This document shows, one piece after another, positions 1-64,000 of a stretch of 64,000 nucleotides of DNA. The position numbers and the translations under genes are program-made. The number at the start of each line of letters is the position of its first letter. The stretch's first letter is position 1. The stretch comes from Bradyrhizobium sp. CCGB12 (GTDB lineage: Bacteria; Pseudomonadota; Alphaproteobacteria; Rhizobiales; Xanthobacteraceae), in assembly GCF_024199845.1 (NCBI RefSeq), contig NZ_JANADO010000001.1, positions 8,358,001-8,422,000 of the forward strand, in the 5' to 3' direction. The notes under the pieces are model-generated. The model was not told where the DNA came from, made no database searches, and saw only the letters and a program-made list of their open reading frames with translations.

Positions 1-566
1 CCGAGCTCACGATAGAGCTCTGCGATGGCGCCGGCGCAGTAGATCAGCCGATCGCCGCGCTCGACCACGATGTCGGGGTTGGCGCAGACCAACGTCAGCT
101 TGCGCTCGCGCGCCTTCAGCATCATGCCGCGATAGTCTTCCGCCGTCTCGGTCTCGTCGTCATAGAGGCCGGTGCAGACGATGTAATCGGCTTCCTCCAG
201 CGGTGCAGTCGTCGCATCGAGGCCGCGATAGATCGAATTGTCGCGCTCGGGGCCGAGCCAGAACATCTTGCGGCCGGGATGCTCGGCGACATAGAGCCGG
301 GTCAGATCGCCCGACGAGACGATCGCGTCATAGGTCTCGTCAGCAACGCCGAGCTTGCGCAATTGTCGCTGCACGGAATCGGCCGGGCGCGGTGCGTTGG
401 TGATCAGGATCACCGTACCGCCGCGACTGCGATAGGTATGCAGCGCCTCGCAGGCTTCGGGGAAAGATTCGAGGCCGTTGTGGACCACGCCCCAGATGTC
501 GCTGAGCACGACGTCGACGCTACCCACGAGCTCGCGCAGGCTTTTGGCGAAATGCAGCGTGGTCAT
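1..566 (-). CDS. HAD-superfamily (class IIA) hydrolase, 3' end beyond the window
   Basis: The gene reads leftward from an ATG at 566 and runs off the left edge with 188 codons visible. The N-terminal half has the HAD-IIA layout: motif I region LSDIWGVVHNG (residues ~21-31), motif II VILITNAPRP (~53-62), then an SSGDL segment, as in the TIGR01459-type NagD-like sugar-phosphatase relatives. Motif III lies beyond the edge, so catalytic competence cannot be judged. It starts 15 bases after the stop of the EAL-protein gene on the same strand, so the two may be co-transcribed. The substrate is unknown; members are usually predicted phosphatases. Confidence 0.85.
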   Translation of the reverse strand, partial: MTTLHFAKSLRELVGSVDVVLSDIWGVVHNGLESFPEACEALHTYRSRGGTVILITNAPRPADSVQRQLRKLGVADETYDAIVSSGDLTRLYVAEHPGRKMFWLGPERDNSIYRGLDATTAPLEEADYIVCTGLYDDETETAEDYRGMMLKARERKLTLVCANPDIVVERGDRLIYCAGAIAELYREL

Positions 567-581
567 GATGCGTGCGGCCGA

Positions 582-2057
582 TCAGATGCGGCGCGCGAGC
601 GCCGCGTTGCCGGTGATGCGTTGCGATGGAGGCGTGCCTGACGTCGCGGCTGGGCTGGTAGTACCGGAGGCATTGGATCCCTGGATGTCCTGCGCCTGGT
701 TCGGCGAGGCCCCGCCGGTAGCAGATGCCCCTTCCGGCCGCAATGGCCGGGGTGGCGCGAACAAAAAGCCCTGGCCGAACCGCACGTCATAATCGAGCAG
801 GTCGACCACCGCGCGCTCGCCCTCGATCCGCTCGGCGATCAGGTCGATGCCGAAACGGCCGAGCAGGTCGGAGAGGTCGGAGGGATGGATGTCCGAGGTC
901 GAGGCCTGCCTGGGGTCGAGCAGCAGCGACGCCGGAACCTTGATGAAGCGCACGCCGCGGTCGGCGAGTTCACGCGGCTCGATCCTCAGATCCGTGACAT
1001 GGTCGATCGAGAAGCGGAAGCCGCGCTGGGCCAGCGCCGCGAGATTCTCGGTTTCGGTCGGGCCAAGATTGCGGAAGGTCGACTGCTTGAACTCCAGCAC
1101 CAGCGAGGACGCCAGCGCCCGGTTGGCTTCGAGGAAGTCGAGGCACTGCGCAAAGCTGGTGGAATTGCCGAGTGTGGAGGCCGCGACGTTGCAGAACACG
1201 CCGACATCCTTGCTGCGCACCATCAGGCGCCGCAGCACCTGCACACAGCGCAGCATCACCATGTTGTCGATGCGCCCGATCAGCCCGGAGGCCTCCGCGA
1301 TGCTGATGAACTCCTCGGCGGCGATCAGCTGGTCGCGCTCGTCGCGCAGGCGCGTCACCGCCTCGTAGAACCGCACCTTGCGCTGCGGCAGCGTCACCAT
1401 CGGCTGGAGGAAGATGTCGATGCGGTTCTCGTCGATCGCGTTGCGCAGCGTCGCCAGCAATTGAGTCTGGTTCCGTCCGTTGGCCGTCTGGGACGGGACT
1501 GCCGGTGCCTGACGCGGCTGCGCCACGGGAGGCGGAGGCGCTGCGGGCATTGGTGGCGGCGCGACCGGCGGCTCGTCGACCGTCGCGATCAGGTCGAGCG
1601 GCGCCACCGGCTCCTGCTTCTCGACCGGGCCTGCGGCTGGCAGCGGCGCGCCGCCGGCCAGCAGGTCTTCATGGGCCGACACGGTGCTGGCGAGCTGTCT
1701 GACCAGTCCGCCGAGCTCGTTGATCTCGCCGACCACCGATTGGATGCGATCGGAATTGGTCGAATTGGACGAGGCGATGCGTCCCTCGATCGCAGCCAAC
1801 CGGCGGCCGAACTCGGCTACCTGGCGGGCGAGGTCGGCGGTGCCGCGCGACAGGTCGGCAATCTGGCCGCCGACATCGCTGCGGTCGCGCAGCCGCATCG
1901 ACACCGCGTTGTAGAGGATCAGGAAGGTCAGCGCCGTCAGCGCCACGATCGCAGATTCGGTTCCGCTGATGCCGGCGACCGCATAGAGCACAAGCCCGAG
2001 CGAGGCCGCGACCAGAACCATGCAGATGGCGATGAAGATCGTCGAAATGCGAATCAT
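582..2057 (-). CDS. Membrane-anchored degenerate EAL-domain protein, TipF-like
   Basis: 491 aa. Two N-terminal membrane segments (about residues 5-28 and 34-51) are followed by a heptad-rich coiled coil (~60-130), a Pro/Ala-rich linker (~140-195) and a C-terminal EAL-type domain (~200-445). Signature positions are degraded: EAL reads EAV (232-234) and the DDFG motif reads DHVTD (352-356), although K373 and a late IAERIEG (408-413) remain. This suggests c-di-GMP binding or scaffolding rather than hydrolysis. The two-TM/coiled-coil/EAL order matches Caulobacter TipF, a c-di-GMP receptor for flagellar assembly; assignment to TipF is inference because no flagellar genes are nearby. Confidence 0.8.
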   Translation of the reverse strand: MIRISTIFIAICMVLVAASLGLVLYAVAGISGTESAIVALTALTFLILYNAVSMRLRDRSDVGGQIADLSRGTADLARQVAEFGRRLAAIEGRIASSNSTNSDRIQSVVGEINELGGLVRQLASTVSAHEDLLAGGAPLPAAGPVEKQEPVAPLDLIATVDEPPVAPPPMPAAPPPPVAQPRQAPAVPSQTANGRNQTQLLATLRNAIDENRIDIFLQPMVTLPQRKVRFYEAVTRLRDERDQLIAAEEFISIAEASGLIGRIDNMVMLRCVQVLRRLMVRSKDVGVFCNVAASTLGNSTSFAQCLDFLEANRALASSLVLEFKQSTFRNLGPTETENLAALAQRGFRFSIDHVTDLRIEPRELADRGVRFIKVPASLLLDPRQASTSDIHPSDLSDLLGRFGIDLIAERIEGERAVVDLLDYDVRFGQGFLFAPPRPLRPEGASATGGASPNQAQDIQGSNASGTTSPAATSGTPPSQRITGNAALARRI

Positions 2058-2197
2058 GCCGCGCGTTACGCCTCAAGAGCTGATTGTCTCACCCGGGAAA
2101 ACACGGGCCGCCGTCCGACCCGTCACGCCTCACGCTCCCCCAAGCCCGGGGACCTTAACATCATTGTTGATTCGAGGGGATAGCGGCTGCCCGCCCC

Positions 2198-3760
2198 TCA
2201 AGTCAGTCCAGCGCGGCGAAAGCCTTCGAGGTAGCGCTCGCGGTCGGCGGCAACTCTGATCGGCATGAACTCGGCGATCCAGGCCAGCGAGACGTTCGGC
2301 TGGGCGCGGCGGAGTTCCTTCAGCGCGGTGCCGGCGATCTCGGCTCGTCCGGCCATGCCGGCGGCTGCCGTCAGCACCCGGTGTCCGCCGGCGAAGTCGC
2401 TGCGCTGGCGCAGCGATTCCTGCGCCAGCCGGATCGCTTCCGCATAGTCGGCACCGAGGAAGCGGGCGAAGGCGGCGATGCCGAAATAAACCGGCGCATA
2501 GGGATCGTGCGGGCTGAGGCGGATCGCCCGCCGCGCCGCCTCATCGGCGTCTTGCCAGCGGCCGCAAAAGCAGAGCGCCAGGCCATAATAGCCCTGTGCC
2601 AGCGCGAAGTTCGGATTGAGCCGCAATGCGGTTTCGAATTCGGCCAGCGAGTCATCGAACCGGCGCGCGAAAAGATGGACGTGGCCGAGCGCGTTGTGGG
2701 CCCAGGCGTCTTCGTCGTCGGCGCGGATTGCGGCACGTGCGGCCCGCTCGGCGGCGGGTATTGCCGTGGCCATCTCCATCCAGCCCATATGCGCCGTGAA
2801 CATGTAGCTGGTGCCGAGCAGCCCAAGCGCCTTGCCGTAGGTCGGATCGAGCGCGATGGCCTTTTCGAGCAGGGCCTGCGCCACGACATGATCCTGCCGC
2901 GTCACGCGCCAGTAGTGCGAGAGCGCGCGCATCAGCAGATCCCAGGCGTCCATGCTGTCGGGCGGCTTGCGCTGGGCGCGAAAGCTTTCCGCGGCGTAGA
3001 GCTGCGGCTCGATCGCGGCGACGATCGCCTCCGTGATCTCGTCCTGCACGGCGAAGACGTCGGCGAGCTCGCGGTCGTAGCGTTCAGCCCAGAGATGACT
3101 GCCGGTGGCGACGTCGTTGAGTTGCGCGGTGATGCGGACGCGGTCGCCATCCTTGCGGACGCTGCCCTCGACGACGTAGCGCACGCCAAGCTCTTCGGCG
3201 ATTTGCCGCAGGTGAACCGTGCGGCCCTTGTAGATGAAGGAGGAGTTGCGCGCGATGACGAAGAACCAGCGCAGCTTCGACAGCGCGGTGATGATGTCCT
3301 CGCTGATGCCATCGGAGAAATATTCCTGCTCGGCCTCGCCGCTCATGTTGGTGAAGGGCAGCACCGCGATCGCCGGACGATCCGGCAGCGGCAATCCTGC
3401 CGACGCCGATCCGGGTGGTTTGCCCGCCAACGCCGGCGCCGCTGCGCCGGCCAGCTCGGTCACCGCGCCGACGAACCGCACGCCCTTGCGCGCGATGGTC
3501 CGGATCAGCCGCTGCTCCTCGCCATTGTCGTTGATCGCGCGCCGCACCGCGTTGATCCGGCTGGTCAGTGTCGATTCCGAGACGACGCGGCCGTTCCAGA
3601 TCGCATCGAGCAGATTGTCCCGCGTCACCACGCGTTCGCGGTTGCGGACGAGATAGGTCAGGAGATCGAACACTTGTGGCTCGAGCGCGACGAGCGTGTC
3701 CGCATGGCGCAATTCGCGGCGCTCGGGGTCGAGCAGGAAATCCTCGAACTGAAATGTCAC
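2198..3760 (-). CDS. Winged-helix DNA-binding, TolB-like and TPR-repeat regulator
   Basis: 520 aa from the GTG at 3760, chosen because AGGGAGAGG lies just upstream; an in-frame ATG at 3823 is less well placed. Residues ~1-100 form an OmpR/CadC-type winged helix (LLDAIWNGRVVSESTLTSRI recognition region, then IRTIARKGVRF). Residues ~128-255 resemble the TolB-like module (AVLPFTNMSGEAEQEYFSDG, then VRYVVEGSVRKDG). The C-terminal part, ~285-500, is a run of TPR helices. There is no membrane segment and no cyclase domain. Proteins of this build are common in Bradyrhizobium and their ligands are unknown. Confidence 0.85.
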   Translation of the reverse strand: MTFQFEDFLLDPERRELRHADTLVALEPQVFDLLTYLVRNRERVVTRDNLLDAIWNGRVVSESTLTSRINAVRRAINDNGEEQRLIRTIARKGVRFVGAVTELAGAAAPALAGKPPGSASAGLPLPDRPAIAVLPFTNMSGEAEQEYFSDGISEDIITALSKLRWFFVIARNSSFIYKGRTVHLRQIAEELGVRYVVEGSVRKDGDRVRITAQLNDVATGSHLWAERYDRELADVFAVQDEITEAIVAAIEPQLYAAESFRAQRKPPDSMDAWDLLMRALSHYWRVTRQDHVVAQALLEKAIALDPTYGKALGLLGTSYMFTAHMGWMEMATAIPAAERAARAAIRADDEDAWAHNALGHVHLFARRFDDSLAEFETALRLNPNFALAQGYYGLALCFCGRWQDADEAARRAIRLSPHDPYAPVYFGIAAFARFLGADYAEAIRLAQESLRQRSDFAGGHRVLTAAAGMAGRAEIAGTALKELRRAQPNVSLAWIAEFMPIRVAADRERYLEGFRRAGLT

Positions 3761-3881
3761 ACCTCTCCCTCGGCGCCCGTCGGAAATCAAGGTGCTCTCA
3801 GCGTAAAATAATGCCGCTCTCAAGGCCAGCGAGCCGCATGCGCCCTATCGTCCCGGTGTTTTCAACCGCAGGAGATTTGCC

Positions 3882-4727
3882 ATGTCGACATCCGCAGTGC
3901 TCAAGCCCGCCGCATCCCAGCCCCAGCCTGACCTCGCCGCCGTCAAGCAGCGCCAGCACGGCGCCTGGTCGTCGGGCGACTATGCCGTGGTCGGGACCAC
4001 CTTGCAGATCGTCGGCGAGCATCTCTGTGAGGCGCTTGACTTACGCGCCGGCAGCAAGGTGCTGGACGTCGCCGCCGGCAACGGCAATGCGACGCTGGCC
4101 GCGGCACGGCGCTGGTGTGACGTCACGTCGACCGATTATGTGCCGGCGCTGCTCAAGCGTGGTCGCGAGCGCGCAGCGGCCGAACATCTCATGATCGAAT
4201 TCCGCGAGGCGGATGCCGAAGCGCTGCCGTTCCCCGATGCCAGTTACGATGTGGTGCTCTCGACCTTCGGCGTGATGTTCACGCCGGATCAGGACAAGGC
4301 GGCCTCCGAGCTCGCGCGGGTCTGCAGGTCCGGCGGCAAGATCGGCCTCGCCAACTGGACGCCGCAAGGTTTCATCGGTCAGCTGTTCAAGACCATCGGC
4401 AAGCATATCGCCCCGCCAGCCGGCGTAAAGTCGCCGGCATTGTGGGGGACGGCGGCGCGACTTGACGAGATGTTCGCAAGCCAGGCCTCCGAGATCGCCG
4501 CCGAGCCGCGCATGTTCGTGTTCCGCTATCGTTCGCCGGACCACTGGCTCGAGATCTTCAAGACCTTCTACGGGCCCACGCTGAAGGCGTTTGCCGCGCT
4601 CGACGAGAGCGGCCAGAGCGCGCTGAAGCGCGATCTCCAGGCGCTGCTCGGCGAGTTCAACCGTGCCGATGACGGTACGGTCGTCGTGCACAGCGAATAT
4701 CTGGAAGCCGTCATCACCAAGCGCTGA
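3882..4727 (+). CDS. Class I SAM-dependent methyltransferase (UbiE/Methyltransf_11 type)
   Basis: 281 aa; start ATG preceded by AGGAG at a normal distance. Motif I VLDVAAGNGNATLAA (residues ~60-74) is the SAM-binding glycine loop; a DAEALPFPDASYDVVLS segment gives the post-I acidic and motif II region, and a later SGGKIGLANW matches motif III. The fold is that of UbiE-like C- or O-methyltransferases, but nothing shows the substrate. It stands alone: the upstream gene is divergent and the downstream gene convergent. Confidence 0.85.
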   Translation: MSTSAVLKPAASQPQPDLAAVKQRQHGAWSSGDYAVVGTTLQIVGEHLCEALDLRAGSKVLDVAAGNGNATLAAARRWCDVTSTDYVPALLKRGRERAAAEHLMIEFREADAEALPFPDASYDVVLSTFGVMFTPDQDKAASELARVCRSGGKIGLANWTPQGFIGQLFKTIGKHIAPPAGVKSPALWGTAARLDEMFASQASEIAAEPRMFVFRYRSPDHWLEIFKTFYGPTLKAFAALDESGQSALKRDLQALLGEFNRADDGTVVVHSEYLEAVITKR

Positions 4728-4770
4728 GATGCGGTTCGGTCAGGCTGGTGAGATCCGGCCTGATCGTCCA

Positions 4771-5901
4771 TCAGGACGGCGCGGCGGCGCCGACCGTGTC
4801 GGCCGAAACAGCGTCGCGGCTGCCGAGCGGCTTCGGCCGCCCGGTGGTCGTGTCGCGCAGGGTCTGCCGCTCGATCTCCGAGTTCAGCTCGGCGCCGAAC
4901 ATGATTACGATGGCCGACATCCACATCCACATCATCAAGCCGATCGCTGCGCCGAGCGAGCCGTAGGTCGCGTTGTAATTGGCGAATTCCGAGAGATACC
5001 AGGACAGAAGTGCCGAGCCGGCGATCCAGAGGAGGGCGGCCGTCAGCGCGCCGAGGCTCAGCCATTGCCAGCGCGACGCATCGCGACTGGGCGCAAAGCG
5101 GTAGAGGATCGCAAGCGCCACGAGCAGGATGAGGAACAGCAGCGGCCATCGCGCCAGCGCCACGATCAGCTTGCTTTCGGGGGCCATGCCGAGATGATTG
5201 AGCGCGAGCGGAAAGGCGACGACGGTCCCGACCATCAGCAGCAGCGCCACGATGCCGCCGATGGTGAAGGCCAGCGACACCATGTTGAGCTTGATGAAGC
5301 TGCGCTTCTCGCGTTCCTCATAGGCGACATTGAGGGCATCGAAGATTGCCTTGACGCCGGCATTGGCGCTCCAGATCGCAAGCAGAAGGCCGAGCAGGAA
5401 GGTGGCACCCAGCGTCGTATTGCCATGCGATACCACGCGCGCGACTTGGTCCTCGACAATCTGGAACGAGCCCTCGGGCAGCATCGTCGCGAGCGTCTGC
5501 AGGTTGGCGCTGATCGTCGAGGGGTCGGCGAACAGGCCATAAGAGGAGACAATCGCCGTGACAGCGGGAAAGATCGCGAGCAGCCCGAAAAAGACGACGC
5601 CGCCGGCAGTCGCCAGCAGGCGATCCTCATCGATGCGCTGGTAGGTGCGCCAGAAAATATCCTTCCAGCCTGCCCAGGGGATCGTGAACGGGCTCTTGGC
5701 ATGACGGCCGCGGCCGGGCTCCACGGCCGCGCCCGCCGGATGGGTTTCCGGTGAATTCGCCTCGCCCTTGCGGTGGTCTTGCGGAGGGCCCGACCTGACA
5801 AGGTCCGAGTCCTGGAAGTACCGCTCCGCGGTGAGCACAAAGACGGCCGTCGCCGCCACCAGCATCCAACTATCGATCTGCTCGGAGCGCCGCCCCAGCA
5901 T
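4771..5901 (-). CDS. YihY/BrkB-family inner-membrane protein
   Basis: 376 aa with about seven strongly hydrophobic helices. Family hallmarks are visible: W-x-D-I-F-W-R-T-Y near residue 80, a G-G-V-V-F-F-G-L-L-A-I-F-P helix, LLAIWSANAGVKAIFDALNVAYEE in the middle of the chain, and a late LGAAIGLMMWMWMSAIVIMFGAELN helix. The family was once annotated as RNase BN, which is not supported; the function is unknown. The start codon abuts the stop of the holin-like gene (TGA then ATG), so the two are translationally linked. Confidence 0.88.
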   Translation of the reverse strand: MLGRRSEQIDSWMLVAATAVFVLTAERYFQDSDLVRSGPPQDHRKGEANSPETHPAGAAVEPGRGRHAKSPFTIPWAGWKDIFWRTYQRIDEDRLLATAGGVVFFGLLAIFPAVTAIVSSYGLFADPSTISANLQTLATMLPEGSFQIVEDQVARVVSHGNTTLGATFLLGLLLAIWSANAGVKAIFDALNVAYEEREKRSFIKLNMVSLAFTIGGIVALLLMVGTVVAFPLALNHLGMAPESKLIVALARWPLLFLILLVALAILYRFAPSRDASRWQWLSLGALTAALLWIAGSALLSWYLSEFANYNATYGSLGAAIGLMMWMWMSAIVIMFGAELNSEIERQTLRDTTTGRPKPLGSRDAVSADTVGAAAPS

Positions 5902-6486
5902 TCACGCCTCCAGACCGTGCCTGCGCCGGCGCCGCGCAGCCGTCAAGCCGACCAGACCGACAGCTGCGAGCATCAGACCAAGTTGCACGGGACGGTTGGC
6001 GCCCGTCGACCTGGCTTTGCTGCCATGACCGCGTTCACCCGGCGCATGCGGAACGAGGGGAATGGTCGTCGCGACCTCCTTCACGGCTTGCTTGACCGTT
6101 CCGCTCGGAATGCGCGGTGTCGCGATGGCAACCCGCATCCGGCTGGCAAGCGGCACGATCGCCTTGGTCGGCCGCTTCATCATCGCCATGGCGACGCCGG
6201 CGCAGACAGCAGCCAATATCAGCAGCACCGCCGCGACGGCACCAAAGCCCCAGAATTGCCCGTAGGTGATTGCGACAAAGCGGTACAGAGCGATCACGCC
6301 GACAAAAAAGGTCGCGATCACGAACAGCCCGGCTCCTGCGAACAGACCGGCGGCGACCGCGTAGGACGTCACGCGACCCGTGGCCTGGCTGGTGCGGTCA
6401 CGCAGGTACGATTGGGCAGCGCGCTTGAGATGGTTGAGCTTGAGCGCCATGCCGGCGCGCAGCAATTCGCCCGATGGCGCGAGCAT
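5902..6486 (-). CDS. Phage-holin-like (DUF1469/PF07332-type) membrane protein
   Basis: 194 aa from ATG at 6486, preceded by GGAGGA seven bases upstream. A basic N-terminal helix is followed by two adjacent membrane helices (about residues 47-67 and 80-105) that form the holin-like hairpin, then a basic tail ending in a short hydrophobic stretch and RRRRR. Such proteins are chromosomal inner-membrane proteins paired with YihY or stress genes and need not be phage-derived. It ends exactly where the YihY-family gene begins, so I infer a joint membrane or stress role. Confidence 0.7.
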   Translation of the reverse strand: MLAPSGELLRAGMALKLNHLKRAAQSYLRDRTSQATGRVTSYAVAAGLFAGAGLFVIATFFVGVIALYRFVAITYGQFWGFGAVAAVLLILAAVCAGVAMAMMKRPTKAIVPLASRMRVAIATPRIPSGTVKQAVKEVATTIPLVPHAPGERGHGSKARSTGANRPVQLGLMLAAVGLVGLTAARRRRRHGLEA

Positions 6487-6575
6487 GCGGACATCCTCCA
6501 AGACCGAGAAATTCTTCGGGGGATGAACGTGGCGGTATTTGACTTGTTCCGAAGAAGCCTTCCCCTCGCAAGGGA

Positions 6576-7535
6576 TCAGCCGAGATCGGCGGCTGCGATC
6601 CAGAACACCTCGCCCTCGGAATCCTCGGTGTCCAGCCAGAGCAGCGGCAGTTCCGGAAAGGCCTCGTCGACCAGTTCGCGGCCGCGGCCGATCTCGCAGA
6701 TCAGCCCGCCATTCGGTGTGAGGTGATCGGGCGCCTCGTGCAGGATCCGGCGCACCACGTCGAGACCGTCGCGGCCGCCATCGAAGGCGAGATTCGGCTC
6801 GGCTCGGCACTCCGGCGGCAGGGCCGCCATCCCTTCGGCATCGACATAGGGCGGATTGGTGATGATCAGGTCGTAGCGTGCATCGCCGAGCGGGGCGAAC
6901 AGGTCGCCGCGAAAGAGGCTAATCCGGTCCTCGAGCCCGTATGCGCCGACATTTCGCGTAGCGACCTCGAGCGCGCCCTTGGAGATGTCGACGGCATCGA
7001 CGGTGGCGCTGGGAAAATGATGCGCGGCCAGGATGGCGAGGCATCCCGATCCGGTGCAGAGATCGAGCACGCGCTCGACGGCCGTGGGATCGTCGATCAG
7101 CGATCCGGCATTGCCGTCGCCGCCGAAATGCGACTCCAGGAGCTCGCCGATGAAGGAGCGCGGAACGATGACGCGCTCATCGACATAGAAGGGCAGGCCG
7201 CGCATGTAGATCTTGTTGACGAGATAGGCGGCCGGTTTGCGCGTGGTGACGCGCTCGTGGATGAGATCGAGGATGGTCGCGGCCTCGGCGACCGTGACGC
7301 GCGCGTTGGCAAAAATCTCGAACTGTTCGGGATTGAGATGCAGCGCCTCGCTGACCAGGAAGGCTGCTTCGGCAACCGGATCGGTCGTGCCATGCGCAAA
7401 GGCAAGCTCGGCCTCGACGAAGCGGCTGACCGCATAGCGGACAAAATCGAGCAGCGTGAGAAGTTCGCCCGGACCGGGTTTGGCAGGTTTGGGCGCGGCG
7501 CGGCCGCGCAAGGTCTTCTTGGATGCCCGTGCCAT
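6576..7535 (-). CDS. prmB: 50S ribosomal protein L3 glutamine methyltransferase PrmB
   Basis: 319 aa. Transfers a methyl group from SAM to a glutamine side chain of ribosomal protein L3. The hallmark NPPY motif (IITNPPYVDAEG) lies in the C-terminal half, after the SAM loop VLDLCTGSGCLAIL. The helical N-terminal domain, and a long insert between it and the catalytic core that PrmC lacks, favour PrmB over PrmC. The start ATG overlaps the stop of moaE by one base, so it is the last gene of the uvrC-pgsA-moaD-moaE-prmB run. Confidence 0.88.
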   Translation of the reverse strand: MARASKKTLRGRAAPKPAKPGPGELLTLLDFVRYAVSRFVEAELAFAHGTTDPVAEAAFLVSEALHLNPEQFEIFANARVTVAEAATILDLIHERVTTRKPAAYLVNKIYMRGLPFYVDERVIVPRSFIGELLESHFGGDGNAGSLIDDPTAVERVLDLCTGSGCLAILAAHHFPSATVDAVDISKGALEVATRNVGAYGLEDRISLFRGDLFAPLGDARYDLIITNPPYVDAEGMAALPPECRAEPNLAFDGGRDGLDVVRRILHEAPDHLTPNGGLICEIGRGRELVDEAFPELPLLWLDTEDSEGEVFWIAAADLG

Positions 7536-8017
7536 CAGGATCGGGTCCAGCGTGCGGCGGCTTCGTCGTCGCGGGCCTGGGCCTCGACCCAGCCGGTGCC
7601 GGCTTCGCTCTCTTCCTTCTTCCAGAACGGCGCGCTCGTCTTGAGATAATCCATCAGGAACTCGGCCGCCTGGAACGCGGCCTGGCGATGTTGCGAGGCG
7701 GTCAGCACCAGCACGATGTTCTGGCCGGGCAGGAAGCGGCCGACGCGGTGGATCACCGTGACGCCGTTCAGCGGCCAGCGCGAGGTCGCCTCCTCGACAT
7801 GACGCTTGATCTCTTCTTCGGCCATATCAGGATAATGTTCGAGCGTCAGCGCCGAGGTCTTCGCGCTGTCCTCATCGCCGCGGCAGATGCCGGAGAATGT
7901 CACGACGGCACCGATGTCGGTGCGGCCGGCCGTCAGGCCCGCGATCTCGCGCGCGAGGTCGAAATCGTCCTGCTGGATGCGGATGGTGACGGGGCAGGTG
8001 GTGACAGGAATGGGCAT
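7535..8017 (-). CDS. moaE: Molybdopterin synthase catalytic subunit MoaE
   Basis: 160 aa. With MoaD it converts precursor Z (cPMP) to molybdopterin. Visible family features: V-T-F-S-G-I-C-R near residue 40, LEHYPDMAEEEI, VIHRVGRFLPGQNIVLV and a late F-W-K-K-E (the KKE/KRE lysines of the active site). Length fits the family (about 150). It begins three bases after the moaD stop. A short extension after the FWKKE core is typical of rhizobial copies. Confidence 0.95.
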   Translation of the reverse strand: MPIPVTTCPVTIRIQQDDFDLAREIAGLTAGRTDIGAVVTFSGICRGDEDSAKTSALTLEHYPDMAEEEIKRHVEEATSRWPLNGVTVIHRVGRFLPGQNIVLVLTASQHRQAAFQAAEFLMDYLKTSAPFWKKEESEAGTGWVEAQARDDEAAARWTRS

Positions 8018-8020
8018 GGC

Positions 8021-8272
8021 CTAACCGCCGGTCATCGGCGGGAAGAACGCGATCTCGCGGGCGCCCGCGATCGCGGCGTCCGATTTGACGTGGGCGTGGT
8101 CGATCGCGGCGCGGATCACCTTCGGCCTCTCGAAGGCGTAGGCATAGGCTTCGCTCCGGCCGGACAGCCAGGCGATTAGTTCTTCGACTGTGCGCACTGT
8201 CGCGGGTGGCTCGATGGTCTCCTCGGCCTTACCGACGCGCTCGCGCACCCAGGCGAAATACTTCACCTTCAT
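8021..8272 (-). CDS. moaD: Molybdopterin synthase sulfur-carrier subunit MoaD
   Basis: 83 aa from ATG at 8272, which overlaps the pgsA stop in an ATGA arrangement. A ubiquitin-like beta-grasp sequence (MKVKYFAWVRERVG) ends in the diagnostic FFPPMTGG; the terminal Gly-Gly is adenylated and thiocarboxylated before donating sulfur to MoaE. Length is typical. Translational coupling to pgsA and immediate linkage to moaE show one operon. Confidence 0.95.
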   Translation of the reverse strand: MKVKYFAWVRERVGKAEETIEPPATVRTVEELIAWLSGRSEAYAYAFERPKVIRAAIDHAHVKSDAAIAGAREIAFFPPMTGG

Positions 8273-8886
8273 CCCTCGTCCTCCTTGATGAGGTGATGGA
8301 TGCCGGCACGGAAGTAGTCGTAGCCGGTGTACATGGTGAGGATCGCCGAGGCCCACAGCAGTGCCAGTCCGACCATCGAGACGAACGGCACCACCTCATC
8401 GCCGGCCGGGCCCGCGAGCAGGAAGCCGATGGCGACGAGCTGGACCGTGGTCTTCCACTTGGCGAGCTTGGTCACGGGCACGCTGACGCGCAACGCGGCG
8501 AGGTATTCGCGCAGGCCCGAGACCAGGATCTCGCGGCACAGGATCACGATGGCAGCCCACAGCGACCAGCCATGGATGATGCCATCGGCGGCCAGCATCA
8601 GCAGGCACGAGGCGACCAGCAGCTTGTCGGCGATCGGGTCGAGCATCCGGCCGAACGCCGATTGCTGATTCCAGATCCGGGCATAATAGCCGTCGAGGTA
8701 ATCGGTCACCGCGGCGCCGATGAAGATGGCCACCGCCACCCAGCGCAGCCACAGCGGCTGATCCAGAATCGACTGCGCATAGATGCATCCCACCACGACC
8801 GGGATCGCGGCGATCCGGCCATAGGTCAGGATGTTGGGGAGGGACATCGCGCGGCTGGTCGTCCCTCGTGTGGTGGCGATGTTCAT
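8269..8886 (-). CDS. pgsA: CDP-diacylglycerol-glycerol-3-phosphate 3-phosphatidyltransferase PgsA
   Basis: 205 aa from the ATG at 8886; an ATG at 8847 (MSLPNILTYGR) is an alternative start. Makes phosphatidylglycerol-phosphate, the first committed step to PG and cardiolipin, in the inner membrane. The CDP-alcohol phosphotransferase signature is complete: DYLDGYYAR followed by G-x3-D-x3-D (FGRMLDPIADK). Several hydrophobic helices surround it. It follows uvrC and overlaps moaD by four bases. Confidence 0.93.
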   Translation of the reverse strand: MNIATTRGTTSRAMSLPNILTYGRIAAIPVVVGCIYAQSILDQPLWLRWVAVAIFIGAAVTDYLDGYYARIWNQQSAFGRMLDPIADKLLVASCLLMLAADGIIHGWSLWAAIVILCREILVSGLREYLAALRVSVPVTKLAKWKTTVQLVAIGFLLAGPAGDEVVPFVSMVGLALLWASAILTMYTGYDYFRAGIHHLIKEDEG

Positions 8887-8983
8887 CCGTCCTACCAATA
8901 CCGCTGCTGCCTGAACGTCAACCGTTCCGCCCCCCAAATGAGGTGCGGACGCAACGATCATATGACCGCGGCCCCCCTTTAGT

Positions 8984-11056
8984 TCATCCCGGCTGGGGAT
9001 GGAAATACTCGAAGATCCTGCGAGCGCTCTCGGCGCTCACCCCCGGAACCTTGCCGAGATCGGCGATCGAGGCCCTTTCGATCTCCTTCAGGGTTCCGAA
9101 ATGATGCAGCAAGGCACGTTTGCGTGACGGGCCGATGCCCGGAATCTCCTGCAAACCGGCCTCGCGGATATCCTTCTTGCGCAGCTTGCGGTGGGAGCCG
9201 ATGACGAAGCGGTGGGCCTCGTCGCGCAGGCGCTGGATGAAATAGAGCACGGGATCGCGCGGCTCCAGCTTGATCGCCTCGCGCTCCGGCATGAACAGGG
9301 TTTCGCGGCCGGCATCCCGGTCCGGGCCCTTGGCGACCGACATCAGCGACACCTGGGTCAGGCCGAGATTTGCGAAGATCTCGCGGACGGCGTTGAGCTG
9401 GCCGCGGCCGCCGTCGATGATGACGAGGTCGGGCCATTGCGGGAAATCGTCGTCTTTCGCCTTAATGTTTTCCTTGGCCCCACCCCCCTCGGGCGGATTG
9501 ATCAAGCGCTTGAAGCGGCGCTCCAGCACCTCGCGCATCATGGCGTAGTCGTCGCCGGGCGTCAGCCCTTCCGACCTGATGTTGAACTTGCGGTACTGGT
9601 TCTTCACGAAGCCGTCCGGGCCCGCCACGATCATGGCGCCGACCGCATTGGTGCCTTGGATATGGCTGTTGTCGTAGACCTCGATGCGCTTGGGCGCGTG
9701 CGGCAGGCTCAGCGTCGCGGCCATGGCCTCGAGCAGGCGGCTCTGCGTTGCCGTGTCCGCGAGCTTGCGGCCCAGTGCCTCGCGCGCATTGGTCAGCGCG
9801 TGGGCGACGAGCTCCTTCTTCTCGCCGCGCTTGGGCGCGGTGACCTCGATCTTGCGGCCGGCCTTGATCGACAGCGCGTTGGCGAGGAGCTCGCTTTCCT
9901 CGATCTCGTGCGAGAGCAGGATGTTCTTCGGCGGCGGCTTGTCGTCGTAGAATTGGGCGAGGAAGGAGCCGAGCACTTCCTCCGGCGTAAACGTCTTCTC
10001 CGCGCGCGGAAAATAGGCGCGATTGCCCCAGTTCTGTCCGGTGCGGAAGAAGAACACCTCGACGCAGGAGAAGCCGCCCTCCTGGTGGATGGCGAACACG
10101 TCGGCTTCCTCGACCGTGCGGGGATTGATGCCCTGCTGCGACTGGATCGCCGACAGCGCGGCGAGGCGGTCGCGGTAGAGCGCGGCGCGCTCGAATTCGA
10201 GCTCGCCGGCGGCCTTCTCCATCTCGCCGGCAAGTTCCTGCTTCACCGCATGGCTCTTGCCGGAGAGGAAGTCGGTCGCCTCGCGCACCAGGGTCGTATA
10301 GCCTCCGAAGTCGATCTCGCGAGTGCAGGGGCCGGCGCAGCGGCGGATCTGGTAGAGCAGGCAGGGCCGGCTACGGCTCTCGAAGAAGGAATCGGTGCAG
10401 GAGCGAATCAGGAACGCGCGCTGCAGGGCGGTGATGGTGCGGTTCACGGCGCCCGCGGAGGCGAACGGGCCGAAATAGCGGCCCGGCCGCGTCTGCGCGC
10501 CACGGTGCTTGAGAATCTGCGGCGCCCAATGGTCGCCGGTGATGAGGATGTAGGGAAACGACTTGTCGTCGCGCAGCTGCACGTTGAAGCGTGGCCGCAG
10601 CTGCTTGATCAGGTTGGCTTCCAGCAGCAGTGCTTCCGTCTCGGTGTTGGTCGAGACGATCTCCACGGTCACCGTGGCGGCGATCATGCGCAGGATGCGC
10701 GCCGGCTGCGGCGCACTTTGACGCGCGTAGTTGGACAAGCGCTTTTTGACGTTCTTGGCCTTGCCGACATAAAGCACGTCGGCGTTCGCATTGAGCATGC
10801 GGTAGACGCCGGGCGAGGTGGGGGCGAGCCTGACGGCGCGCTCGATCGCCTCGTGGCCGGTTGCGAGCGGGCCTTCGCCGACCGCGCCGTTCTCTTCCAG
10901 AATATCCGGCAGCCGCGCATCGTCCTCGTCGTCGCCGCTCGCCGTGGCGGGATCGAGGTCCGGCGGCGCCAACCCCTCGGGCGGCGCATTGCTCGCGGCA
11001 GCCCGCGGCGACCTGCGCGCGCGCTCGTCCGGATTGTCGGGGGAATCGTGAACCAT
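8984..11056 (-). CDS. uvrC: Excinuclease ABC subunit C (UvrC)
   Basis: 690 aa; makes both incisions in nucleotide excision repair with UvrB. Order: a non-conserved acidic extension (~1-72), GIY-YIG nuclease (SPGVYRMLN ... [14 protein letters not shown], ~81-107), Cys-rich [13 protein letters not shown], a UVR motif (~[13 protein letters not shown]) that binds UvrB, the RNase H-like C-terminal nuclease ([18 protein letters not shown]) and tandem helix-hairpin-helix motifs ([25 protein letters not shown]). It is about 80 residues longer than the E. coli protein because of the N-terminal extension. First gene of the minus-strand run ending in prmB. Confidence 0.96.
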
Positions 11057-11174
11057 GGTGCGAATTTAGGCGCTGGGGCTGCTGATTTGAAGTTCCGGCC
11101 GTGGCGCCCGCACAGGATGGCGGGCGGTTCCCGGTAACGCTTGCTTAAGCCTGTTAAGGGCGCGGTAACCCGGC

Positions 11175-11189
11175 TTAACAGCCCTTTAA
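11175..11189. promoter_or_regulatory. Putative CtrA-type box TTAA-N7-TTAA
   Basis: Exact TTAA at 11175-11178 and 11186-11189 separated by seven bases, the consensus spacing for the alphaproteobacterial cell-cycle regulator CtrA. Further TTAA-containing half-sites lie just upstream (about 11147-11160). The box sits in the 246-base divergent region between uvrC and the outer-membrane barrel gene, about 115 bases before the latter. Spacing and position are seen; binding is inference, since TTAA pairs can arise by chance in a locally AT-rich stretch. Confidence 0.35.
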
Positions 11190-11302
11190 CTTAAAACTCT
11201 CGATAAATCTTACGCGAAAAAGTGGTGGTTCCGTAACCATGCGGTTTTGCCTCGCGCGGCGGCGTTGGGCATCGCGGGTCGGCAGTTGCGTTGGAGTGTG
11301 TG

Positions 11303-11926
11303 ATGAAGAGGCTCGTTGTGGGCGCGGCGGCATTGATTGCAGCCGGCTGGACAGCTTCGGCAGAGGCCGCCGATTTCAATTACGGGCAGCGTGCGCCCTA
11401 CACCGTCAACCAGCCGCTCAATGCGTATAGCTGGGCCGGTCCCTATCTCGGCGGCAACATCGGCTATGAATGGGGCTCGGTGAGCAACTCACCCGTAAAG
11501 CCCTCCGGCTTCGTCGGCGGCGTGCAGGCGGGCTACAATTTCCAAAACGGCCCTTGGGTGTTCGGCGTCGAGGGCGACATCCAGGCCGCCGGTGCCGACG
11601 ATACTTTTGCGCCGTGGAAGTTCTCCAATCCCTGGTTCGGCACCGTGCGTGGCCGCGCCGGCTATGCCTTCAACAACGTGCTGTTCTACGGCACCGCCGG
11701 CCTCGCCTTCGGCGAACTGCGTGCGCAGACCTTCGGCTGGACGGAGTCGCACACCACAGCCGGCTGGACCATCGGCGCCGGCGCGGAAGTCGGCATTGCG
11801 CCGAACTGGAGCGCCAAGCTCGAATATCTCTACATCGATCTGTCGACCAGCCAGTTCGCAATTACGGGCGTGTCAAACGGCTATAGCGCCAGCGTTGTCC
11901 GCGCAGGCGTGAACTATCGTTTCTGA
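11303..11926 (+). CDS. Outer-membrane beta-barrel protein (Omp25/31 family)
   Basis: 207 aa from ATG at 11303, with GGAG six bases upstream. A signal peptide (MKRLVVGAAALIAAGWTASAEA) precedes a mature protein of alternating amphipathic strands: GPYLGGNIGYEWG, GFVGGVQAGYNF, WVFGVEGDI, GTVRGRAGYAF and a C-terminal AGVNYRF ending in Phe, the BAM-recognised beta-signal. This is the Rhizobiales Omp25/Omp31-like (PF13505) barrel, at a typical length. A strong terminator follows. Likely an abundant structural outer-membrane protein. Confidence 0.9.
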   Translation: MKRLVVGAAALIAAGWTASAEAADFNYGQRAPYTVNQPLNAYSWAGPYLGGNIGYEWGSVSNSPVKPSGFVGGVQAGYNFQNGPWVFGVEGDIQAAGADDTFAPWKFSNPWFGTVRGRAGYAFNNVLFYGTAGLAFGELRAQTFGWTESHTTAGWTIGAGAEVGIAPNWSAKLEYLYIDLSTSQFAITGVSNGYSASVVRAGVNYRF

Positions 11927-11956
11927 TAGCTGAAGAAGAAAATACCGGACCAACCT

Positions 11957-11985
11957 CCCGGCCGCTCGCGGCCGGGATTTTTTTT
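11957..11985 (+). terminator. Rho-independent terminator of the barrel gene
   Basis: Perfect 8-bp GC stem (11957-11964 with 11969-11976), four-base loop, then one A and eight T. It lies 31 bases after the stop codon at 11926. There is no U-run in the opposite direction, so it acts on the plus strand only. Confidence 0.9.
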
Positions 11986-11992
11986 CGGCAGG

Positions 11993-12208
11993 CTAAGAGA
12001 CGATCACCAGATTGACCGCTTTCGGTCCCTTGCCCTTCTTGTCCGGCTCGACTTCGAAAGTAATGCGCTGTCCTTCGGCAAGGTCCTTCAGTCCCGCCCG
12101 CTCCACAGCAGTAATGTGCACGAAGACGTCACGACCACCGTCGTCCGGCTTGATGAAACCGTAGCCGCGCTCGCCGTTGAAAAACTTGACCGTTCCCGTC
12201 ATGGCCAT
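11993..12208 (-). CDS. Cold-shock-domain protein (CspA family)
   Basis: 71 aa from ATG at 12208, preceded by GAGGGGGAG eight bases upstream; an ATG two codons later is also possible. A single cold-shock domain: RNP1 GYGFIKPDD and RNP2 DVFVHIT, preceded by GTVKFFN. It binds single-stranded RNA or DNA and melts structure. Tail KGPKAVNLVIVS is typical. About 250 bases without a gene separate it from rlmJ upstream on the same strand, leaving room for its own promoter and a leader. Confidence 0.95.
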   Translation of the reverse strand: MAMTGTVKFFNGERGYGFIKPDDGGRDVFVHITAVERAGLKDLAEGQRITFEVEPDKKGKGPKAVNLVIVS

Positions 12209-12459
12209 CGGGAAACTCCCCCTCATTGCTCCTCCGCCGCGACGCAGACTCACGTCACGACATGACCGGGCCTTACGAAGCCCGGGAGCTGGCCATCCTT
12301 GGGCGGACCTCATCGGTCCGGCCGGATCTTTCTTAGGCCTTCACTCCGCCGCAACCATTCGCGGAAGCGGAACGTAAAGCCAGTCACGCAAACAGCATAA
12401 TACGGTTCTTTGCAGATTGACTACCGCTCCTGCATCTTTTTCCCAAGAATGCCGGAGTG

Positions 12460-13320
12460 TTACGGCCTCGGCACCTCCAATCGGAATCTGGCAGCGCCGC
12501 CCTGACCGAGCGGCATTTCCAGCTCGGGCAGAATCGTCTTGAGCTCGCCGTGCAGCGTGTAGGGCGGATTGACGATCAGAAGACCCGTGGAGGTGAGCGC
12601 TGCGCCATCGAGCTGCGGTGCGACGCTGAATTCGAGGCGCAGGCATTTTCCGGGCGGCTTTGCTGCGGCTGCGAGCCGCGCCACCGTTTGCGCCAGCGCT
12701 TCGGTGGCGCGCCGGTTCTTGGCGGGATACCAGATTACGTAGATACCGGTCGGCCATTTCGCGAAGGCCGCCGAGAAGGCCTCGCCGAGCCGCTCGAACT
12801 CGTCCTTGGCCTCGAAGGGCGGGTCGATCAGCACGAGGCCGCGACGCTCCTTCGGCGGCACGAAGGCCGGCAGCGCCATCCAGCCATCGAGATCGACCAC
12901 GCGCGCCTGTTCGTCGCGGCGCAGCACATCGATCAGCGCCTTGCGGGCCTTCGGCTCGAGCTCGCAGGCAACGAGGCGGTCCTGCGGCCTGAGCAGGCCG
13001 CGCGCGATCAGCGGCGAGCCCGGATAGGCCTTGAGCTCGCCCTTCGGATTGAAGGCGCGGACGATGTCGAGATAGGGCTTCGTCAGCGCTGCGGTCTCGT
13101 TCGACAGGCGTGCCTGCATCAGTCGTGCAATGCCGGTCAGCCACTCGCCGCTGCGGCGCGCCTCGTCGCCGTCGAGGTCGTAGAGGCCGGCGCCGGCATG
13201 GGTGTCGATGACGCGGAAGGCCGCCGGCTTGTCTTGCAAGTAGGTGAGGATGCGCGCCAGCACGATGTGCTTGATGACATCGGCGAAGCTGCCGGCGTGG
13301 AAGGCGTGGCGGTAGTTCAT
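12460..13320 (-). CDS. rlmJ: 23S rRNA (adenine(2030)-N6)-methyltransferase RlmJ
   Basis: 286 aa, close to the E. coli RlmJ (YhiR) length. The family N terminus MNYRHAFHAGSFADVIKH is intact; it then has the SAM region VIDTHAGAGLYDL and the catalytic-loop motif VLIDPPFE (D/N-P-P-F/Y). It methylates A2030 of 23S rRNA in helix 72. The final residues form a non-conserved tail. No operon partner: a repeat lies upstream and a spacer downstream. Confidence 0.93.
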   Translation of the reverse strand: MNYRHAFHAGSFADVIKHIVLARILTYLQDKPAAFRVIDTHAGAGLYDLDGDEARRSGEWLTGIARLMQARLSNETAALTKPYLDIVRAFNPKGELKAYPGSPLIARGLLRPQDRLVACELEPKARKALIDVLRRDEQARVVDLDGWMALPAFVPPKERRGLVLIDPPFEAKDEFERLGEAFSAAFAKWPTGIYVIWYPAKNRRATEALAQTVARLAAAAKPPGKCLRLEFSVAPQLDGAALTSTGLLIVNPPYTLHGELKTILPELEMPLGQGGAARFRLEVPRP

Positions 13321-13359
13321 GGCGGAGAGTTACGACATCGCGCGATGAAAGTAACTCCC

Positions 13360-13463
13360 GTCATTCCGGGGCGGTGCGCAGCACCGAGCCCGGAATCCAT
13401 TTCTGCACCGGCCAAGCGGGTCGATGGATTCCGGGTTCGCGCTTCGCGCGTCCCGGAATGACG
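13360..13463. repeat. Dispersed inverted repeat, family C (CGTCATTCCGGGGC type)
   Basis: The outer arms CGTCATTCCGGG (from 13360) and CCCGGAATGACG (to 13463) are complementary, and an inner pair (GAGCCCGGAATCCA against TGGATTCCGGGTTC) is nested inside. Further copies lie at 30415-30495 and 44001-44043. It sits between rlmJ and the RNase T2 gene. Confidence 0.8.
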
Positions 13464-13479
13464 ATCAGAGAAGTCGGCC

Positions 13480-14184
13480 TCAACCACCCCTGATCGGCGG
13501 CATCGTCACCTGGTCGCGACGGCAGGCGCGGCGCTCGAGCTCGTCGCAAGCGCGGAATTGCAGGTCCTTGCGGAGGCAGATGCGGACCTCGGAGAGCCGT
13601 GTCCGGTTGCAGGTGACCGAGACGGCTGCATTGCTGAGGCCGGGATTGGCCCTGATGAAGGCTTCCTCGACCTCCGCCGGCGCCACGGTCTTGGCCTGTG
13701 ACAAATCGAGATATTCGGCCGGGATCTTGATCGCGGCGCGCGCCTTGCGGATCGCCTCGAAATAGCCGCGGCTCTCGAGCCCCGAGCAGGTGCCGTGCTT
13801 GTCCCATTCGTTGAAGATCAGGCCCGGCGCCGGCATCAGGTCGAGCATCGAAGAGACGATGCTGCGGTTCAGCCGCGGTGCCGGCCGCTGACAATATTCG
13901 GGGAAGCCGTTTTCATATTGCGGCCACAGCCCATGCACCACGAAGGCGTAGGGTCGTCCGCTGCATTGTATCTGTGAGCGGCCGCCGCGCTCGGCGGCTT
14001 CCTCGCAGAAGGAGGGCGACCATGACAGCGACAGCACATAGAAATCGAACTCGCCCGGCGCGTTCTGCCGCTTGTCCTGGGCCCTCGCGTCACCGGCGAA
14101 CGAGGCCAGGCCCGCGGCAACGATCAGGGAAAAAGTCAGCGAGATCACCAGGCGGGAGAATGAATGCAATCTGGAATAAAACAT
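13480..14184 (-). CDS. Secreted ribonuclease T2 family protein
   Basis: 234 aa from ATG at 14184, preceded by GAGGGG. After a signal peptide (~1-35) come both catalytic segments: CAS-1 FVVHGLWPQ and CAS-2 NEWDKHGTC, carrying the two catalytic histidines with Glu/Lys. LSLSWSPSFC and several paired cysteines fit the T2 fold. It would cut RNA through 2',3'-cyclic phosphates in the periplasm. C-terminal region is Arg/Cys-rich. Confidence 0.92.
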   Translation of the reverse strand: MFYSRLHSFSRLVISLTFSLIVAAGLASFAGDARAQDKRQNAPGEFDFYVLSLSWSPSFCEEAAERGGRSQIQCSGRPYAFVVHGLWPQYENGFPEYCQRPAPRLNRSIVSSMLDLMPAPGLIFNEWDKHGTCSGLESRGYFEAIRKARAAIKIPAEYLDLSQAKTVAPAEVEEAFIRANPGLSNAAVSVTCNRTRLSEVRICLRKDLQFRACDELERRACRRDQVTMPPIRGG

Positions 14185-14304
14185 GGCGACGCCCCTCAAC
14201 TAGACTGTGCAGGGAAGCCTAGCAGGCGATAAGAACATTTCAAGAACAAAATTCGGGCGGCCCGTCGTTGATGGCCGGACCAACCCGAATCAGGGCTTTT
14301 CAGA

Positions 14305-14766
14305 TCAGGGCTTGGCGGCGCGGCAGGCCGGATTGTAGGCCCAGTTGCGGTCGACCCCGACGACACACCATTCGACGCCATTGCCATAACCGGCAAAGCC
14401 GCCATCCTCGATGATCGAGAAATGCACCTTGCGCACCTTGCCGTCGTTGAGCATGGCATCGCCGGTGCAGTAGCGGCGCGGAATGTTGTCGGACTGCCAG
14501 GGACGGAATGCGACCTCGCGAACGGCGGAGAAGCCCGTGATCTTCAGCGAGGAATTCCAGAACGAGCTTTCCTTTTCCCAGAACTGGGTGGCGATCGTCG
14601 GCAGCGCCTTGTCGCAATCGGCCACGGCGCCGTCATAGCGCGGCCCGCTCAGCCAGAAATTCAGCTCTAGCGGATTGGCGGCCCTGGCCTCACCGAGCGA
14701 CAGCGCCCCGAACATGAGGCCGAGCACGGCGGCAAAGCGGAGCGATTTCAGGGAGGGGGCGCGCAT
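14305..14766 (-). CDS. Secreted conserved hypothetical protein
   Basis: 153 aa from ATG at 14766. A Sec signal peptide (hydrophobic ~10-27, cut after ARA) leads a soluble domain with four cysteines (in ADCDK, RYCTGD, EWCVVG and NPACRA), probably two disulfides. I do not recognise a family. It lies 120 bases upstream of the RNase T2 gene on the same strand, and the two could form one exported-protein transcript. Confidence 0.75.
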   Translation of the reverse strand: MRAPSLKSLRFAAVLGLMFGALSLGEARAANPLELNFWLSGPRYDGAVADCDKALPTIATQFWEKESSFWNSSLKITGFSAVREVAFRPWQSDNIPRRYCTGDAMLNDGKVRKVHFSIIEDGGFAGYGNGVEWCVVGVDRNWAYNPACRAAKP

Positions 14767-14948
14767 GGTCAATCCGGACAGCTGGGTCTTGCGAAGGTTG
14801 GACGGTGCCGCGAAGGCCGAGGGAGGTCAAGTGCAGCGCGGCAACACTTCGCCAGGAGTTGACCGCAACGTCGTCGCCGACCGGGTTCAGTTCTTTTCAC
14901 GGCGATCCCGGCACCGTAAACTGGGGCCAACCAATTGGAGTGACGGGT

Positions 14949-15254
14949 ATGCGAATCATTGCGGCCGCGGGTCTTCTCGCCAGCCTGGTTGTCTCGGGTA
15001 TGGTGGCGAGCCAGTCGGCGCGCGCCGATATCCTTCCGGTGCCGCCTTTCAAGGGCAACGACACCGGCGGCATCATCGCCTATTCGATGGCGACCCAGGT
15101 CGATGCGCGTCAGGTCGCGGTCGATCACTGCGCGCGTTACGGCAAGGTCGTTAAATTCCTCGCGGTGCAGGCCTATGAGGGCGGCTACATCTCGTTCTCC
15201 TGCCGCTGGGTGCCCTATGGCGCCGCCGAGCAGCCGATCCGCACGCTGTACTGA
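14949..15254 (+). CDS. Small secreted hypothetical protein
   Basis: 101 aa from ATG at 14949 with GGAG eight bases upstream. A signal peptide (~1-27, ending SARA) precedes about 74 mature residues with two cysteines (VDHCARY and SFSCRW). It diverges from the 14305-14766 gene and is followed 41 bases later by the DUF3617 gene on the same strand, so a two-gene periplasmic operon is likely. Function not recognised. Confidence 0.72.
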   Translation: MRIIAAAGLLASLVVSGMVASQSARADILPVPPFKGNDTGGIIAYSMATQVDARQVAVDHCARYGKVVKFLAVQAYEGGYISFSCRWVPYGAAEQPIRTLY

Positions 15255-15295
15255 GCTGACGTAACGCCGCAATCTCTCAGCCGGGAGCCTCCCCT

Positions 15296-15826
15296 ATGAC
15301 GCGCAAACTTGCTTTGCTCGGCTCGGTCGCTTGTCTCGTGTTGTCGGCAGGCAGCGCCCGCGCCGACGAGTTGCCGGTGCGCAAGGCCGGCCTTTGGGAA
15401 ATGAAGCTGGTCACGACCGGCTCGCCCGTGCCTGAGATGACCATGCAGCACTGCACCGACGAGACCGTCGACAAGGAGATGAGCAACAACGTCTCCCCGA
15501 TGGCCAAGCAGATCTGCGCCAAGCAGGAGATCAAGAAGACCGCGACGGGCTATGTCAGCGACTCCGAATGCAACGTCGCCGGCGTGAGCACAAGCTCGCA
15601 TGCCGAGATATCAGGCGATTTCAACTCGGCCTACACGGTGAAGACCTCCTCGCATGCGCAAGGCGGCGTCGCCGGCACGGCCGGCCGCGATACCAGCATG
15701 ACGCTGCAAGCCAAGTGGCTCGGCGCCTGCAAGGCGGACCAGAAGCCCGGCGACATCGTGATGCCCGGCGGCTTCAAGATGAATGTGCGCGACATGGACA
15801 AGCTGAAGGCGCTGTTGCCGAAGTAG
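15296..15826 (+). CDS. DUF3617 periplasmic protein
   Basis: 176 aa with a signal peptide ending SARA, then the DUF3617 opening RKAGLWEMKL and two Cys pairs (MQHCTDET, KQICAKQE, DSECNVAG, LGACKADQ). The C terminus carries the usual PGDIVMPGG and a Met/Lys-rich helix. Family function is unknown; members are exported and often occur near other small secreted proteins, as here. Confidence 0.88.
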   Translation: MTRKLALLGSVACLVLSAGSARADELPVRKAGLWEMKLVTTGSPVPEMTMQHCTDETVDKEMSNNVSPMAKQICAKQEIKKTATGYVSDSECNVAGVSTSSHAEISGDFNSAYTVKTSSHAQGGVAGTAGRDTSMTLQAKWLGACKADQKPGDIVMPGGFKMNVRDMDKLKALLPK

Positions 15827-15837
15827 GGCTACGGCAG

Positions 15838-17226
15838 CTACACCGGAATCCGCACACTGGCCCTCAAGCCCCCCATCGGGCTGTCGCCGAGCGTGATGTC
15901 GCCGCCGTGCGAGCGGGCGATGTCGCGGGCGATCGCAAGGCCAAGGCCGGTACCGCCTTCGTCCTGGTTGCGGGCGTTGTCCAGCCGCAGGAACGGCTTG
16001 AACACCTCTTCGCGCAAATGCGCGGGAATGCCGGGGCCGTCGTCGTCGACCGTGACGGTGAGATAACGGTGATCGCGCTGGCCGCTGATGGCGATGGCCT
16101 TGCCGTAGCGCGCGGCGTTGGTGACGAGGTTGGCGAGGCAACGCTTGAACGAGGCCGGCTTCACCGTCACCACGGGCAGGCCGTGGAACGCCACGGTCGC
16201 AGTGTGGCCGTGGCGCTCGGCGTCGCTACGCAACTCTTCCAGGGCCTGGGCCATGTCGGTTGGCTGCGACTGCTCGCCGGAATCGCCGCGGGCAAAGGCA
16301 AGGTAATCCTCCAGCATCATCGACATCTCGTCGACGTCCTTGCGCATGCCTTCGAGCTCGGGGCTGTCGCCGATCAGCGCCAGCTCGAGCTTGAAACGGG
16401 TCAGGATGGTGCGCAGGTCGTGGCTGACGCCGGCGAGCATCGCGGTGCGCTGCTCCATCGTACGCTCGATGCGCGATTTCATCTCGAGGAAGGCGACGGA
16501 GGCGCGCCGCACTTCGCGTGCGCCCCTGGGGCGGAAGTTCGGCGCCTCGCGGCCCTTGCCGAAACTTTCGGCGGCATCCGCAAGCCGCAGGATCGGCTTG
16601 ATCTGGTTGCGCAGGAACAGCACGGCGACGATCAGCAGGATCGAGGACGTGCCGACCATCCAGAACAGGAAGATCTCCGAGTTCGAGGCATAGGCCGCAC
16701 TGCGCTGTGCGAACACGCGCATCACGGCATCGTCGAGCTGGATGCGGATCTCGACGAGGTTGGAGCGGCCGACCGTGTCGATCCAGAACGAACGTCCGAT
16801 CTGGCGGCCGAGCTGTACCGACAGCGTCTGGTCGAGTAGCGAGAAGAACGGCTTTGGTCCCGGCGGCGGCATGTCGCCGGCGGGCAGGAAATCGACGACG
16901 AGGCCGAGCCGCTGCTGGGCGATGCGGCGGATCTGGTCGCGGTCCTTGTCCTGCGGGTAGCCCTTGTAGACGTCGATCAGCGCGGCGATGTCCTGCACCA
17001 CCGCGGCCGACAATCTGCGCGTCACCGTGTTCCAGTGCCGCTCCATGAACACGAAGGCGACGACCGATTGCAGCACCACCATCGGTACGATCATGATGAG
17101 GAGCGCACGGGCATAGAGGCCGGTCGGCATCCAGCCCTTGAACGCATTGCCCATCCAGCCATTGACGGCGGAGACGCGGCCGGCGGCGCTCCTCAGAAGC
17201 GTCAGGCCGGTATCGATCGTGCTCAT
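15838..17226 (-). CDS. EnvZ-like sensor histidine kinase
   Basis: 462 aa from ATG at 17226. Two membrane helices (about 38-60 and 182-203) bracket a periplasmic sensor; then a HAMP domain, the H-box GVSHDLRTILTRFKLEL with the phospho-accepting His, and an ATPase with N-box NLVTNAARYG, G1 DDDGPGIP and G2 GGTGLGLAI. It follows the response regulator by 20 bases and is the third gene of MarR-regulator-kinase. The signal is unknown. The final residues ASVRIPV complete a normal HATPase_c domain. Confidence 0.92.
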   Translation of the reverse strand: MSTIDTGLTLLRSAAGRVSAVNGWMGNAFKGWMPTGLYARALLIMIVPMVVLQSVVAFVFMERHWNTVTRRLSAAVVQDIAALIDVYKGYPQDKDRDQIRRIAQQRLGLVVDFLPAGDMPPPGPKPFFSLLDQTLSVQLGRQIGRSFWIDTVGRSNLVEIRIQLDDAVMRVFAQRSAAYASNSEIFLFWMVGTSSILLIVAVLFLRNQIKPILRLADAAESFGKGREAPNFRPRGAREVRRASVAFLEMKSRIERTMEQRTAMLAGVSHDLRTILTRFKLELALIGDSPELEGMRKDVDEMSMMLEDYLAFARGDSGEQSQPTDMAQALEELRSDAERHGHTATVAFHGLPVVTVKPASFKRCLANLVTNAARYGKAIAISGQRDHRYLTVTVDDDGPGIPAHLREEVFKPFLRLDNARNQDEGGTGLGLAIARDIARSHGGDITLGDSPMGGLRASVRIPV

Positions 17227-17246
17227 CGGTCGCGCTTCACTGCGGT

Positions 17247-17972
17247 TTAAGGCGAGGCCACCAGCCGGTAGCCGATGCCGCGTACCGCCTGGAGGAAGAG
17301 TGGATTGGCGGGATCGGTCTCGATCTTGCGCCTGAGGCGGTTGATCTGCACGTCGACGGCGCGCTCGTTGACGCTGCCATTGCCGGTCAGTGCGCTGCGC
17401 GGCACGGTCTCGCCCGGCGTCTCCGAGAGGATGCGCAGCATCTCGCGCTCGCGGTCGGTGAGGTGAATGACCTCCTCGCCCTGGCGCAGTTCGCCGCGAT
17501 CGAGATGGTAGACATAGGGGCCGAAGGCAATCTTCTCCACGGTTGCTACCTGCGGCGGTGGCGCGGCGCGCTTGAGGATGTTGTTGATGCGCAGCGCGAG
17601 CTCGCGCGGCTCGAATGGTTTTGCCACGTAGTCGTCGGCGCCGATCTGCAGGCCCTCGATGCGGCTTTCTGCTTCGTGCCGTGCCGTCAGCATCACGATC
17701 GGCACCGAGGAGGACGTCCGGATGAAGCGGGCGAGTTCGAAGCCGGTCTCGCCCGGCATCATGACGTCGAGGATCAGGAGGTCGAAATGCAGGCCCATGA
17801 GCTTGGCGCGCGCATCGCTGGCGCTGGCGGCGGTCGAGACGCGATAGCCTTCGCTGGCGAGGAAGCGCGACAGCAGGTCGCGGATGCGGCGGTCGTCGTC
17901 GACCAAGAGCAGATGCGGCGCGTCGTCGGCCGGGCGTGCCGGCGGGCGGGCGAGAGTGGCAGCGAGCGGCAC
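17247..17972 (-). CDS. OmpR-family response regulator, PetR-like
   Basis: 241 aa from the GTG at 17972, which is five bases from AAGGAG; a GTG two codons earlier is too close to that site. Receiver domain ~18-130: acidic DDD pocket (LLVDDDRRIRD), phospho-Asp in LLILDVMMPG, then MLTA and K in VAKPFEP. Winged helix ~145-235 with VDVQINRLRRKIE. The receiver gene overlaps the end of the MarR gene, as in the petP-petR pair of Rhodobacter capsulatus; orthology to PetR is inference from that order. Confidence 0.9.
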   Translation of the reverse strand: MPLAATLARPPARPADDAPHLLLVDDDRRIRDLLSRFLASEGYRVSTAASASDARAKLMGLHFDLLILDVMMPGETGFELARFIRTSSSVPIVMLTARHEAESRIEGLQIGADDYVAKPFEPRELALRINNILKRAAPPPQVATVEKIAFGPYVYHLDRGELRQGEEVIHLTDREREMLRILSETPGETVPRSALTGNGSVNERAVDVQINRLRRKIETDPANPLFLQAVRGIGYRLVASP

Positions 17973-17974
17973 GT

Positions 17975-18517
17975 TCACTCCTTGGCGTCGTGGTTGACGG
18001 AAGCGAAGATGGTCTCGAGCACCTTGTCCGGATCCTCACGGTCGATCATCGCGCGCAGGAAGCGCTTCACGGTCTCCGCATCCTGCGGCCCCATCTCGGC
18101 GAGTGCCTTGGTGATCCGCGTGGTCTGGAGCCCGGCGAGCTTCTGCACCAGCGCTTCGCCCTTCGGCGTCGCGTAGAGCAGGCGCTGGCGGCGGTCATTG
18201 TCGCCGGTCTTCTGCACGATATAGCCCTCGTCCAGGAGCTGCTTGAGCACGCGGCCGAGCGACTGTTTTGTGATGCGCAGGACGTCGAGGAGGTCGGCGA
18301 CCTTGAGTCCGGGATAGCGGTAGACGAAGTGCATGACCCGGTGATGAGCCCGGCCGAAGCCGAACGCCTCCAGCTCCTGGTCGGGATCGCCGACGAAATC
18401 GCGGTAGGCGAAGAACAGCAGCTCGATGATATCCCAGCGCAAATTGGCTCCATCGCCTGTGGCCGGCCGGGGCTCGGCGGCGTCTTGAGAGGGACTCGCG
18501 AAATTTATGTCAGGCAT
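17975..18517 (-). CDS. MarR-family transcriptional regulator, PetP-like
   Basis: 180 aa from ATG at 18517. Core MarR winged helix: HRVMHFVYRYPGLKVADLLDVL, recognition helix TKQSLGRVLKQLLDEGY, wing DNDRRQRLLYATPKGE. The stop TGA lies within the response-regulator ribosome site, so the two are coupled. A MarR gene directly before an OmpR-type regulator is the petP-petR arrangement of purple bacteria. Its promoter region is shared with ilvE, which diverges. Confidence 0.88.
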   Translation of the reverse strand: MPDINFASPSQDAAEPRPATGDGANLRWDIIELLFFAYRDFVGDPDQELEAFGFGRAHHRVMHFVYRYPGLKVADLLDVLRITKQSLGRVLKQLLDEGYIVQKTGDNDRRQRLLYATPKGEALVQKLAGLQTTRITKALAEMGPQDAETVKRFLRAMIDREDPDKVLETIFASVNHDAKE

Positions 18518-18856
18518 ATTGACGTATCTTGGGTTCAATGTTACAAAACGATCAACCCGCACGAAATTTTAGGTCGTTTCGCGGCGGGCGGTGTCGAAGC
18601 AGGGACGGCGGAAAGAGCCGGACAGGGCGACGACGGCCGGATCAGATCTACCGTGCAATTGTCGAGCGGCATTTCGGCAAAACATACTGGACTTCCGCCT
18701 TCCGCAAAAGCATGTCCTCGGCGACATGCTGGCCACGGAAACCGGCCGTAACAAGGCTGGCGGCGGTCCGGCCAGAAACCAATCAAGCCAGCCGGGCCCG
18801 AAAGCGGGCAGGCAGGCGCCAGAACAGCGCCGCCATCGGCAGCGGGAGGCAAGGAC
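18518..18856 (+). promoter_or_regulatory. Divergent control region between the MarR operon and ilvE, with a candidate sigma-70 promoter
   Basis: 339 bases without a convincing gene. TTGACG at 18519-18524 and TACAAA at 18542-18547 are 17 bases apart and would drive ilvE with a leader of about 300 nt. The AT-rich stretch directly abutting the MarR start is also where an autoregulatory operator would be expected. The rest is GC-rich and I see no attenuator-type hairpin with a U-run. The promoter is inferred from consensus only. Confidence 0.3.
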
Positions 18857-19939
18857 ATGAGCATGACATTCGACATCCAGCCCGCATCCAATCCGACTCC
18901 AGAGAAGGACCGGGTCGCCAAGCTGGTGGATCCCGGCTTCGGACGGGTCTTCACCGATCACATGGCGATCGTCCGCTACAACCAGGCCAAGGGCGGCTGG
19001 TATGAAGCGCGCATCGAGGCACGCGCCAACTTCCAGCTCGATCCGGCCGGTGCGGTGCTGCACTACGCCCAGGAGATCTTCGAAGGTCTCAAGGCCTACA
19101 AGCGCGACGATGGCGGCGTGAACTTGTTCCGCCCCGACGCCAATGCGCGCCGCTTCAAGGATTCCGCCGACCGCATGGCGATGGCGCAGTTGCCCGAAGA
19201 CGTCTTCATCGAGGCGGTCGAGCAGGTCGTGCGCATCGATCGCACCTGGATGCCGGGCGGCGAGGGCAGCCTCTATCTGCGCCCCTTCATGATCGCGAGC
19301 GAGACCTTCCTCGGCGTCAAGCCGTCCTCCGAATATATCTTCGCGGTCATCGCTTCGCCGGTCGGGTCGTACTTCAAGGGCGGTCCCGCGCCGGTCTCGA
19401 TCTGGGTGTCGGAGAACTACACACGCGCGGCGATCGGCGGCACCGGAGCCGTCAAATGCGGCGGCAATTATGCCGCGAGCCTGCGCGCCCAGGCCGAAGC
19501 GATCCAGCACGGCTGCGATCAGGTCGTCTTCCTCGATGCGGTCGAGCGCCGCTATGTCGAGGAGCTCGGCGGCATGAACGTCTTCTTCGTGTTCGACGAC
19601 GGCTCGCTCGTGACGCCGCCGCTCGGCACCATCCTGCCCGGCATCACCCGCGACTCCATCATCGCGCTCGCGAAGGATGCCGGCAAGACCGTGCGCGAGG
19701 AGCCGTATTCGCTCGACCAGTGGCGCAAGGATGCAGGCTCCGGCAAGCTCAAGGAAGCGTTCGCCTGCGGCACGGCCGCCGTGATCTCGCCGATCGGCAA
19801 GGTGCGTTCGGTCACCGGCGATTTCGACATCGGCGGCGGCGCCGCCGGTCCCGTCGCCATGGGCCTGCGCAAGCAGCTCGTCGACATCCAGTACGGCCGC
19901 ACCAACGATCCGCACAATTGGATCCGCAAGGTGCTTTGA
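18857..19939 (+). CDS. ilvE: Branched-chain amino-acid aminotransferase
   Basis: 360 aa; GGAGG seven bases before the ATG. Fold-type IV PLP enzyme catalysing the last step of Val, Leu and Ile synthesis. Visible: YAQEIFEGLKAYKR near the N terminus, LYLRPFMIA, PLP lysine in TGAVKCGGNYAAS, E in YVEELGGMNVFFV, and the phosphate-binding FACGTAAVISPIG. Length and order match the BCAT-I (Ilv-E II) group. Monocistronic by context, diverging from a regulator operon. Confidence 0.95.
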   Translation: MSMTFDIQPASNPTPEKDRVAKLVDPGFGRVFTDHMAIVRYNQAKGGWYEARIEARANFQLDPAGAVLHYAQEIFEGLKAYKRDDGGVNLFRPDANARRFKDSADRMAMAQLPEDVFIEAVEQVVRIDRTWMPGGEGSLYLRPFMIASETFLGVKPSSEYIFAVIASPVGSYFKGGPAPVSIWVSENYTRAAIGGTGAVKCGGNYAASLRAQAEAIQHGCDQVVFLDAVERRYVEELGGMNVFFVFDDGSLVTPPLGTILPGITRDSIIALAKDAGKTVREEPYSLDQWRKDAGSGKLKEAFACGTAAVISPIGKVRSVTGDFDIGGGAAGPVAMGLRKQLVDIQYGRTNDPHNWIRKVL

Positions 19940-20081
19940 TCGGCGGTGAGAGTGCTGCTTCTCCTCTCCCACAAGGGAGAGGGGAAACGCGCATCGCTTG
20001 TGGCTTTTTGCGCACTGAACGTGGCGCTGCCGACATGCGACAAAAGTCAGGACACATCGAAGCATCCTGGACATCGCGATC

Positions 20082-20606
20082 ATGGCACCAAAACTCTCCC
20101 AACCCGTGAAATGGGTCATTCTCGCCGCAATCACCGGCGTCTCCGTTTTCGGCATCCTGACCATCGGCCCCACGCACGAGGTCGCAGCGCAAGACCGCTC
20201 GCCGATCGTCGACGTGCGCACCAGCGATCCGGAAATGAACGCCGCGATCGCGCGGGCCCGCGGCACGCTCCCGACCTTCTGGGCTTCCTATGAATCGCCA
20301 AAGCCGTCGGAGGCCGGCCATTCCCTGAAGGTGCGCTTCTCGACCCGCAAGGGCGGCGAGCACATCTGGATCGCCGAGGTGAAGAAGCAGCCGGACGGGA
20401 CCTTTACCGGTCTCTTTGCCAACGAACCGCGCGATCTGCCGGGCAAGCACGCCGGCGATAAGGTCGCGTTCGGCGAAGCCGACATCTCGGACTGGATGTT
20501 CATGCGCAACGGCAAGATCGTCGGCGGCGAAACCATCAAGCCGACGCTGAAGTCGCTGCCGAAGGCGGATGCGGATGCCCTGAGGGCACGGATGGAGCAG
20601 CCTTAG
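20082..20606 (+). CDS. DUF2314 domain protein with N-terminal signal anchor
   Basis: 174 aa. A hydrophobic helix (about 10-28) serves as signal or anchor; the DUF2314 fold follows: A-R-x-T-L-P-x-F-W near residue 65, GGEHIWIAEV, GDKVAFGEADISDWMFM and GKIVGGETIK. These domains are small, often immunity-like or of unknown role, and here the protein would sit in the periplasm. No strong ribosome site is visible, so the exact start is less sure. A half-length copy of the A repeat hairpin lies upstream near 19962. Confidence 0.85.
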   Translation: MAPKLSQPVKWVILAAITGVSVFGILTIGPTHEVAAQDRSPIVDVRTSDPEMNAAIARARGTLPTFWASYESPKPSEAGHSLKVRFSTRKGGEHIWIAEVKKQPDGTFTGLFANEPRDLPGKHAGDKVAFGEADISDWMFMRNGKIVGGETIKPTLKSLPKADADALRARMEQP

Positions 20607-20617
20607 GGGGCTCTCTC

Positions 20618-20766
20618 TTCCCCTCTCCCCGCCTGCGGGGAGAGGGTAGGGTGAGGGGGAGTCTCTCCGGGGACGGTGACAGTCGGACTCGCGGAGAGTC
20701 CCCCTCACCCGAATTTTACGCGAAAGGCGTAAAATCCGACCTCTCCCCGCAGGCGGGGCGAGGTGA
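20618..20766. repeat. Composite palindromic element, family A (full copy, reverse orientation)
   Basis: Three hairpins in series: CTCTCCCCGC/GCGGGGAGAG at one end, a central GGTGAGGGGGA/TCCCCCTCACC pairing around the conserved GGGGACGGTGACAGT, and a variable hairpin ATTTTACGC (20713-20721)/GCGTAAAAT (20727-20735) next to a second CTCTCCCCGC hairpin. It fills most of the space between the DUF2314 gene and hisS. Confidence 0.85.
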
Positions 20767-20815
20767 AGAACACAGTCCGGTTGCCGCATCCCGCGTCGGC
20801 TGGTAAACGCCGCGC

Positions 20816-22336
20816 ATGGCCGAGAAACCCAAAAAACCCCAGAAACTGAAGGCGCGCCTGCCGCGCGGGCTCGAGGATCGCGATCCCGCCGCGATCCGGG
20901 CGACGCGCGAGATGGTCGAGAAGATCCGCGCCGTCTACGAGCTCTACGGCTTCGAGCCCGTCGAGACGCCGGCGATGGAATACACCGATGCGCTCGGCAA
21001 ATTCCTGCCCGACCAGGATCGCCCGAACGAGGGCGTATTCTCGTTCCAGGACGACGACGAGCAGTGGATCAGCCTGCGCTACGATTTGACCGCGCCGCTC
21101 GCCCGCTATGTCGGCGAGCGCTACGGCACCGACGGTCTGGTGTTGCCCTATCGCAGTTACCGCGTCGGTTACGTGTTCCGCAACGAAAAGCCCGGCCCGG
21201 GCCGCTTCCGCCAGTTCATGCAGTTCGATGCCGACACGGTCGGCTCGGCAACGCCGGCGGCGGATGCCGAGATCTGCATGATGGCGGCGGACACGATGGA
21301 GGCACTCGGCGTTCGGCGCGGCCAGTACGTGGTGAAGGTGAACAACCGAAAAGTGCTCGACGGTGTGCTGGAAGCCATCGGGCTCGGTGGTGACGAGAAC
21401 GCAGGCCGCAGGCTGACCGTGCTGCGCGCGATCGACAAGCTCGACAAGTTTTCTGCTGACGAAGTGCGCAAGCTGCTCGGTCCCGGACGGTGGGACGGCG
21501 GCGAAGAGGGCAAGGGCGACTTCACGAAAGGCGCCAACCTCAGCGCGGCGGAGGCCGACGTCGTTCTCGCCATCACCAAGCCGCGCGACGATTGGAAAGA
21601 AGCCATCGCTGCGGCGGAGACTTACCTCGCCAAGAGCGAGATCGGTCAGGCTGGCGTCAGCGAGCTCGAAGAGATTGCCAAGCTGGTGACGGCTTCGGGT
21701 TACGGTGCGGATCGTATCAAGATCGATCCGTCCGTCGTGCGCGGCCTCGAATACTACACCGGCCCCGTCTACGAGGTCGAACTCCTGCTCGAGACCAAGG
21801 ACGAGAAGGGCCGCCCTGTGCGCTTCGGCTCGGTCGGCGGGGGTGGTCGTTACGACGGCCTCGTCTCGCGCTTTCGCGGCGAGCCGGTGCCGGCGACCGG
21901 TTTCTCGATTGGCGTTTCTCGTTTGCAGGCCGCGCTGACGCTGCTCGGCCAGCTCGACACGCGGCCCGAATTCGGGCCTGTCGTCGTCACCGTGTTCGAC
22001 CGCGACCGCGTCGCCGACTATCAGAAGATGGTCGCATCCTTGCGCACCGCCGGCATCCGCGCCGAGCTCTACCTTGGCAATCCCAAGAACATGGGCAACC
22101 AGCTCAAATATGCCGATCGCCGCAACGCGCCCTGCGTCATCATCCAGGGCTCCGACGAGAAGGCGCGCGGCGAGGTGCAGATCAAGGATTTGATCGAGGG
22201 TGCGAAGGCCGCGGCCGCGATCGCCTCCAACCAGGAATGGCGCGAGAGCCGCCCGGCGCAGTTTTCGTGCAGCGAAGCCGATCTCGTCGTCAAGGTGCGC
22301 GAGGTCCTGGGCCGCCATGACGTAAAGTGGGGATAG
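20816..22336 (+). CDS. hisS: Histidyl-tRNA synthetase
   Basis: 506 aa class II synthetase. Motif 2 appears as [20 protein letters not shown], the histidine-A motif as [12 protein letters not shown], and motif 3 region as GGGRYDGL followed by FSIGVSRL. The C-terminal anticodon domain (~410-500) is present. An insert near residues 215-260 makes it longer than the E. coli enzyme, typical of alphaproteobacterial HisS. The N terminus is Lys/Pro-rich. Confidence 0.95.
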
Positions 22337-22350
22337 CCATTCCGGCAGGT

Positions 22351-22434
22351 CGTCATGCCCGGGCTTGTCCCGGGCATCCACGTCTTGTTTGATGCGCACC
22401 ACGAGGAATGGTCGGGATGCACCCGGCCATGATG
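22351..22434. repeat. Dispersed repeat, family E (CGTCATGCCCGGGCTTGTCC type)
   Basis: CGTCATGCCCGGGCTTG opens the element and contains a short self-complementary hairpin (GCCCGGG..CCCGGGC); GGGATGCACCCGGCCATGATG closes it imperfectly. Related copies are at 36159-36244 and 60766-60840. Confidence 0.65.
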
Positions 22435-22450
22435 CAGCAGGGAGAAAACG

Positions 22451-22654
22451 ATGCCTGAGATCACCGTCAGCATGGCCGAAGGCCGCACCGACGAGCAGAA
22501 GGCCGGCATGATGCGCGACATCACCCAGGCGCTGGTGAAGAATCTCGGCGTCGACGCCGATGCCGTCGTCATCCAGATCAACGAAGCCCCGCTTCGCCAC
22601 AAGATGAAGGGTGGCAAGACGTTTGTGGAGCGCGCGGCGGCGGCGAAGAAATAG
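22451..22654 (+). CDS. 4-oxalocrotonate tautomerase-family protein
   Basis: 67 aa; AGGGAG lies ten bases before the ATG. After Met removal Pro-1 (MPEITVSMAEGR) is the catalytic base of the tautomerase superfamily; length is that of the 4-OT subunit (about 62). The conserved R-T-D-E-Q-K and a helix ending NLGVDADAVVIQINE are present. Substrate not shown; these orphan copies are rarely part of aromatic pathways. Confidence 0.88.
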   Translation: MPEITVSMAEGRTDEQKAGMMRDITQALVKNLGVDADAVVIQINEAPLRHKMKGGKTFVERAAAAKK

Positions 22655-22680
22655 GCATTGGCGGCGCAGCAAACACAACT

Positions 22681-22821
22681 GTCGTCCTGGCGAAGGCCGG
22701 GACCCATACTCCCAGGGAGTGGTTGCGGGCGTCAACAGGCAACTCCGAGTCTTCGCCAAACTACTCCCTGTGGCTATGGGTCCCGGATCAGCGCTCGCTA
22801 AGCTCGCTTGTCCGGGACGAC
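22681..22821. repeat. Dispersed inverted repeat, family B (GTCGTCCTGGCGAAGGCC type)
   Basis: The ends GTCGTCCTGG and CCGGGACGAC face each other, with GGGACCCATA paired to TATGGGTCCC. Copies at 24195-24318 and 42214-42334 keep the ends but differ in the centre. Confidence 0.75.
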
Positions 22822-22839
22822 AGCGGAGTTTGAGGCCCC

Positions 22840-23232
22840 ATGGACGCACGCGACTTCATCACGACAGGCATGAGCGCCGAGCGCACGCTGGTGGTGCCGG
22901 TGGAGCGCACGGTCGGGCATTTCGTGCCCGGCATGCCCATGGTTTACGCGACGCCGATGATGATCCTGGAGATGGAGATGACGTCGGGCGATGCGATCCG
23001 CTCCGCGCTTCAGCCGGGCTGGGTCACGGTCGGTACTGAGGTCGACATCCGACATCTGGCAGCCGCTCTCGTCGGTGCCACGGTGCGGACCACCGCGAAG
23101 GTGGTTGCGGTCGAACGCCGTGTCATCCGTTTCGAGGTCGAGGCGTTCGAAGGCACGCGCAAGCTCGGCGAGGGCCGCCACGCGCGCGGTCTCGTCAATG
23201 TCGAGATGTTCAACAAGCGGCTGGGAGCGTGA
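22840..23232 (+). CDS. Hotdog-fold acyl-CoA thioesterase (FlK-like)
   Basis: 130 aa, the length of a single hotdog domain. TVGHFVPGMPMVYATPMMILEME carries the Thr/Glu of fluoroacetyl-CoA-thioesterase-like proteins, followed by VGTEVDIRHLAAALVGATV and a late FEGTRKLGEGRHARGLV with the conserved G-x-H-x-R. Probably hydrolyses small acyl-CoAs. It stands alone between repeats B and D. Confidence 0.8.
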   Translation: MDARDFITTGMSAERTLVVPVERTVGHFVPGMPMVYATPMMILEMEMTSGDAIRSALQPGWVTVGTEVDIRHLAAALVGATVRTTAKVVAVERRVIRFEVEAFEGTRKLGEGRHARGLVNVEMFNKRLGA

Positions 23233-23248
23233 CGGCGGGCGCGATGCC

Positions 23249-23339
23249 GTAGGATGGGCAAAGACGCAAAGCGCCGTGCCTACGATCTGTCCTGAACTGC
23301 GACGAAGTTGGTGGGCACGCTTTCGCTTTGCCCACCCTA
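23249..23339. repeat. Dispersed repeat, family D (GTAGGGTGGGCAAAG type)
   Basis: GTAGGATGGGCAAAG at the left and CTTTGCCCACCCTA at the right are inverted. It lies between convergent genes, ten bases from the 3' end of proC. The right half alone forms a GGTGGGC/GCCCACC hairpin but here lacks a clear U-run on either strand. Confidence 0.7.
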
Positions 23340-23349
23340 AGGCACCTGT

Positions 23350-24174
23350 TTACTTCGCCAATTCCTTCGAGCGCTTCGTCGCCGCCGCGATCGCGCGGAT
23401 CATCAGTTCGCGCAGGCCGGGTTCGCCCATCAGCACGCCAAGCGCCGCCGCAGTGGTGCCGCCGGGTGAGGTGACGTTCTGGCGCAGCGTGCTGGAGGGA
23501 AGGTCGGACTGGTGCAGCAATTCGCCGGAGCCAGCGACGGTTTCGCGCGCAAGCTTTGTCGCCAGCGCTTCGGGCAAGCCGGCCTCGACGCCGGCGCGCG
23601 CGAGCTCTTCGGCGAGCAGGAACACATAGGCGGGGCCCGAACCGGACACGGCGGTGACCGCATCCATCAGCCCTTCATCCTCGACCCATTCCACCGAGCC
23701 GGTGGCGCGTAGCAGCGCATCGGCCACCGCGCGCTGCGCGGCGCTGACACTCTTCGCCGCGACGGCGACGGTGATGCCGCGGCCGATCGCGGCCGGCGTG
23801 TTCGGCATCGCGCGCACCACGGCGCCGCCGCAAACTTCTTCAAGCGAGGCGATCGTGGTTCCCGCCATGATCGAGACCACCGACGTCTTGTCCGAGACGA
23901 ACGGCTTCAGCTTGGCACCGGCCTCGCGGAACATCTGCGGCTTCACCGCGACGACCAGCGTCTCGACTGCGCCGGCCGCTTTCACATCCGGATTGAGCGC
24001 AACGCCCTTCGTGGCCAGCGCGGTGATCTCGGGCGAGATATGCGGATCGACCACGGCGACGCGGCGCGGATCGAGCCCGCCCGCCAGCCATCCCGTCAGC
24101 ATCGCGCCACCCATCTTGCCGGCGCCGGCGAGAAGGATGGTGCCGGTGATGTTCTGAAGGGTGTTGTTTGCCAT
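23350..24174 (-). CDS. proC: Pyrroline-5-carboxylate reductase
   Basis: 274 aa; last step of proline synthesis (P5C to proline with NAD(P)H). N-terminal Rossmann loop LLAGAGKMGGAML (residues ~14-26), AVKPQ motif, and the dimer-domain P5CR signature SPGGTTAAALGVL near the C terminus. Length is standard. MANNTLQN opens the protein. A D repeat is immediately downstream and a B repeat upstream; the YbjN gene precedes it on the same strand. Confidence 0.95.
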   Translation of the reverse strand: MANNTLQNITGTILLAGAGKMGGAMLTGWLAGGLDPRRVAVVDPHISPEITALATKGVALNPDVKAAGAVETLVVAVKPQMFREAGAKLKPFVSDKTSVVSIMAGTTIASLEEVCGGAVVRAMPNTPAAIGRGITVAVAAKSVSAAQRAVADALLRATGSVEWVEDEGLMDAVTAVSGSGPAYVFLLAEELARAGVEAGLPEALATKLARETVAGSGELLHQSDLPSSTLRQNVTSPGGTTAAALGVLMGEPGLRELMIRAIAAATKRSKELAK

Positions 24175-24194
24175 CGCTGTGCCACAAAATCAGT

Positions 24195-24318
24195 GTCGTC
24201 CCGGCGAAGGCCGGGATCCATAACCACAGGGGGTTCTAATGGATGGAGGTGTTGGCAACAAGCATCGCGCGATACGGTGAAATCACGCCGTATGGGTCCC
24301 GGCCTTCGCCGGGACGAC
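24195..24318. repeat. Dispersed inverted repeat, family B
   Basis: Perfect terminal arms: GTCGTCCCGGCGAAGGCCGG from 24195 is the inverse of CCGGCCTTCGCCGGGACGAC ending at 24318. It sits between the proC start and the end of the YbjN gene. Confidence 0.85.
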
Positions 24319-24363
24319 GATGAGGAGAGAGCCTTGGCTCACTCACCGTGCTGAGGAAAGGCC

Positions 24364-24864
24364 TTACGCCTCGCCCACCGTGTCGAACATCGCCGCATCC
24401 ATGGCCTGCGCGGTGGTCTTGCCGGCCCACACCACGAACTGGAATGCCGGAAAATAGCGCTCGCAGGCGTGGATCGCGCCGGCGAGCATGGCTTCGCACT
24501 GTGCGGTCGAAGCGGTGAGGCCGCCCGGCAGCACCAGAGCCTGACGATGCATGACCATGCCGGTGTTGGTCCACAGGTCGAAATGGCCCACCCACAGCTG
24601 CTCGTTCACGGCAGCGACGAGCCGCTGCACTTCGCCGCGCCGCGCGGGCGGAATCTTCATGTCGAAGGCGCAGGCCAGATGCAGCGCCTCGATCTCGCCC
24701 ATCCAGGTGAAGGAGAGCTGGTAGTCGGTCCATTGTCCCTTCGAGACAATCGTGAGTTCATCTTCGCCGGAGCGTTCGAACGGCCAGTTGTTGCTGGCAG
24801 CGATGTCCTCGACCACCGCGAGCGGATGGTTCTTGGAATCGATAGTGCCTTCGAGCAGGGACAT
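24364..24864 (-). CDS. YbjN-domain protein
   Basis: 166 aa from ATG at 24864. The sequence NHPLAVVEDIAASNNWPFERSG, FTWMGEIEALHLACAFD and the late GAIHACERYFPAFQFVVW with a final acidic helix match the YbjN (PF10722) family, a putative type III secretion chaperone-like fold of unknown role. No signal peptide, so cytosolic. It lies 189 bases upstream of proC on the same strand; a proC-YbjN neighbourhood is usual in Rhizobiales. Confidence 0.88.
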   Translation of the reverse strand: MSLLEGTIDSKNHPLAVVEDIAASNNWPFERSGEDELTIVSKGQWTDYQLSFTWMGEIEALHLACAFDMKIPPARRGEVQRLVAAVNEQLWVGHFDLWTNTGMVMHRQALVLPGGLTASTAQCEAMLAGAIHACERYFPAFQFVVWAGKTTAQAMDAAMFDTVGEA

Positions 24865-25304
24865 TCCGTCTCGACCTCTTGCCTTCTTGTTGTCTTTGAT
24901 ACGCACGCGGTTGGCCCGGCGCGCGCTCCCTAGACGTCGCTACGGCGATCCCCAGAGTCGCTCTCGCGATCCCCTCGGATCAAAGCGGGCCTGTCGCGGA
25001 TCAAGTGATGTGATTTGCGGAATCTGCGCAACGGGGTCCCAAGTCCGTCCACAAGCCAGGACTCGTTCGTCCACAGCTCATCTCCGCCACAATTCTTAAC
25101 GCCGGGAGTCCCCAATCCGGATGGAAGAGAACAAACCGGAATCGGATTCAAGGGGAGAAGTGCCAGTCGTCAAAATTCCGCCCCGCGAGGCCGGTCCCAC
25201 GGCGGTGGCATGGGACCATGCGATTTGCCCATGCGGAACACGCTTGCCGGGACTGCCCGCCGGCGGCATATTTCCTGGCAGGCCGTTCATCCCGAACGGC
25301 TGCG
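24865..25304. other. Spacer with no supported gene
   Basis: About 440 bases upstream of the YbjN gene. I see no RNA gene or convincing reading frame. A plus-strand frame opening at 25121 (MEENKPESDSRG) looks protein-like for about 25 codons but its third positions are not GC-rich like its neighbours, and it runs on through the palindrome and riboswitch, so it is at best a remnant. Confidence 0.5.
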
Positions 25305-25308
25305 CGTA

Positions 25309-25404
25309 TTCCGCAAAAGTGGGTACCGGTTTTGCGACTAGAATACGCGCAAACTTAAATCTGAGCATTTTTCTTCGACAAACCGGTTCCCACTTTGTCG
25401 GAAA
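25309..25404. repeat. Palindromic element abutting the riboswitch
   Basis: TTCCGCAAAAGTGGGTACCGG (25309-25329) is the near-inverse of CCGGTTCCCACTTTGTCGGAA (25384-25404), separated by AT-rich sequence. Elements with these arms are widespread in rhizobial genomes. The right arm ends nine bases before the first stem of the FMN aptamer, so it lies in or at the edge of the ribH leader. Confidence 0.75.
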
Positions 25405-25412
25405 AATGCTCG

Positions 25413-25566
25413 CGTTCTCAGGGCGGGGTGAAAGTCCCCACCGGCGGTAAGGGCCGAAAGGCCTAAGCCCGCGAGCGCCTTCCCCAAGGTCATTTGCCGA
25501 AGGGAAGGGTCAGCAGATTCGGTGCAACTCCGAAGCCGACGGTTAAAGTCCGGATGAAAGAGAACG
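25413..25566 (+). ncRNA. FMN riboswitch (RFN element) controlling ribH
   Basis: The closing stem P1 pairs CGTTCTC (25413-25419) with GAGAACG (25560-25566). Inside are the conserved RFN blocks: GGGCGGGGTGAAAGTCCCCA, CCGGCGGTAAG, AGCCCGCGAGCG, GGTCAGCAGATTCGGTG, GCCGACGGT and AAAGTCCGGATG. FMN binding should repress the ribH gene 80 bases downstream. A hairpin CGCATC-GCAA-GATGCG (25579-25594) follows, which may belong to the expression platform, but the T-tract after it is weak, so termination versus translational control is unresolved. Confidence 0.95.
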
Positions 25567-25646
25567 GTCGGTGGCAGACGCATCGCAAGATGCGGCTGTT
25601 TGTCGTTCCGTGTGCCCTGATTCTGGTCCTTAAACCGAGGAAAGCC

Positions 25647-26198
25647 ATGAATCAGATGTTGCAAGATACCCAAGCTGAAACGTCCGAAGTCACTCAACCG
25701 CCGGGTCCGGCGACCGAGCACCCGCGCTTTGCAAAGCCGCAGCGGGTGGCCTTCGTGCAGGCCTGCTGGCATCGCGAGGTCGTCGAGGAGGCTCGCATCG
25801 CCTTCGTGAGGGAGGCGGAGGCGCGGCACCTCACCCATGTCGACGTGTTCGAGGTGCCGGGCTCGTTCGAGATCCCGCTGCATGCGCAGGTCCTCGCCAA
25901 GACCCGGCGCTACACCGCGATCGTCGCAGCCGGCCTCGTCGTCGACGGCGGCATCTACCGCCACGAGTTCGTCGCCGACACCGTGATCAAGGCCCTGATG
26001 GACGTGCAGCTCCGCACCGAGGTGCCGGTGTTCTCAGCCGTGCTGACGCCGCAGCAGTTCCACGAGACCGAGGTGCACTACGACTTCTTCCGCAGGCATT
26101 TTGCCATCAAGGGCGTCGAGGTTGCGGCCGCCTGTGCGGAGACATTGCTCGGCCTCGAACGTCTGCGCGGCCAGGTCGCGGCGGGAATCGTGGGGTAG
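25647..26198 (+). CDS. ribH: 6,7-dimethyl-8-ribityllumazine synthase, type II (RibH2-like)
   Basis: 183 aa from ATG at 25647, with GAGG six bases upstream. Condenses ribitylaminouracil with dihydroxybutanone phosphate in riboflavin synthesis. AFVQACWHREVVEEAR, DVFEVPGSFEIPLHA, VVDGGIYRHEFVADTVI and VFSAVLTPQQFHE follow the decameric RibH2 group of Brucella and Mesorhizobium rather than icosahedral RibH1, which has G-x-x-I-x-G-x-T-x-H at the third block. A ~28-residue N-terminal extension is present. Controlled by the FMN riboswitch just upstream. Confidence 0.93.
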   Translation: MNQMLQDTQAETSEVTQPPGPATEHPRFAKPQRVAFVQACWHREVVEEARIAFVREAEARHLTHVDVFEVPGSFEIPLHAQVLAKTRRYTAIVAAGLVVDGGIYRHEFVADTVIKALMDVQLRTEVPVFSAVLTPQQFHETEVHYDFFRRHFAIKGVEVAAACAETLLGLERLRGQVAAGIVG

Positions 26199-26203
26199 GC
26201 TGC

Positions 26204-26288
26204 CGTAGGGGCAAAGCGGAAGCGTGCCCACCTCATCTCGCGAGACAAAAAGGGTGGGCATGGCGCCTTGCGCCCTTGCCCACCTACG
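26204..26288. repeat. Dispersed repeat, family D
   Basis: CGTAGGGGCAAAGCGG at the left mirrors CCCTTGCCCACCTACG at the right. It lies between ribH and the end of the ATP-grasp gene; its right half doubles as a minus-strand terminator. Confidence 0.75.
26247..26284 (-). terminator. Rho-independent terminator of the ATP-grasp/peptidase operon, inside repeat D
   Basis: On the minus strand GGTGGGC (26284-26278) pairs with GCCCACC (26259-26253), with an inner GGGCGC/GGCGCC helix, followed by C and five U (26251-26247). It lies about 24 bases after the ATP-grasp stop. Confidence 0.7.
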
Positions 26289-26307
26289 ATGCTGCGATCG
26301 CCTCTCG

Positions 26308-27342
26308 TCACCCCAACGACACACCCGCCTTGGCGCGGGTGATCCCAAGCGTCAGGATGCGATGCAGAAGATCCCCGTATTTCAGCCCGTCGTGCTGAGC
26401 CGCGGTGGCGAACTCCTGGCTCTTGGCGATCTCGGGGTTGGGGTTGGCTTCGATGAAATACGGCGTACCGTCGGCGGCGAGGCGGAAATCGATGCGCGCG
26501 TAACCGTCGAGGCCGAGCGCCCGGTAGATGCGCTTCGCAGCGCGTTGGATGCGCGCGGTGACTTCGGGCGCAAGATCCTTCGCCGGCCCGTCGACGATGC
26601 CGAGGCGTTCCTGGTAATCGGTGTCGTGCTTGGCCTTTTCGGTGGCGATGTGGCGTGACCGGCGCCCGCCCATGCTGCCGAACTTCAATTCCCAGACCGG
26701 CAGGACGCGTAGCCGGTTGTTGCCGAGCACGCCGACATAGAGCTCGCGCCCCTCGATGAATTGCTCGGCGATGGCGGCGGTCTCCACGCGCTCGTGGATG
26801 AAGGCGACCCGTTCCGCCAGCTTCTCGTCGGTATCGACGATCGAGGCCTGCGATATGCCAAAGGACCCGTCCAGGTTCAGCGCCTTGACGATCAGCGGCA
26901 GCGCAAGATGTTTTGGCCGTTTCACCTTGCGGCGCATCGGGAAGACGGCGAAGGCCGGTGCCGCGATACGGCGGTGATGCACCAGCGTCTTGGACAAATC
27001 CTTGCCGCGCGCCAGGATCAGGCCGCGCGGGTTGCAACCGGTGTAGGGCACTTTCATCAGCTCGAGATAGCTGGCGATGTGCTGGTCGTAGGCGACGTTG
27101 TAGTGGAATTCCTCCAGCAGCGTGAAAACCACGTGCGGCTTGAACTCCTCGATCGCTTCGCGGACCGGTCTGATTTCCTCCTGCGCACCGAGCGGGCGCA
27201 CCTGGTGGCCGGCTGCGCGCAAGGTGCTGACGACGTCGTATTCCGTTTTCCAGATGTTGATCTCCTGCGGCGTGTATCCGTCGGAGGAGTCCGGCGGCAG
27301 GAAGTCCGGATGCATCAGCACGAGAACGCGGAGTCGTCTCAT
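26308..27342 (-). CDS. ATP-grasp carboxylate-amine ligase, D-Ala-D-Ala-ligase-like
   Basis: 344 aa from ATG at 27342, overlapping the upstream peptidase stop (ATGA). An N-terminal pre-ATP-grasp domain (RVLVLMHPDFLPP, VVFTLLEEFHYNV, VPYTGCNPRGLILARGKDLS) resembles Ddl. The ATP-grasp core has LPLIVKALNLDGSFGIS, EQFIEGRELYVGVLG, and the metal-binding YARIDFRLAADGTPYFIEANPNPEI. No mur or fts genes are near, so a peptidoglycan Ddl role is doubtful; it probably forms an amide bond on an unknown substrate. A terminator follows. Confidence 0.85.
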   Translation of the reverse strand: MRRLRVLVLMHPDFLPPDSSDGYTPQEINIWKTEYDVVSTLRAAGHQVRPLGAQEEIRPVREAIEEFKPHVVFTLLEEFHYNVAYDQHIASYLELMKVPYTGCNPRGLILARGKDLSKTLVHHRRIAAPAFAVFPMRRKVKRPKHLALPLIVKALNLDGSFGISQASIVDTDEKLAERVAFIHERVETAAIAEQFIEGRELYVGVLGNNRLRVLPVWELKFGSMGGRRSRHIATEKAKHDTDYQERLGIVDGPAKDLAPEVTARIQRAAKRIYRALGLDGYARIDFRLAADGTPYFIEANPNPEIAKSQEFATAAQHDGLKYGDLLHRILTLGITRAKAGVSLG

Positions 27343-28367
27343 AGCGCGATCCATTTGCGCCGAGACGGGCCAAACAGCGCGTGCATCGTCTTGGCGGTCA
27401 CGAGGACGGTGAAATCGAGAACGAGCTTCTGTTCGGAGCCGACGGCGCGCAGGTCGAGCTCGCGGCAGCGGGAGATCATGTCGTCGAGGACGGCGTCGAG
27501 AGTGAGCTGGTTCTCGCCCGTCCACCGTGCGACCAGCTGCCTGATCTGGGCGCGATGCCGCCGGATCAGGACCGCAGCCGGTTTTGACCGGTGATGCCGC
27601 GGATCGGTGGAGAAGAGCCGGGAGAGATCGCGATCGTAGGTCTTCGGCGGCGTGAAGGCGTAGAACGCCTGCTTCTTCTTGTAATGATCTTCGAGTGTCT
27701 CGCTGAGCCGGCCCAGCGGGTCGACACGATCCCGCGTCGTGACCAGCGGCCGCTTTCCCGCGATCTCCGCCATCAGCTCGTCGACATATTCGAGCTTCTT
27801 CAGCGCCGGCCAGCCGGCATAGCGCGTCCGCCAGTTCGAGCGCGGCCGCAGCCACACCGCAAAGGTCTCGGCGAAATCCTCGTCCGGGTGGCTCTGCGCG
27901 TACCACAGCCGAAGGTGCTGGACGTAACGCCTGCTGGCCGGATTGGGGCGGTAGTAGCGTGGATAGTGTTTCGACGACGGGCCGAACAACTGCTGCCAGC
28001 GCCGGCGGCGCTGTAGCTGGTAGCCATGCTGCAAGGCATGGCCCGCCTCGTGACGGAGGATGGCCATGCACTCGCGCCAGGTCCCGCCCTCGACGTCGAA
28101 CATCTGCTTCTTCTCGAGCTTCATCAGCCGGGGATGGGCGAGATAGAAGGGAATCGCGATGCCGGGCACGCCGCCCGGGCTGAACCATTCGCTCGAGATC
28201 CATGTATGCGGCCGCAGCCGGATGCCACGCTCTTCGAGCTCCTCGTGGAGTGTGCCGACGCAGTCCTCGAGCCAGGTGCCTTCGACGGTAACCCTCAGGC
28301 TGGAGAGGCGCTGCTTGAGCAACTCCTCATCCGACAGCTTCTCCCAGGCAAATTTCCGGCGTGGCAT
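27339..28367 (-). CDS. Putative HExxH zinc metallopeptidase
   Basis: 342 aa from ATG at 28367. A zinc-binding HExxH helix lies near residue 108 (ILRHEAGHALQHGYQL) in a long basic protein; a downstream DEDFAETFAVWLRP, about 85 residues later, supplies the gluzincin-like glutamate. No signal peptide, so cytosolic. I do not recognise a characterised family. Its stop overlaps the ATP-grasp start, so the two products are made together; a peptidase acting with a peptide-like ligase is a reasonable inference. Confidence 0.8.
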   Translation of the reverse strand: MPRRKFAWEKLSDEELLKQRLSSLRVTVEGTWLEDCVGTLHEELEERGIRLRPHTWISSEWFSPGGVPGIAIPFYLAHPRLMKLEKKQMFDVEGGTWRECMAILRHEAGHALQHGYQLQRRRRWQQLFGPSSKHYPRYYRPNPASRRYVQHLRLWYAQSHPDEDFAETFAVWLRPRSNWRTRYAGWPALKKLEYVDELMAEIAGKRPLVTTRDRVDPLGRLSETLEDHYKKKQAFYAFTPPKTYDRDLSRLFSTDPRHHRSKPAAVLIRRHRAQIRQLVARWTGENQLTLDAVLDDMISRCRELDLRAVGSEQKLVLDFTVLVTAKTMHALFGPSRRKWIAL

Positions 28368-28476
28368 CAGGCATCCAGAGGGCAGATGACTCGTTATCCG
28401 GATGATGTCATGGGCGGCAGCCGGCAACAACCCGCGGGGGCTGTGAGGCAGGTTGCGGCGCGTCCGAGCACGGCAT

Positions 28477-28564
28477 CGTAGGGTGGGCAAAGCGGAGCGT
28501 GCCCACGATCTTCGCGGCAACAAAAAAGGTGGGCACGGCGCGTCGCGCCTTTGCCCACCCTACG
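28477..28564. repeat. Dispersed repeat, family D
   Basis: Outer arms CGTAGGGTGGGCAAAG and CTTTGCCCACCCTACG are near-perfect inverted copies. It lies in the 220 bases between the prs stop and the peptidase start. Confidence 0.85.
28522..28559 (-). terminator. Rho-independent terminator of prs, inside repeat D
   Basis: On the minus strand GGTGGGC-AAA-GGCGCG-A-CGCGCC-GT-GCCCACC folds into a long GC hairpin followed by six U (28527-28522). It starts about 27 bases after the prs stop. Confidence 0.8.
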
Positions 28565-28586
28565 AGACCTTCCGGGATCGAAAAAA

Positions 28587-29540
28587 CTAGTCGAACAGGC
28601 TCGACACCGACTCTTCGGCCGCCGTGCGCGCGATCGCGTCGGAGATCAGGCTGGCGATCGGCAGCGTGCGGATGTTCGCAGCCTTGGTCACCGCCTCGGT
28701 CGGCAGGATCGAGTCGGTGATCACGAGCTCCTTCAGCTTGGAGCCGGAGATGCGGGCGGCGGCGCCGCCGGAGAGCACGCCGTGGGTGATGTAGGCGTAG
28801 ACGTCCTTGGCGCCCTTGGCGATCAGCGCGTCGGCCGCGTTCACCAGCGTGCCGCCGGAGTCCACGATGTCGTCGACCAGGATACAGGTGTAGCCGGCGA
28901 CGTCACCGATCACGTTCATGACCTCGGACTCGCCCGGACGCTCGCGCCGCTTGTCGACGATCGCGAGCGGGGTGTTGATGCGTTTAGCCAGGCCGCGCGC
29001 GCGGGCCACGCCGCCGACGTCGGGCGAGATCACCATCACCTTGGAGAGGTCGAACTTCTCCTTGATGTCGCGCACCATCAGAGGTGCCGCATAGAGATTG
29101 TCGGTCGGGATGTCGAAGAAACCCTGGATCTGGCCAGCATGCAGGTCGAGCGTCATGACGCGGTCGACGCCGGCCTGCGTGATCAGGTTGGCGACGAGCT
29201 TGGCTGAGATCGGCGTGCGTGAACCCGATTTGCGGTCCTGTCTTGCGTAGCCAAAATAGGGCAGCACCGCGGTGATGCGGCGCGCCGAGGAACGGCGCAG
29301 CGCGTCGGTGATGATCAGCAATTCCATCAGATGGTCGTTCGCAGGGAACGAGGTCGACTGGATGACGAAGGCATCCGAGCCGCGGACGTTCTCCTGGATC
29401 TCGACAAAGATCTCCATGTCGGCGAAGCGCCGCACCACCGCCTTGGTCAGCGGCAGGTTGAGACCTTGCGCGATGGCCTGGGCGAGGGCCGGATTGGAGT
29501 TGCCGGCGACGAGCTTGATGGAGCCGTTTTTGGCCGACAT
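28587..29540 (-). CDS. prs: Ribose-phosphate pyrophosphokinase (PRPP synthetase)
   Basis: 317 aa from ATG at 29540, preceded by GGGAGGAA. Makes PRPP from ribose-5-phosphate and ATP. Class I features: [12 protein letters not shown], the RQDRK(S)GSRTPISA flexible catalytic loop, metal-binding [18 protein letters not shown] and the PRPP loop [14 protein letters not shown]. Length equals the family norm. About 190 bases of spacer precede it, ending in the lipoprotein gene on the same strand. Confidence 0.96.
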
Positions 29541-29734
29541 GGATGCTTCCTCCCGCGCTTTGCTGGATACGACGTTCAACATCAGAAAATACCCACTGGC
29601 AGCACGGTTACGACGGGCGAGCAAATATCAGGCGAGAGGCTGCAATGGCAACCCGGGATGCTACGTTTTCCCTCCGAAAATCCTGAGTCGGGCCAACGGC
29701 TTGGCCGCGACTTGAGGCCGTGGTTTAGCGGGGG

Positions 29735-30352
29735 TTATCGCTCGGCATAGCCGAGGGCCGAGGCCGGCATGTCCGGCGGCGCGGGCGCGACCGGGGCGAC
29801 GCTCGCCACCGCCGGTCCGCGCAGGCCCGGAGCTGCCCCTGGAGCATCCGGCGTACCGTTGATCATGTTGGAAAGTCCGCTGAATCCGGCCTGGGCAATC
29901 TTGCGCAGGACGAGGTCGTCTGCAGCTCCCCACGGATCGCGACCGCCCTTGGTGGACGTGGGTTCCTCGCCGGAGAGGCGCAGCGCCCGCTGCTGGTTGG
30001 CGTCGTAGACGTCCCAGACCCAGGCGATCACAGTCTTGCCGCGCACGACCTGAGCCGAGAGGTAGCTGCGCACACGGTAGGCGGCCGTACCCTCGCGGGA
30101 GACCACGGACAGGCTGCGCAGCTTGGATTCGCTGTCGAGCACCCCGACCATACGGTCGAACACCTGCGGCGGCGGCCCGTCGATGGATTCGAAGGCCACG
30201 GTTGCGCCGCTGCCACCGCTCGGCGCCATCGCATAGGAATTGCTCGGCGCATTGCCGCCGGCGCAGCCGGCCAGCACGGTCGCAGCCGCCAGCAGCATGA
30301 CCGCCAGCACGCGCGAGCCAGCGCGGCGCAAGATGGATGACGCTTCCCTCAT
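29735..30352 (-). CDS. Putative lipoprotein
   Basis: 205 aa. A basic start and hydrophobic core lead to a lipobox LAGC (Cys about residue 29), so the mature N-terminal Cys is probably lipidated by Lgt, whose gene is nearby. The soluble part (~45-165) is a mixed alpha/beta domain (VAFESIDGPPPQVFDRMVG, RVRSYLSAQVVRGKTVIAWVWDVYD) and the tail is Ala/Pro-rich. I do not recognise the family with certainty. The -10 to -35 area contains GTTAA/TTAAC half-sites at 30372-30387. Confidence 0.8.
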   Translation of the reverse strand: MREASSILRRAGSRVLAVMLLAAATVLAGCAGGNAPSNSYAMAPSGGSGATVAFESIDGPPPQVFDRMVGVLDSESKLRSLSVVSREGTAAYRVRSYLSAQVVRGKTVIAWVWDVYDANQQRALRLSGEEPTSTKGGRDPWGAADDLVLRKIAQAGFSGLSNMINGTPDAPGAAPGLRGPAVASVAPVAPAPPDMPASALGYAER

Positions 30353-30414
30353 TATGGAGGGCAGCGATATCGTTAAAATCGATTAACGTCTAGGGCAGGG
30401 ACGCCACAGATCAC

Positions 30415-30495
30415 CGTCATTCCGGGGCGATGTGCAAGCATCGAATCCCGAATCTCGAGATTCCGGGTTCTGACTTTGCGAGCCCCGGAATGACG
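30415..30495. repeat. Dispersed inverted repeat, family C
   Basis: CGTCATTCCGGGGC (from 30415) is exactly mirrored by GCCCCGGAATGACG (to 30495); an inner CGAATCCCGAATC/GATTCCGGGTTC pair is imperfect. It separates pgeF from the lipoprotein gene. Confidence 0.85.
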
Positions 30496-30517
30496 ATCGT
30501 TAATGTTGCCCCTGTGT

Positions 30518-31285
30518 TTACCCCTCCAGCGCAATCGCGTGGATGTGGCGGCCGTAATCCGGCTCCTTGCGATGCACTGAGCGGCGATAGCTGAAGAAGC
30601 GCTCGTCGGCGTAAGTATCGAGACCGAGATCGTCGATCATCAGGATGCCCGCGGCCTCCAGCCGCTTGCGGATGAAGCCGGCGAGGTCGAACATTGCATG
30701 GCCCTCGCGCACCGATGGGATGAAGAACATGGCGTTGTCCGCGTCCGCCTCGATGAAGCGCGCGACGAACTCGTTGCCGACCTCGTAGCTGTCCTGACGG
30801 ATCAGGGGGCCGATCGCGGCGATGATGCCGCTGCGGGTCGCGCCGAGCTTCTCCATCGCCGAGATCGTGGATTCCAGCACGCCGGTCAGCGCGCCCTTCC
30901 AGCCGGCATGGGCGCCGCCGATCACGCGCGCGTTGGGATCGACGAACAGCACAGGTCCGCAATCGGCAGTGGAGACGCCGAGCGCGATGCCGGGCGTTTT
31001 CGTCACCAGCGCATCGCCCTTTGGCCGCGGCCCATTCGGCCAGGGAGCCTCGGCGACGCGCACGTCGGGTGAATGGATCTGGTGCAGACTGAGGAAACGT
31101 TCCGGCGCGACGCCGACATGCTCGGCCATGCGGCGGCGGTTCTCCGCGACGAGGGCCTGATCGTCGTTGGAGCCGAGTCCGCCGTTCAGCGCCGAATAAA
31201 TGCCGTGGGAGACGCCACCCTCGCGGGTGAAGAAGGCATGGTGCAGGCCGGGCACGGCCGACAGCAACGACGAAACAAGCGTCAT
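30518..31285 (-). CDS. pgeF: Polyphenol oxidase/purine nucleoside phosphorylase, YfiH (PgeF) family
   Basis: 255 aa from ATG at 31285, overlapping the midA stop by ATGA. The conserved metal ligands are visible: His in LSLHQIHSPDV, Cys in STADCGPVLF and His in GGAHAGWKGAL. Homologues (YfiH, YlmD, FAMIN-like) act on purine nucleosides and, in E. coli, clear misincorporated L-Ser from peptidoglycan precursors; which role applies here cannot be seen. End of the DLH-lgt-midA-pgeF run. Confidence 0.93.
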   Translation of the reverse strand: MTLVSSLLSAVPGLHHAFFTREGGVSHGIYSALNGGLGSNDDQALVAENRRRMAEHVGVAPERFLSLHQIHSPDVRVAEAPWPNGPRPKGDALVTKTPGIALGVSTADCGPVLFVDPNARVIGGAHAGWKGALTGVLESTISAMEKLGATRSGIIAAIGPLIRQDSYEVGNEFVARFIEADADNAMFFIPSVREGHAMFDLAGFIRKRLEAAGILMIDDLGLDTYADERFFSYRRSVHRKEPDYGRHIHAIALEG

Positions 31286-32400
31286 GAGGCCCCTCCAGCC
31301 TGTTCGAGATCGCTGAGGCCGGCAAGGCCTGACAGCCGCGGCTCGGAGATGCCGAGCACCTTGAACATCGAGCCCATGCCGCTGCGCCCGGTATCGGTCA
31401 GGCGCTTGAGTGCCACCGAAATGTCGGTGGCGATGTCCGGCGTCGCCTTCTGCATCAGCGCCGCCGCGCGGGTGTCGATGCCGACGCGTTTTAGGAAGTC
31501 GCCCTGCGTCACCGGACCGTGGACGCGGGCGCCGACATCCTCGGCCGCGCGCGCCAGCGCCTGGAAGTCGACATGGGCGGTGACGTCGGCTTGGCCCGGC
31601 GCTTTCAACGGATCGGTGAAAGTGTGGCGCGCGATCGCCTGAAACGTGTCGCCGGCATCGCTGCGCAAATGGCCGTAGTCGATGATGAGGGCCGCACCGT
31701 TCTGGTCGCGCACGCGCGTCGCAAGTTTCATGATCTCGCCGTCGGGCCGCCATTCGAATACGGCCCCGACCGGCGCGGCGCGCACCAAGGGCGGCAGCAG
31801 CACGTCGAAGCGCGGCGTCGGCTCGGGCGCCGCGCCGAACTGAAGCTTGCCGTTGGGATCGATCTCGATCACGCGCTCATGCCAGCCGTTTTCGTGGCGG
31901 ACCATCTGGTGGATCGGCAGCACGTCGAAATATTCGTTGGCGAGGATGATGCTCGGTCCTTCCGGCACGCCGTCGATGCTGTCGTGCCAGGTGATGTTGC
32001 GCACGGCGGAGAGCGTTGCACTCTGCCGCTCGCGCAGGACGGGATTGACCTCGACCATGTGGACATGAAGCGCCTGGTAGAGCGGCGGCAGCACGCGCAA
32101 TGCGCGCAGCGCATCCGCCATCATGGTGCCGCGGCCGGGGCCGAGCTCGATCAGGCGCAAAAATTGCGGCGAGCCCATTTGCTTCCAGACCGAGGCGGTC
32201 CACAGTCCCAAGAGCTCGCCGAACATCTGGCTGACCTCGGGCGCCGTGGTGAAGTCGCCTTCGCGCCCGAGCGGATCACGCGAGACGTAATAGCCATGGC
32301 GCGGATGCATCAGGCACAGTTCCATGTAGCGCCAGACCGGCATCGGGCCTGAGGATTTGATCAGCGCCTTGATCTCGTTGAGTAGCGGCGAGTCGCTCAC
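31282..32400 (-). CDS. SAM-dependent methyltransferase, MidA/NDUFAF7 family (DUF185)
   Basis: 372 aa. Family signatures: MELCLMHPRHGYYVSRDPLGREGDFTTAPEVS near the N terminus, the SAM loop LIELGPGRGTMMADALR, and IILANEYFDVLPI. Mitochondrial NDUFAF7 methylates an arginine of complex I subunit NDUFS2; an alphaproteobacterial homologue could do the same, but that is inference. It lies between lgt (21 bases) and pgeF (4-base overlap), the standard order in Rhizobiales. Confidence 0.92.
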   Translation of the reverse strand: MSDSPLLNEIKALIKSSGPMPVWRYMELCLMHPRHGYYVSRDPLGREGDFTTAPEVSQMFGELLGLWTASVWKQMGSPQFLRLIELGPGRGTMMADALRALRVLPPLYQALHVHMVEVNPVLRERQSATLSAVRNITWHDSIDGVPEGPSIILANEYFDVLPIHQMVRHENGWHERVIEIDPNGKLQFGAAPEPTPRFDVLLPPLVRAAPVGAVFEWRPDGEIMKLATRVRDQNGAALIIDYGHLRSDAGDTFQAIARHTFTDPLKAPGQADVTAHVDFQALARAAEDVGARVHGPVTQGDFLKRVGIDTRAAALMQKATPDIATDISVALKRLTDTGRSGMGSMFKVLGISEPRLSGLAGLSDLEQAGGAS

Positions 32401-32421
32401 GGTCTGTGTTCTCGAAGTGAA

Positions 32422-33267
32422 TTAACGAATGGGCTCGAGGGTCTTCGGCGCCCCGCGCCTGACTGCCCATACAATAAGTATGGCGCCGACGATAAGCATC
32501 GGGATCGACAACAGCATGCCCATGGTTAATCCGCCCCAGAGGAAGCCGAGCTGGGCGTCCGGCTCGCGGAAGTGTTCGCCGGCGATCCGGGTCAGGCCAT
32601 AGATCAGGATGAAGGCGCCGAGGATCATGCCGGGCCGCTTCAAGGCACCGAAGCGGATCATGATTGCGAGCACCGTGAACAGCAGGATGCCCTCCATGCC
32701 GGCTTCATAGAGCTGGCTCGGATGGCGCGGCAGCTGTGTGGGATCGTTGGGGAAGATCATCGCCCAGGGCAGGCTCGCATCGGTGGCGCGGCCCCACAAC
32801 TCGCCATTGATGAAATTGGCGATGCGTCCGAGCAGCAGCCCGACCGGGGCGACCGCGGTGGTGATGTCGCCGAGCGACAGGATCGAGATGCCGTTGCGAT
32901 AGGCAAACCACATCACCGCGACGACGCAGCCGAGGAAGCCGCCGTGGAAGGACATCCCGCCCTCCCACAATTTCAAGATCGCGGCGGGATGCTCGATGAA
33001 GAAGGGCAGATTGTAGAACAGCACATAGCCGGTGCGGCCGCCGAGGATGATGCCGAGCGTGACCCACAGGATGAAGTCGTCGATCTGGAGCAGCGAGATT
33101 GGCGCTGGCCCGCTCCACAGGTGTTTGTTCTTCAGCAGCGAGCGCGCATAGAGCCAGCCGAATACGATGCCGCAGATATAGGCCAGCGCATACCAGCGGA
33201 TTGCGAACGGACCGAGCTCGATCGCGATCGGCTTGAAGGCAGGAAAGTCGATGAGAAGAAAGGGCAT
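32422..33267 (-). CDS. lgt: Prolipoprotein diacylglyceryl transferase
   Basis: 281 aa from ATG at 33267. Seven hydrophobic segments; adds diacylglycerol from PG to the lipobox Cys. Diagnostic motifs: [13 protein letters not shown] (catalytic His-Gly-Gly) and the Lgt signature [14 protein letters not shown], plus a late [12 protein letters not shown]. The C-terminal helix continues into a short basic tail. It starts eight bases after the dienelactone-hydrolase gene ends. Confidence 0.95.
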
Positions 33268-33275
33268 CGCGCCTT

Positions 33276-34013
33276 CTATGTCTGAACGAGATTGCGGCGA
33301 TAGAGCGCCAGCAGACGCTCCCAATGCCGCTCGGCGGCGTCGCGGTCGTAGACCGGGCGCTTGGGGAAGGCGAAGCCGTGATGCGTGCCGGGATAGATCT
33401 CGACCTCGGCTTTCGCGCCGCTCATGCCCTGCTTGACCTTCTCGATGATCTCGGTGGGCGCGTAAATATCGGTCTCGGCGCAGGCGAAATAGAGCTCGGC
33501 CCTGGTCTTGTTCGCGGCGAGATGCGGGCTGTCATCCTGGTCGGTCGCAAGCTGCGTGCCGTAGATCGAGGCGGCCGCCTTGACGCGATCGGGGAAATGC
33601 GTGGCGGCGTTAACGGCATAACGGCCGCTCATGCAATAGCCGACGGTGCCGACGATTTCAGTGTTCGCGGCCGCCTGGCCCTCGGCATAGGTGAGCAGCG
33701 CCCTGGTGTCGTCCATGATCATGGGAATCGTGAGCGAACCCATCAGCGCGAACATCCGCTTGCGCTCGGGCGCATTCGGATCGGCCGGCAGCGCGCCGAG
33801 CTCCATCACGCCGGAGCGGTAATAGAGGTTCGGCAGCATCACGTAGTAACCCGAAGTCGCGAGCCGGCGCGCCATGTCGCGCAGCTCCTCGCGGATCGCG
33901 GGCGCGTCCATGTAGAACAGGATCACCGGGAACGGCCCGCCGCGTTCGGGATGGGTGATGAAGGTTGCGGTGTGGCCGTCCTTGGTCGGGATCGCGATCT
34001 GCTGGTCGATCAT
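33276..34013 (-). CDS. Dienelactone hydrolase family protein
   Basis: 245 aa from ATG at 34013. Alpha/beta hydrolase with a cysteine nucleophile in [10 protein letters not shown]; the triad continues with Asp in CAETDIYAP and His in [11 protein letters not shown]. The Cys (rather than Ser) and the THHGF histidine are typical of DLH. No chlorocatechol genes are nearby, so the substrate is open. First gene of the minus-strand run into lgt. Confidence 0.88.
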
Positions 34014-34169
34014 CTCGTGCGCCTTGTGATTCTTCTTATGCCGGGACGTTGAATACGATTGCAAGGAAACCGGGGCATGACAAGGATACCGCCGATCCGC
34101 TCTTGAACCGTTTCGTTCGGATTGCCATTGTCTCCTGCGAGTTCGCGCAAAGTTTATCGGAGGCCCGCC

Positions 34170-34421
34170 ATGACCCAGACCAACAACCGGTTTTTCGACG
34201 AGATCGGCCGCCTGATGAACGACGCTGCCGGTGCCGCCCAAGGCGTCAAGCGCGAGTTCGACACGGTGATGCGGACCCAGGCGGAAAAATTCCTGCGCGA
34301 CATGGATCTGGTCAAGCGCGAGGAGTTCGAGGCGGTCAAGGACATGGCTCGCCTTGCGCGCGAGGAGAACGAGGCCCTGAAGACGCGGATTGCAGCGCTG
34401 GAGGCCAAGCTCGGCGGCTAG
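34170..34421 (+). CDS. ubiK: Ubiquinone-biosynthesis accessory factor, UbiK/BMFP family
   Basis: 83 aa; ATCGGAGG sits seven bases before the ATG. An amphipathic N-terminal helix (FFDEIGRLMNDAAGAAQG) and a C-terminal coiled coil (REEFEAVKDMARLAREEN ... ALEAKLGG) are the BMFP/YqiC hallmarks. UbiK binds UbiJ and lipids to help late ubiquinone steps under oxygen. It diverges from the DLH-lgt operon. Confidence 0.85.
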   Translation: MTQTNNRFFDEIGRLMNDAAGAAQGVKREFDTVMRTQAEKFLRDMDLVKREEFEAVKDMARLAREENEALKTRIAALEAKLGG

Positions 34422-34429
34422 GGCCGCTG

Positions 34430-34591
34430 ACCCTCCCCTGGAGGGGGAGGGTCGATCGCGCGTAGCGCGAGCGGGGTGGGGTGACGGTCCCTCCGCGTCG
34501 AACAGTGCTCGTGGGGAGAGATCACCCCACCCCGTCCCACATTTCGCTGCGCTCAATGTGAGCCGACCCTCCCCCTCCAGGGGAGGGTGGG
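34430..34591. repeat. Composite palindromic element, variant of family A
   Basis: Same architecture as family A but different sequence: a CCCTCCCC hairpin, a variable hairpin (GCGCG..CGCGAGCG), GGGGTGGGGTGA paired with TCACCCCACCCC across a centre, a second variable hairpin (CACATTTCGC..TGCGCTCAATGTG-like) and a closing ACCCTCCCCCT/AGGGGAGGGT hairpin. It occupies half of the 330 bases between ubiK and rplY; the other half holds the rplY leader with no feature I can name. Confidence 0.75.
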
Positions 34592-34753
34592 AAACCGCCC
34601 CCCAGCGGGGCCCATTCTCCTTGTCATTTCCGCATCTTCCGGGTAAAAGCCCGCCAACGTCTGCGGCCCCCGCACCCCTGGAGGCTTGCTGCGGACTATG
34701 CCATGGGCCGCGCTGCGGCCCATTAACTTTTGCAAAAACAAGGACTTAACGTT

Positions 34754-35479
34754 ATGGCGACGACCGTCAAGGAATTGAAGGCGACCGCACGTCCGAAGAG
34801 CGGCAAGGGGGCCGCCCGGGCTGAGCGTCGCGCCGGCAGAGTGCCCGGAGTGATCTACGGCAACAACCAGCCCCCGGTGACGATCTCGATTGAAGATCGC
34901 GAACTGCGTCAGCGCATCCTCGCCGGCCGGTTCCTGACCACGCTGGTCGACATCGACCTCGAGGGCAAGAAGCACCGCGTGATTCCGCGCGACTACCACC
35001 TCGATCCGGTCAAGGACTTCCCGATCCATGTCGACTTCATGCGGCTCGGCGAAGGCGCCACCATCCGCATCAGCGTGCCCTTGCATGTGGTGAAGGCGGA
35101 AGGCTCGCCCGGCGTGAAGCGCGGCGGCACCGTCAACATCGTCGCCCATGCGATCGAGCTCGAATGCGGCGTCGAGAGCATCCCGCAATACATCGAGGCC
35201 GATGTCGGCTCGCTCGAAATCGGTCACTCGCTGCATCTGTCGGACGTCAAGCTGCCGGCCGGTGTGAAGGCGCTGACCCGCGAGGACGCGACCCTCGTCA
35301 CCATCGTGCCGCCGTCCGGCTATGCCGAAGAGCAGAAGGCCGCGGCTGCGGCTGCTGCCGGTGGCGCGGCTCCGGGCGCTGCGGCTGCTCCGGCGGCTGG
35401 CGCGGCGGCTCCGGCTGCGGGTGCTGCTGCTCCGGCGGCGGCTGCCAAGGCTCCCGCCGGCGGCGACAAGAAGAAGTAA
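34754..35479 (+). CDS. rplY: 50S ribosomal protein L25/general stress protein Ctc
   Basis: 241 aa from ATG at 34754, with AAGGA nine bases upstream. N-terminal L25 domain binds 5S rRNA (KELKATARPKSGKGAARAERRAGRVPGVIYG) and a C-terminal TL5-type beta domain follows (~100-190, VPLHVVKAEGSPGVKRGG). The last ~45 residues are almost only Ala/Pro/Gly (AAPGAAAAPAAGAAAPAAG) and end GGDKKK, a flexible tail common in rhizobial L25. First gene of rplY-pth-ychF. Confidence 0.95.
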   Translation: MATTVKELKATARPKSGKGAARAERRAGRVPGVIYGNNQPPVTISIEDRELRQRILAGRFLTTLVDIDLEGKKHRVIPRDYHLDPVKDFPIHVDFMRLGEGATIRISVPLHVVKAEGSPGVKRGGTVNIVAHAIELECGVESIPQYIEADVGSLEIGHSLHLSDVKLPAGVKALTREDATLVTIVPPSGYAEEQKAAAAAAAGGAAPGAAAAPAAGAAAPAAGAAAPAAAAKAPAGGDKKK

Positions 35480-35537
35480 TCTCTCAAAGCTGGCGCGCGA
35501 TCCTTGATCGCGCGCCGAGCGAGGGGCGCGCCGCGTC

Positions 35538-36143
35538 ATGCGACTCTTTGTTGGGCTCGGCAATCCCGGCGCGAAATACGCACGTAACCGGCACAATATC
35601 GGCTTCATGGCCGTCGACGAGATCGCGCGGCGTCATGGCTTTGCGCCATGGCGCCGCCGCTTTCAGGGCGAGACCTCGGAAGGCACGCTCGGACCTGAGC
35701 GCGTGATCCTGCTCAAGCCCACGACCTACATGAACGACTCCGGCCGCAGCGTTCAGGAAGCCGCAAGCTTCTTCAAGATCGCTCCCGGCGACGTCACCGT
35801 GTTCCATGATGAGCTCGAACTGCCGCCGGGCAAGGTGCGGGTGAAGATCGGCGGCGGCATCGCCGGCCACAACGGCCTGCGCTCGATTTCCGCGCATATC
35901 GGCAACGAGTATCGCCGGGTGCGGCTCGGCATCGGTCATCCCGGCGTCAAGGAGATGGTGCACGGCCACGTGCTGTCGGACTTCGCCAAGGCCGACAACG
36001 AGTGGGTGGCGACGCTCTGCGATGCGGTGGCTGAGCACGCGGCGCTGATCGCCAAGGGCACGGACGCGACCTTCGCCAACAGGGTGCATCTCGCCATGCA
36101 GGCGAAGGGATTTTTGACCAAGGACGAGAACGGCAAGGAATAG
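35538..36143 (+). CDS. pth: Peptidyl-tRNA hydrolase
   Basis: 201 aa. Cleaves peptidyl-tRNA released from stalled ribosomes. [24 protein letters not shown] carries the catalytic His and the Asn that bind the peptide; PTTYMNDSG and [28 protein letters not shown] give the remaining active-site Asp and tRNA-binding loop. Length is typical. It begins 58 bases after rplY, as usual in this group. Confidence 0.96.
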
Positions 36144-36158
36144 GGTCGCTGTTCTCTC

Positions 36159-36244
36159 CGTCATGCCCGGGCTTGTCCCGGGCATCCACGATCTTCGTTC
36201 CGCGCGTTAAGGCGCGGATGGCCGGGTCAAGCCCGGCCATGACG
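36159..36244. repeat. Dispersed inverted repeat, family E
   Basis: CGTCATGCCCGGGCTTG (from 36159) is mirrored by CAAGCCCGGCCATGACG (to 36244), with an inner GCGCG/CGCGC turn. It fills most of the gap between pth and ychF. Confidence 0.85.
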
Positions 36245-36264
36245 AATACGGATAGAGGACGACT

Positions 36265-37362
36265 ATGGGATTCAAATGCGGGATCGTCGGGTTGCCCAAT
36301 GTCGGCAAATCGACCTTGTTTAACGCGCTGACCGAGACGGCCGCGGCGCAGGCTGCGAACTATCCGTTCTGCACCATCGAGCCGAATGTCGGCGAGGTTG
36401 CCGTGCCCGATCCGCGGCTCGACAAGCTGTCGGCGATCGCCAAGTCGGCGCAGATTATCCCGACCCGGCTGACCTTCGTCGATATCGCGGGCCTTGTGCG
36501 CGGCGCCTCCAAGGGCGAAGGTCTCGGCAACCAGTTCCTCGCCAACATCCGCGAGGTCGACGCCATCGCGCATGTCGTGCGCTGCTTCGAGGACTCCGAC
36601 ATCACCCATGTCGAGGGCAAGATCGCCCCGCTCGCCGACATCGAGACCATCGAGACCGAGCTGATGCTCGCGGACCTCGACAGCCTCGAGAAGCGCGTCG
36701 ACAACCTCGCCAAGAAAGCCAAGGGCAACGACAAGGACGCCAAGGAGCAGCTTGACCTGGTCAACCGCACCCTGGTGCTGCTCCGTGACGGCAAGCCCGC
36801 GCGACTCGTGGAGCGCAAGGCCGAGGAGGAGCGCGCCTTCTCCATGCTCGGCCTGTTGTCGTCAAAGCCGGTGCTCTATGTCTGCAACGTCGAGGAAGGC
36901 TCGGCCGCAACGGGCAATTCGTTCTCCCAGGCGGTGCAGGAGCAGGCGGCCAAGGAAGGCGCCGTCGCCGTCGTCATCTCTGCCAAGATCGAATCCGAGA
37001 TCGCCACCATTTCGCGCGAGGAGCGCGCCGACTTCCTGGAGACGCTGGGTCTCGAAGAAGCCGGCCTCGATCGCCTGATCCGCGCCGGCTACACGCTGCT
37101 GGACCTCATCACCTATTTCACGGTGGGTCCGAAGGAAGCGCGCGCCTGGACCATCTATCGCGGCACCAAGGCGCCGGGCGCGGCCGGCGTGATCCACACC
37201 GATTTCGAGAAGGGTTTCATCCGCGCCGAGACCATCGCGTATGAGGACTACGTCGCGCTGAACGGCGAAGCCGGCGCCCGCGATGCCGGCAAGCTCCGGC
37301 TCGAAGGCAAGGAATACGTCGTCGCCGACGGCGACGTGATGCATTTCAGGTTCAATACGTAA
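36265..37362 (+). CDS. ychF: Redox-regulated ATPase YchF (Obg-like)
   Basis: 365 aa. G1 [25 protein letters not shown]3 [10 protein letters not shown], and in place of the GTPase NKxD the YchF-specific NVEE ([10 protein letters not shown]), which explains its ATP preference. A coiled-coil helical insert (~120-195) and a C-terminal TGS domain ([15 protein letters not shown] ... FEKGFIRAE ... [12 protein letters not shown]) complete the family plan. Associated with ribosomes and the oxidative-stress response. Confidence 0.95.
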
Positions 37363-37372
37363 GCTGAAGCTT

Positions 37373-37501
37373 GTGCCCCGGACGTAGCGCAGCGCTCTTG
37401 CGGTGCGCTGCAGAGCCGGGGCCCAGGAGTCTTGATTGCGGATGCATGGGTCCCGGCTCTGCGTCGCGTCATTTCATGCCGCGCCGCGTCCGGGACACGA
37501 G
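37373..37501. repeat. Dispersed inverted repeat, family F (GTGCCCCGGACG type)
   Basis: Left arm GTGCCCCGGACG with a following GCAGCGC/GCGCTGC hairpin, and right arm CGTCCGGGACACGAG; GAGCCGGGGCCCA pairs with TGGGTCCCGGCTC in the centre. Single copy in this window, between convergent ychF and the DUF4282 gene. Confidence 0.7.
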
Positions 37502-37505
37502 AGCC

Positions 37506-37802
37506 TCACCGCATCCCGCCGCCCTGGTCCCTGATTGCGCCGAGATGCTCGTTGATGCGGAAGACGATCAGGATCAGTTCCGCGGCGATGCGCGAGAACA
37601 CGATGCCGACGACGACGCTCGCGATCGACGACAGCAGCACCAGGAAGCCGCCGAACGGGCTGATCGCCATCGCAGCTAGGCCGGAGAAGACGCCGGAGAG
37701 GCCGAACAGGCAGATCAGCGCGATCACCAGCCAGTAGAAGGTCTTGATGATGGTCGGCGTGATGAAGCGGTCCCATTGAAACAGGTCGCTGAATGAAAAC
37801 AT
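37506..37802 (-). CDS. DUF4282 membrane protein
   Basis: 98 aa from ATG at 37802, preceded by GGGGAGA. Opening MFSFSDLFQWDRFITP and two long hydrophobic helices (~21-45, 50-76), ending FRINEHLGAIRDQGG, match DUF4282. Small inner-membrane protein of unknown role. Divergent from the first MaoC gene. Confidence 0.85.
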   Translation of the reverse strand: MFSFSDLFQWDRFITPTIIKTFYWLVIALICLFGLSGVFSGLAAMAISPFGGFLVLLSSIASVVVGIVFSRIAAELILIVFRINEHLGAIRDQGGGMR

Positions 37803-37970
37803 TGCTCTCCCCAGGGGCAAATCGGGCCTCGGTGTCGGATCCTGGCCCTCGGCCGATCCGACTCAGACCAAAGCCGCCGCGTCCTATGTAGCACGAGCCA
37901 TGCCGGCCGGCGGGTTGAGATTGCCGCAAAGTGCGGCCACAATCTGTCATTTCCGCCAACCAATCCCAAG

Positions 37971-38423
37971 ATGACCCTGACCTTCGAAGATTTCCCGCCC
38001 GGCCGGTTCGGAACGTTCGGCCCGCGCCATGTCACCCGCGACGAGATCTTGGCCTTTGCCGCCGAGTTCGATCCGCAGCCGATGCATCTCGATGAGGAGG
38101 CGGCCGCCAGGAGCATGCTGCGCGGCCTGTCCGGCTCCGGCTGGCACCTGTGCTCGCTGATGATGCGGATGATGGCCGACGGGTTCATCACCCGCGCGGC
38201 CTCGCTCGGCTCGCCCGGCGTCGATGAGGTGCGCTGGCTCTCGCCCTTGCGGCCCGGCGACGACCTGATGCTCGACGTCGATGTGCTGGAAGCGCGCACC
38301 TCGAAGAGCCGGCCCGGGCTCGGCATCGTCAAGTTCAAATGCACTGTGCGCAACGCCAAGGGCGAGGCGCTCGCCGAGATGACCTCGCCGATCCTGATCA
38401 AGCGGCGCGAGGGGGCGGTCTGA
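37971..38423 (+). CDS. MaoC-family dehydratase
   Basis: 150 aa hotdog protein. The hydratase-2 dyad region is FAAEFDPQPMHLDEEAAARS (Asp and His), then the conserved GLSGSGWHLCSLMMRMM and RWLSPLRPGDDL. Probably hydrates or dehydrates an enoyl-CoA. Its stop overlaps the next MaoC gene by one base (TGATG), so both are made together, perhaps as a heterodimer replacing a two-domain hydratase. Confidence 0.9.
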   Translation: MTLTFEDFPPGRFGTFGPRHVTRDEILAFAAEFDPQPMHLDEEAAARSMLRGLSGSGWHLCSLMMRMMADGFITRAASLGSPGVDEVRWLSPLRPGDDLMLDVDVLEARTSKSRPGLGIVKFKCTVRNAKGEALAEMTSPILIKRREGAV

Positions 38424-38905
38424 TGCGGTTCTTCGAGGATATCGCGATCGGCCAGCGCCGCGAGCTCGGCGCCTATACGTTCACGGCGGAGTCCATCAAG
38501 ACCTTCGCCGCCAAGTTCGATCCGCAGCGTTTTCACCTCGACGAGGAGGAGGGCAAGAACTCGCTGTTCGGCGGGCTCGCGGCGTCGGGCTGGCATGTCG
38601 GCTCGGCCTGCATGAGCCTGGTTGTCGCCGACGGCCAGCGGCTGGCGCGGGAGGCCGCAGAGCGCGGCGAGGAGGTCGCGGTGTGGGGGCCGTCGCCGGG
38701 CTTTCGCGACCTGCGCTGGATCAGGCCGGTGCTGGCCGGCGACACGATCGACTACGTCAGCGTCGTCATCGACAAGCGCACGTCAGCCTCGCGTCCCGGC
38801 TGGGGCATTCTGACGGCCCGCACCACCGGCACCAACCAACGCGGCGAAGAGGTCTATTCCATCACCGCCTCAGCCTTCGTGCCGATGCGTGCGAAGAGCG
38901 GTTAG
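38423..38905 (+). CDS. MaoC-family dehydratase, second subunit
   Basis: 160 aa from the ATG that overlaps the previous stop. Again FAAKFDPQRFHLDEEEGKNS, GLAASGWHVGSACM and RWIRPVLAGDTI, so both partners keep the Asp-His dyad. The two proteins are alike over their whole length, indicating tandem duplication. No acyl-CoA synthetase or dehydrogenase is adjacent, so the pathway is not visible. Confidence 0.9.
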   Translation: MRFFEDIAIGQRRELGAYTFTAESIKTFAAKFDPQRFHLDEEEGKNSLFGGLAASGWHVGSACMSLVVADGQRLAREAAERGEEVAVWGPSPGFRDLRWIRPVLAGDTIDYVSVVIDKRTSASRPGWGILTARTTGTNQRGEEVYSITASAFVPMRAKSG

Positions 38906-39101
38906 ATCTGTTCCAAGATGAACGGGCAAATCAGTGGGCAAGTGTTGCCCGCGCGCTATGGACGCTTTTCGGGGCGGCTGCCATAAGCCTGCGCAACATG
39001 GTTACCGCGAAGCAGTTTTGCGGAACCAGTGAGTTGCTAACTAATTATGAACCTGTCGCTGTCTAATTGAAACGAATAGGCAGAGACAGGGGACGAGGAC
39101 A

Positions 39102-39248
39102 ATGGCAGATCGCGGCGCACTCAAGTTTGTGGGATTCATCTTCGCGACCGCGACGTTGGCCGTGATGCTGGTCGCCGGCATGGTGGTGAAGGGCTATGCC
39201 GATGGCGCCTACACCCTGGAAGCCTCGACCGTGGAAGCCTCCCAGTAA
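39102..39248 (+). CDS. Small single-pass membrane protein (48 aa)
   Basis: Opens with MADRGALKFVGFIFATATLA after GACGAGG, three bases before the ATG, and ends EASTVEASQ before TAA. One hydrophobic helix (about residues 8-28) follows a short basic stretch; the C-terminal 20 residues carry two copies of EASTVEAS-like sequence. About 200 bases of leader precede it. The codon third positions are GC-rich, supporting coding. Function unknown. Confidence 0.75.
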   Translation: MADRGALKFVGFIFATATLAVMLVAGMVVKGYADGAYTLEASTVEASQ

Positions 39249-39287
39249 GAGTTCGCCAATTGATCGGGGCCGGCGTCCGGCCCTGGG

Positions 39288-39425
39288 TCAACGGCTGTAG
39301 ACAAACGCCAGCACCGCGATCGCGACCGCCAGCAATCCAACAAAGCGCAGCATGATCGTGCCCAGCTGATTCGGCGCGGGCCGCAGCGATATAGGGTCCG
39401 AGTTGTCGGGCCGAATGCTTTCCAT
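39288..39425 (-). CDS. Small single-pass membrane protein (45 aa)
   Basis: ATG at 39425 with GGGGA about seven bases upstream; stop TGA at 39288. The N-terminal 22 residues are polar (MESIRPDNSDPISLRPAPNQ) and the rest is one membrane helix (IMLRFVGLLAVAIAVLAFVYSR). Convergent with the 48-aa gene. No family recognised; a clean ribosome site and GC-rich third positions support it. Confidence 0.6.
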   Translation of the reverse strand: MESIRPDNSDPISLRPAPNQLGTIMLRFVGLLAVAIAVLAFVYSR

Positions 39426-39516
39426 GACATGTCCCCAAGGCCCGGCCGCAGACAGCCACGGGCGCTTGGCATTGGTCGCCGGGGAGGGGCGGAGGGTTCA
39501 AAGGCTGGTGCTCTTC

Positions 39517-39651
39517 GCCTCGCCCCGCTTGCGGGGAGAGGCCGACGCGCGAAGCGCGGCGGGTGAGGGGGACTCTCCGCGAGTCTCTCTGTCACCGTTT
39601 TCGGGGAAACTCCCCCTCACCCCGACCCTCTCCCCGCAAGCGGGGAGAGGG
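39517..39651. repeat. Composite palindromic element, family A (full copy)
   Basis: CCTCGCCCCGC..GCGGGGAGAGG, then a variable hairpin CGCGC-GAA-GCGCG (39546-39558), GGGTGAGGGGGA, the conserved core CTCTCCGCGAGTCTCTCTGT, TCCCCCTCACC and a closing CCCTCTCCCCGC/GCGGGGAGAGGG hairpin. The flanks of this gap (39426-39516 and 39652-39725) hold nothing I can name. Confidence 0.85.
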
Positions 39652-39725
39652 AGAAAACATTGTCAGAATCAAAACCGCCGCGTCCCTTGCGGAACGCGGC
39701 GGCCGGTGATGCTTGACGCCAATGC

Positions 39726-40145
39726 TTAGCTGTTGCGCAGGCCGTCGGCGGCGCGCTTCCACTGCGAGACGTTGTCCGCGATCATGCGGGTCGACTTCAT
39801 CGCGGCCTGGCTGAGCTGGGCGTAGCCGGAGATTTCGCGCTGGACGCGCTGGCCTTCGGCATGGAGCAGGTCGCGCAGGCTCTCGAGCTCGGAGATCAGG
39901 TTCTCGATCTCGGCGAGCGAGGTGCCGGCGACGCGCTGGATCAGCGAGTTGACGTTGTTGACGGTGGCTTCCGCACTCGGATCCAGCGGCGGCGCGTCGG
40001 TGGTCGACGCCGGACGGCGCAGATAGGCGATGTCGTTGCGGACGAAATCGCGGATGCCGGCTTCGACCTCGGTCACGGCGGCGAGATTGTTGTCGACCGT
40101 CTCGGTCTCGGTGGCTTCGACTTTTTCGGGACGCATGGCGTTCAT
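39726..40145 (-). CDS. Helical hypothetical protein, possibly phasin-like
   Basis: 139 aa from ATG at 40145. Nearly all-helical with heptads over ~60-115 (VNNVNSLIQRVAGTSLAEIENL), no membrane helix and no cysteine, ending QWKRAADGLRNS. An acidic Thr/Glu-rich N terminus and the size recall rhizobial phasins or other coiled-coil proteins; the phasin idea is only a resemblance in build. Standing alone between spacer regions. Confidence 0.7.
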   Translation of the reverse strand: MNAMRPEKVEATETETVDNNLAAVTEVEAGIRDFVRNDIAYLRRPASTTDAPPLDPSAEATVNNVNSLIQRVAGTSLAEIENLISELESLRDLLHAEGQRVQREISGYAQLSQAAMKSTRMIADNVSQWKRAADGLRNS

Positions 40146-40372
40146 CGTTATTCCCCTGTTCGCGTTGAGCGCAGCGCGAGTCTCCCCCGCACGACGACGT
40201 CTGTGAGGCACCCTATCAGGGCGTCCGATTGCGACAGCAAATGGGCCAAGATGCGGCAAGGGCGGACCATTCGGGGGTTTTGCCGTGGCGTATGGTTACA
40301 AGAATCTGAACGCCGCCGGGGCGGGGGCCTCAAGCCGTCGAGATGTGAGGGAGAGAGGTAGCGTGGGAACCG

Positions 40373-41293
40373 CTACCAGCTCTTCTTGAACCCCGCCGTT
40401 ACGCTCTTGTTGGTCGCGCCCTGCGAGGTCTCGCCGACCGAGCCGGAGACGGTGACGTTGTCGAACAGCTTCTGCTCGGCGCCGAACTTGCGCAGCCATT
40501 TGTCGTCGGTGGTCGACAGGGTCTGGCCGGCGGTGATGCTGGTGCCGGTGTCGGTGATGGTGACCTTGGCGGTCTGGTCGGTCTCGTAATTGCGGGTGAT
40601 GTGGCCACCGACGCCGGGCAGCGCCGTCGTGCCCTGTTGATTGACGCTGTAGCCGTTCTGGAGCGTCAGCGAATAATCGTCCGACAGCGGCACCGATTTG
40701 GTCAGCGAGGCCCCGATCTTGCTCTGTTCAGAGCCGGGATCGACCCGCGCTTCCACCGCGGTCTTGTCCCAGATCGAGCCCGCGCCCGGCGCGGTCGCGG
40801 CGGCCCAGGCGCTGCCGGAGGATTGCGGCAGGCTGCCGCCATTGGCGGCCTTCTGCGCCAGGAGTTCGGACATCGTCCGGGGCTCGCTGGTCACCGTCAT
40901 GTCGGCGCCGATCCGCGTATCCCAGAACGAGAACACGGACTGCTTCACCGTCACCGCCGAGGAGCCGTTTGCATTGGGGTTCGACGACCAGTCCAAGCCA
41001 TCCTTGGCCGCGGCCTGGGCCCGCTTCTTGGCGGCCATGGGGTCAATGCCGGTCCCGGCGTCGACCGCGAGCTGGCTCCAGTCGAGCTTGTCGACGTCGA
41101 TGCCTTTGAGCACATCGGGGTCGTTGACATCAGGGGCGGCCGCGGCCTCGGTCTCGGCCTCGTCGTCGGGCGCGGTCGCGGCGGGAGAGAACGGCGGGAT
41201 GATCTGCGCCGAGACCGTCAGCGCCGAGCCCAAAATGAATGCGGCCGCCAGCACTGGCAGCCTGGTCCAGCCAAACCCTGTCGAGAATTCCAT
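40373..41293 (-). CDS. Exported protein, probable outer-membrane or surface beta protein
   Basis: 306 aa from ATG at 41293. A signal peptide (~1-29, FILGSALTVSAQ) leads an acidic Ala-rich linker, a DVLKGIDVDKLDWSQLAVDAGTGID segment, then a C-terminal half of alternating strands (KIGASLTKSVPL, YSLTLQNGYSVNQQG, AKVTITDTGTSITAGQTL, VTVSGSVGETSQG) ending in ...TAGFKKSW. The aromatic final residue resembles a BAM signal. Family not recognised. Confidence 0.7.
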   Translation of the reverse strand: MEFSTGFGWTRLPVLAAAFILGSALTVSAQIIPPFSPAATAPDDEAETEAAAAPDVNDPDVLKGIDVDKLDWSQLAVDAGTGIDPMAAKKRAQAAAKDGLDWSSNPNANGSSAVTVKQSVFSFWDTRIGADMTVTSEPRTMSELLAQKAANGGSLPQSSGSAWAAATAPGAGSIWDKTAVEARVDPGSEQSKIGASLTKSVPLSDDYSLTLQNGYSVNQQGTTALPGVGGHITRNYETDQTAKVTITDTGTSITAGQTLSTTDDKWLRKFGAEQKLFDNVTVSGSVGETSQGATNKSVTAGFKKSW

Positions 41294-41541
41294 CGTCCTG
41301 CCCGCAAACCCCAGCGCATGCTGTCCGGCAATATATATCGGCCCTCCGCAAAGGCCATGCGCCATTCCGCGCAAAACATGTTGATCATCCTCGCCGCGAA
41401 TGACGAACCAACGGGGCGCGCGACCGGCGCGCGCCCGACGACGAGCTTCTGACACGACCGCATCCGGCGGGGCTGGAGGCCAGGGCGTCATGTGAGCGTC
41501 GTCATCGGTCCCGAGGCAAGCGGGACCCGTTGGCGTCCCCC

Positions 41542-41982
41542 TCAGCCGGCGCTTGTCATCTTCGGCAGATGAATGGCGCGGCCGAGTGCCTGCTCGACCA
41601 GGTCGAACGTGTCGATCAGCACGCGCATGCTGACGAGCTTGCCCGCCCTGAACTGGGCGAACTGCGCGACGCGCAAGCTGATCGGCTTGTTGGAATCGAG
41701 CGCCGTCAGCGAATAGCGCAGCATCGAGGCGGCGGAATCGACGTCGAGCATGATGCTTTCGCGGTCGAAGCGGCGGACGTGAAAATTGTCGGCGAGCTGG
41801 CGGATGACGTCCAGCACGGCGTCCTTGCCCTGCCGCGCGCCCAGGAACGGAAACATGTCGATCGGGCCATACAGCGCCCATTCGACGTCCTCGTCGATCA
41901 AGGCTTCGAGATCCATGAAATGCCGGTCGTTGATCGCGCGGTGCAACGCGCGCGAGAAACGCCAGAGGCTGTGCTCTGTCAT
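41542..41982 (-). CDS. NTF2-like (SnoaL-type) protein
   Basis: 146 aa, one alpha+beta cone of the NTF2 superfamily: an N-terminal helix, DEDVEWALYGPIDMFPFLG, GKDAVLDVIRQLADNF, then strands ending in FRAGKLVSMRVLIDTFDLVEQAL. Members include isomerases, dehydratases and ligand binders; no catalytic pair is clear. It is a paralogue of the 42359-42811 gene on the same strand, sharing the PID and LVEQ/LVQQ positions. AT-rich structured DNA lies directly upstream. Confidence 0.85.
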   Translation of the reverse strand: MTEHSLWRFSRALHRAINDRHFMDLEALIDEDVEWALYGPIDMFPFLGARQGKDAVLDVIRQLADNFHVRRFDRESIMLDVDSAASMLRYSLTALDSNKPISLRVAQFAQFRAGKLVSMRVLIDTFDLVEQALGRAIHLPKMTSAG

Positions 41983-42075
41983 TTGGGGCAGTCCTGAAGC
42001 TGGCTTGCAAAAAAACGGAAAACAACCCCGTGCACAGGAAAGGTGCGGGGGCGCTCAACTCATTTGTGTACGAAC

Positions 42076-42165
42076 AAATACGGGGTTTCGGCCAAAACGC
42101 AATTCACATTTTTGCAATGCGCAATTGACTTCGTTTTGTGAGATTTACAATAGAACCCCGTATTT
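42076..42165. repeat. AT-rich nested inverted repeat
   Basis: Outer arms AAATACGGGGTT (42076-42087) and AACCCCGTATTT (42154-42165) are perfect complements over 12 bp. Nested inside are CAAAACG (42093-42099)/CGTTTTG (42132-42138), and GCAATT occurs twice. The 90 bases are far more AT-rich than the surroundings. On the plus strand TTGACT and TACAAT lie 15 bases apart. It precedes the 41542-41982 gene. Unlike the other repeat families here, I see no second copy in the window. Confidence 0.6.
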
Positions 42166-42213
42166 TCCCGGTTCGCGCTGGCGCGGTTACCCACCGGGAG
42201 CTCAACCTCCGGC

Positions 42214-42334
42214 GTCGTCCTGGCGAAAGCCAGGACCCATACCCACCGGCCCCTGTAATGTGCAGGCCGGGAGTTGACAGCATGTCGCCACATCGGCAGT
42301 CGGGGTAATGGGTCCTGGCCTTCGCCAGGACGAC
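42214..42334. repeat. Dispersed inverted repeat, family B
   Basis: GTCGTCCTGGCGAAAGCCAGGACCCAT (from 42214) mirrors ATGGGTCCTGGCCTTCGCCAGGACGAC to 42334; each arm is itself a hairpin (TCCTGGC/GCCAGGA). It occupies the rest of the 376-base gap between the two NTF2 genes. Confidence 0.85.
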
Positions 42335-42358
42335 ATGCGCTACGGCAACGACCGCGGG

Positions 42359-42811
42359 TTACCCGCCGTCCGCCGGCGCCCCCGTGATCAGCGGCCCGAT
42401 CTCGCGCTCCAGCACCTGCTGCACCAGATCATAGGAATCGATGATCTCGCGGATCTGCGACACCAGCCCGCCGCGGAAGCTGTAGAACACCGCCATGTCG
42501 AACTGCACGACCCGGTCATTGCTGCGCTTCCTGAAATAAGTATGCATGTAGGTCGCGACCTCGTCGCCCTCGGCGACGATGACGGGCGTCTTGTAGCGGA
42601 CTTCCGAATAGCGCGACCAGACCGTCTGCCAGAGCTCACGCAGCTCTTGCTTGCCGTGGCGCGGCACCATGTGCGGCAGCACGTCGATCGGCGCGTGGGT
42701 GAGGAAGTCGACATCGTCGGTGCAGCAGGACAGCGCCGCCTCGATATCCCCGCGTGCGAAGACGTCGAGCAGATGCACGACGCGCTGGCGGTTCAGCTTC
42801 TCGACCGTCAT
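42359..42811 (-). CDS. NTF2-like (SnoaL-type) protein, paralogue of 41542-41982
   Basis: 150 aa from ATG at 42811. Features: DIEAALSCCTDDVDFLTHAPIDVLP, GKQELRELWQTVWSRY, TYFRKRSNDRVVQFDMAVFY and IREIIDSYDLVQQVLER. A vicinal Cys-Cys lies in the first strand region. Same fold and length as its neighbour, and same strand, so an old tandem duplication is likely, now separated by repeats. Confidence 0.85.
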   Translation of the reverse strand: MTVEKLNRQRVVHLLDVFARGDIEAALSCCTDDVDFLTHAPIDVLPHMVPRHGKQELRELWQTVWSRYSEVRYKTPVIVAEGDEVATYMHTYFRKRSNDRVVQFDMAVFYSFRGGLVSQIREIIDSYDLVQQVLEREIGPLITGAPADGG

Positions 42812-43089
42812 TCCGCCCGTCCTTGTGGCCCCGTGGCGTTGCGCAAGGCTAACGCGCGGCCTCACGCGCCGGCAATCCGCAAAATCACCGGGATGTTACA
42901 GACGGTATGACGCGCGAGCGCAATGCCAGGTTCATGGCGGCTGGCCCGAGTGGCGTTGGATCTGCACGAGTTCCTGCCGCATGGCGCGCAACGCGCATGG
43001 ACGAACGCGCAAGGCACAACGCCGCACGCGCATGGAACCGCGCCGCGCGCCCGCCCGTTATGACGCCGACAACGCATCCGGAGACATCC

Positions 43090-43320
43090 ATGAAATCCCT
43101 CTTCGCCATCGCCGCCGTGCTGCTCATGCTTGGCGCAACCTCCGCCGCCAGCGCCAAAGGCTGCATCAAGGGCGCCATCGTCGGCGGCGTCGCCGGCCAC
43201 TATGCCGGCCATCACGGCGTCCTCGGCGCTGCTGCCGGCTGCCTCTACGGCAGGCATCACGCAAAGGAACAGGAGCGGCAACAGCAGCAGAGGCAGGTGA
43301 ACGGGCAGGGGAAGTTGTAG
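43090..43320 (+). CDS. Small exported glycine-zipper-like protein
   Basis: 76 aa from ATG at 43090, GGAG eight bases upstream. Signal peptide (~1-22, ending ASA), then a Gly-rich stretch GAIVGGVAGHYAGHHGVLGAAAG with small residues every four positions between two cysteines (GCIKG and GCLYG), and a Gln/Arg/His-rich tail. This resembles the glycine-zipper periplasmic or outer-membrane proteins; function unknown. Confidence 0.7.
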   Translation: MKSLFAIAAVLLMLGATSAASAKGCIKGAIVGGVAGHYAGHHGVLGAAAGCLYGRHHAKEQERQQQQRQVNGQGKL

Positions 43321-43370
43321 CCCACGTCATTCCGGGTCGCGCGAAGCCGTCGCCGCGGCGGCGGCCTGTT

Positions 43371-43504
43371 CCCTCGCCCCGCTTGCGGGGAGAGGGTGGG
43401 GTGAGGGGGAGCCTCCCCGGGGACGGTGACAGTTGCCCTCGCGGAGACTCCCCCTCACCCGATCGCTCCGCGATCGACCTCTCCCCGCAGGGGGCGAGGT
43501 GAAG
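43371..43504. repeat. Composite palindromic element, family A (full copy, reverse orientation)
   Basis: CCTCGCCCCGC..GCGGGGAGAGG, the GGGGACGGTGACAGT core, TCCCCCTCACC, variable hairpin CGATCGC-TCC-GCGATCG (43460-43476), closing CCTCTCCCCGC..GGGGGCGAGG. A fragment of family C (CGTCATTCCGGGTCGCGCG) precedes it at 43325. Confidence 0.85.
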
Positions 43505-43591
43505 GATGGCCGCCGCACCGCGTGACCCATCTCACATCACCGCTGTCCCGGCGCCTCTAACGTCACCCCCATGTCATCAGGGAGACGTGCC

Positions 43592-43978
43592 ATGGCCGCC
43601 ATCGCCACCGCCAGAAAGTCCCGCCTGCACAACGCGCTCGAAGGCCTCGCGCTGACCGCGATCCTCCTGAGCTTCCCGACCTTCGCCGCCGCCGCCTTCC
43701 TGCTCAAGCTCGCCGGCAACCACGACCTCGTCGGCGATCCCGGCGTCGCCATCTTCGTCGCCATCGCTTCGCTCGCCCATGCGCTGTTCGCCGTGACCCT
43801 GGGCCCGAGCTTCCCCGCCTTGTTCAAGACCGTTTATGAGCCAAAATTCTTCGAAGCCCATCTGTCGCTCACGGACAAGATCACGGCTTGGCGCACCCAA
43901 CCGGTCGCCTCGCTGCAACTGGTGACGATCGTGCTGCTGCTGTCGGTGATGGCGGTGGTGACGGCGAGCGTGAGGTGA
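43592..43978 (+). CDS. Membrane protein of unknown function
   Basis: 128 aa from ATG at 43592, preceded by GGGAG at eight bases; an earlier ATG at 43571 lacks a ribosome site. Three hydrophobic segments (~18-42, 52-75, 104-126) separated by an amphipathic loop TVYEPKFFEAHLSLTDKITAW. No signal peptidase site. I do not recognise the family. A family C repeat fragment lies after it. Confidence 0.7.
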   Translation: MAAIATARKSRLHNALEGLALTAILLSFPTFAAAAFLLKLAGNHDLVGDPGVAIFVAIASLAHALFAVTLGPSFPALFKTVYEPKFFEAHLSLTDKITAWRTQPVASLQLVTIVLLLSVMAVVTASVR

Positions 43979-44000
43979 GGGAGGAGACAATCTCTCTTTC

Positions 44001-44043
44001 GTCATTCCGGGGCGCCGCAAAGCGGCGAGCCCGGAATCCATAG
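44001..44043. repeat. Dispersed repeat fragment, family C
   Basis: CGTCATTCCGGGGCGCCGC followed by GCGGCGAGCCCGGAATCCA: one half of the family C element, folding on GCCGC/GCGGC, between the 3' ends of two convergent genes. Confidence 0.7.
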
Positions 44044-44073
44044 CCACGACAAGCGCGGACGAAACTCCGCAGC

Positions 44074-47040
<2,967 letters not shown>

Positions 47041-47133
47041 GACGCGAATATGGGACGAGTCCGCCCGGCAATAAAGGGCGAATGCCCATCGCCATGCAGC
47101 CTGCTGACAGCAGGTTGGCAGCAGCCTCGAGGC

Positions 47134-47361
47134 TCACGCCGCCGGCAGCGGCCCCTCGTCGTCACAGGCCGTAACATGCGGCTGGAGGATGTCGAGATGG
47201 ATGCCGCCGCAATCGGTGCAGCGCATGGTCCAGTACTCGCACCCGGCGCGGCCGCCGATCACGCGGAGCACCGTGAGATCGGCGTCGCATTCCGGGCAAT
47301 TGGACAGCACCGCGCGGGCATAGATCCGCGGACGCAGTCCGTCGATTTCGGTGATTGACAC
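47134..47361 (-). CDS. Small zinc-ribbon-like protein
   Basis: 75 aa from the GTG at 47361, preceded by AAGGGGAA eight bases upstream. Two CxxC knuckles (SNCPECDAD and MRCTDCGGIH) 27 residues apart suggest one zinc site. The C-terminal part is acidic. No signal peptide. It follows the 47406-47630 gene on the same strand with a 44-base gap. Function unknown. Confidence 0.65.
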   Translation of the reverse strand: MSITEIDGLRPRIYARAVLSNCPECDADLTVLRVIGGRAGCEYWTMRCTDCGGIHLDILQPHVTACDDEGPLPAA

Positions 47362-47405
47362 GGCCGGTTCCCCTTTGCGCCGTCCTTTCCCTGCGGACCG
47401 CTCGC

Positions 47406-47630
47406 CTATTCGTCGTCGTCGTCGGCCCGCCGCCGGAAGCGATCGATGTGGTGCTTGGCATCGGCAATCGCGGCATCGCGGTCGGGCCAGGCGAAGCCGA
47501 CCTCCATGGCTGGAAACAGCACGCCGTCGATGGCAACCGGGCTGAAATCGGCGCGCCGGATGCGGGCGTGCCACAGCCCCTTGCCAGCTTCGAAGGATTC
47601 GATGTCAAAGCCGTCGTAAATGGTCGTCAT
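47406..47630 (-). CDS. Small hypothetical protein
   Basis: 74 aa from ATG at 47630. Compact alpha/beta sequence: MTTIYDGFDIESFEAGKGLW, RADFSPVAIDGVLFPAMEVGF, then a helix AAIADAKHHIDRFRRR and an acidic end. Cytosolic. No ribosome site is strong, so the start could be five codons earlier. It may form a transcript with the zinc-ribbon gene downstream. Confidence 0.6.
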   Translation of the reverse strand: MTTIYDGFDIESFEAGKGLWHARIRRADFSPVAIDGVLFPAMEVGFAWPDRDAAIADAKHHIDRFRRRADDDDE

Positions 47631-47734
47631 TCTTGTCGGTCCCACGTTTTCTTTTCGGAGGGTCAGGGGACCACATTTGCGATCTCCGGGATGTGAAGTC
47701 GTTCACAAGCCGCGGGGCTTTTTCGCCGTGCGCG

Positions 47735-48652
47735 TCAGTTCCGCGCCACAGCACGGCCGATCCGCCTGACAGGTCGGGCGGCCGGCTCCGACGCCGCGCG
47801 CATGATCCAGCGGCGGAACGCGGCAAAGTCGCGCTGTTCGGTCTGGAAGCTGCGATAGAGCAGGTACCAGCGCATGCCCTTGGGCACCGAGAGGTCGAAT
47901 GGGGCGACCAGCCGACCGGCCGCGAGATCGTCGTCGATATAGGGCCGGATGCCCATGGCGATGCCGAGCCCGTCGGCGGCGGCCTGCAGTGCCTGGCCGT
48001 AGAACTGGAACTCCGGCCCGCGGGCGTTGATGCGGGCGAGGTTAGCTGCCTTGAGCCAGATCGGCCAGTCCTCGGGTGAGTGTGCGACGCGGATCAGACT
48101 TGGGCCCTTGAGATCGGCGGGGCGCTTCAGGCCGCTCGCAAGTCGCGGCACGCAGACCGGCGTGAGGTCGCCGGCGAACAAGGGTTCGGCAACGAGGCCC
48201 GGCCAGTCCCCGGTGCCGAGCTTGATGCCGCAGCTCCAGTCCTCGCCGAACGGCACCGAGGCGCCGCCGGTGGTGAAGCGCACCTCGATGTCGGGCTCCT
48301 CGCTGCGAAACTCCGACAGGCGCGGGATCAGCCAGCGCATCGCAAAGGTGTGGCCGACGCCGATGGTGAGCACGCGCACGCTGGAGGGCGCTGTCACCTG
48401 CGCGGTGAGGCTCGCCAGCGCATCGAAGATCGGCGTCAGCCCGCTCTGATAGGCGCGGCCGGCCTGCGTCAGCACCAGGCGGTTGGCCTTGCGCTCGAAC
48501 AGCGCGAGGCCGAGCCGCTCCTCGAGCAGATGCACCATGCGGCTGACCGCGGCCGCCGACACGTTGAGCTCGAGCCCGGCCGCGGCAAAGCTGCCGGTCC
48601 GCGCCGCCGCCTCGAATGCCTTGATGCCGTTGAGAAACAGTAGCCGCCGCAA
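47735..48652 (-). CDS. LysR-family transcriptional regulator, GcvA-like
   Basis: 305 aa from a TTG at 48652 (LRRLLFLNGIKAFEAAARTG), chosen because GAGGG lies eight bases upstream and the LysR helix-turn-helix should begin here; no ATG is available in that place. HTH: GSFAAAGLELNVSAAAVSRMVHLLEERLG. The effector domain (~90-300) has the GcvA-type FTTGGASVPFGEDWSCGIKLG and a late DGLGIAMG. It diverges from the TauE gene and may control it. Confidence 0.85.
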   Translation of the reverse strand: MRRLLFLNGIKAFEAAARTGSFAAAGLELNVSAAAVSRMVHLLEERLGLALFERKANRLVLTQAGRAYQSGLTPIFDALASLTAQVTAPSSVRVLTIGVGHTFAMRWLIPRLSEFRSEEPDIEVRFTTGGASVPFGEDWSCGIKLGTGDWPGLVAEPLFAGDLTPVCVPRLASGLKRPADLKGPSLIRVAHSPEDWPIWLKAANLARINARGPEFQFYGQALQAAADGLGIAMGIRPYIDDDLAAGRLVAPFDLSVPKGMRWYLLYRSFQTEQRDFAAFRRWIMRAASEPAARPVRRIGRAVARN

Positions 48653-48774
48653 TTGACTGACCCTCAGGAAAGCTGATGCCAGGGCAAGATAACTCAGTTT
48701 GCGAGGGCAGGGCAAGCGAGGCACAAGAATGAGAGTAATTCCAAGTTGATCTACTGGGAGGCGCCGCTGCCTTC

Positions 48775-48914
48775 GCCTCTCCCCGCCTGCGGGGAGAGGC
48801 CGGAATTTGCGATAGCAAATTCCGGGTGAGGGGGACTCTCCGCGAGTCTCACTCTCGCCGTCCCCGCGGTGGCTCCCCCTCACCCCACCCTCTCCCCGCA
48901 AGCGGGGCGAGGGA
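48775..48914. repeat. Composite palindromic element, family A (full copy)
   Basis: CCTCTCCCCGC/GCGGGGAGAGG, variable hairpin CCGGAATTTGC (48800-48810)/GCAAATTCCGG (48815-48825), GGTGAGGGGGA, CTCTCCGCGAGTC core, TCCCCCTCACC, closing CCCTCTCCCCGC/GCGGGGCGAGGG. It fills most of the divergent region between the LysR and TauE genes, leaving about 40 bases before TauE and about 120 before the LysR start for promoters. Confidence 0.85.
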
Positions 48915-48956
48915 GTTGCGTCCCTTACATTTGAGCCACCGCAGGAGAATTTGCAC

Positions 48957-49736
48957 GTGACGCCCATCTTGATCGCTGCCCTTGGATTGCTGATGGTCGC
49001 CACCGCGTTCCTGTCGGGACTGTTCGGCATGGCGGGCGGACTGATCCTGATCGGCGTGCTCCTGGCCCTGATGCCGCTGCCGACCGCGATGGTGCTGCAT
49101 GCGATCACGCAGATGGCCTCGAACGGCTGGCGTGCGTTGCTGTGGCGCTCGCATATCCGCTGGCGCCCGGTCGCGAACTATATGGTCGGCGCTGCCATCG
49201 CGCTCGCGGCGTGGTCTCTGACCCGCTACGTGCCTGATAAGCCGATGGCGCTGCTGCTGCTCGGCGTCACCCCATTCATGGCGCGGCTGCTGCCCACCAA
49301 CATCAAGCCGGATCCTGATCGCCTGTGGCAAGGCACGGTCTACGGCACGATCTGCATGGGCCTGATGCTGATGACCGGCGTGTCAGGCCCGCTGCTCGAC
49401 ACCTTCTTCCTCGGTGGCGATTTCGGTCGGCGCGAGAAGGTCGCGACGAAAGCGATGTGCCAGCTCGTCAGCCATTTCACCAAGCTTATCTATTTCGGCG
49501 GCATCATCGATCAGGCGGCGAGCCTCGATCCCGCGCTCGCCGGTGTCGCAATTGCAGCCTCGATGCTCGGCACCACACTGGCGCGGCGCATCCTCGAAGC
49601 CATGACCGACCAGCAGTTCATCGCCTGGTCGAACAAGCTGATCACCACCATTGCCTGCTACTACATCGCCTATGGCGGCTGGCTCATGGTTCGCACACCG
49701 GTGCTGGCCGCCTTCGACAAGGGAGGTTTGCAGTGA
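48957..49736 (+). CDS. TauE/SafE-family sulfite/anion exporter
   Basis: 259 aa from the GTG at 48957, nine bases after GGAG. About eight membrane helices; GLFGMAGGLILIGVLLALMPLPTAMVLHA is the first TauE/SafE repeat and GVSGPLLDTFFLGG the second, related by internal symmetry. Substrate likely a small organic or sulfur anion. It overlaps the winged-helix gene by four bases (GTGA) and faces the LysR gene. Confidence 0.85.
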   Translation: MTPILIAALGLLMVATAFLSGLFGMAGGLILIGVLLALMPLPTAMVLHAITQMASNGWRALLWRSHIRWRPVANYMVGAAIALAAWSLTRYVPDKPMALLLLGVTPFMARLLPTNIKPDPDRLWQGTVYGTICMGLMLMTGVSGPLLDTFFLGGDFGRREKVATKAMCQLVSHFTKLIYFGGIIDQAASLDPALAGVAIAASMLGTTLARRILEAMTDQQFIAWSNKLITTIACYYIAYGGWLMVRTPVLAAFDKGGLQ

Positions 49737-49963
49737 GCGAGACTGCCGATCCGCTGGTGCTGGATTTCGTCGAATGGGTCGCTCGCGAGCCGCGCGCCTA
49801 TGCCGAGGTGATCGCGACCTGGAAGACCTCGTGCCCGCGCCTCACCATCTGGGAGGATGCCACCGAGCGCGGCTACGTCGCGCGCGAGACGGTTGCAGGC
49901 CTCGGGCTGATCATCGCCGTGACCGAAGGCGGCGAGAGGCTGTTGCGCGCGAACGGGCGGTGA
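49733..49963 (+). CDS. Small winged-helix-like protein
   Basis: 76 aa from the GTG at 49733, overlapping the TauE stop and preceded by GGGAGG at six bases. Sequence: DFVEWVAREPRAYAEVIATW, CPRLTIWEDATERGYV, then a hairpin and GERLLRANG, which looks like a short winged helix but lacks a dimer domain. It is translated with the exporter; a regulatory or accessory role is inferred only from that. Confidence 0.6.
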   Translation: MSETADPLVLDFVEWVAREPRAYAEVIATWKTSCPRLTIWEDATERGYVARETVAGLGLIIAVTEGGERLLRANGR

Positions 49964-49996
49964 TCACCTCGTTTCCAGCCTGTCCGCGCCGGAGCG

Positions 49997-50602
49997 CTAC
50001 CGCGAAGGCGCTGCAAGCCTTGGCCGGATGATCTCGACCATGCGCTCGGCCGAGGTCCCCGGCGGAAAGAAGCCGAGATATTTTCCGTCGCGATCCATGA
50101 GATAGATGAAGGACGTGTGGTCGACCGTGTAGTCGCCGCCCTCCTTGCCGATCGCGACTTTGGCGAAATAGACCTTGTAGGCGTCCGCCACGGTCCCGAT
50201 CGCGTCGAGGCTGCCGGTGAGCCCGAGCAGCCGCGGATGAAACAGCGGCACATATTCGGCAAGATGCTCGGCCGTGTCGCGCTCGGGGTCGAGCGTGATG
50301 AAGATCGGCTGCACGGCGTCGGCGTCCGACCCGAGCTGCTCGAGCGCCTGTCCGATCGCCATCAGGTCGGTCGGGCAGACGTCGGGGCAATAGGTGAAGC
50401 CGAAATAGACCAGCATCAGTCGTCCGCGGAAGTCGCGGTCACTGCGTGGCTTGCCGGTCTGGTCTATCAGCTGGAACGGTCCGCCGACCGGCTCCCGATT
50501 CCACATCAGGATGTCCATTGTCTCGGCGGCCGAGCGCGCCTGCGCCGCTCCTGCGCAGGCAAGCGCTAGTATCACGCACAGCCACAGGCTCGCGCGTCGC
50601 AT
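49997..50602 (-). CDS. SCO1/SenC-family copper chaperone
   Basis: 201 aa from ATG at 50602, which overlaps the stop of the metallo-hydrolase gene. Signal peptide ~1-22 (ending AQA), thioredoxin-like fold, CxxxC copper site in FTYCPDVCPTDL and the third ligand His in YTVDHTSFIYLMD. It delivers Cu to the CuA site of cytochrome c oxidase or acts in thiol redox. No cox genes are near, so the partner is not visible. Confidence 0.93.
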   Translation of the reverse strand: MRRASLWLCVILALACAGAAQARSAAETMDILMWNREPVGGPFQLIDQTGKPRSDRDFRGRLMLVYFGFTYCPDVCPTDLMAIGQALEQLGSDADAVQPIFITLDPERDTAEHLAEYVPLFHPRLLGLTGSLDAIGTVADAYKVYFAKVAIGKEGGDYTVDHTSFIYLMDRDGKYLGFFPPGTSAERMVEIIRPRLAAPSR

Positions 50603-51717
50603 CACAGCCCGAAGGTGAGGCGGCTGCCCGTCGTCGTCACCACCACCCGTCCATCCATCTGCGCATTGGCTTCCTGCGCGAAGTTGAGCCCGCTGCAATG
50701 CATGGGCACCACGACGTCAGGATTGAGTGCCTTGATCTCGCTCACGACCTGCGTGAGGTAGTCCTTCGGGGCCGGGCCGAGATGGAAGCCGCCGACGATG
50801 GCGTGCACCTTCTGGACGCCCGACACCTCCTGCGCCTGCTTGACCGAATTGACGATGCCCACATGTCCGCAGGACGAGATCACGACGAGGCCGAGATCCC
50901 GCACGTTGAAGCAGGTGGCGTGCTCGTGAATGTGCTCGTCCGGCACGATCTTGCCTTCCATCTCGGCGGGAAGATAGTGCCCGACATTGCAGCCGAGCCC
51001 ATCCTTCATGCCGAATTCGACGAAGGTGTTCGGCAACACGCGTTCGCCGCTGCGGCGGGTGATCTTGCCGGTGGTGAAGGCATGATCGGCGATCACGGTC
51101 GGCGTTTCGCACAGCACGGTCGTCACCTTCTGCGCTGCGAGCTGCCGGCGATCGAGCGTGCCGAAATCGGCAAACTGTCCCTGCGTCGGCGTTGGACTGA
51201 CGCGATGGCAGAAATTGTCCTCCCCGCCCGCATAGAGCTTCAAGTCGGCCGGCAGCTTGTCGCGGAATTTGTCGAGGAGGCCGTTCAGGCCGCCGAAATG
51301 ATCGTAATGTCCGTGGCTGACGATCAGCGCATTGAGCTTGGCCGGATCGACGCCCATCAGCGCCATGTTGTTGAGCAGAACTTCGGGTGTGTAGCCATAG
51401 TCCAGCATCAGCGTGCGCTGGTTGCCGCCGCCTTCGGATTCAAGCCAGAGCGACAGGCCCCATTCATTGTGCAGCGATTTGCGGAAATCGCTGCCGCGCG
51501 CCGCCGGGGCGATGGAGACGCCGTGGATCTGCTTGGGACGGAAGAACATGTCGAAGCTGGAATCCACCAGCACGCGGATCGAGAGCTTGTCGACCGCCGG
51601 AACCGCGATCGGCCCCGCGCTCGCGATCTCGACACAAGTGAAGGCATTTGCGGCCGCCGCGCCGGCGAGCGCTGCGGAGCCCAACAGGAAATCGCGCCGA
51701 GGAATATTCCTGGTCAT
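50602..51717 (-). CDS. Tat-exported metallo-beta-lactamase-fold hydrolase
   Basis: 371 aa from ATG at 51717, preceded by GGGAGGAA. A twin-arginine signal IPRRDFLLGSAALAGAAAA is followed by the MBL core with HxHxDH (VSHGHYDHFGG), ISSCGHVGIVN and a late VVPMHCSG. This resembles the MBL proteins related to 7,8-dihydropterin-6-methyl-4-aminobenzene phosphate synthase-like enzymes, exported here to the periplasm. Coupled to the SCO gene by a one-base stop/start overlap, which suggests joint expression. Confidence 0.88.
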   Translation of the reverse strand: MTRNIPRRDFLLGSAALAGAAAANAFTCVEIASAGPIAVPAVDKLSIRVLVDSSFDMFFRPKQIHGVSIAPAARGSDFRKSLHNEWGLSLWLESEGGGNQRTLMLDYGYTPEVLLNNMALMGVDPAKLNALIVSHGHYDHFGGLNGLLDKFRDKLPADLKLYAGGEDNFCHRVSPTPTQGQFADFGTLDRRQLAAQKVTTVLCETPTVIADHAFTTGKITRRSGERVLPNTFVEFGMKDGLGCNVGHYLPAEMEGKIVPDEHIHEHATCFNVRDLGLVVISSCGHVGIVNSVKQAQEVSGVQKVHAIVGGFHLGPAPKDYLTQVVSEIKALNPDVVVPMHCSGLNFAQEANAQMDGRVVVTTTGSRLTFGL

Positions 51718-51900
51718 TGCAATTCCTCCCATACATGATCTTCGAAATGCCCGAGCTTAGGTCCGATCCGAAAGCGGCTCAACAAGCCGCGGCAAATCCG
51801 CGTCAGCAGTTGCGCGATCGTGAGCGTGCTGGGTGGTTGACACTGCGGTAGGATGTTACGACACTCATGCAGCTGCATCCTTGCAGCCGCAGGACCAATC

Positions 51901-52599
51901 ATGTCGCTTAAACTCTTCGAACTCGTCGGCACTGACGCCGCGCGCCCGTTCAGTCCGTATTGCTGGCGCACGCGGATGGCGCTCGCGCATAAGGGGCTGA
52001 CAGCGCAATCGCTGCCTTGGCGCTTCACCGAGAAGGGCGCGATCGCGCCGCATGGTTCCGAGAAAGTGCCGGTGCTGCTGCATCACGACCAGCCCGTGGT
52101 CGATTCCTGGACGATCGCGACCTATCTCGAGGACAATTTTCCGGATCGTCCGTCGTTGTTCGGCGGCGAGGGTGGTCGCGCCATGGCGCGCATGATCAAT
52201 GCCTTCGGCGACATCGCCATCGTCGGCGGCATCTTTCCGCTGATCGTCGCCGACATCCCGAACAATCTTGCCGACGCCGACGCCGCTTATTTCCGCAAAT
52301 CGCGCGAGGCGCGCTTTGGCGGCAAGACGCTGGAAGAGGTCATGGCAGGCCGTGATGCCGGCGTGGTCGCATTCCGCAAGTCGCTGGAAGTGATGCGGCA
52401 GACCCTGAAGAAGCAGCCATATATCGGCGGTGCCGCGCCGAACTACGCCGACTACATCCTGTTTGGCGGTTTTCAGTGGGCGCGCGTGGTGAGCTCGTTC
52501 AAGCTGCTCGAGGCGGATGATCCGGTCTATGCGTGGCGGGAAAAACTGCTCGACGCGTTCGACGGCATGGCGCGGACATCGCCGGGGCATGCGGTGTAG
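51901..52599 (+). CDS. Glutathione S-transferase family protein
   Basis: 232 aa from ATG at 51901. Thioredoxin-like N-terminal domain: FELVGTDAARPFSPYCWRTRMALAHKGL and VPVLLHHDQPVVDSWTIATYLEDNFPDRP with the cis-Pro and DS/ES glutathione-binding turn; the C-terminal helical domain ends in YADYILFGGFQWAR. Close to the beta-etherase-like or Ure2-like branch by eye, but subclass is not sure. Confidence 0.88.
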   Translation: MSLKLFELVGTDAARPFSPYCWRTRMALAHKGLTAQSLPWRFTEKGAIAPHGSEKVPVLLHHDQPVVDSWTIATYLEDNFPDRPSLFGGEGGRAMARMINAFGDIAIVGGIFPLIVADIPNNLADADAAYFRKSREARFGGKTLEEVMAGRDAGVVAFRKSLEVMRQTLKKQPYIGGAAPNYADYILFGGFQWARVVSSFKLLEADDPVYAWREKLLDAFDGMARTSPGHAV

Positions 52600-52653
52600 G
52601 GCACACTTGCTCCTTCGCCGGGACGACAGTGAGTGTGTGGCGCGCTCTCGCGT

Positions 52654-52851
52654 CTAACGAGCCGCCTCTTCCGCCGCCTTGCGCAGACATTCCCGGCACA
52701 AGCAATCCTCGCCCTCGACCGGCATCGGCAATCTTGCAGTCTCCTCCGCACACCAGCAGCTGCCCGAGAGGTCGCAGCCGAACTCGGTGCCGCAGCGGGA
52801 GCAGGCGAGGCGGCGCGGTTCCTGCGATGAGGATTGTTTCGGATTTGTCAT
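52654..52851 (-). CDS. Cysteine-rich CWC-family protein
   Basis: 65 aa; ATG at 52851. Eight cysteines in a small protein: ACSRCGTEFGCDL, then SGSCWCAEE (the C-W-C motif that names the family) and EGEDCLCRECLRKA. Probably binds zinc or another metal. Function unknown. It is on the strand opposite to the DUF1800 gene just beyond. Confidence 0.88.
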   Translation of the reverse strand: MTNPKQSSSQEPRRLACSRCGTEFGCDLSGSCWCAEETARLPMPVEGEDCLCRECLRKAAEEAAR

Positions 52852-52965
52852 GATTTACGCCGAAGCTTCGCCGTCATTTTCATGTCGGGTTCATATCTCG
52901 CTGCGGTATATTATGCGCTGCGCACGTATCAGGAAAGCGGTTCGCAACGCGCGAAGGACAGATCG

Positions 52966-54534
52966 ATGGCCCGCGATTCGCAAGCCGCCCTCGTTGCGCT
53001 CAACCGCTTCGGCTTCGGGGCTCGCGGCGGCGCGTCCGGAGATCTGATCAACGCGGGCTCCGATCCGCGTGGCTTCGTGAAGGCGGAGCTGGCGCGTCCC
53101 AACGGCGTGCTGCTGGAAGCGCCCGGCCTGCAATCGACGCCGCAACTTGGGCAGGCGGTGTTCGCCTATCAGGACGAGGTCAAGCGGGCGCGCGAAGCCG
53201 CCAAGGAAACTGCCAAGGCCGCCGCGCCCGCTGAAACGCCGACACAAGCGCCTGCCGATCAGAAGCCTGCCCTGCGCCGCAATCTCTCGCTGAACGCGGC
53301 GGCGATGGAGGTCGCCGGCCAGATCGCAGAAGCAAAGCCCGCCGACAATGCGGCCAAGCCTGAGACCATGCAGCCCAACATGGCTGCGCCGCAGCCCGCC
53401 AAGCCTGCACCACAGCCGCTCAACGTGATCCAAAAAACCTTTCGCGCCGAAGCGCTTGCGCGCCTGCAACGCGCGACCCTGGCGGAGTGCGGCTTCACCG
53501 AGCGTCTCGTCGCGTTCTGGTCCAACCATTTCTGCATCTCGGCCAGCAAGGGCGAGCTGGCGCGGATCTGGGCCGGCGCGTTCGAGCGCGAGGCGATCAG
53601 GCCGCATGTGCTCGGGCGGTTCGCCGACATGTTGAAGGCGGCCGAGCAGCATCCGGCGATGCTGTTCTTCCTCGACAACCAGCAATCGCTCGGGCCGGAT
53701 TCCCGCGCGGGACAAAACCGCAAGCGCGGGCTGAACGAAAATCTCGCGCGCGAGATCATGGAACTGCATACGCTCGGCGTCGGCGGCGGCTACACGCAGG
53801 ACGACGTCACCTCGCTCGCGCGCATCATCACCGGCTGGACCTTTGCCGGACGGCAGGGACAGCTCGGCACCCCCGGCTCCTTCGTGTTCAACGTCAATGC
53901 GCACCAGCCGGGGCCGCAAATGCTGCTCGGCAAGAGCTACGAGCCGAGCGGCCTTGCACAGGGCGAAGCCGCGCTCGCCGACATCGCACGCCATCCTTCG
54001 ACCGCGAATTTCATCGCGACCAAGCTCGTCCGTCATTTCGTTGCCGACGATCCGCCGCCGGCGCTGGTCGCGCGCCTGCGTGATGTCTTCGTCAGAACCG
54101 ACGGCGACCTGAAGGCGCTTGCCATGGCGCTGGTCGATTCCGATGAAGCGTGGAAAGCGCCGCTGACCAAGATGCGCTCGCCTTATGATTTCCTGGTCGC
54201 GAGTGGCCGGCTGCTCGCGCGCGTGCCGGAGGATCCCGGCGCCTACCTCAACAATCTCAATGTGCTCGGCCAGCCCTTGTGGTCGCCGGCGGGGCCGAAC
54301 GGTTTCCCCGACACCAGCGCCGCCTGGGCTGCACCCGAGGGCATGAAGCTGCGGCTCGACATCGCGGCACAGATGGGGGCGCGGCTCGGCAACAACGTCG
54401 ATCCGCGCGACCTCCTGGAATTCGCGGCGGCGGACGCGGCGTCCATCGAGACGCGGCGGACCATCGAGCGCGCGGAGTCGCGGCAGCAGGCGCTGGCGCT
54501 GCTGTTGATGTCGCCGGAAATGCAGCGGAGATGA
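52966..54534 (+). CDS. DUF1800 family protein
   Basis: 522 aa from ATG at 52966, AAGGA eight bases upstream. DUF1800 hallmarks: LNRFGFGARGG at the start, ERLVAFWSNHFCIS (~175-190), NLAREIMELHTLGVGGGYTQDDV and ITGWTF (~250-290). A Pro/Ala-rich stretch (~65-145) interrupts the N-terminal part. Unknown function; in other bacteria co-occurs with a DUF1501 partner, which follows here with a stop/start overlap, so the pair is one operon. No signal peptide. Confidence 0.9.
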   Translation: MARDSQAALVALNRFGFGARGGASGDLINAGSDPRGFVKAELARPNGVLLEAPGLQSTPQLGQAVFAYQDEVKRAREAAKETAKAAAPAETPTQAPADQKPALRRNLSLNAAAMEVAGQIAEAKPADNAAKPETMQPNMAAPQPAKPAPQPLNVIQKTFRAEALARLQRATLAECGFTERLVAFWSNHFCISASKGELARIWAGAFEREAIRPHVLGRFADMLKAAEQHPAMLFFLDNQQSLGPDSRAGQNRKRGLNENLAREIMELHTLGVGGGYTQDDVTSLARIITGWTFAGRQGQLGTPGSFVFNVNAHQPGPQMLLGKSYEPSGLAQGEAALADIARHPSTANFIATKLVRHFVADDPPPALVARLRDVFVRTDGDLKALAMALVDSDEAWKAPLTKMRSPYDFLVASGRLLARVPEDPGAYLNNLNVLGQPLWSPAGPNGFPDTSAAWAAPEGMKLRLDIAAQMGARLGNNVDPRDLLEFAAADAASIETRRTIERAESRQQALALLLMSPEMQRR

Positions 54535-55754
54535 TGATGATCGACTGCGTGGAGAACCGCCTCCTCACCTCGCGCCGCGGCCTCCTGCTCGGCGGCGCCT
54601 GTTTCGCGGCCTGGGCTTACTTGCCGAAATTCGCCCGCGCGGCCGACGGGCGCGATCCCAGGTTGATCGTGGTAATCCTGCGCGGCGCGCTCGACGGGCT
54701 TTCGACGGTGGCCCCGATCGGCGATCCCGACTACGCAGGCCTGCACGGTTCGATCGCACTCACGGCGGATGGCGCGCATCCCGCGATCAAGCTCGATTCC
54801 TTCTTCGCGCTGCATCCGGCCATGCCGGAATTCTCGCGCATGTACCGCGACAGGCATGCTGCGGTGATCCATGCGGTGGCGACGCCCTATCGCGACCGCT
54901 CGCATTTCGACGGCCAGGATGTGCTCGAAAGCGGCTATGCCGGTCCGGGCCGTGTGCAATCCGGCTGGCTCAACCGCGCGCTCGAGGCGCTGCCGCGCGG
55001 CGAGAGGGTCTCCTCGGGGCTTGCGGTCGGGCCGACCACGCCGCTGGTGCTGCGCGGCAATGCGCCCACCGTCGGCTGGGCGCCGGTCGCGCTGCCGCAG
55101 GCCGACGACGACACCGCAATGCGCCTCGTCGAGCTCTACCGCCATCGCGATCCCGCGCTGGCGACGGCGTTGTCGCAAGGCCTTCAACTCGACAAGGCCG
55201 CTGGTGGCGATGACATGAAGCCGAAGGGCGGCAATGCAGCCGCGCAGATGCGGCAGGTGGCGCGCGGCGCGGCAAAGCTGATGGCGGCCGACGATGGCCC
55301 GCGCATCGCTGCGCTCGCCTTCGACGGCTGGGACACGCACGCCAACGAAGGCGGCCCTGTCGGCCGTCTCGCCTTCCTGCTCGGCGGTCTCGACGGCGCG
55401 CTTGCCGAATTCGAAAGCGGCTTGGGCGATCGCTGGCGCGACACCGCCGTCGTGGTTGCCACCGAGTTCGGCCGCACCGCGCGCATCAACGGCACCGACG
55501 GCACCGACCACGGCACCGGAACGATCGCGCTGCTCGCCGGCGGTGCCGTGAAGGGCGGCCGCGTCATCTCCGACTGGCCCGGCCTCAAGCTCGCCAACCT
55601 CCATGAAGGCCGCGATCTCAAGCCGACTACGGATCTACGTTCGGTGATTAAAGGCGTGCTGCAGGGGCAGTTTGGCCTGTCCGATCGCGTGCTGGCGGAG
55701 ACCGTGTTTCCCGACAGCGCGGGGGCGCGGCCGATGAGGGGATTGGTGGTCTGA
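54531..55754 (+). CDS. DUF1501 family Tat-exported protein
   Basis: 407 aa from the first of three consecutive in-frame ATGs (54531, 54534, 54537); the third is best spaced from GGAG. A Tat-like signal SRRGLLLGGACFAAW leads an alkaline-phosphatase/sulfatase-like domain: VVILRGALDGLSTVAP, HPAMPEFSRMYRD, RDRSHFDGQDVLESG, FDGWDTHANEGG and VVATEFGRTARIN. Partner of the DUF1800 protein. The periplasmic role is unknown. A split palindromic element follows directly. Confidence 0.9.
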   Translation: MMMIDCVENRLLTSRRGLLLGGACFAAWAYLPKFARAADGRDPRLIVVILRGALDGLSTVAPIGDPDYAGLHGSIALTADGAHPAIKLDSFFALHPAMPEFSRMYRDRHAAVIHAVATPYRDRSHFDGQDVLESGYAGPGRVQSGWLNRALEALPRGERVSSGLAVGPTTPLVLRGNAPTVGWAPVALPQADDDTAMRLVELYRHRDPALATALSQGLQLDKAAGGDDMKPKGGNAAAQMRQVARGAAKLMAADDGPRIAALAFDGWDTHANEGGPVGRLAFLLGGLDGALAEFESGLGDRWRDTAVVVATEFGRTARINGTDGTDHGTGTIALLAGGAVKGGRVISDWPGLKLANLHEGRDLKPTTDLRSVIKGVLQGQFGLSDRVLAETVFPDSAGARPMRGLVV

Positions 55755-55760
55755 CTTAAA

Positions 55761-55818
55761 CCTCTCCCCGCTCTTTGCGGGGAGAGGTCGGATCGCGTAG
55801 CGATCCGGGTGAGGGGCA
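55761..55818. repeat. Left half of a family A palindromic element
   Basis: CCTCTCCCCGC..GCGGGGAGAGG, then hairpin CGGATCGC-GTA-GCGATCCG (55789-55807) and GGGTGAGGGGC. The remainder of the element is missing here and found at 56133-56188, on the far side of the broken DUF559 gene. Confidence 0.8.
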
Positions 55819-56131
55819 AGGCAATGCGTGGCCACAACGGAAAATCTATCCGACTCGCACGACGGCTCCGCGTTGATCAAACTGATGCGGAGACGGTCCT
55901 CTGGAATCGCATTCGCAATCGGAGGGTCGATGGACACAAGTTCGTCAGGCAAGAGCCAATCATCGGCTACACCTGCGACTTCGAAAGTCGACGGCGGGCA
56001 GCACAACGAATCTGCAGCAGATGCGATCCGTGACGAGCGCTTGAGAGAGAAGGGGTACAAAGTGCTCCGTATCTGGAACAACGATGTCCTTGGCAACATT
56101 GAGGGTGTTCTGACTATAATTTCAAGCCGAA
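55809..56131 (+). pseudogene. Broken DUF559 (Vsr/PD-(D/E)XK-like) gene
   Basis: Frame 1 opens with a GTG inside the left repeat half (VRGKAMRGHNGK), continues LRVDQTDAETVLWNRIRNRR and FVRQEPIIGYTCDF, then breaks at 55983-55986. Frame 2 resumes with VDGGQHNESAADAIRDERL and KVLRIWNNDVLGNIEGVL. In intact DUF559 proteins about ten residues, including the catalytic-site Glu, separate CDF from VDGGQH; here only four bases do, so some 26 bases were lost, shifting the frame. Without them the nuclease cannot be functional. Frame 2 has no stop before the monooxygenase gene. Confidence 0.85.
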
Positions 56132-56132
56132 C

Positions 56133-56188
56133 TCGCGGAGGCAGCCCCTCACCCCACCCTCTCCCCGTAAGAACGGGGCGAGGGAGTG
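56133..56188. repeat. Right half of a family A palindromic element
   Basis: CTCGCGGAG, GCCCCTCACCCCACCC and hairpin CTCTCCCCG-TAAGAA-CGGGGCGAG. This is the 3' half of the element whose 5' half is at 55761-55818. It is followed by about 50 bases before the monooxygenase gene. Confidence 0.75.
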
Positions 56189-56241
56189 AGAGAGGGGTGC
56201 CTCTCTTACGATCGTTCCACCTTTGCAGGAGAACCACCCGC

Positions 56242-56565
56242 ATGTACATCGCCATGAACCGCTTCCGCGTCGCCAAGGGCTCCGAGGCCGCCTTCGAGCA
56301 GGTCTGGCTCACGCGCGACACCCATCTGGACAAGGTGCCGGGCTTCGTCGAATTCCACCTGCTGCGCGGCCCCGAACTCGAGGACCACACGCTTTATGCC
56401 TCGCACACCGTGTGGGCGAACCACGCCGCGTTCGAGGCCTGGACCAAGTCGGAAGCGTTCCGCGCCGCGCATCACCGGGCCGGCGACAACAAGCCGCTCT
56501 ATCTCGGCCATCCCCAGTTCGAAGGTTTTGAGGTGATGCAGACGGTCGGACGCGGCGCCAAGTAG
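56242..56565 (+). CDS. Antibiotic-biosynthesis-monooxygenase fold protein, IsdG-like heme-degrading type
   Basis: 107 aa from ATG at 56242, preceded by CAGGAG. Ferredoxin-like ABM fold. Sequence MYIAMNRFRVAKGSEAAFEQVW, VPGFVEFHLLRGP and W-x3-AAFEAWTKSEAFRAAHH keep the Asn, Trp and His that line heme in IsdG/IsdI and the Bradyrhizobium HmuQ/HmuD enzymes. No heme-uptake genes are nearby. Reading frame is open backwards into the broken DUF559 gene, so the start must be set at the ribosome site. Confidence 0.85.
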   Translation: MYIAMNRFRVAKGSEAAFEQVWLTRDTHLDKVPGFVEFHLLRGPELEDHTLYASHTVWANHAAFEAWTKSEAFRAAHHRAGDNKPLYLGHPQFEGFEVMQTVGRGAK

Positions 56566-56597
56566 CGCCGCGCCGCAAAGATCAGTCGCAGCAAAAA

Positions 56598-57539
56598 TCA
56601 GTCTCGGGTGATCTTGTCGATCTCGGCAAGATCATCGGCGCTGAGCTTCCACGCGATTGCCTTGACGTTCTGCTCGATCTGTTCGACGCGGGTGGCGCCG
56701 GCGATCACGCTCGAGACCTGCGGGCGGCCGGCGAGCCAGGAGAACGCGAGCTCGAGCATGCTGTGCCCGCGCGCCTTCGCGAAGGCCGTGAGCTTCTCGA
56801 CGATGTCCTCGTTGCGCGGCGTGACGTAGCGGTCGCGCAGCCGCTCAACTTTGCCGAAACGGGTATCGCCGGGCGCAGCTTCGCCCTTCCGGTATTTGCC
56901 GGTCAGAAGTCCGCTTGCGAGCGGGAAGAACGGCAACAGGCCGAGCTTGTATTCCGCTGCTGCCGGCAACAAATCCTTCTCGATGTCGCGCACGACAAGG
57001 GAATATTCGTCCTGGCAGGAGACGAAGCGGCTGACGTTCATCGCGCGCGCGACGTACTCCGCTTCCGCGATGCGCCAGGCCGGAAAGTTCGAATTGCCGA
57101 TGTAGCGGACCTTGCCCTGCCGGACGAGATCGTCGAGCGCGCGCAGGCTCTCCTCGATCGGTGTCAGCGGGTCGTAATCGTGCTGCTGGTAGAGGTCGAT
57201 GTAGTCGGTCTTCAGCCGCTTCAGGCTCGCCTCGACCGCTTCCATGATGTAGCGGCGCGAGGCGCCCTGCTTGGTGCCGTCCTCGGCCATGGGCTTCGAG
57301 TATTTCGTCGCCAGCACGATGTCCTTGCGGCGATCGCCCAAGACGGCGCCGAGCACGTTTTCCGAGCCGCCCATGTTCGAATAGATGTCGGCGGTGTCGA
57401 ACAGCGTGATGCCGAGATCGAGCGCGCGATGGATCACCTTGCGCGAGGTCTCCAGATCCGTGCGCTGGCCGAAATTGTTGCAGCCGAGCCCGACCGCAGA
57501 CACGCGAAGGCCGGAGGCGCCGAGATTACGAATTTCCAT
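56598..57539 (-). CDS. Aldo/keto reductase
   Basis: 313 aa (beta/alpha)8 NADPH enzyme. Signature: GITLFDTADIYSNMGGSE (catalytic Asp, Tyr), LATKYSKPM with the Lys, and DYIDLYQQHDYDPLTPIEESLRAL with His. Cofactor end VIAGATRVEQIEQNVKA. Relatives reduce sugars or aldehydes (general stress protein 69-like group). It stands alone, convergent with the monooxygenase gene. Confidence 0.93.
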   Translation of the reverse strand: MEIRNLGASGLRVSAVGLGCNNFGQRTDLETSRKVIHRALDLGITLFDTADIYSNMGGSENVLGAVLGDRRKDIVLATKYSKPMAEDGTKQGASRRYIMEAVEASLKRLKTDYIDLYQQHDYDPLTPIEESLRALDDLVRQGKVRYIGNSNFPAWRIAEAEYVARAMNVSRFVSCQDEYSLVVRDIEKDLLPAAAEYKLGLLPFFPLASGLLTGKYRKGEAAPGDTRFGKVERLRDRYVTPRNEDIVEKLTAFAKARGHSMLELAFSWLAGRPQVSSVIAGATRVEQIEQNVKAIAWKLSADDLAEIDKITRD

Positions 57540-57637
57540 GGGAGATCCTGTCAGATGAGCAGCAGCGCATTCTGACCACGGCGCATTCCCAGCGGCAAGC
57601 TGCGAGCCTGCGCTGCTGCCATGCCTGCGAAGCGGAC

Positions 57638-57680
57638 AAAAAAATGCGGCCCCTGTCAGACGCGGCGACTGACGGGGACC
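57638..57680 (-). terminator. Candidate rho-independent terminator downstream of the GNAT gene
   Basis: On the minus strand CCCCGTCAG (57677-57669) pairs with CTGACAGGGG (57659-57650) apart from one bulge, then GCCGCA and seven U. It is about 110 bases past the GNAT stop and also close upstream of the aldo/keto reductase start. Confidence 0.5.
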
Positions 57681-57771
57681 GCTGGGGGCGCTTGATCGGT
57701 GACGGGGGGCCTGATCAGACGCAGGCGGAAACCTAGTCCCGCTATGTTACGCGCGGGTGACAGGGGGAGTT

Positions 57772-57780
57772 ATCCACAGG
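57772..57780 (+). promoter_or_regulatory. Single perfect DnaA box TTATCCACA
   Basis: Exact consensus nonamer 14 bases beyond the GNAT stop codon. I did not see further boxes within this gap and no dnaA, hemE or parAB context suggests an origin, so it may be a titration or regulatory site, or chance. Confidence 0.3.
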
Positions 57781-57793
57781 CTGCGTGGGAGGA

Positions 57794-58249
57794 TCAGAAC
57801 AGCTTGCGGTAGACGATGAAGCCGGAACGCTCGGCGACCTTGTCGTACAGGCGCTGGGCCGCGACGTTGGTCTCGTGCGTCTGCCAATAGACGCGCGGCG
57901 CCCCCGCCAGTTTCGCCCGCTCATACACGCCATAAATCAATGCCGAGGCGACGCCCTTGCCGCGCGCGGCCTCGAGCGTGAACAGGTCCTGCAAATAGCA
58001 GGACGGCTCGATCGCGGTGGTGCTGCGATGAAAGAGATAATGCGTCAGGCCGAGCAATTGGCCGTCGCGCTCGGCGACCAGCGCATGCACCGGCTCGTAA
58101 GCATCGAAAAAGCGCTGCCACGTCACACGCGTAATCTCGGGTGCGAGCGCGGTCGGGCCGGAGCGGCCGTAGAAGGCATTGTAGCCGTCCCACAGCGGCA
58201 GCCATTGATCGTAGTCCTGCTTGGTGACGGCGCGAATGATGAGGGACAT
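57794..58249 (-). CDS. GNAT-family N-acetyltransferase
   Basis: 151 aa from ATG at 58249. Single GNAT domain: IIRAVTKQDYDQWLPLWDGYNAFYG, LQDLFTLEAARGKGVASALI (acetyl-CoA-binding Q/R-x-x-G-x-G/A loop) and RVYWQTHETNVAAQRLYDKV. Typical of the small-molecule or spermidine-type acetyltransferases; the substrate is not evident. It lies downstream of the PAS gene on the same strand with a 96-base gap. Confidence 0.92.
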   Translation of the reverse strand: MSLIIRAVTKQDYDQWLPLWDGYNAFYGRSGPTALAPEITRVTWQRFFDAYEPVHALVAERDGQLLGLTHYLFHRSTTAIEPSCYLQDLFTLEAARGKGVASALIYGVYERAKLAGAPRVYWQTHETNVAAQRLYDKVAERSGFIVYRKLF

Positions 58250-58345
58250 CTGAGTTTCCGCAAATCTCGAAGGGGGCGGGCGCAGAGCCCGATGAAGCAT
58301 CCTTCATACGTGATGACGGGTAGGCCGATCAATCGCGCCGTCGCA

Positions 58346-59158
58346 TCACTCTGCAACGCGCAAGTAGCGGATCAGCTTGCGGTTCGCGGGATCACGCAGC
58401 GACCGATAATAGTCCGCACGCGCCGGCGCGTCGGTGTGGCGCACGAGGTCGGTCACCGGCGTGTAGCTCAGCATGCGGCCGCCGTCGGGCAGCGCGGCGC
58501 AGACGAAGCGCAGCACCTCGCCGTTGCGCAGCTTGATATTGATCGGCGTGGCATCGCCGATGCGCACCATCTCCATGCGCTGCGCGATGAAGGTGCCGAG
58601 CTCGTCCTCGGGCAGCTCGAACGCGCCGGTGTCGCGGCCGTGATACATCAGCGCGATGAAGGGCGGCTTGCCGTCGGCGATTTCGTCCGGCACCGCGAAA
58701 TAATCGCGGAAGGCGCGATTGATGAATTCGGCCCGCGTCTCGGCATCGAGCAGCACCACGCCGATATCGATCTGGTCGAGAGCAGCTGACAGGCGTGCGG
58801 CGGTGGCGTGGCTCTGGCGCTCGGCCGCGAACGTGCCAAGCAGCTGTTCGCGCATCAGGCCGGTGATGGCTGCGGTGCCGGCGACCGTCATGGCGAGGAG
58901 GCCGAGCCGGACCAGATCCGCGTTGCCATAGCCGGAAATGCCATGTTGGTCGAGGAAGAGCAGCGCCGCGCCGATCACCGCGACGGCTGCGCTGGCCATG
59001 GCCGAGGCGAGGCCCGACAGTGCGCCGGCAAGAGCCACGAGGCAGACCAGCAGCGGGGCAGGCGAGGGAACGGCAGCGAAGCGATCGAACAGCATCGCCA
59101 GCAGCAGGGTTGCTGCCGTCAGCGCCGGACCGGAGATCGTACGCCATCCGAGCCGCAT
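58346..59158 (-). CDS. Membrane-bound PAS-domain protein without output domain
   Basis: 270 aa from ATG at 59158. Four to five hydrophobic helices (~8-110), then a helical linker and a PAS_7-type domain (LDQIDIGVVLLDAETRAEFIN, ~133-152) whose later part ends FVCAALPDGGRMLSYTPVTDLV. No GGDEF, kinase or HTH domain follows, so it either signals through a partner or is a sensor fragment. Such PAS_7 proteins in Bradyrhizobium usually carry a kinase or GGDEF domain. Confidence 0.8.
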   Translation of the reverse strand: MRLGWRTISGPALTAATLLLAMLFDRFAAVPSPAPLLVCLVALAGALSGLASAMASAAVAVIGAALLFLDQHGISGYGNADLVRLGLLAMTVAGTAAITGLMREQLLGTFAAERQSHATAARLSAALDQIDIGVVLLDAETRAEFINRAFRDYFAVPDEIADGKPPFIALMYHGRDTGAFELPEDELGTFIAQRMEMVRIGDATPINIKLRNGEVLRFVCAALPDGGRMLSYTPVTDLVRHTDAPARADYYRSLRDPANRKLIRYLRVAE

Positions 59159-59286
59159 GGGCCAGTCTCGCTCCTCCCGAACGAGGTAAGTCCGCAACAC
59201 TGGCTGATCGTTGCGCCAACGCGATGCGATTTCGCACGGCGCGCTTAAGGGGCGGTTGCGGCGGAGCGCAAATCTTTCGGATGATT

Positions 59287-59445
59287 TTAGGCCAAGTGCG
59301 CGTGCTTGATGCGCTGCTGCTGCGCGGGGGCATTCAGCGTCGACGTCCCAGTGCCCTTGCGAGTGCCGACCAATATCAGCAGCGACGCCGCGACCAGGAT
59401 GGCCGCGGCCAAGGTGATTGCAACGACTACCACAGGTGACTTCAT
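59287..59445 (-). CDS. Small single-pass membrane protein (52 aa)
   Basis: ATG at 59445 with AGGA seven bases upstream; stop TAA at 59287. One membrane helix at the very start (MKSPVVVVAITLAAAILVAA, then SLLILVG), followed by a basic/polar tail with TRKGTGTSTLNAPAQQQRIKH. It lies in the gap upstream of the PAS gene on the same strand. Unknown function; GC-rich third positions support it. Confidence 0.6.
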   Translation of the reverse strand: MKSPVVVVAITLAAAILVAASLLILVGTRKGTGTSTLNAPAQQQRIKHAHLA

Positions 59446-59518
59446 CGAAATCCTGTCGCATTGCCGGTCGGCGCGGGCAGCGCGGCGCCTTGAAGGCTGG
59501 TCCAGGATGAAACGGGAA

Positions 59519-59695
59519 TCAGACCGGCAGGCCCATCGCCATGGTCGCCTTGGTCGACAGCACCGTCAGGGTGACGATCAGGCACAGCGAGAGTGCGGCG
59601 ACGGCGAGCGAAGCCGCGACCGCGTTGGTCAGCCGGGAAGACGCGACGGTGGCGGATTGGCCCTGAAAGCCTGCCGTGCCGGACGCCCGAATCAT
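59519..59695 (-). CDS. Small single-pass membrane protein (58 aa)
   Basis: 58 aa from ATG at 59695. A short polar N terminus (MIRASGTAGFQGQSATVASS) leads one long hydrophobic helix (LTNAVAASLAVAALSLCLIVTLTVLS) and a short tail MAMGLPV. AGGA lies nine bases upstream. With the 52-aa protein it forms a pair of minus-strand membrane peptides 74 bases apart. No family recognised. Confidence 0.55.
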   Translation of the reverse strand: MIRASGTAGFQGQSATVASSRLTNAVAASLAVAALSLCLIVTLTVLSTKATMAMGLPV

Positions 59696-59851
59696 GGGTC
59701 TAAATCCTTCAACGCGCGAGCGAATCACTCGCGGCGCCGGACAATTTCCCCGTTTCAACGGGCAATATTGCGGCGGCCGTCGCGCCAAAAACGGCGAGAT
59801 TGCGGCAAAAGCGCCCCTTATACCCGCTATTCGCCAGAGCGGGTGGCGGCG

Positions 59852-60502
59852 TCAGGCGCTCGCCGCGATGCTGGCGGGATCGTCGATGTCGGCCGGGCGC
59901 CAGTCCATCGTCACGAAGCCGGGCGCAGCTTCCACGCGCTTCAGCCAGTCCCGGATCGCCGGGAAGGTCGAAAGGTCGAAATCGCAGCGGTCGGCGAGGT
60001 GGGTGTAGCCATAGAGCGCGATGTCGGCGACCGTGAGCTGGCGGGCGGCGAAATAGGCGTTGGTCTTGAGATGGTTCTCCATGACCTGGAGCGCGCCATA
60101 GCCGCGCTCCATCCAATCCTCCAGCGAGTGGGTCTGGAGATCGCGGCCGCCCTTGACCAGCGACAGCCAGAAATAGGCCGCGCCGATGTTGGGCTCGAGC
60201 GCGTGCTGCTCGAAGAACATCCATTGCAGCGCCTCGGCGCGGTCGATGCGATTCTCCGGCGCGAGCGGCGTACCGACGGCGACGTACCAGAGGATGGCGT
60301 TGGACTCGGCGAGATAGCGGTCGTCGCCGACCTCGAGCAGCGGCACCTGGCCGGAAGGGTTCTTCGACAGGAAGTCGGGCGTGCGGCTCTCGCCGTGCAG
60401 AATGTCCACTTCGACCGCTTCGTAGGGCAGGTTCAATAGCGCCAGCGCAAGGCGGACCTTGTAACTGTTGCCGGAGCGCTGCATCGAATAGAGCTTGTAC
60501 AT
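59852..60502 (-). CDS. Glutathione S-transferase family protein
   Basis: 216 aa from ATG at 60502. N-terminal domain MYKLYSMQRSGNSYKVRLAL with the S-G-N-S-Y-K active region, NPSGQVPLLEVGDDRYLAESNAILWYVA with cis-Pro and the glutathione-binding Glu-Ser, and a C-terminal helical domain with the conserved TVADIALYGYTHLAD N-capping box. Resembles theta/zeta-like bacterial GSTs. No operon partner. Confidence 0.9.
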   Translation of the reverse strand: MYKLYSMQRSGNSYKVRLALALLNLPYEAVEVDILHGESRTPDFLSKNPSGQVPLLEVGDDRYLAESNAILWYVAVGTPLAPENRIDRAEALQWMFFEQHALEPNIGAAYFWLSLVKGGRDLQTHSLEDWMERGYGALQVMENHLKTNAYFAARQLTVADIALYGYTHLADRCDFDLSTFPAIRDWLKRVEAAPGFVTMDWRPADIDDPASIAASA

Positions 60503-62283
<1,781 letters not shown>

Positions 62284-62304
62284 GCAAGCAGCAACGAACT
62301 GCGA

Positions 62305-62334
62305 AAGGGCCCGCCTCCGGCGGGCCTTCTTATT
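62305..62334 (+). terminator. Rho-independent terminator of aatA
   Basis: GGCCCGCC (62308-62315) pairs with GGCGGGCC (62319-62326) over a three-base loop, followed by TTCTTATT. It starts about 25 bases past the stop. Confidence 0.75.
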
Positions 62335-62452
62335 GTTTGCACGCTTATCCCCGCGCGCGATCTGGCACCGCCACGGCTCTTGTGGCATAGACCATCACGC
62401 ATCACGAGTAGGGCGCTCTCTGCTCGCCTCACATCATCGCCGGAGATATTTC

Positions 62453-62932
62453 ATGCGCCGTTCGTTCATCCTTGCCGGGCTCGCCGCGGCCAGCCTCGTT
62501 GTATCCGTCGTTGCCGCCGGCGCGCAGCAGCGGATGGCGCGGGTCGGCGTGCTCGAGTGCCGCGGCGGTGCCAGTGTCGGCTTCATCGTGGGATCGGTGA
62601 CCCATCTCGGCTGCGTGCTGCGCGCCGACGGTCTGCCCGATGATCGCTATGTCGCGACGATCCGTAAAGTCGGCCTCGACATCGGCATCACCCAGGAGAC
62701 GGCTTTGGCCTGGGGTGTGTTCGCCCCGGTCGACCGCCTCGGCCCCGGTGATCTCTCCGGCAATTACGCGGGTGCGCAGGGCAGCGCGTCGGTCGGCGTC
62801 GGTCTTGGCGGCAACGTGCTGGTCGGCGGCTCCAACAATTCGATCGCGCTCCAGCCGCTCAGCGTGCAGGGCCAGGTTGGTCTCAACGTCGCCGCGGGCC
62901 TCGAAAGCCTGGAACTCCGTCCGGGCCGTTAG
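62453..62932 (+). CDS. DUF992 secreted protein
   Basis: 159 aa from ATG at 62453, with GGAG ten bases upstream. Signal peptide ~1-24 (ending GAQ), then the DUF992 core: RVGVLECRGGASVGFIVGSVTHLGCVL with a Cys pair, AWGVFAPVDRLGPGDLSGNYAG and VGLGGNVLVGGSNNSIALQPLSVQG near the C terminus. A periplasmic protein of unknown role, widespread in Rhizobiales. Confidence 0.9.
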   Translation: MRRSFILAGLAAASLVVSVVAAGAQQRMARVGVLECRGGASVGFIVGSVTHLGCVLRADGLPDDRYVATIRKVGLDIGITQETALAWGVFAPVDRLGPGDLSGNYAGAQGSASVGVGLGGNVLVGGSNNSIALQPLSVQGQVGLNVAAGLESLELRPGR

Positions 62933-62973
62933 CCGCCAGAGCGTCGTTCCAAATCCTTCGGCGCGGATTGGTG

Positions 62974-64000
62974 CTAGAATGTGTCGCGATAGGCTTCGAG
63001 CCTGCCGGCGTGCTTCAGCGTCTCCTGCAGGTCGCGTGCATCGAGATTCGGAAACAGCGCATGGAATCTTTCGTCGGCGAGCATCGAAAGCAGCATCCTG
63101 ATGTAGGCCGGTTCGCTCGGATGGTAGGGGTCGGCAAATTCATCCAGTCGGCCCCCGAAACTCTCCAGGTCGCTGAAATCGAAATAAAGCACGCCCTGCT
63201 TTCGGATCCATTCGTTCGTTGCTTCCGACCGGAATTGCCGCCAGGCCCCGTAGTGCGGCGATCGCTCCATAGCCTCGCGCACCTTCGGAGTGTACGGCAT
63301 CGTGACGCCGACCAGCGCGATGCCCTTCTGCCTCGCCAGCTCGGTGAAGCGTTCGAAGTCCCGGAGAATCGAGCCATCGAGGTGCTCGGCGGGAACGAGC
63401 GGCCATTGCTTTCCGGCTTCGATCGCAGACACGCTGCTCGTGCCGTCGTCGAAGGTGAGGGATCCGTAATTGTAGGATCCGTCCAAGCGAAATCCGACGC
63501 CGGTTCTGATCGCCGACAGGCCCAGTGCTGGGGCAGCATTGTGAGAGGGCCAGGGAAAGCTGCGCGTCTTCACGAGGTCGTCGAGGACGCCCTGGATGAT
63601 GCGGATCTGCTCAGGTGAAGCCCAGCCGCCCACCTCGGCGCGAGATTGCGCTAGATAGGCTGTCTCGAATGCCGGCACGAAGGTGAAATAGTCGAACGAG
63701 AAGAGGATGACGCGCGGGCTGAAGTCGCCGAATTCCTCCAGCATGCGGCGGAAGTCCCGGACAACGAAAACTGCGTTTGCAGCGTTGTAGAATCGCGCCG
63801 GACGAAACATGGCGCTTCGCCACTGATTTCCCCGCGATGATCCCATCGCTATCGCTTCCGGTTTCCTCCGGAGGACGGCTTCGAGCTTCAGTCGATACGA
63901 ATGATCCGAAAGCTTGGCCAGGAATGTGAATGGCGTTCCCCGGGTTTGCAGCCATGCGATGGCACTGACGGGCAGCAGTTCGCCGCTCAGATACGAGATT
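62974..64000 (-). CDS. SGNH-hydrolase-like protein, 5' end beyond the window
   Basis: The frame is open from 62974 to the right edge (342 codons visible), so the true start is outside the window; an ATG at 63846 is internal. Visible: KLEAVLRRKPEAIAMGSSRGNQWR (the G-x-S-R nucleophile region of SGNH-like acyltransferases or hydrolases), a long middle domain with VVRDFRRMLEEFG and FDYFTFVPAF, and a late FADPYHPSEPAY supplying D-x-x-H. The block resembles AlgX/DltD-like exported acylation proteins; the true role and signal peptide are off the edge. Confidence 0.75.
   Translation of the reverse strand, partial: ISYLSGELLPVSAIAWLQTRGTPFTFLAKLSDHSYRLKLEAVLRRKPEAIAMGSSRGNQWRSAMFRPARFYNAANAVFVVRDFRRMLEEFGDFSPRVILFSFDYFTFVPAFETAYLAQSRAEVGGWASPEQIRIIQGVLDDLVKTRSFPWPSHNAAPALGLSAIRTGVGFRLDGSYNYGSLTFDDGTSSVSAIEAGKQWPLVPAEHLDGSILRDFERFTELARQKGIALVGVTMPYTPKVREAMERSPHYGAWRQFRSEATNEWIRKQGVLYFDFSDLESFGGRLDEFADPYHPSEPAYIRMLLSMLADERFHALFPNLDARDLQETLKHAGRLEAYRDTF

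Follow-up and report, generated by a model that had tools for sequence, protein, structure and literature searches.

A decayed DUF559 nuclease gene between inverted triplex-type repeats in Bradyrhizobium is probably a dead copy of a small mobile element

The locus described here raises the question of why a decayed nuclease-like gene should be enclosed by both halves of a palindromic repeat, and whether the gene and the repeat belong together. It occupies positions 55760-56184 of the window, which is the whole 64,000-nt stretch of Bradyrhizobium sp. CCGB12 DNA that was analysed. Its parts are as follows.

55760..55788, + strand: hairpin I, the left end, built of a pyrimidine arm, a 5-nt loop and a purine arm (12-nt arms, 100% complementary in the repeat search; a triplex-type motif match of type L covers 55764-55818)
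55789..55807, + strand: hairpin II, a variable palindrome from the purine arm to the third strand; elsewhere its arms vary and mostly stay complementary
55807..55816, + strand: GGGTGAGGGG, the left third-strand block, which contains the GTG start at 55809 of an ORF at 55809-56033
55809..56144, + strand: remnant of a DUF559 (PF04480) gene, frameshifted, with approximately 26 nt gone inside and another 1-nt length difference near its end
56145..56154, + strand: CCCCTCACCC, the right third-strand block, an inverted copy of the left block (motif-finder match of type R at 56143-56180)
56157..56184, + strand: hairpin III, the right end, from the sequence and the motif finder
56185..56209, + strand: right tail, ending in TTAC

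By eye, the copy at 48775, an unrelated site, has a similar tail behind its right hairpin, and the right tail may accordingly be part of the element.

The sequence-only reading placed a decayed DUF559 gene between two halves of a palindromic element, with the GTG start inside the repeat, and both points are borne out. In the profile search, the first piece of the remnant corresponds to PF04480 positions 5-52 in the frame of the GTG at 55809 (E 3.8e-13) and the second to positions 59-104 in another frame (E 2.6e-10), with inverted halves on both sides; their scores of 49.7 and 40.6 bits lie above the curated PF04480 cut-off of 20.6, which places the remnant in DUF559. The two length differences emerge from an alignment with the intact counterpart at this site in a relative (G027), and the window locus is a dead copy of a DUF559 gene. 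The ten-base motif GGGTGAGGGG with at most one mismatch occurs 17 times in the window, compared with a mean of 4.9 and a maximum of 11 in 100 shuffles, and Rfam yields no match at gathering score within 55600-56300. Several details of the earlier description require correction: the two ten-base motifs are separated by 328 nt instead of 315, the complete copies are joined by 42 nt in all four cases (62-nt cores) instead of about 45, and the single "family A" resolves into several related subfamilies, with the four complete window copies outside the subfamily of this DUF559 copy, as judged by eye from linkers and ends.

Both halves exhibit a triplex-type build, in which a pyrimidine arm, a loop and a purine arm are followed by a loop and a mirror-image purine third strand. 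Our own motif finder for this Y-R-R intrastrand-triplex build, with a second loop of up to 40 nt, was applied to DUF559 loci that had been chosen before their flanks were inspected, weak DUF559 matches being left out. The genus set consists of 26 loci with full flanks (5 of 31 at contig ends were dropped) and 36 further loci in listing order, for which most rows on short contigs were passed over. The first phylum set retains 29 of 30 loci after one at a contig end was dropped, and the second contains the next 40 in listing order, with same-genus rows and four others passed over.

A motif lies within 300 nt of the standalone DUF559 gene at 61/62 genus loci and at 28/29 and 39/40 loci of the two phylum sets, whereas windows shifted 600-950 nt away contain one at 0/62, 3/29 and 3/40. 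Among 20000 random window positions, 1712 (8.6%) have a motif within 300 nt and 20 show the L..R arrangement around them, the control windows and random positions being drawn from intergenic and coding DNA alike. DUF559 proteins in long ORFs have the motif in 0/5 cases. The enrichment of DUF559 genes of relatives beside such halves, proposed as a check in the sequence-only reading, is accordingly strong. The nearest upstream motif faces inward at 58/62 genus loci and at 17/29 and 31/40 phylum loci, and the nearest downstream motif at 53/62, 20/29 and 28/40. By nearest motif, the full L..gene..R order is present at 52/62, 11/29 and 25/40 loci and is missing at 10/62, 18/29 and 15/40; with a stricter second loop of up to 8 nt, any motif is retained at 42/62, 23/29 and 26/40. 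These counts indicate that the motif is near-universal in these samples, and that the two-sided arrangement, usual within the genus, becomes less regular outside it.

The relation between the two flanks was measured directly by aligning the 200 nt upstream of each gene with the reverse complement of the 200 nt downstream. At 1000 random window positions this score has a 99% point of 28 and a maximum of 31. The genus loci exceed 28 in 58/62 cases and 31 in 54/62, the first phylum set exceeds 28 in only 13/29, the second exceeds 31 in 30/40, and five long-ORF DUF559 controls score 20 or less. For 47 loci from 21 genomes that each contributed at least two, the halves were also compared between loci: in 44/47 they match each other better than they match, on average, the halves of the same genome's other DUF559 loci. 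By eye, the ends vary from one DUF559 subfamily to another, and subfamilies with different ends coexist within one genome. The gene and its inward-facing, matched ends therefore form a unit. A stop codon within the right motif was considered as a rule and rejected, as it occurs in only 6/58 genes, while 33 read past the motif and 19 end before it. Two loci from the same order as the window genome, L100 and L306, have long, nearly identical terminal inverted repeats (L100 scores 197), and L306 is the only one of the 40 loci in the second phylum set that lacks a triplex-type motif.

The same repeats also occur without a gene. The window contains 14 triplex-type motifs, and its other elements are listed below; the last two are absent from the earlier description.

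39517..39652, + strand: gene-less element of another subfamily, ends joined by 42 nt
48775..48911, + strand: gene-less element
20618..20763, - strand: gene-less element in reverse orientation
43371..43500, - strand: gene-less element in reverse orientation
34432..34589, no strand assigned: further L..R motif pair (motif finder)
4594-4657: single left-type motif (motif finder)

Across the 9.4-Mb host genome, 55 cores of the form GGGTGAGGGG-N20-50-CCCCTCACCC are found, and the reversed core pattern gives 0 matches. The profile search returns six PF04480 matches at five loci. Inverted halves enclose all three of the standalone DUF559 genes among these loci (L001, L002 and the window copy) but neither of the other two loci, which are a DUF559 domain within an ORF of 403 aa (L003) and a short match of vsr-like type (L006).

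The association extends well beyond the genus, in which DUF559 is present in 59/60 genomes. Among 299 genomes of the phylum, 77 have a strong DUF559 match (E below 1e-20) and 75 the strict triplex pattern; both occur in 54, the repeat only in 21, the gene only in 23 and neither in 201 (p 5e-24). Counted by family, the corresponding numbers are 22, 7, 4 and 37 of 70 (p 2e-8), with relatedness and GC content partly controlled through this family count and the reversed pattern. Of 80 named loci, 75 have long enough flanks and 74 of these have the motif, compared with 3 in shifted windows; because this set is biased by its query, which was built on 8 genes, several already known to be flanked, it speaks to breadth only. 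The named loci span Deltaproteobacteria, a Chloroflexi SAR202 MAG and a Gastranaerophilales MAG, and some AT-rich hosts retain GC-rich ends (by eye). Five of nine loci from a plasmid collection pass the inverted-flank test (S. meliloti 156, Deinococcus proteolyticus 97, Sinorhizobium 66, Sphingomonas 52 and Azospirillum lipoferum 51), and the other four (E. coli, Synechocystis and two from A. brasilense) score 20 or less.

Motif-rich genomes do not always carry a recognisable gene. Strict motifs number 5 or more in 49 genomes, of which 12 have no strong DUF559 match. Genomes G198, G257 and G091 have 146, 73 and 43 triplex motifs and no DUF559 among the matches listed, and G219 has 52 motifs and only a weak DUF559 match; in these four the gene may have been lost, the genome may be incomplete or another nuclease may act. 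At the Synechocystis plasmid locus (L156), where the next gene is annotated pglX, and at the Gastranaerophilales MAG locus (L210), the motifs face outward and DUF559 seemingly lies inside a longer reading frame.

The sequence-only reading also asked for occupied and empty alleles at the same site, and the window site supplies them in occupied, gene-less and element-free states. In the best 30 of 93 matching genomes, the gene is present in 6, a gene-less element only in 1 and no element in 22, with 1 unreadable; of the six gene carriers, the window copy and one relative are broken. At site 48775, 16 of 30 genomes have a full or nearly full element, 10 a reduced one and 4 no hairpin (by eye). 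Most of the reduced copies consist of a single hairpin in which the two ends are fused, as expected from deletion between repeated arms. At site 39517, the full element is present in 3/30 genomes, with one further fused-hairpin remnant (by eye); the three full copies lie at nearly the same spot with different hairpin II sequences, and one has a different linker. These site states are snapshots between species: the window-site relatives share approximately 91% or less of the flank, and no insertion between near-identical strains was seen among them. Because flanks are not shared, the Sinorhizobium plasmid comparisons give no empty site among the matches listed (30 rows per comparison). No clear target duplication is visible by eye in the flanks of 19 copies and two sites, where the spacers are strongly diverged. 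The proposal that gene and repeat are kept or moved together thus stands for the unit, by enrichment and site states, and the movement we infer.

The gene-less copies at the window site itself were compared with the 353-nt interior of the intact G027 element. All 7 (two each in L122, L128 and L137, and one in L148) align to both ends of this interior, and the ends kept are DUF559 coding sequence. Six of the 7 score above every one of 300 shuffles at both parts, which map to the first 43-54 nt and the last 22-37 nt of the interior; the remaining copy does so at its 5' part, and its 3' part equals the highest-scoring shuffle. The copies are as internal deletions would leave them, and deletion derivatives are therefore present in this one subfamily. 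Retention of gene ends as a general rule was rejected, as two other subfamilies (8 and 2 copies) fail beyond the inverted-repeat part. Of the 8 linkers in the subfamily of the complete window copies, 6 have a summed score above 95% of shuffles, but a single 5' part maps to the 5' end of the gene and the 3' match falls inside the inverted-repeat part; the other subfamily gives 0/2. The earlier suggestion that the palindromes are non-autonomous relics is consequently supported for the window gene's own subfamily, and is not borne out for the complete window copies, in which the likeness of the linkers to gene ends is unconvincing.

Several further features of these sites were noted. In L122, L128 and L137, the DUF559 gene at the window site stands in tandem between two gene-less elements. 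The pheS-pheT spacer, upstream of pheT, is a hot spot for DUF559, with 21/62 genus loci (including L001, L022-L024, L027, L043 and L061) from two subfamilies (15 and 6). Unrelated repeats of the GTCATTCCGGG...CCCGGAATGAC and GTGTCCCGGAC...GGGGCAC types occupy the same spacers in many relatives (by eye; L121-L150 at the window site and L275-L304 at site 39517), as if some spacers take many repeat families. Hairpin II has 17 distinct sequences in the 18 copies of the own-genome set, yet its stem is at least 6 bp in 15/18, with a mean of 7.9 bp vs 1.1 for arm-swapped controls. The corresponding counts are 10/12 and 7/8 copies at two sites and 8/12 at the window site, where the control is 3.8. Within one site, the class of hairpin II changes from species to species. 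Its upkeep as a palindrome may be due to selection or to templated hairpin repair.

DUF559 genes have a median dN/dS of 0.05-0.08 (112/125 pairs, saturated or near-identical pairs being dropped) and are under purifying selection. The predicted fold of the protein matches 3hrl, I-Bth0305I and Vsr, which suggests a PD-(D/E)XK/Vsr-like (Vsr/EDxHD-fold) nuclease; among solved structures whose function is known, the nearest is that of the I-Bth0305I homing endonuclease catalytic domain (3r3p). Cholera-type toxin chains among the structure matches (E 0.2 and worse) were dismissed as chance, and a role as a defence gene was set aside, with only weak PADLOC matches in 4 proteins. Three proteins of the genus Bradyrhizobium fall below the cut-off of the NF007294/PRK09767 (YcjD) model. 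Another DUF559 protein, VsrA of C. crescentus, is reported to be tied to a DNA damage response (PMC12907096).

How the gene came to lie between such ends can be explained in several ways. The palindromes could be common terminator-like intergenic repeats, with the gene merely lying in repeat-rich spacers. The repeats are indeed common (14 motifs in 64 kb), but motif rates near 100% at the genes against 8.6% at random positions and 0-10% in shifted windows, controls that took in more than intergenic spacers, led to the rejection of such a coincidence; together with the orientation bias, the matching of the ends and the recurrence of the pattern in other phyla, they make it highly improbable. 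A homing-type invasion would have the palindromes independent and the DUF559 gene entering the middle of gene-less copies by cutting and break repair, like a free-standing homing endonuclease. The structural proximity to the I-Bth0305I catalytic domain, the excess of gene-less cores over standalone DUF559 loci in the host genome (55 vs 3) and the linkers of two subfamilies without clear gene ends would fit. It is nevertheless unlikely, given that every gene has its own matching ends while subfamilies with different ends coexist in one genome, and that the gene-less window-site copies hold stretches of the coding ends. The element is also missing from the window site in 22 of the 30 genomes read (best of 93), so most of the species seen offer no resident palindrome there.

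It is also conceivable in outline that nothing transposes, and that DUF559 is a host-maintenance nuclease that processes triplexes or hairpins in replication or repair, the repeats being binding or autoregulatory sites or simply co-selected. The Vsr-like fold, the strong purifying selection and, in the consulted parts of two papers, the tie of C. crescentus VsrA to the DNA damage response (PMC12907096) and the instability of triplex-motif loci (PMC4666352) would agree with such a function. The coexistence of several subfamilies in a genome, their alternation at a single site, the gene-less deletion derivatives and the dead copies are however habits of selfish elements more than of a housekeeping gene, and this explanation is quite doubtful.

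The preferred reading is that the window locus is probably a dead copy of a small autonomous element, REPIN- or MITE-like, that is run by a Vsr/EDxHD-fold nuclease. Such an element would consist of two inverted ends, each a hairpin with a purine third-strand block, enclosing one single-domain nuclease gene, DUF559. The nuclease may recognise its own ends when they fold as a hairpin or triplex on exposed single strands and may cut there, which would allow copies of the element to arise in intergenic sites elsewhere. By analogy with REPINs and RAYTs, the nuclease would also act in trans to move gene-less elements that share these ends, and deletion between direct-repeated arms would account for the loss of elements.

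The boxC/PIT/TM triplex repeats have been orphans since the 1990s, and the present ends resemble them. In the part of Holder et al. (2015, PMC4666352) consulted, boxC/PIT/TM is a G/C-rich class II triplex motif with 23 copies in E. coli K-12, including five inverted pairs that are always of types A and B, at hypervariable loci reported as unstable. The same part of that article records no transposase or integrase remnants near the repeats and leaves their spread unexplained, and its main text contains no match to endonuclease, ycjD or DUF559. Judged from the sequence against this description, both kinds of repeat have a pyrimidine-purine hairpin followed by a purine third strand, a succession of Y-arm, loop, R-arm, loop and mirror R third strand that is found at 55764-55818 and 56143-56180; both are also multicopy, intergenic, arranged in two-type inverted pairs and variable between strains. 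The present ends enclose a nuclease gene, unlike boxC/PIT/TM as described in the published part consulted. The left ends of the window subfamily also differ by an extra hairpin in the second loop; this loop is 2 nt in the right half, and the published boxC search, as given in the part consulted, used 1-6 nt (PMC4666352).

In E. coli, YcjD (NF007294/PRK09767) belongs to the same DUF559 family as the window gene. By eye, ycjD runs into a boxC-type motif at its C-terminus, complete in L244 and degenerate in L240; behind this motif lies a second degenerate copy that repeats the ycjD 3' end, and then a further motif. A motif is visible by eye on the downstream side of ycjD only. A sapF-ycjD query is covered to at least 80% in 3361/5426 E. 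coli genomes. In three other genomes fetched (L241-L243), ycjD is replaced by an efflux operon, which corresponds to eefRABCD in the part of PMC12817139 consulted. The polymorphism was therefore rejected as a clean empty site and proves nothing about insertion, because the other allele is this operon. The E. coli boxC repeats may be offspring of DUF559 elements.

Among known systems, RAYTs are HUH tyrosine nucleases and are thought to move REPINs. Like REP/BIME and REPIN repeats with their RAYTs, the present repeats are abundant intergenic palindromic inverted pairs tied to a nuclease gene that is flanked by cognate inverted repeats, which also occur as gene-less pairs. The ends here are triplex-type motifs, unlike REP/REPIN, and the nuclease, by its predicted fold and its PF04480 profile match, is of the PD-(D/E)XK/Vsr type rather than an HUH enzyme; the comparison made in the sequence-only reading therefore survives as a functional likeness between unrelated enzymes. 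The short gene-less elements with the ends of the autonomous element, including internal-deletion copies in one subfamily, recall MITEs, although a DDE or HUH transposase and a demonstrated target duplication are absent here. DUF559 is predicted to share the catalytic-domain fold of EDxHD homing endonucleases; it is a single domain, intergenic at the sites read, in place of the intron or intein setting and the extended DNA-binding region that phage EDxHD enzymes carry according to the part of PMC3943268 consulted. The most economical account is a mode of working like that of REPIN/RAYT or MITE/IS systems, with enzymes not in common. In the literature searched, which lay mostly outside subscription journals, no report joins DUF559 or YcjD with palindromic or triplex repeats.

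It is about an even question whether boxC/PIT/TM repeats are the ends and gene-less offspring of an unrecognised class of mobile element, whose sole protein, the Vsr/EDxHD-fold DUF559, would recognise folded hairpin or triplex ends, and which would range across Proteobacteria, including E. coli (YcjD), and reach Deinococcota, Chloroflexi and Cyanobacteria. The finding points to a likely origin of repeats that so far lacked one, and to a likely role for a very widespread nuclease family of "unknown function", DUF559. The REP/RAYT way of life would thereby extend to a second type of enzyme, unrelated to the first. An old question also becomes testable in E. coli K-12, in which both ycjD and boxC are present.
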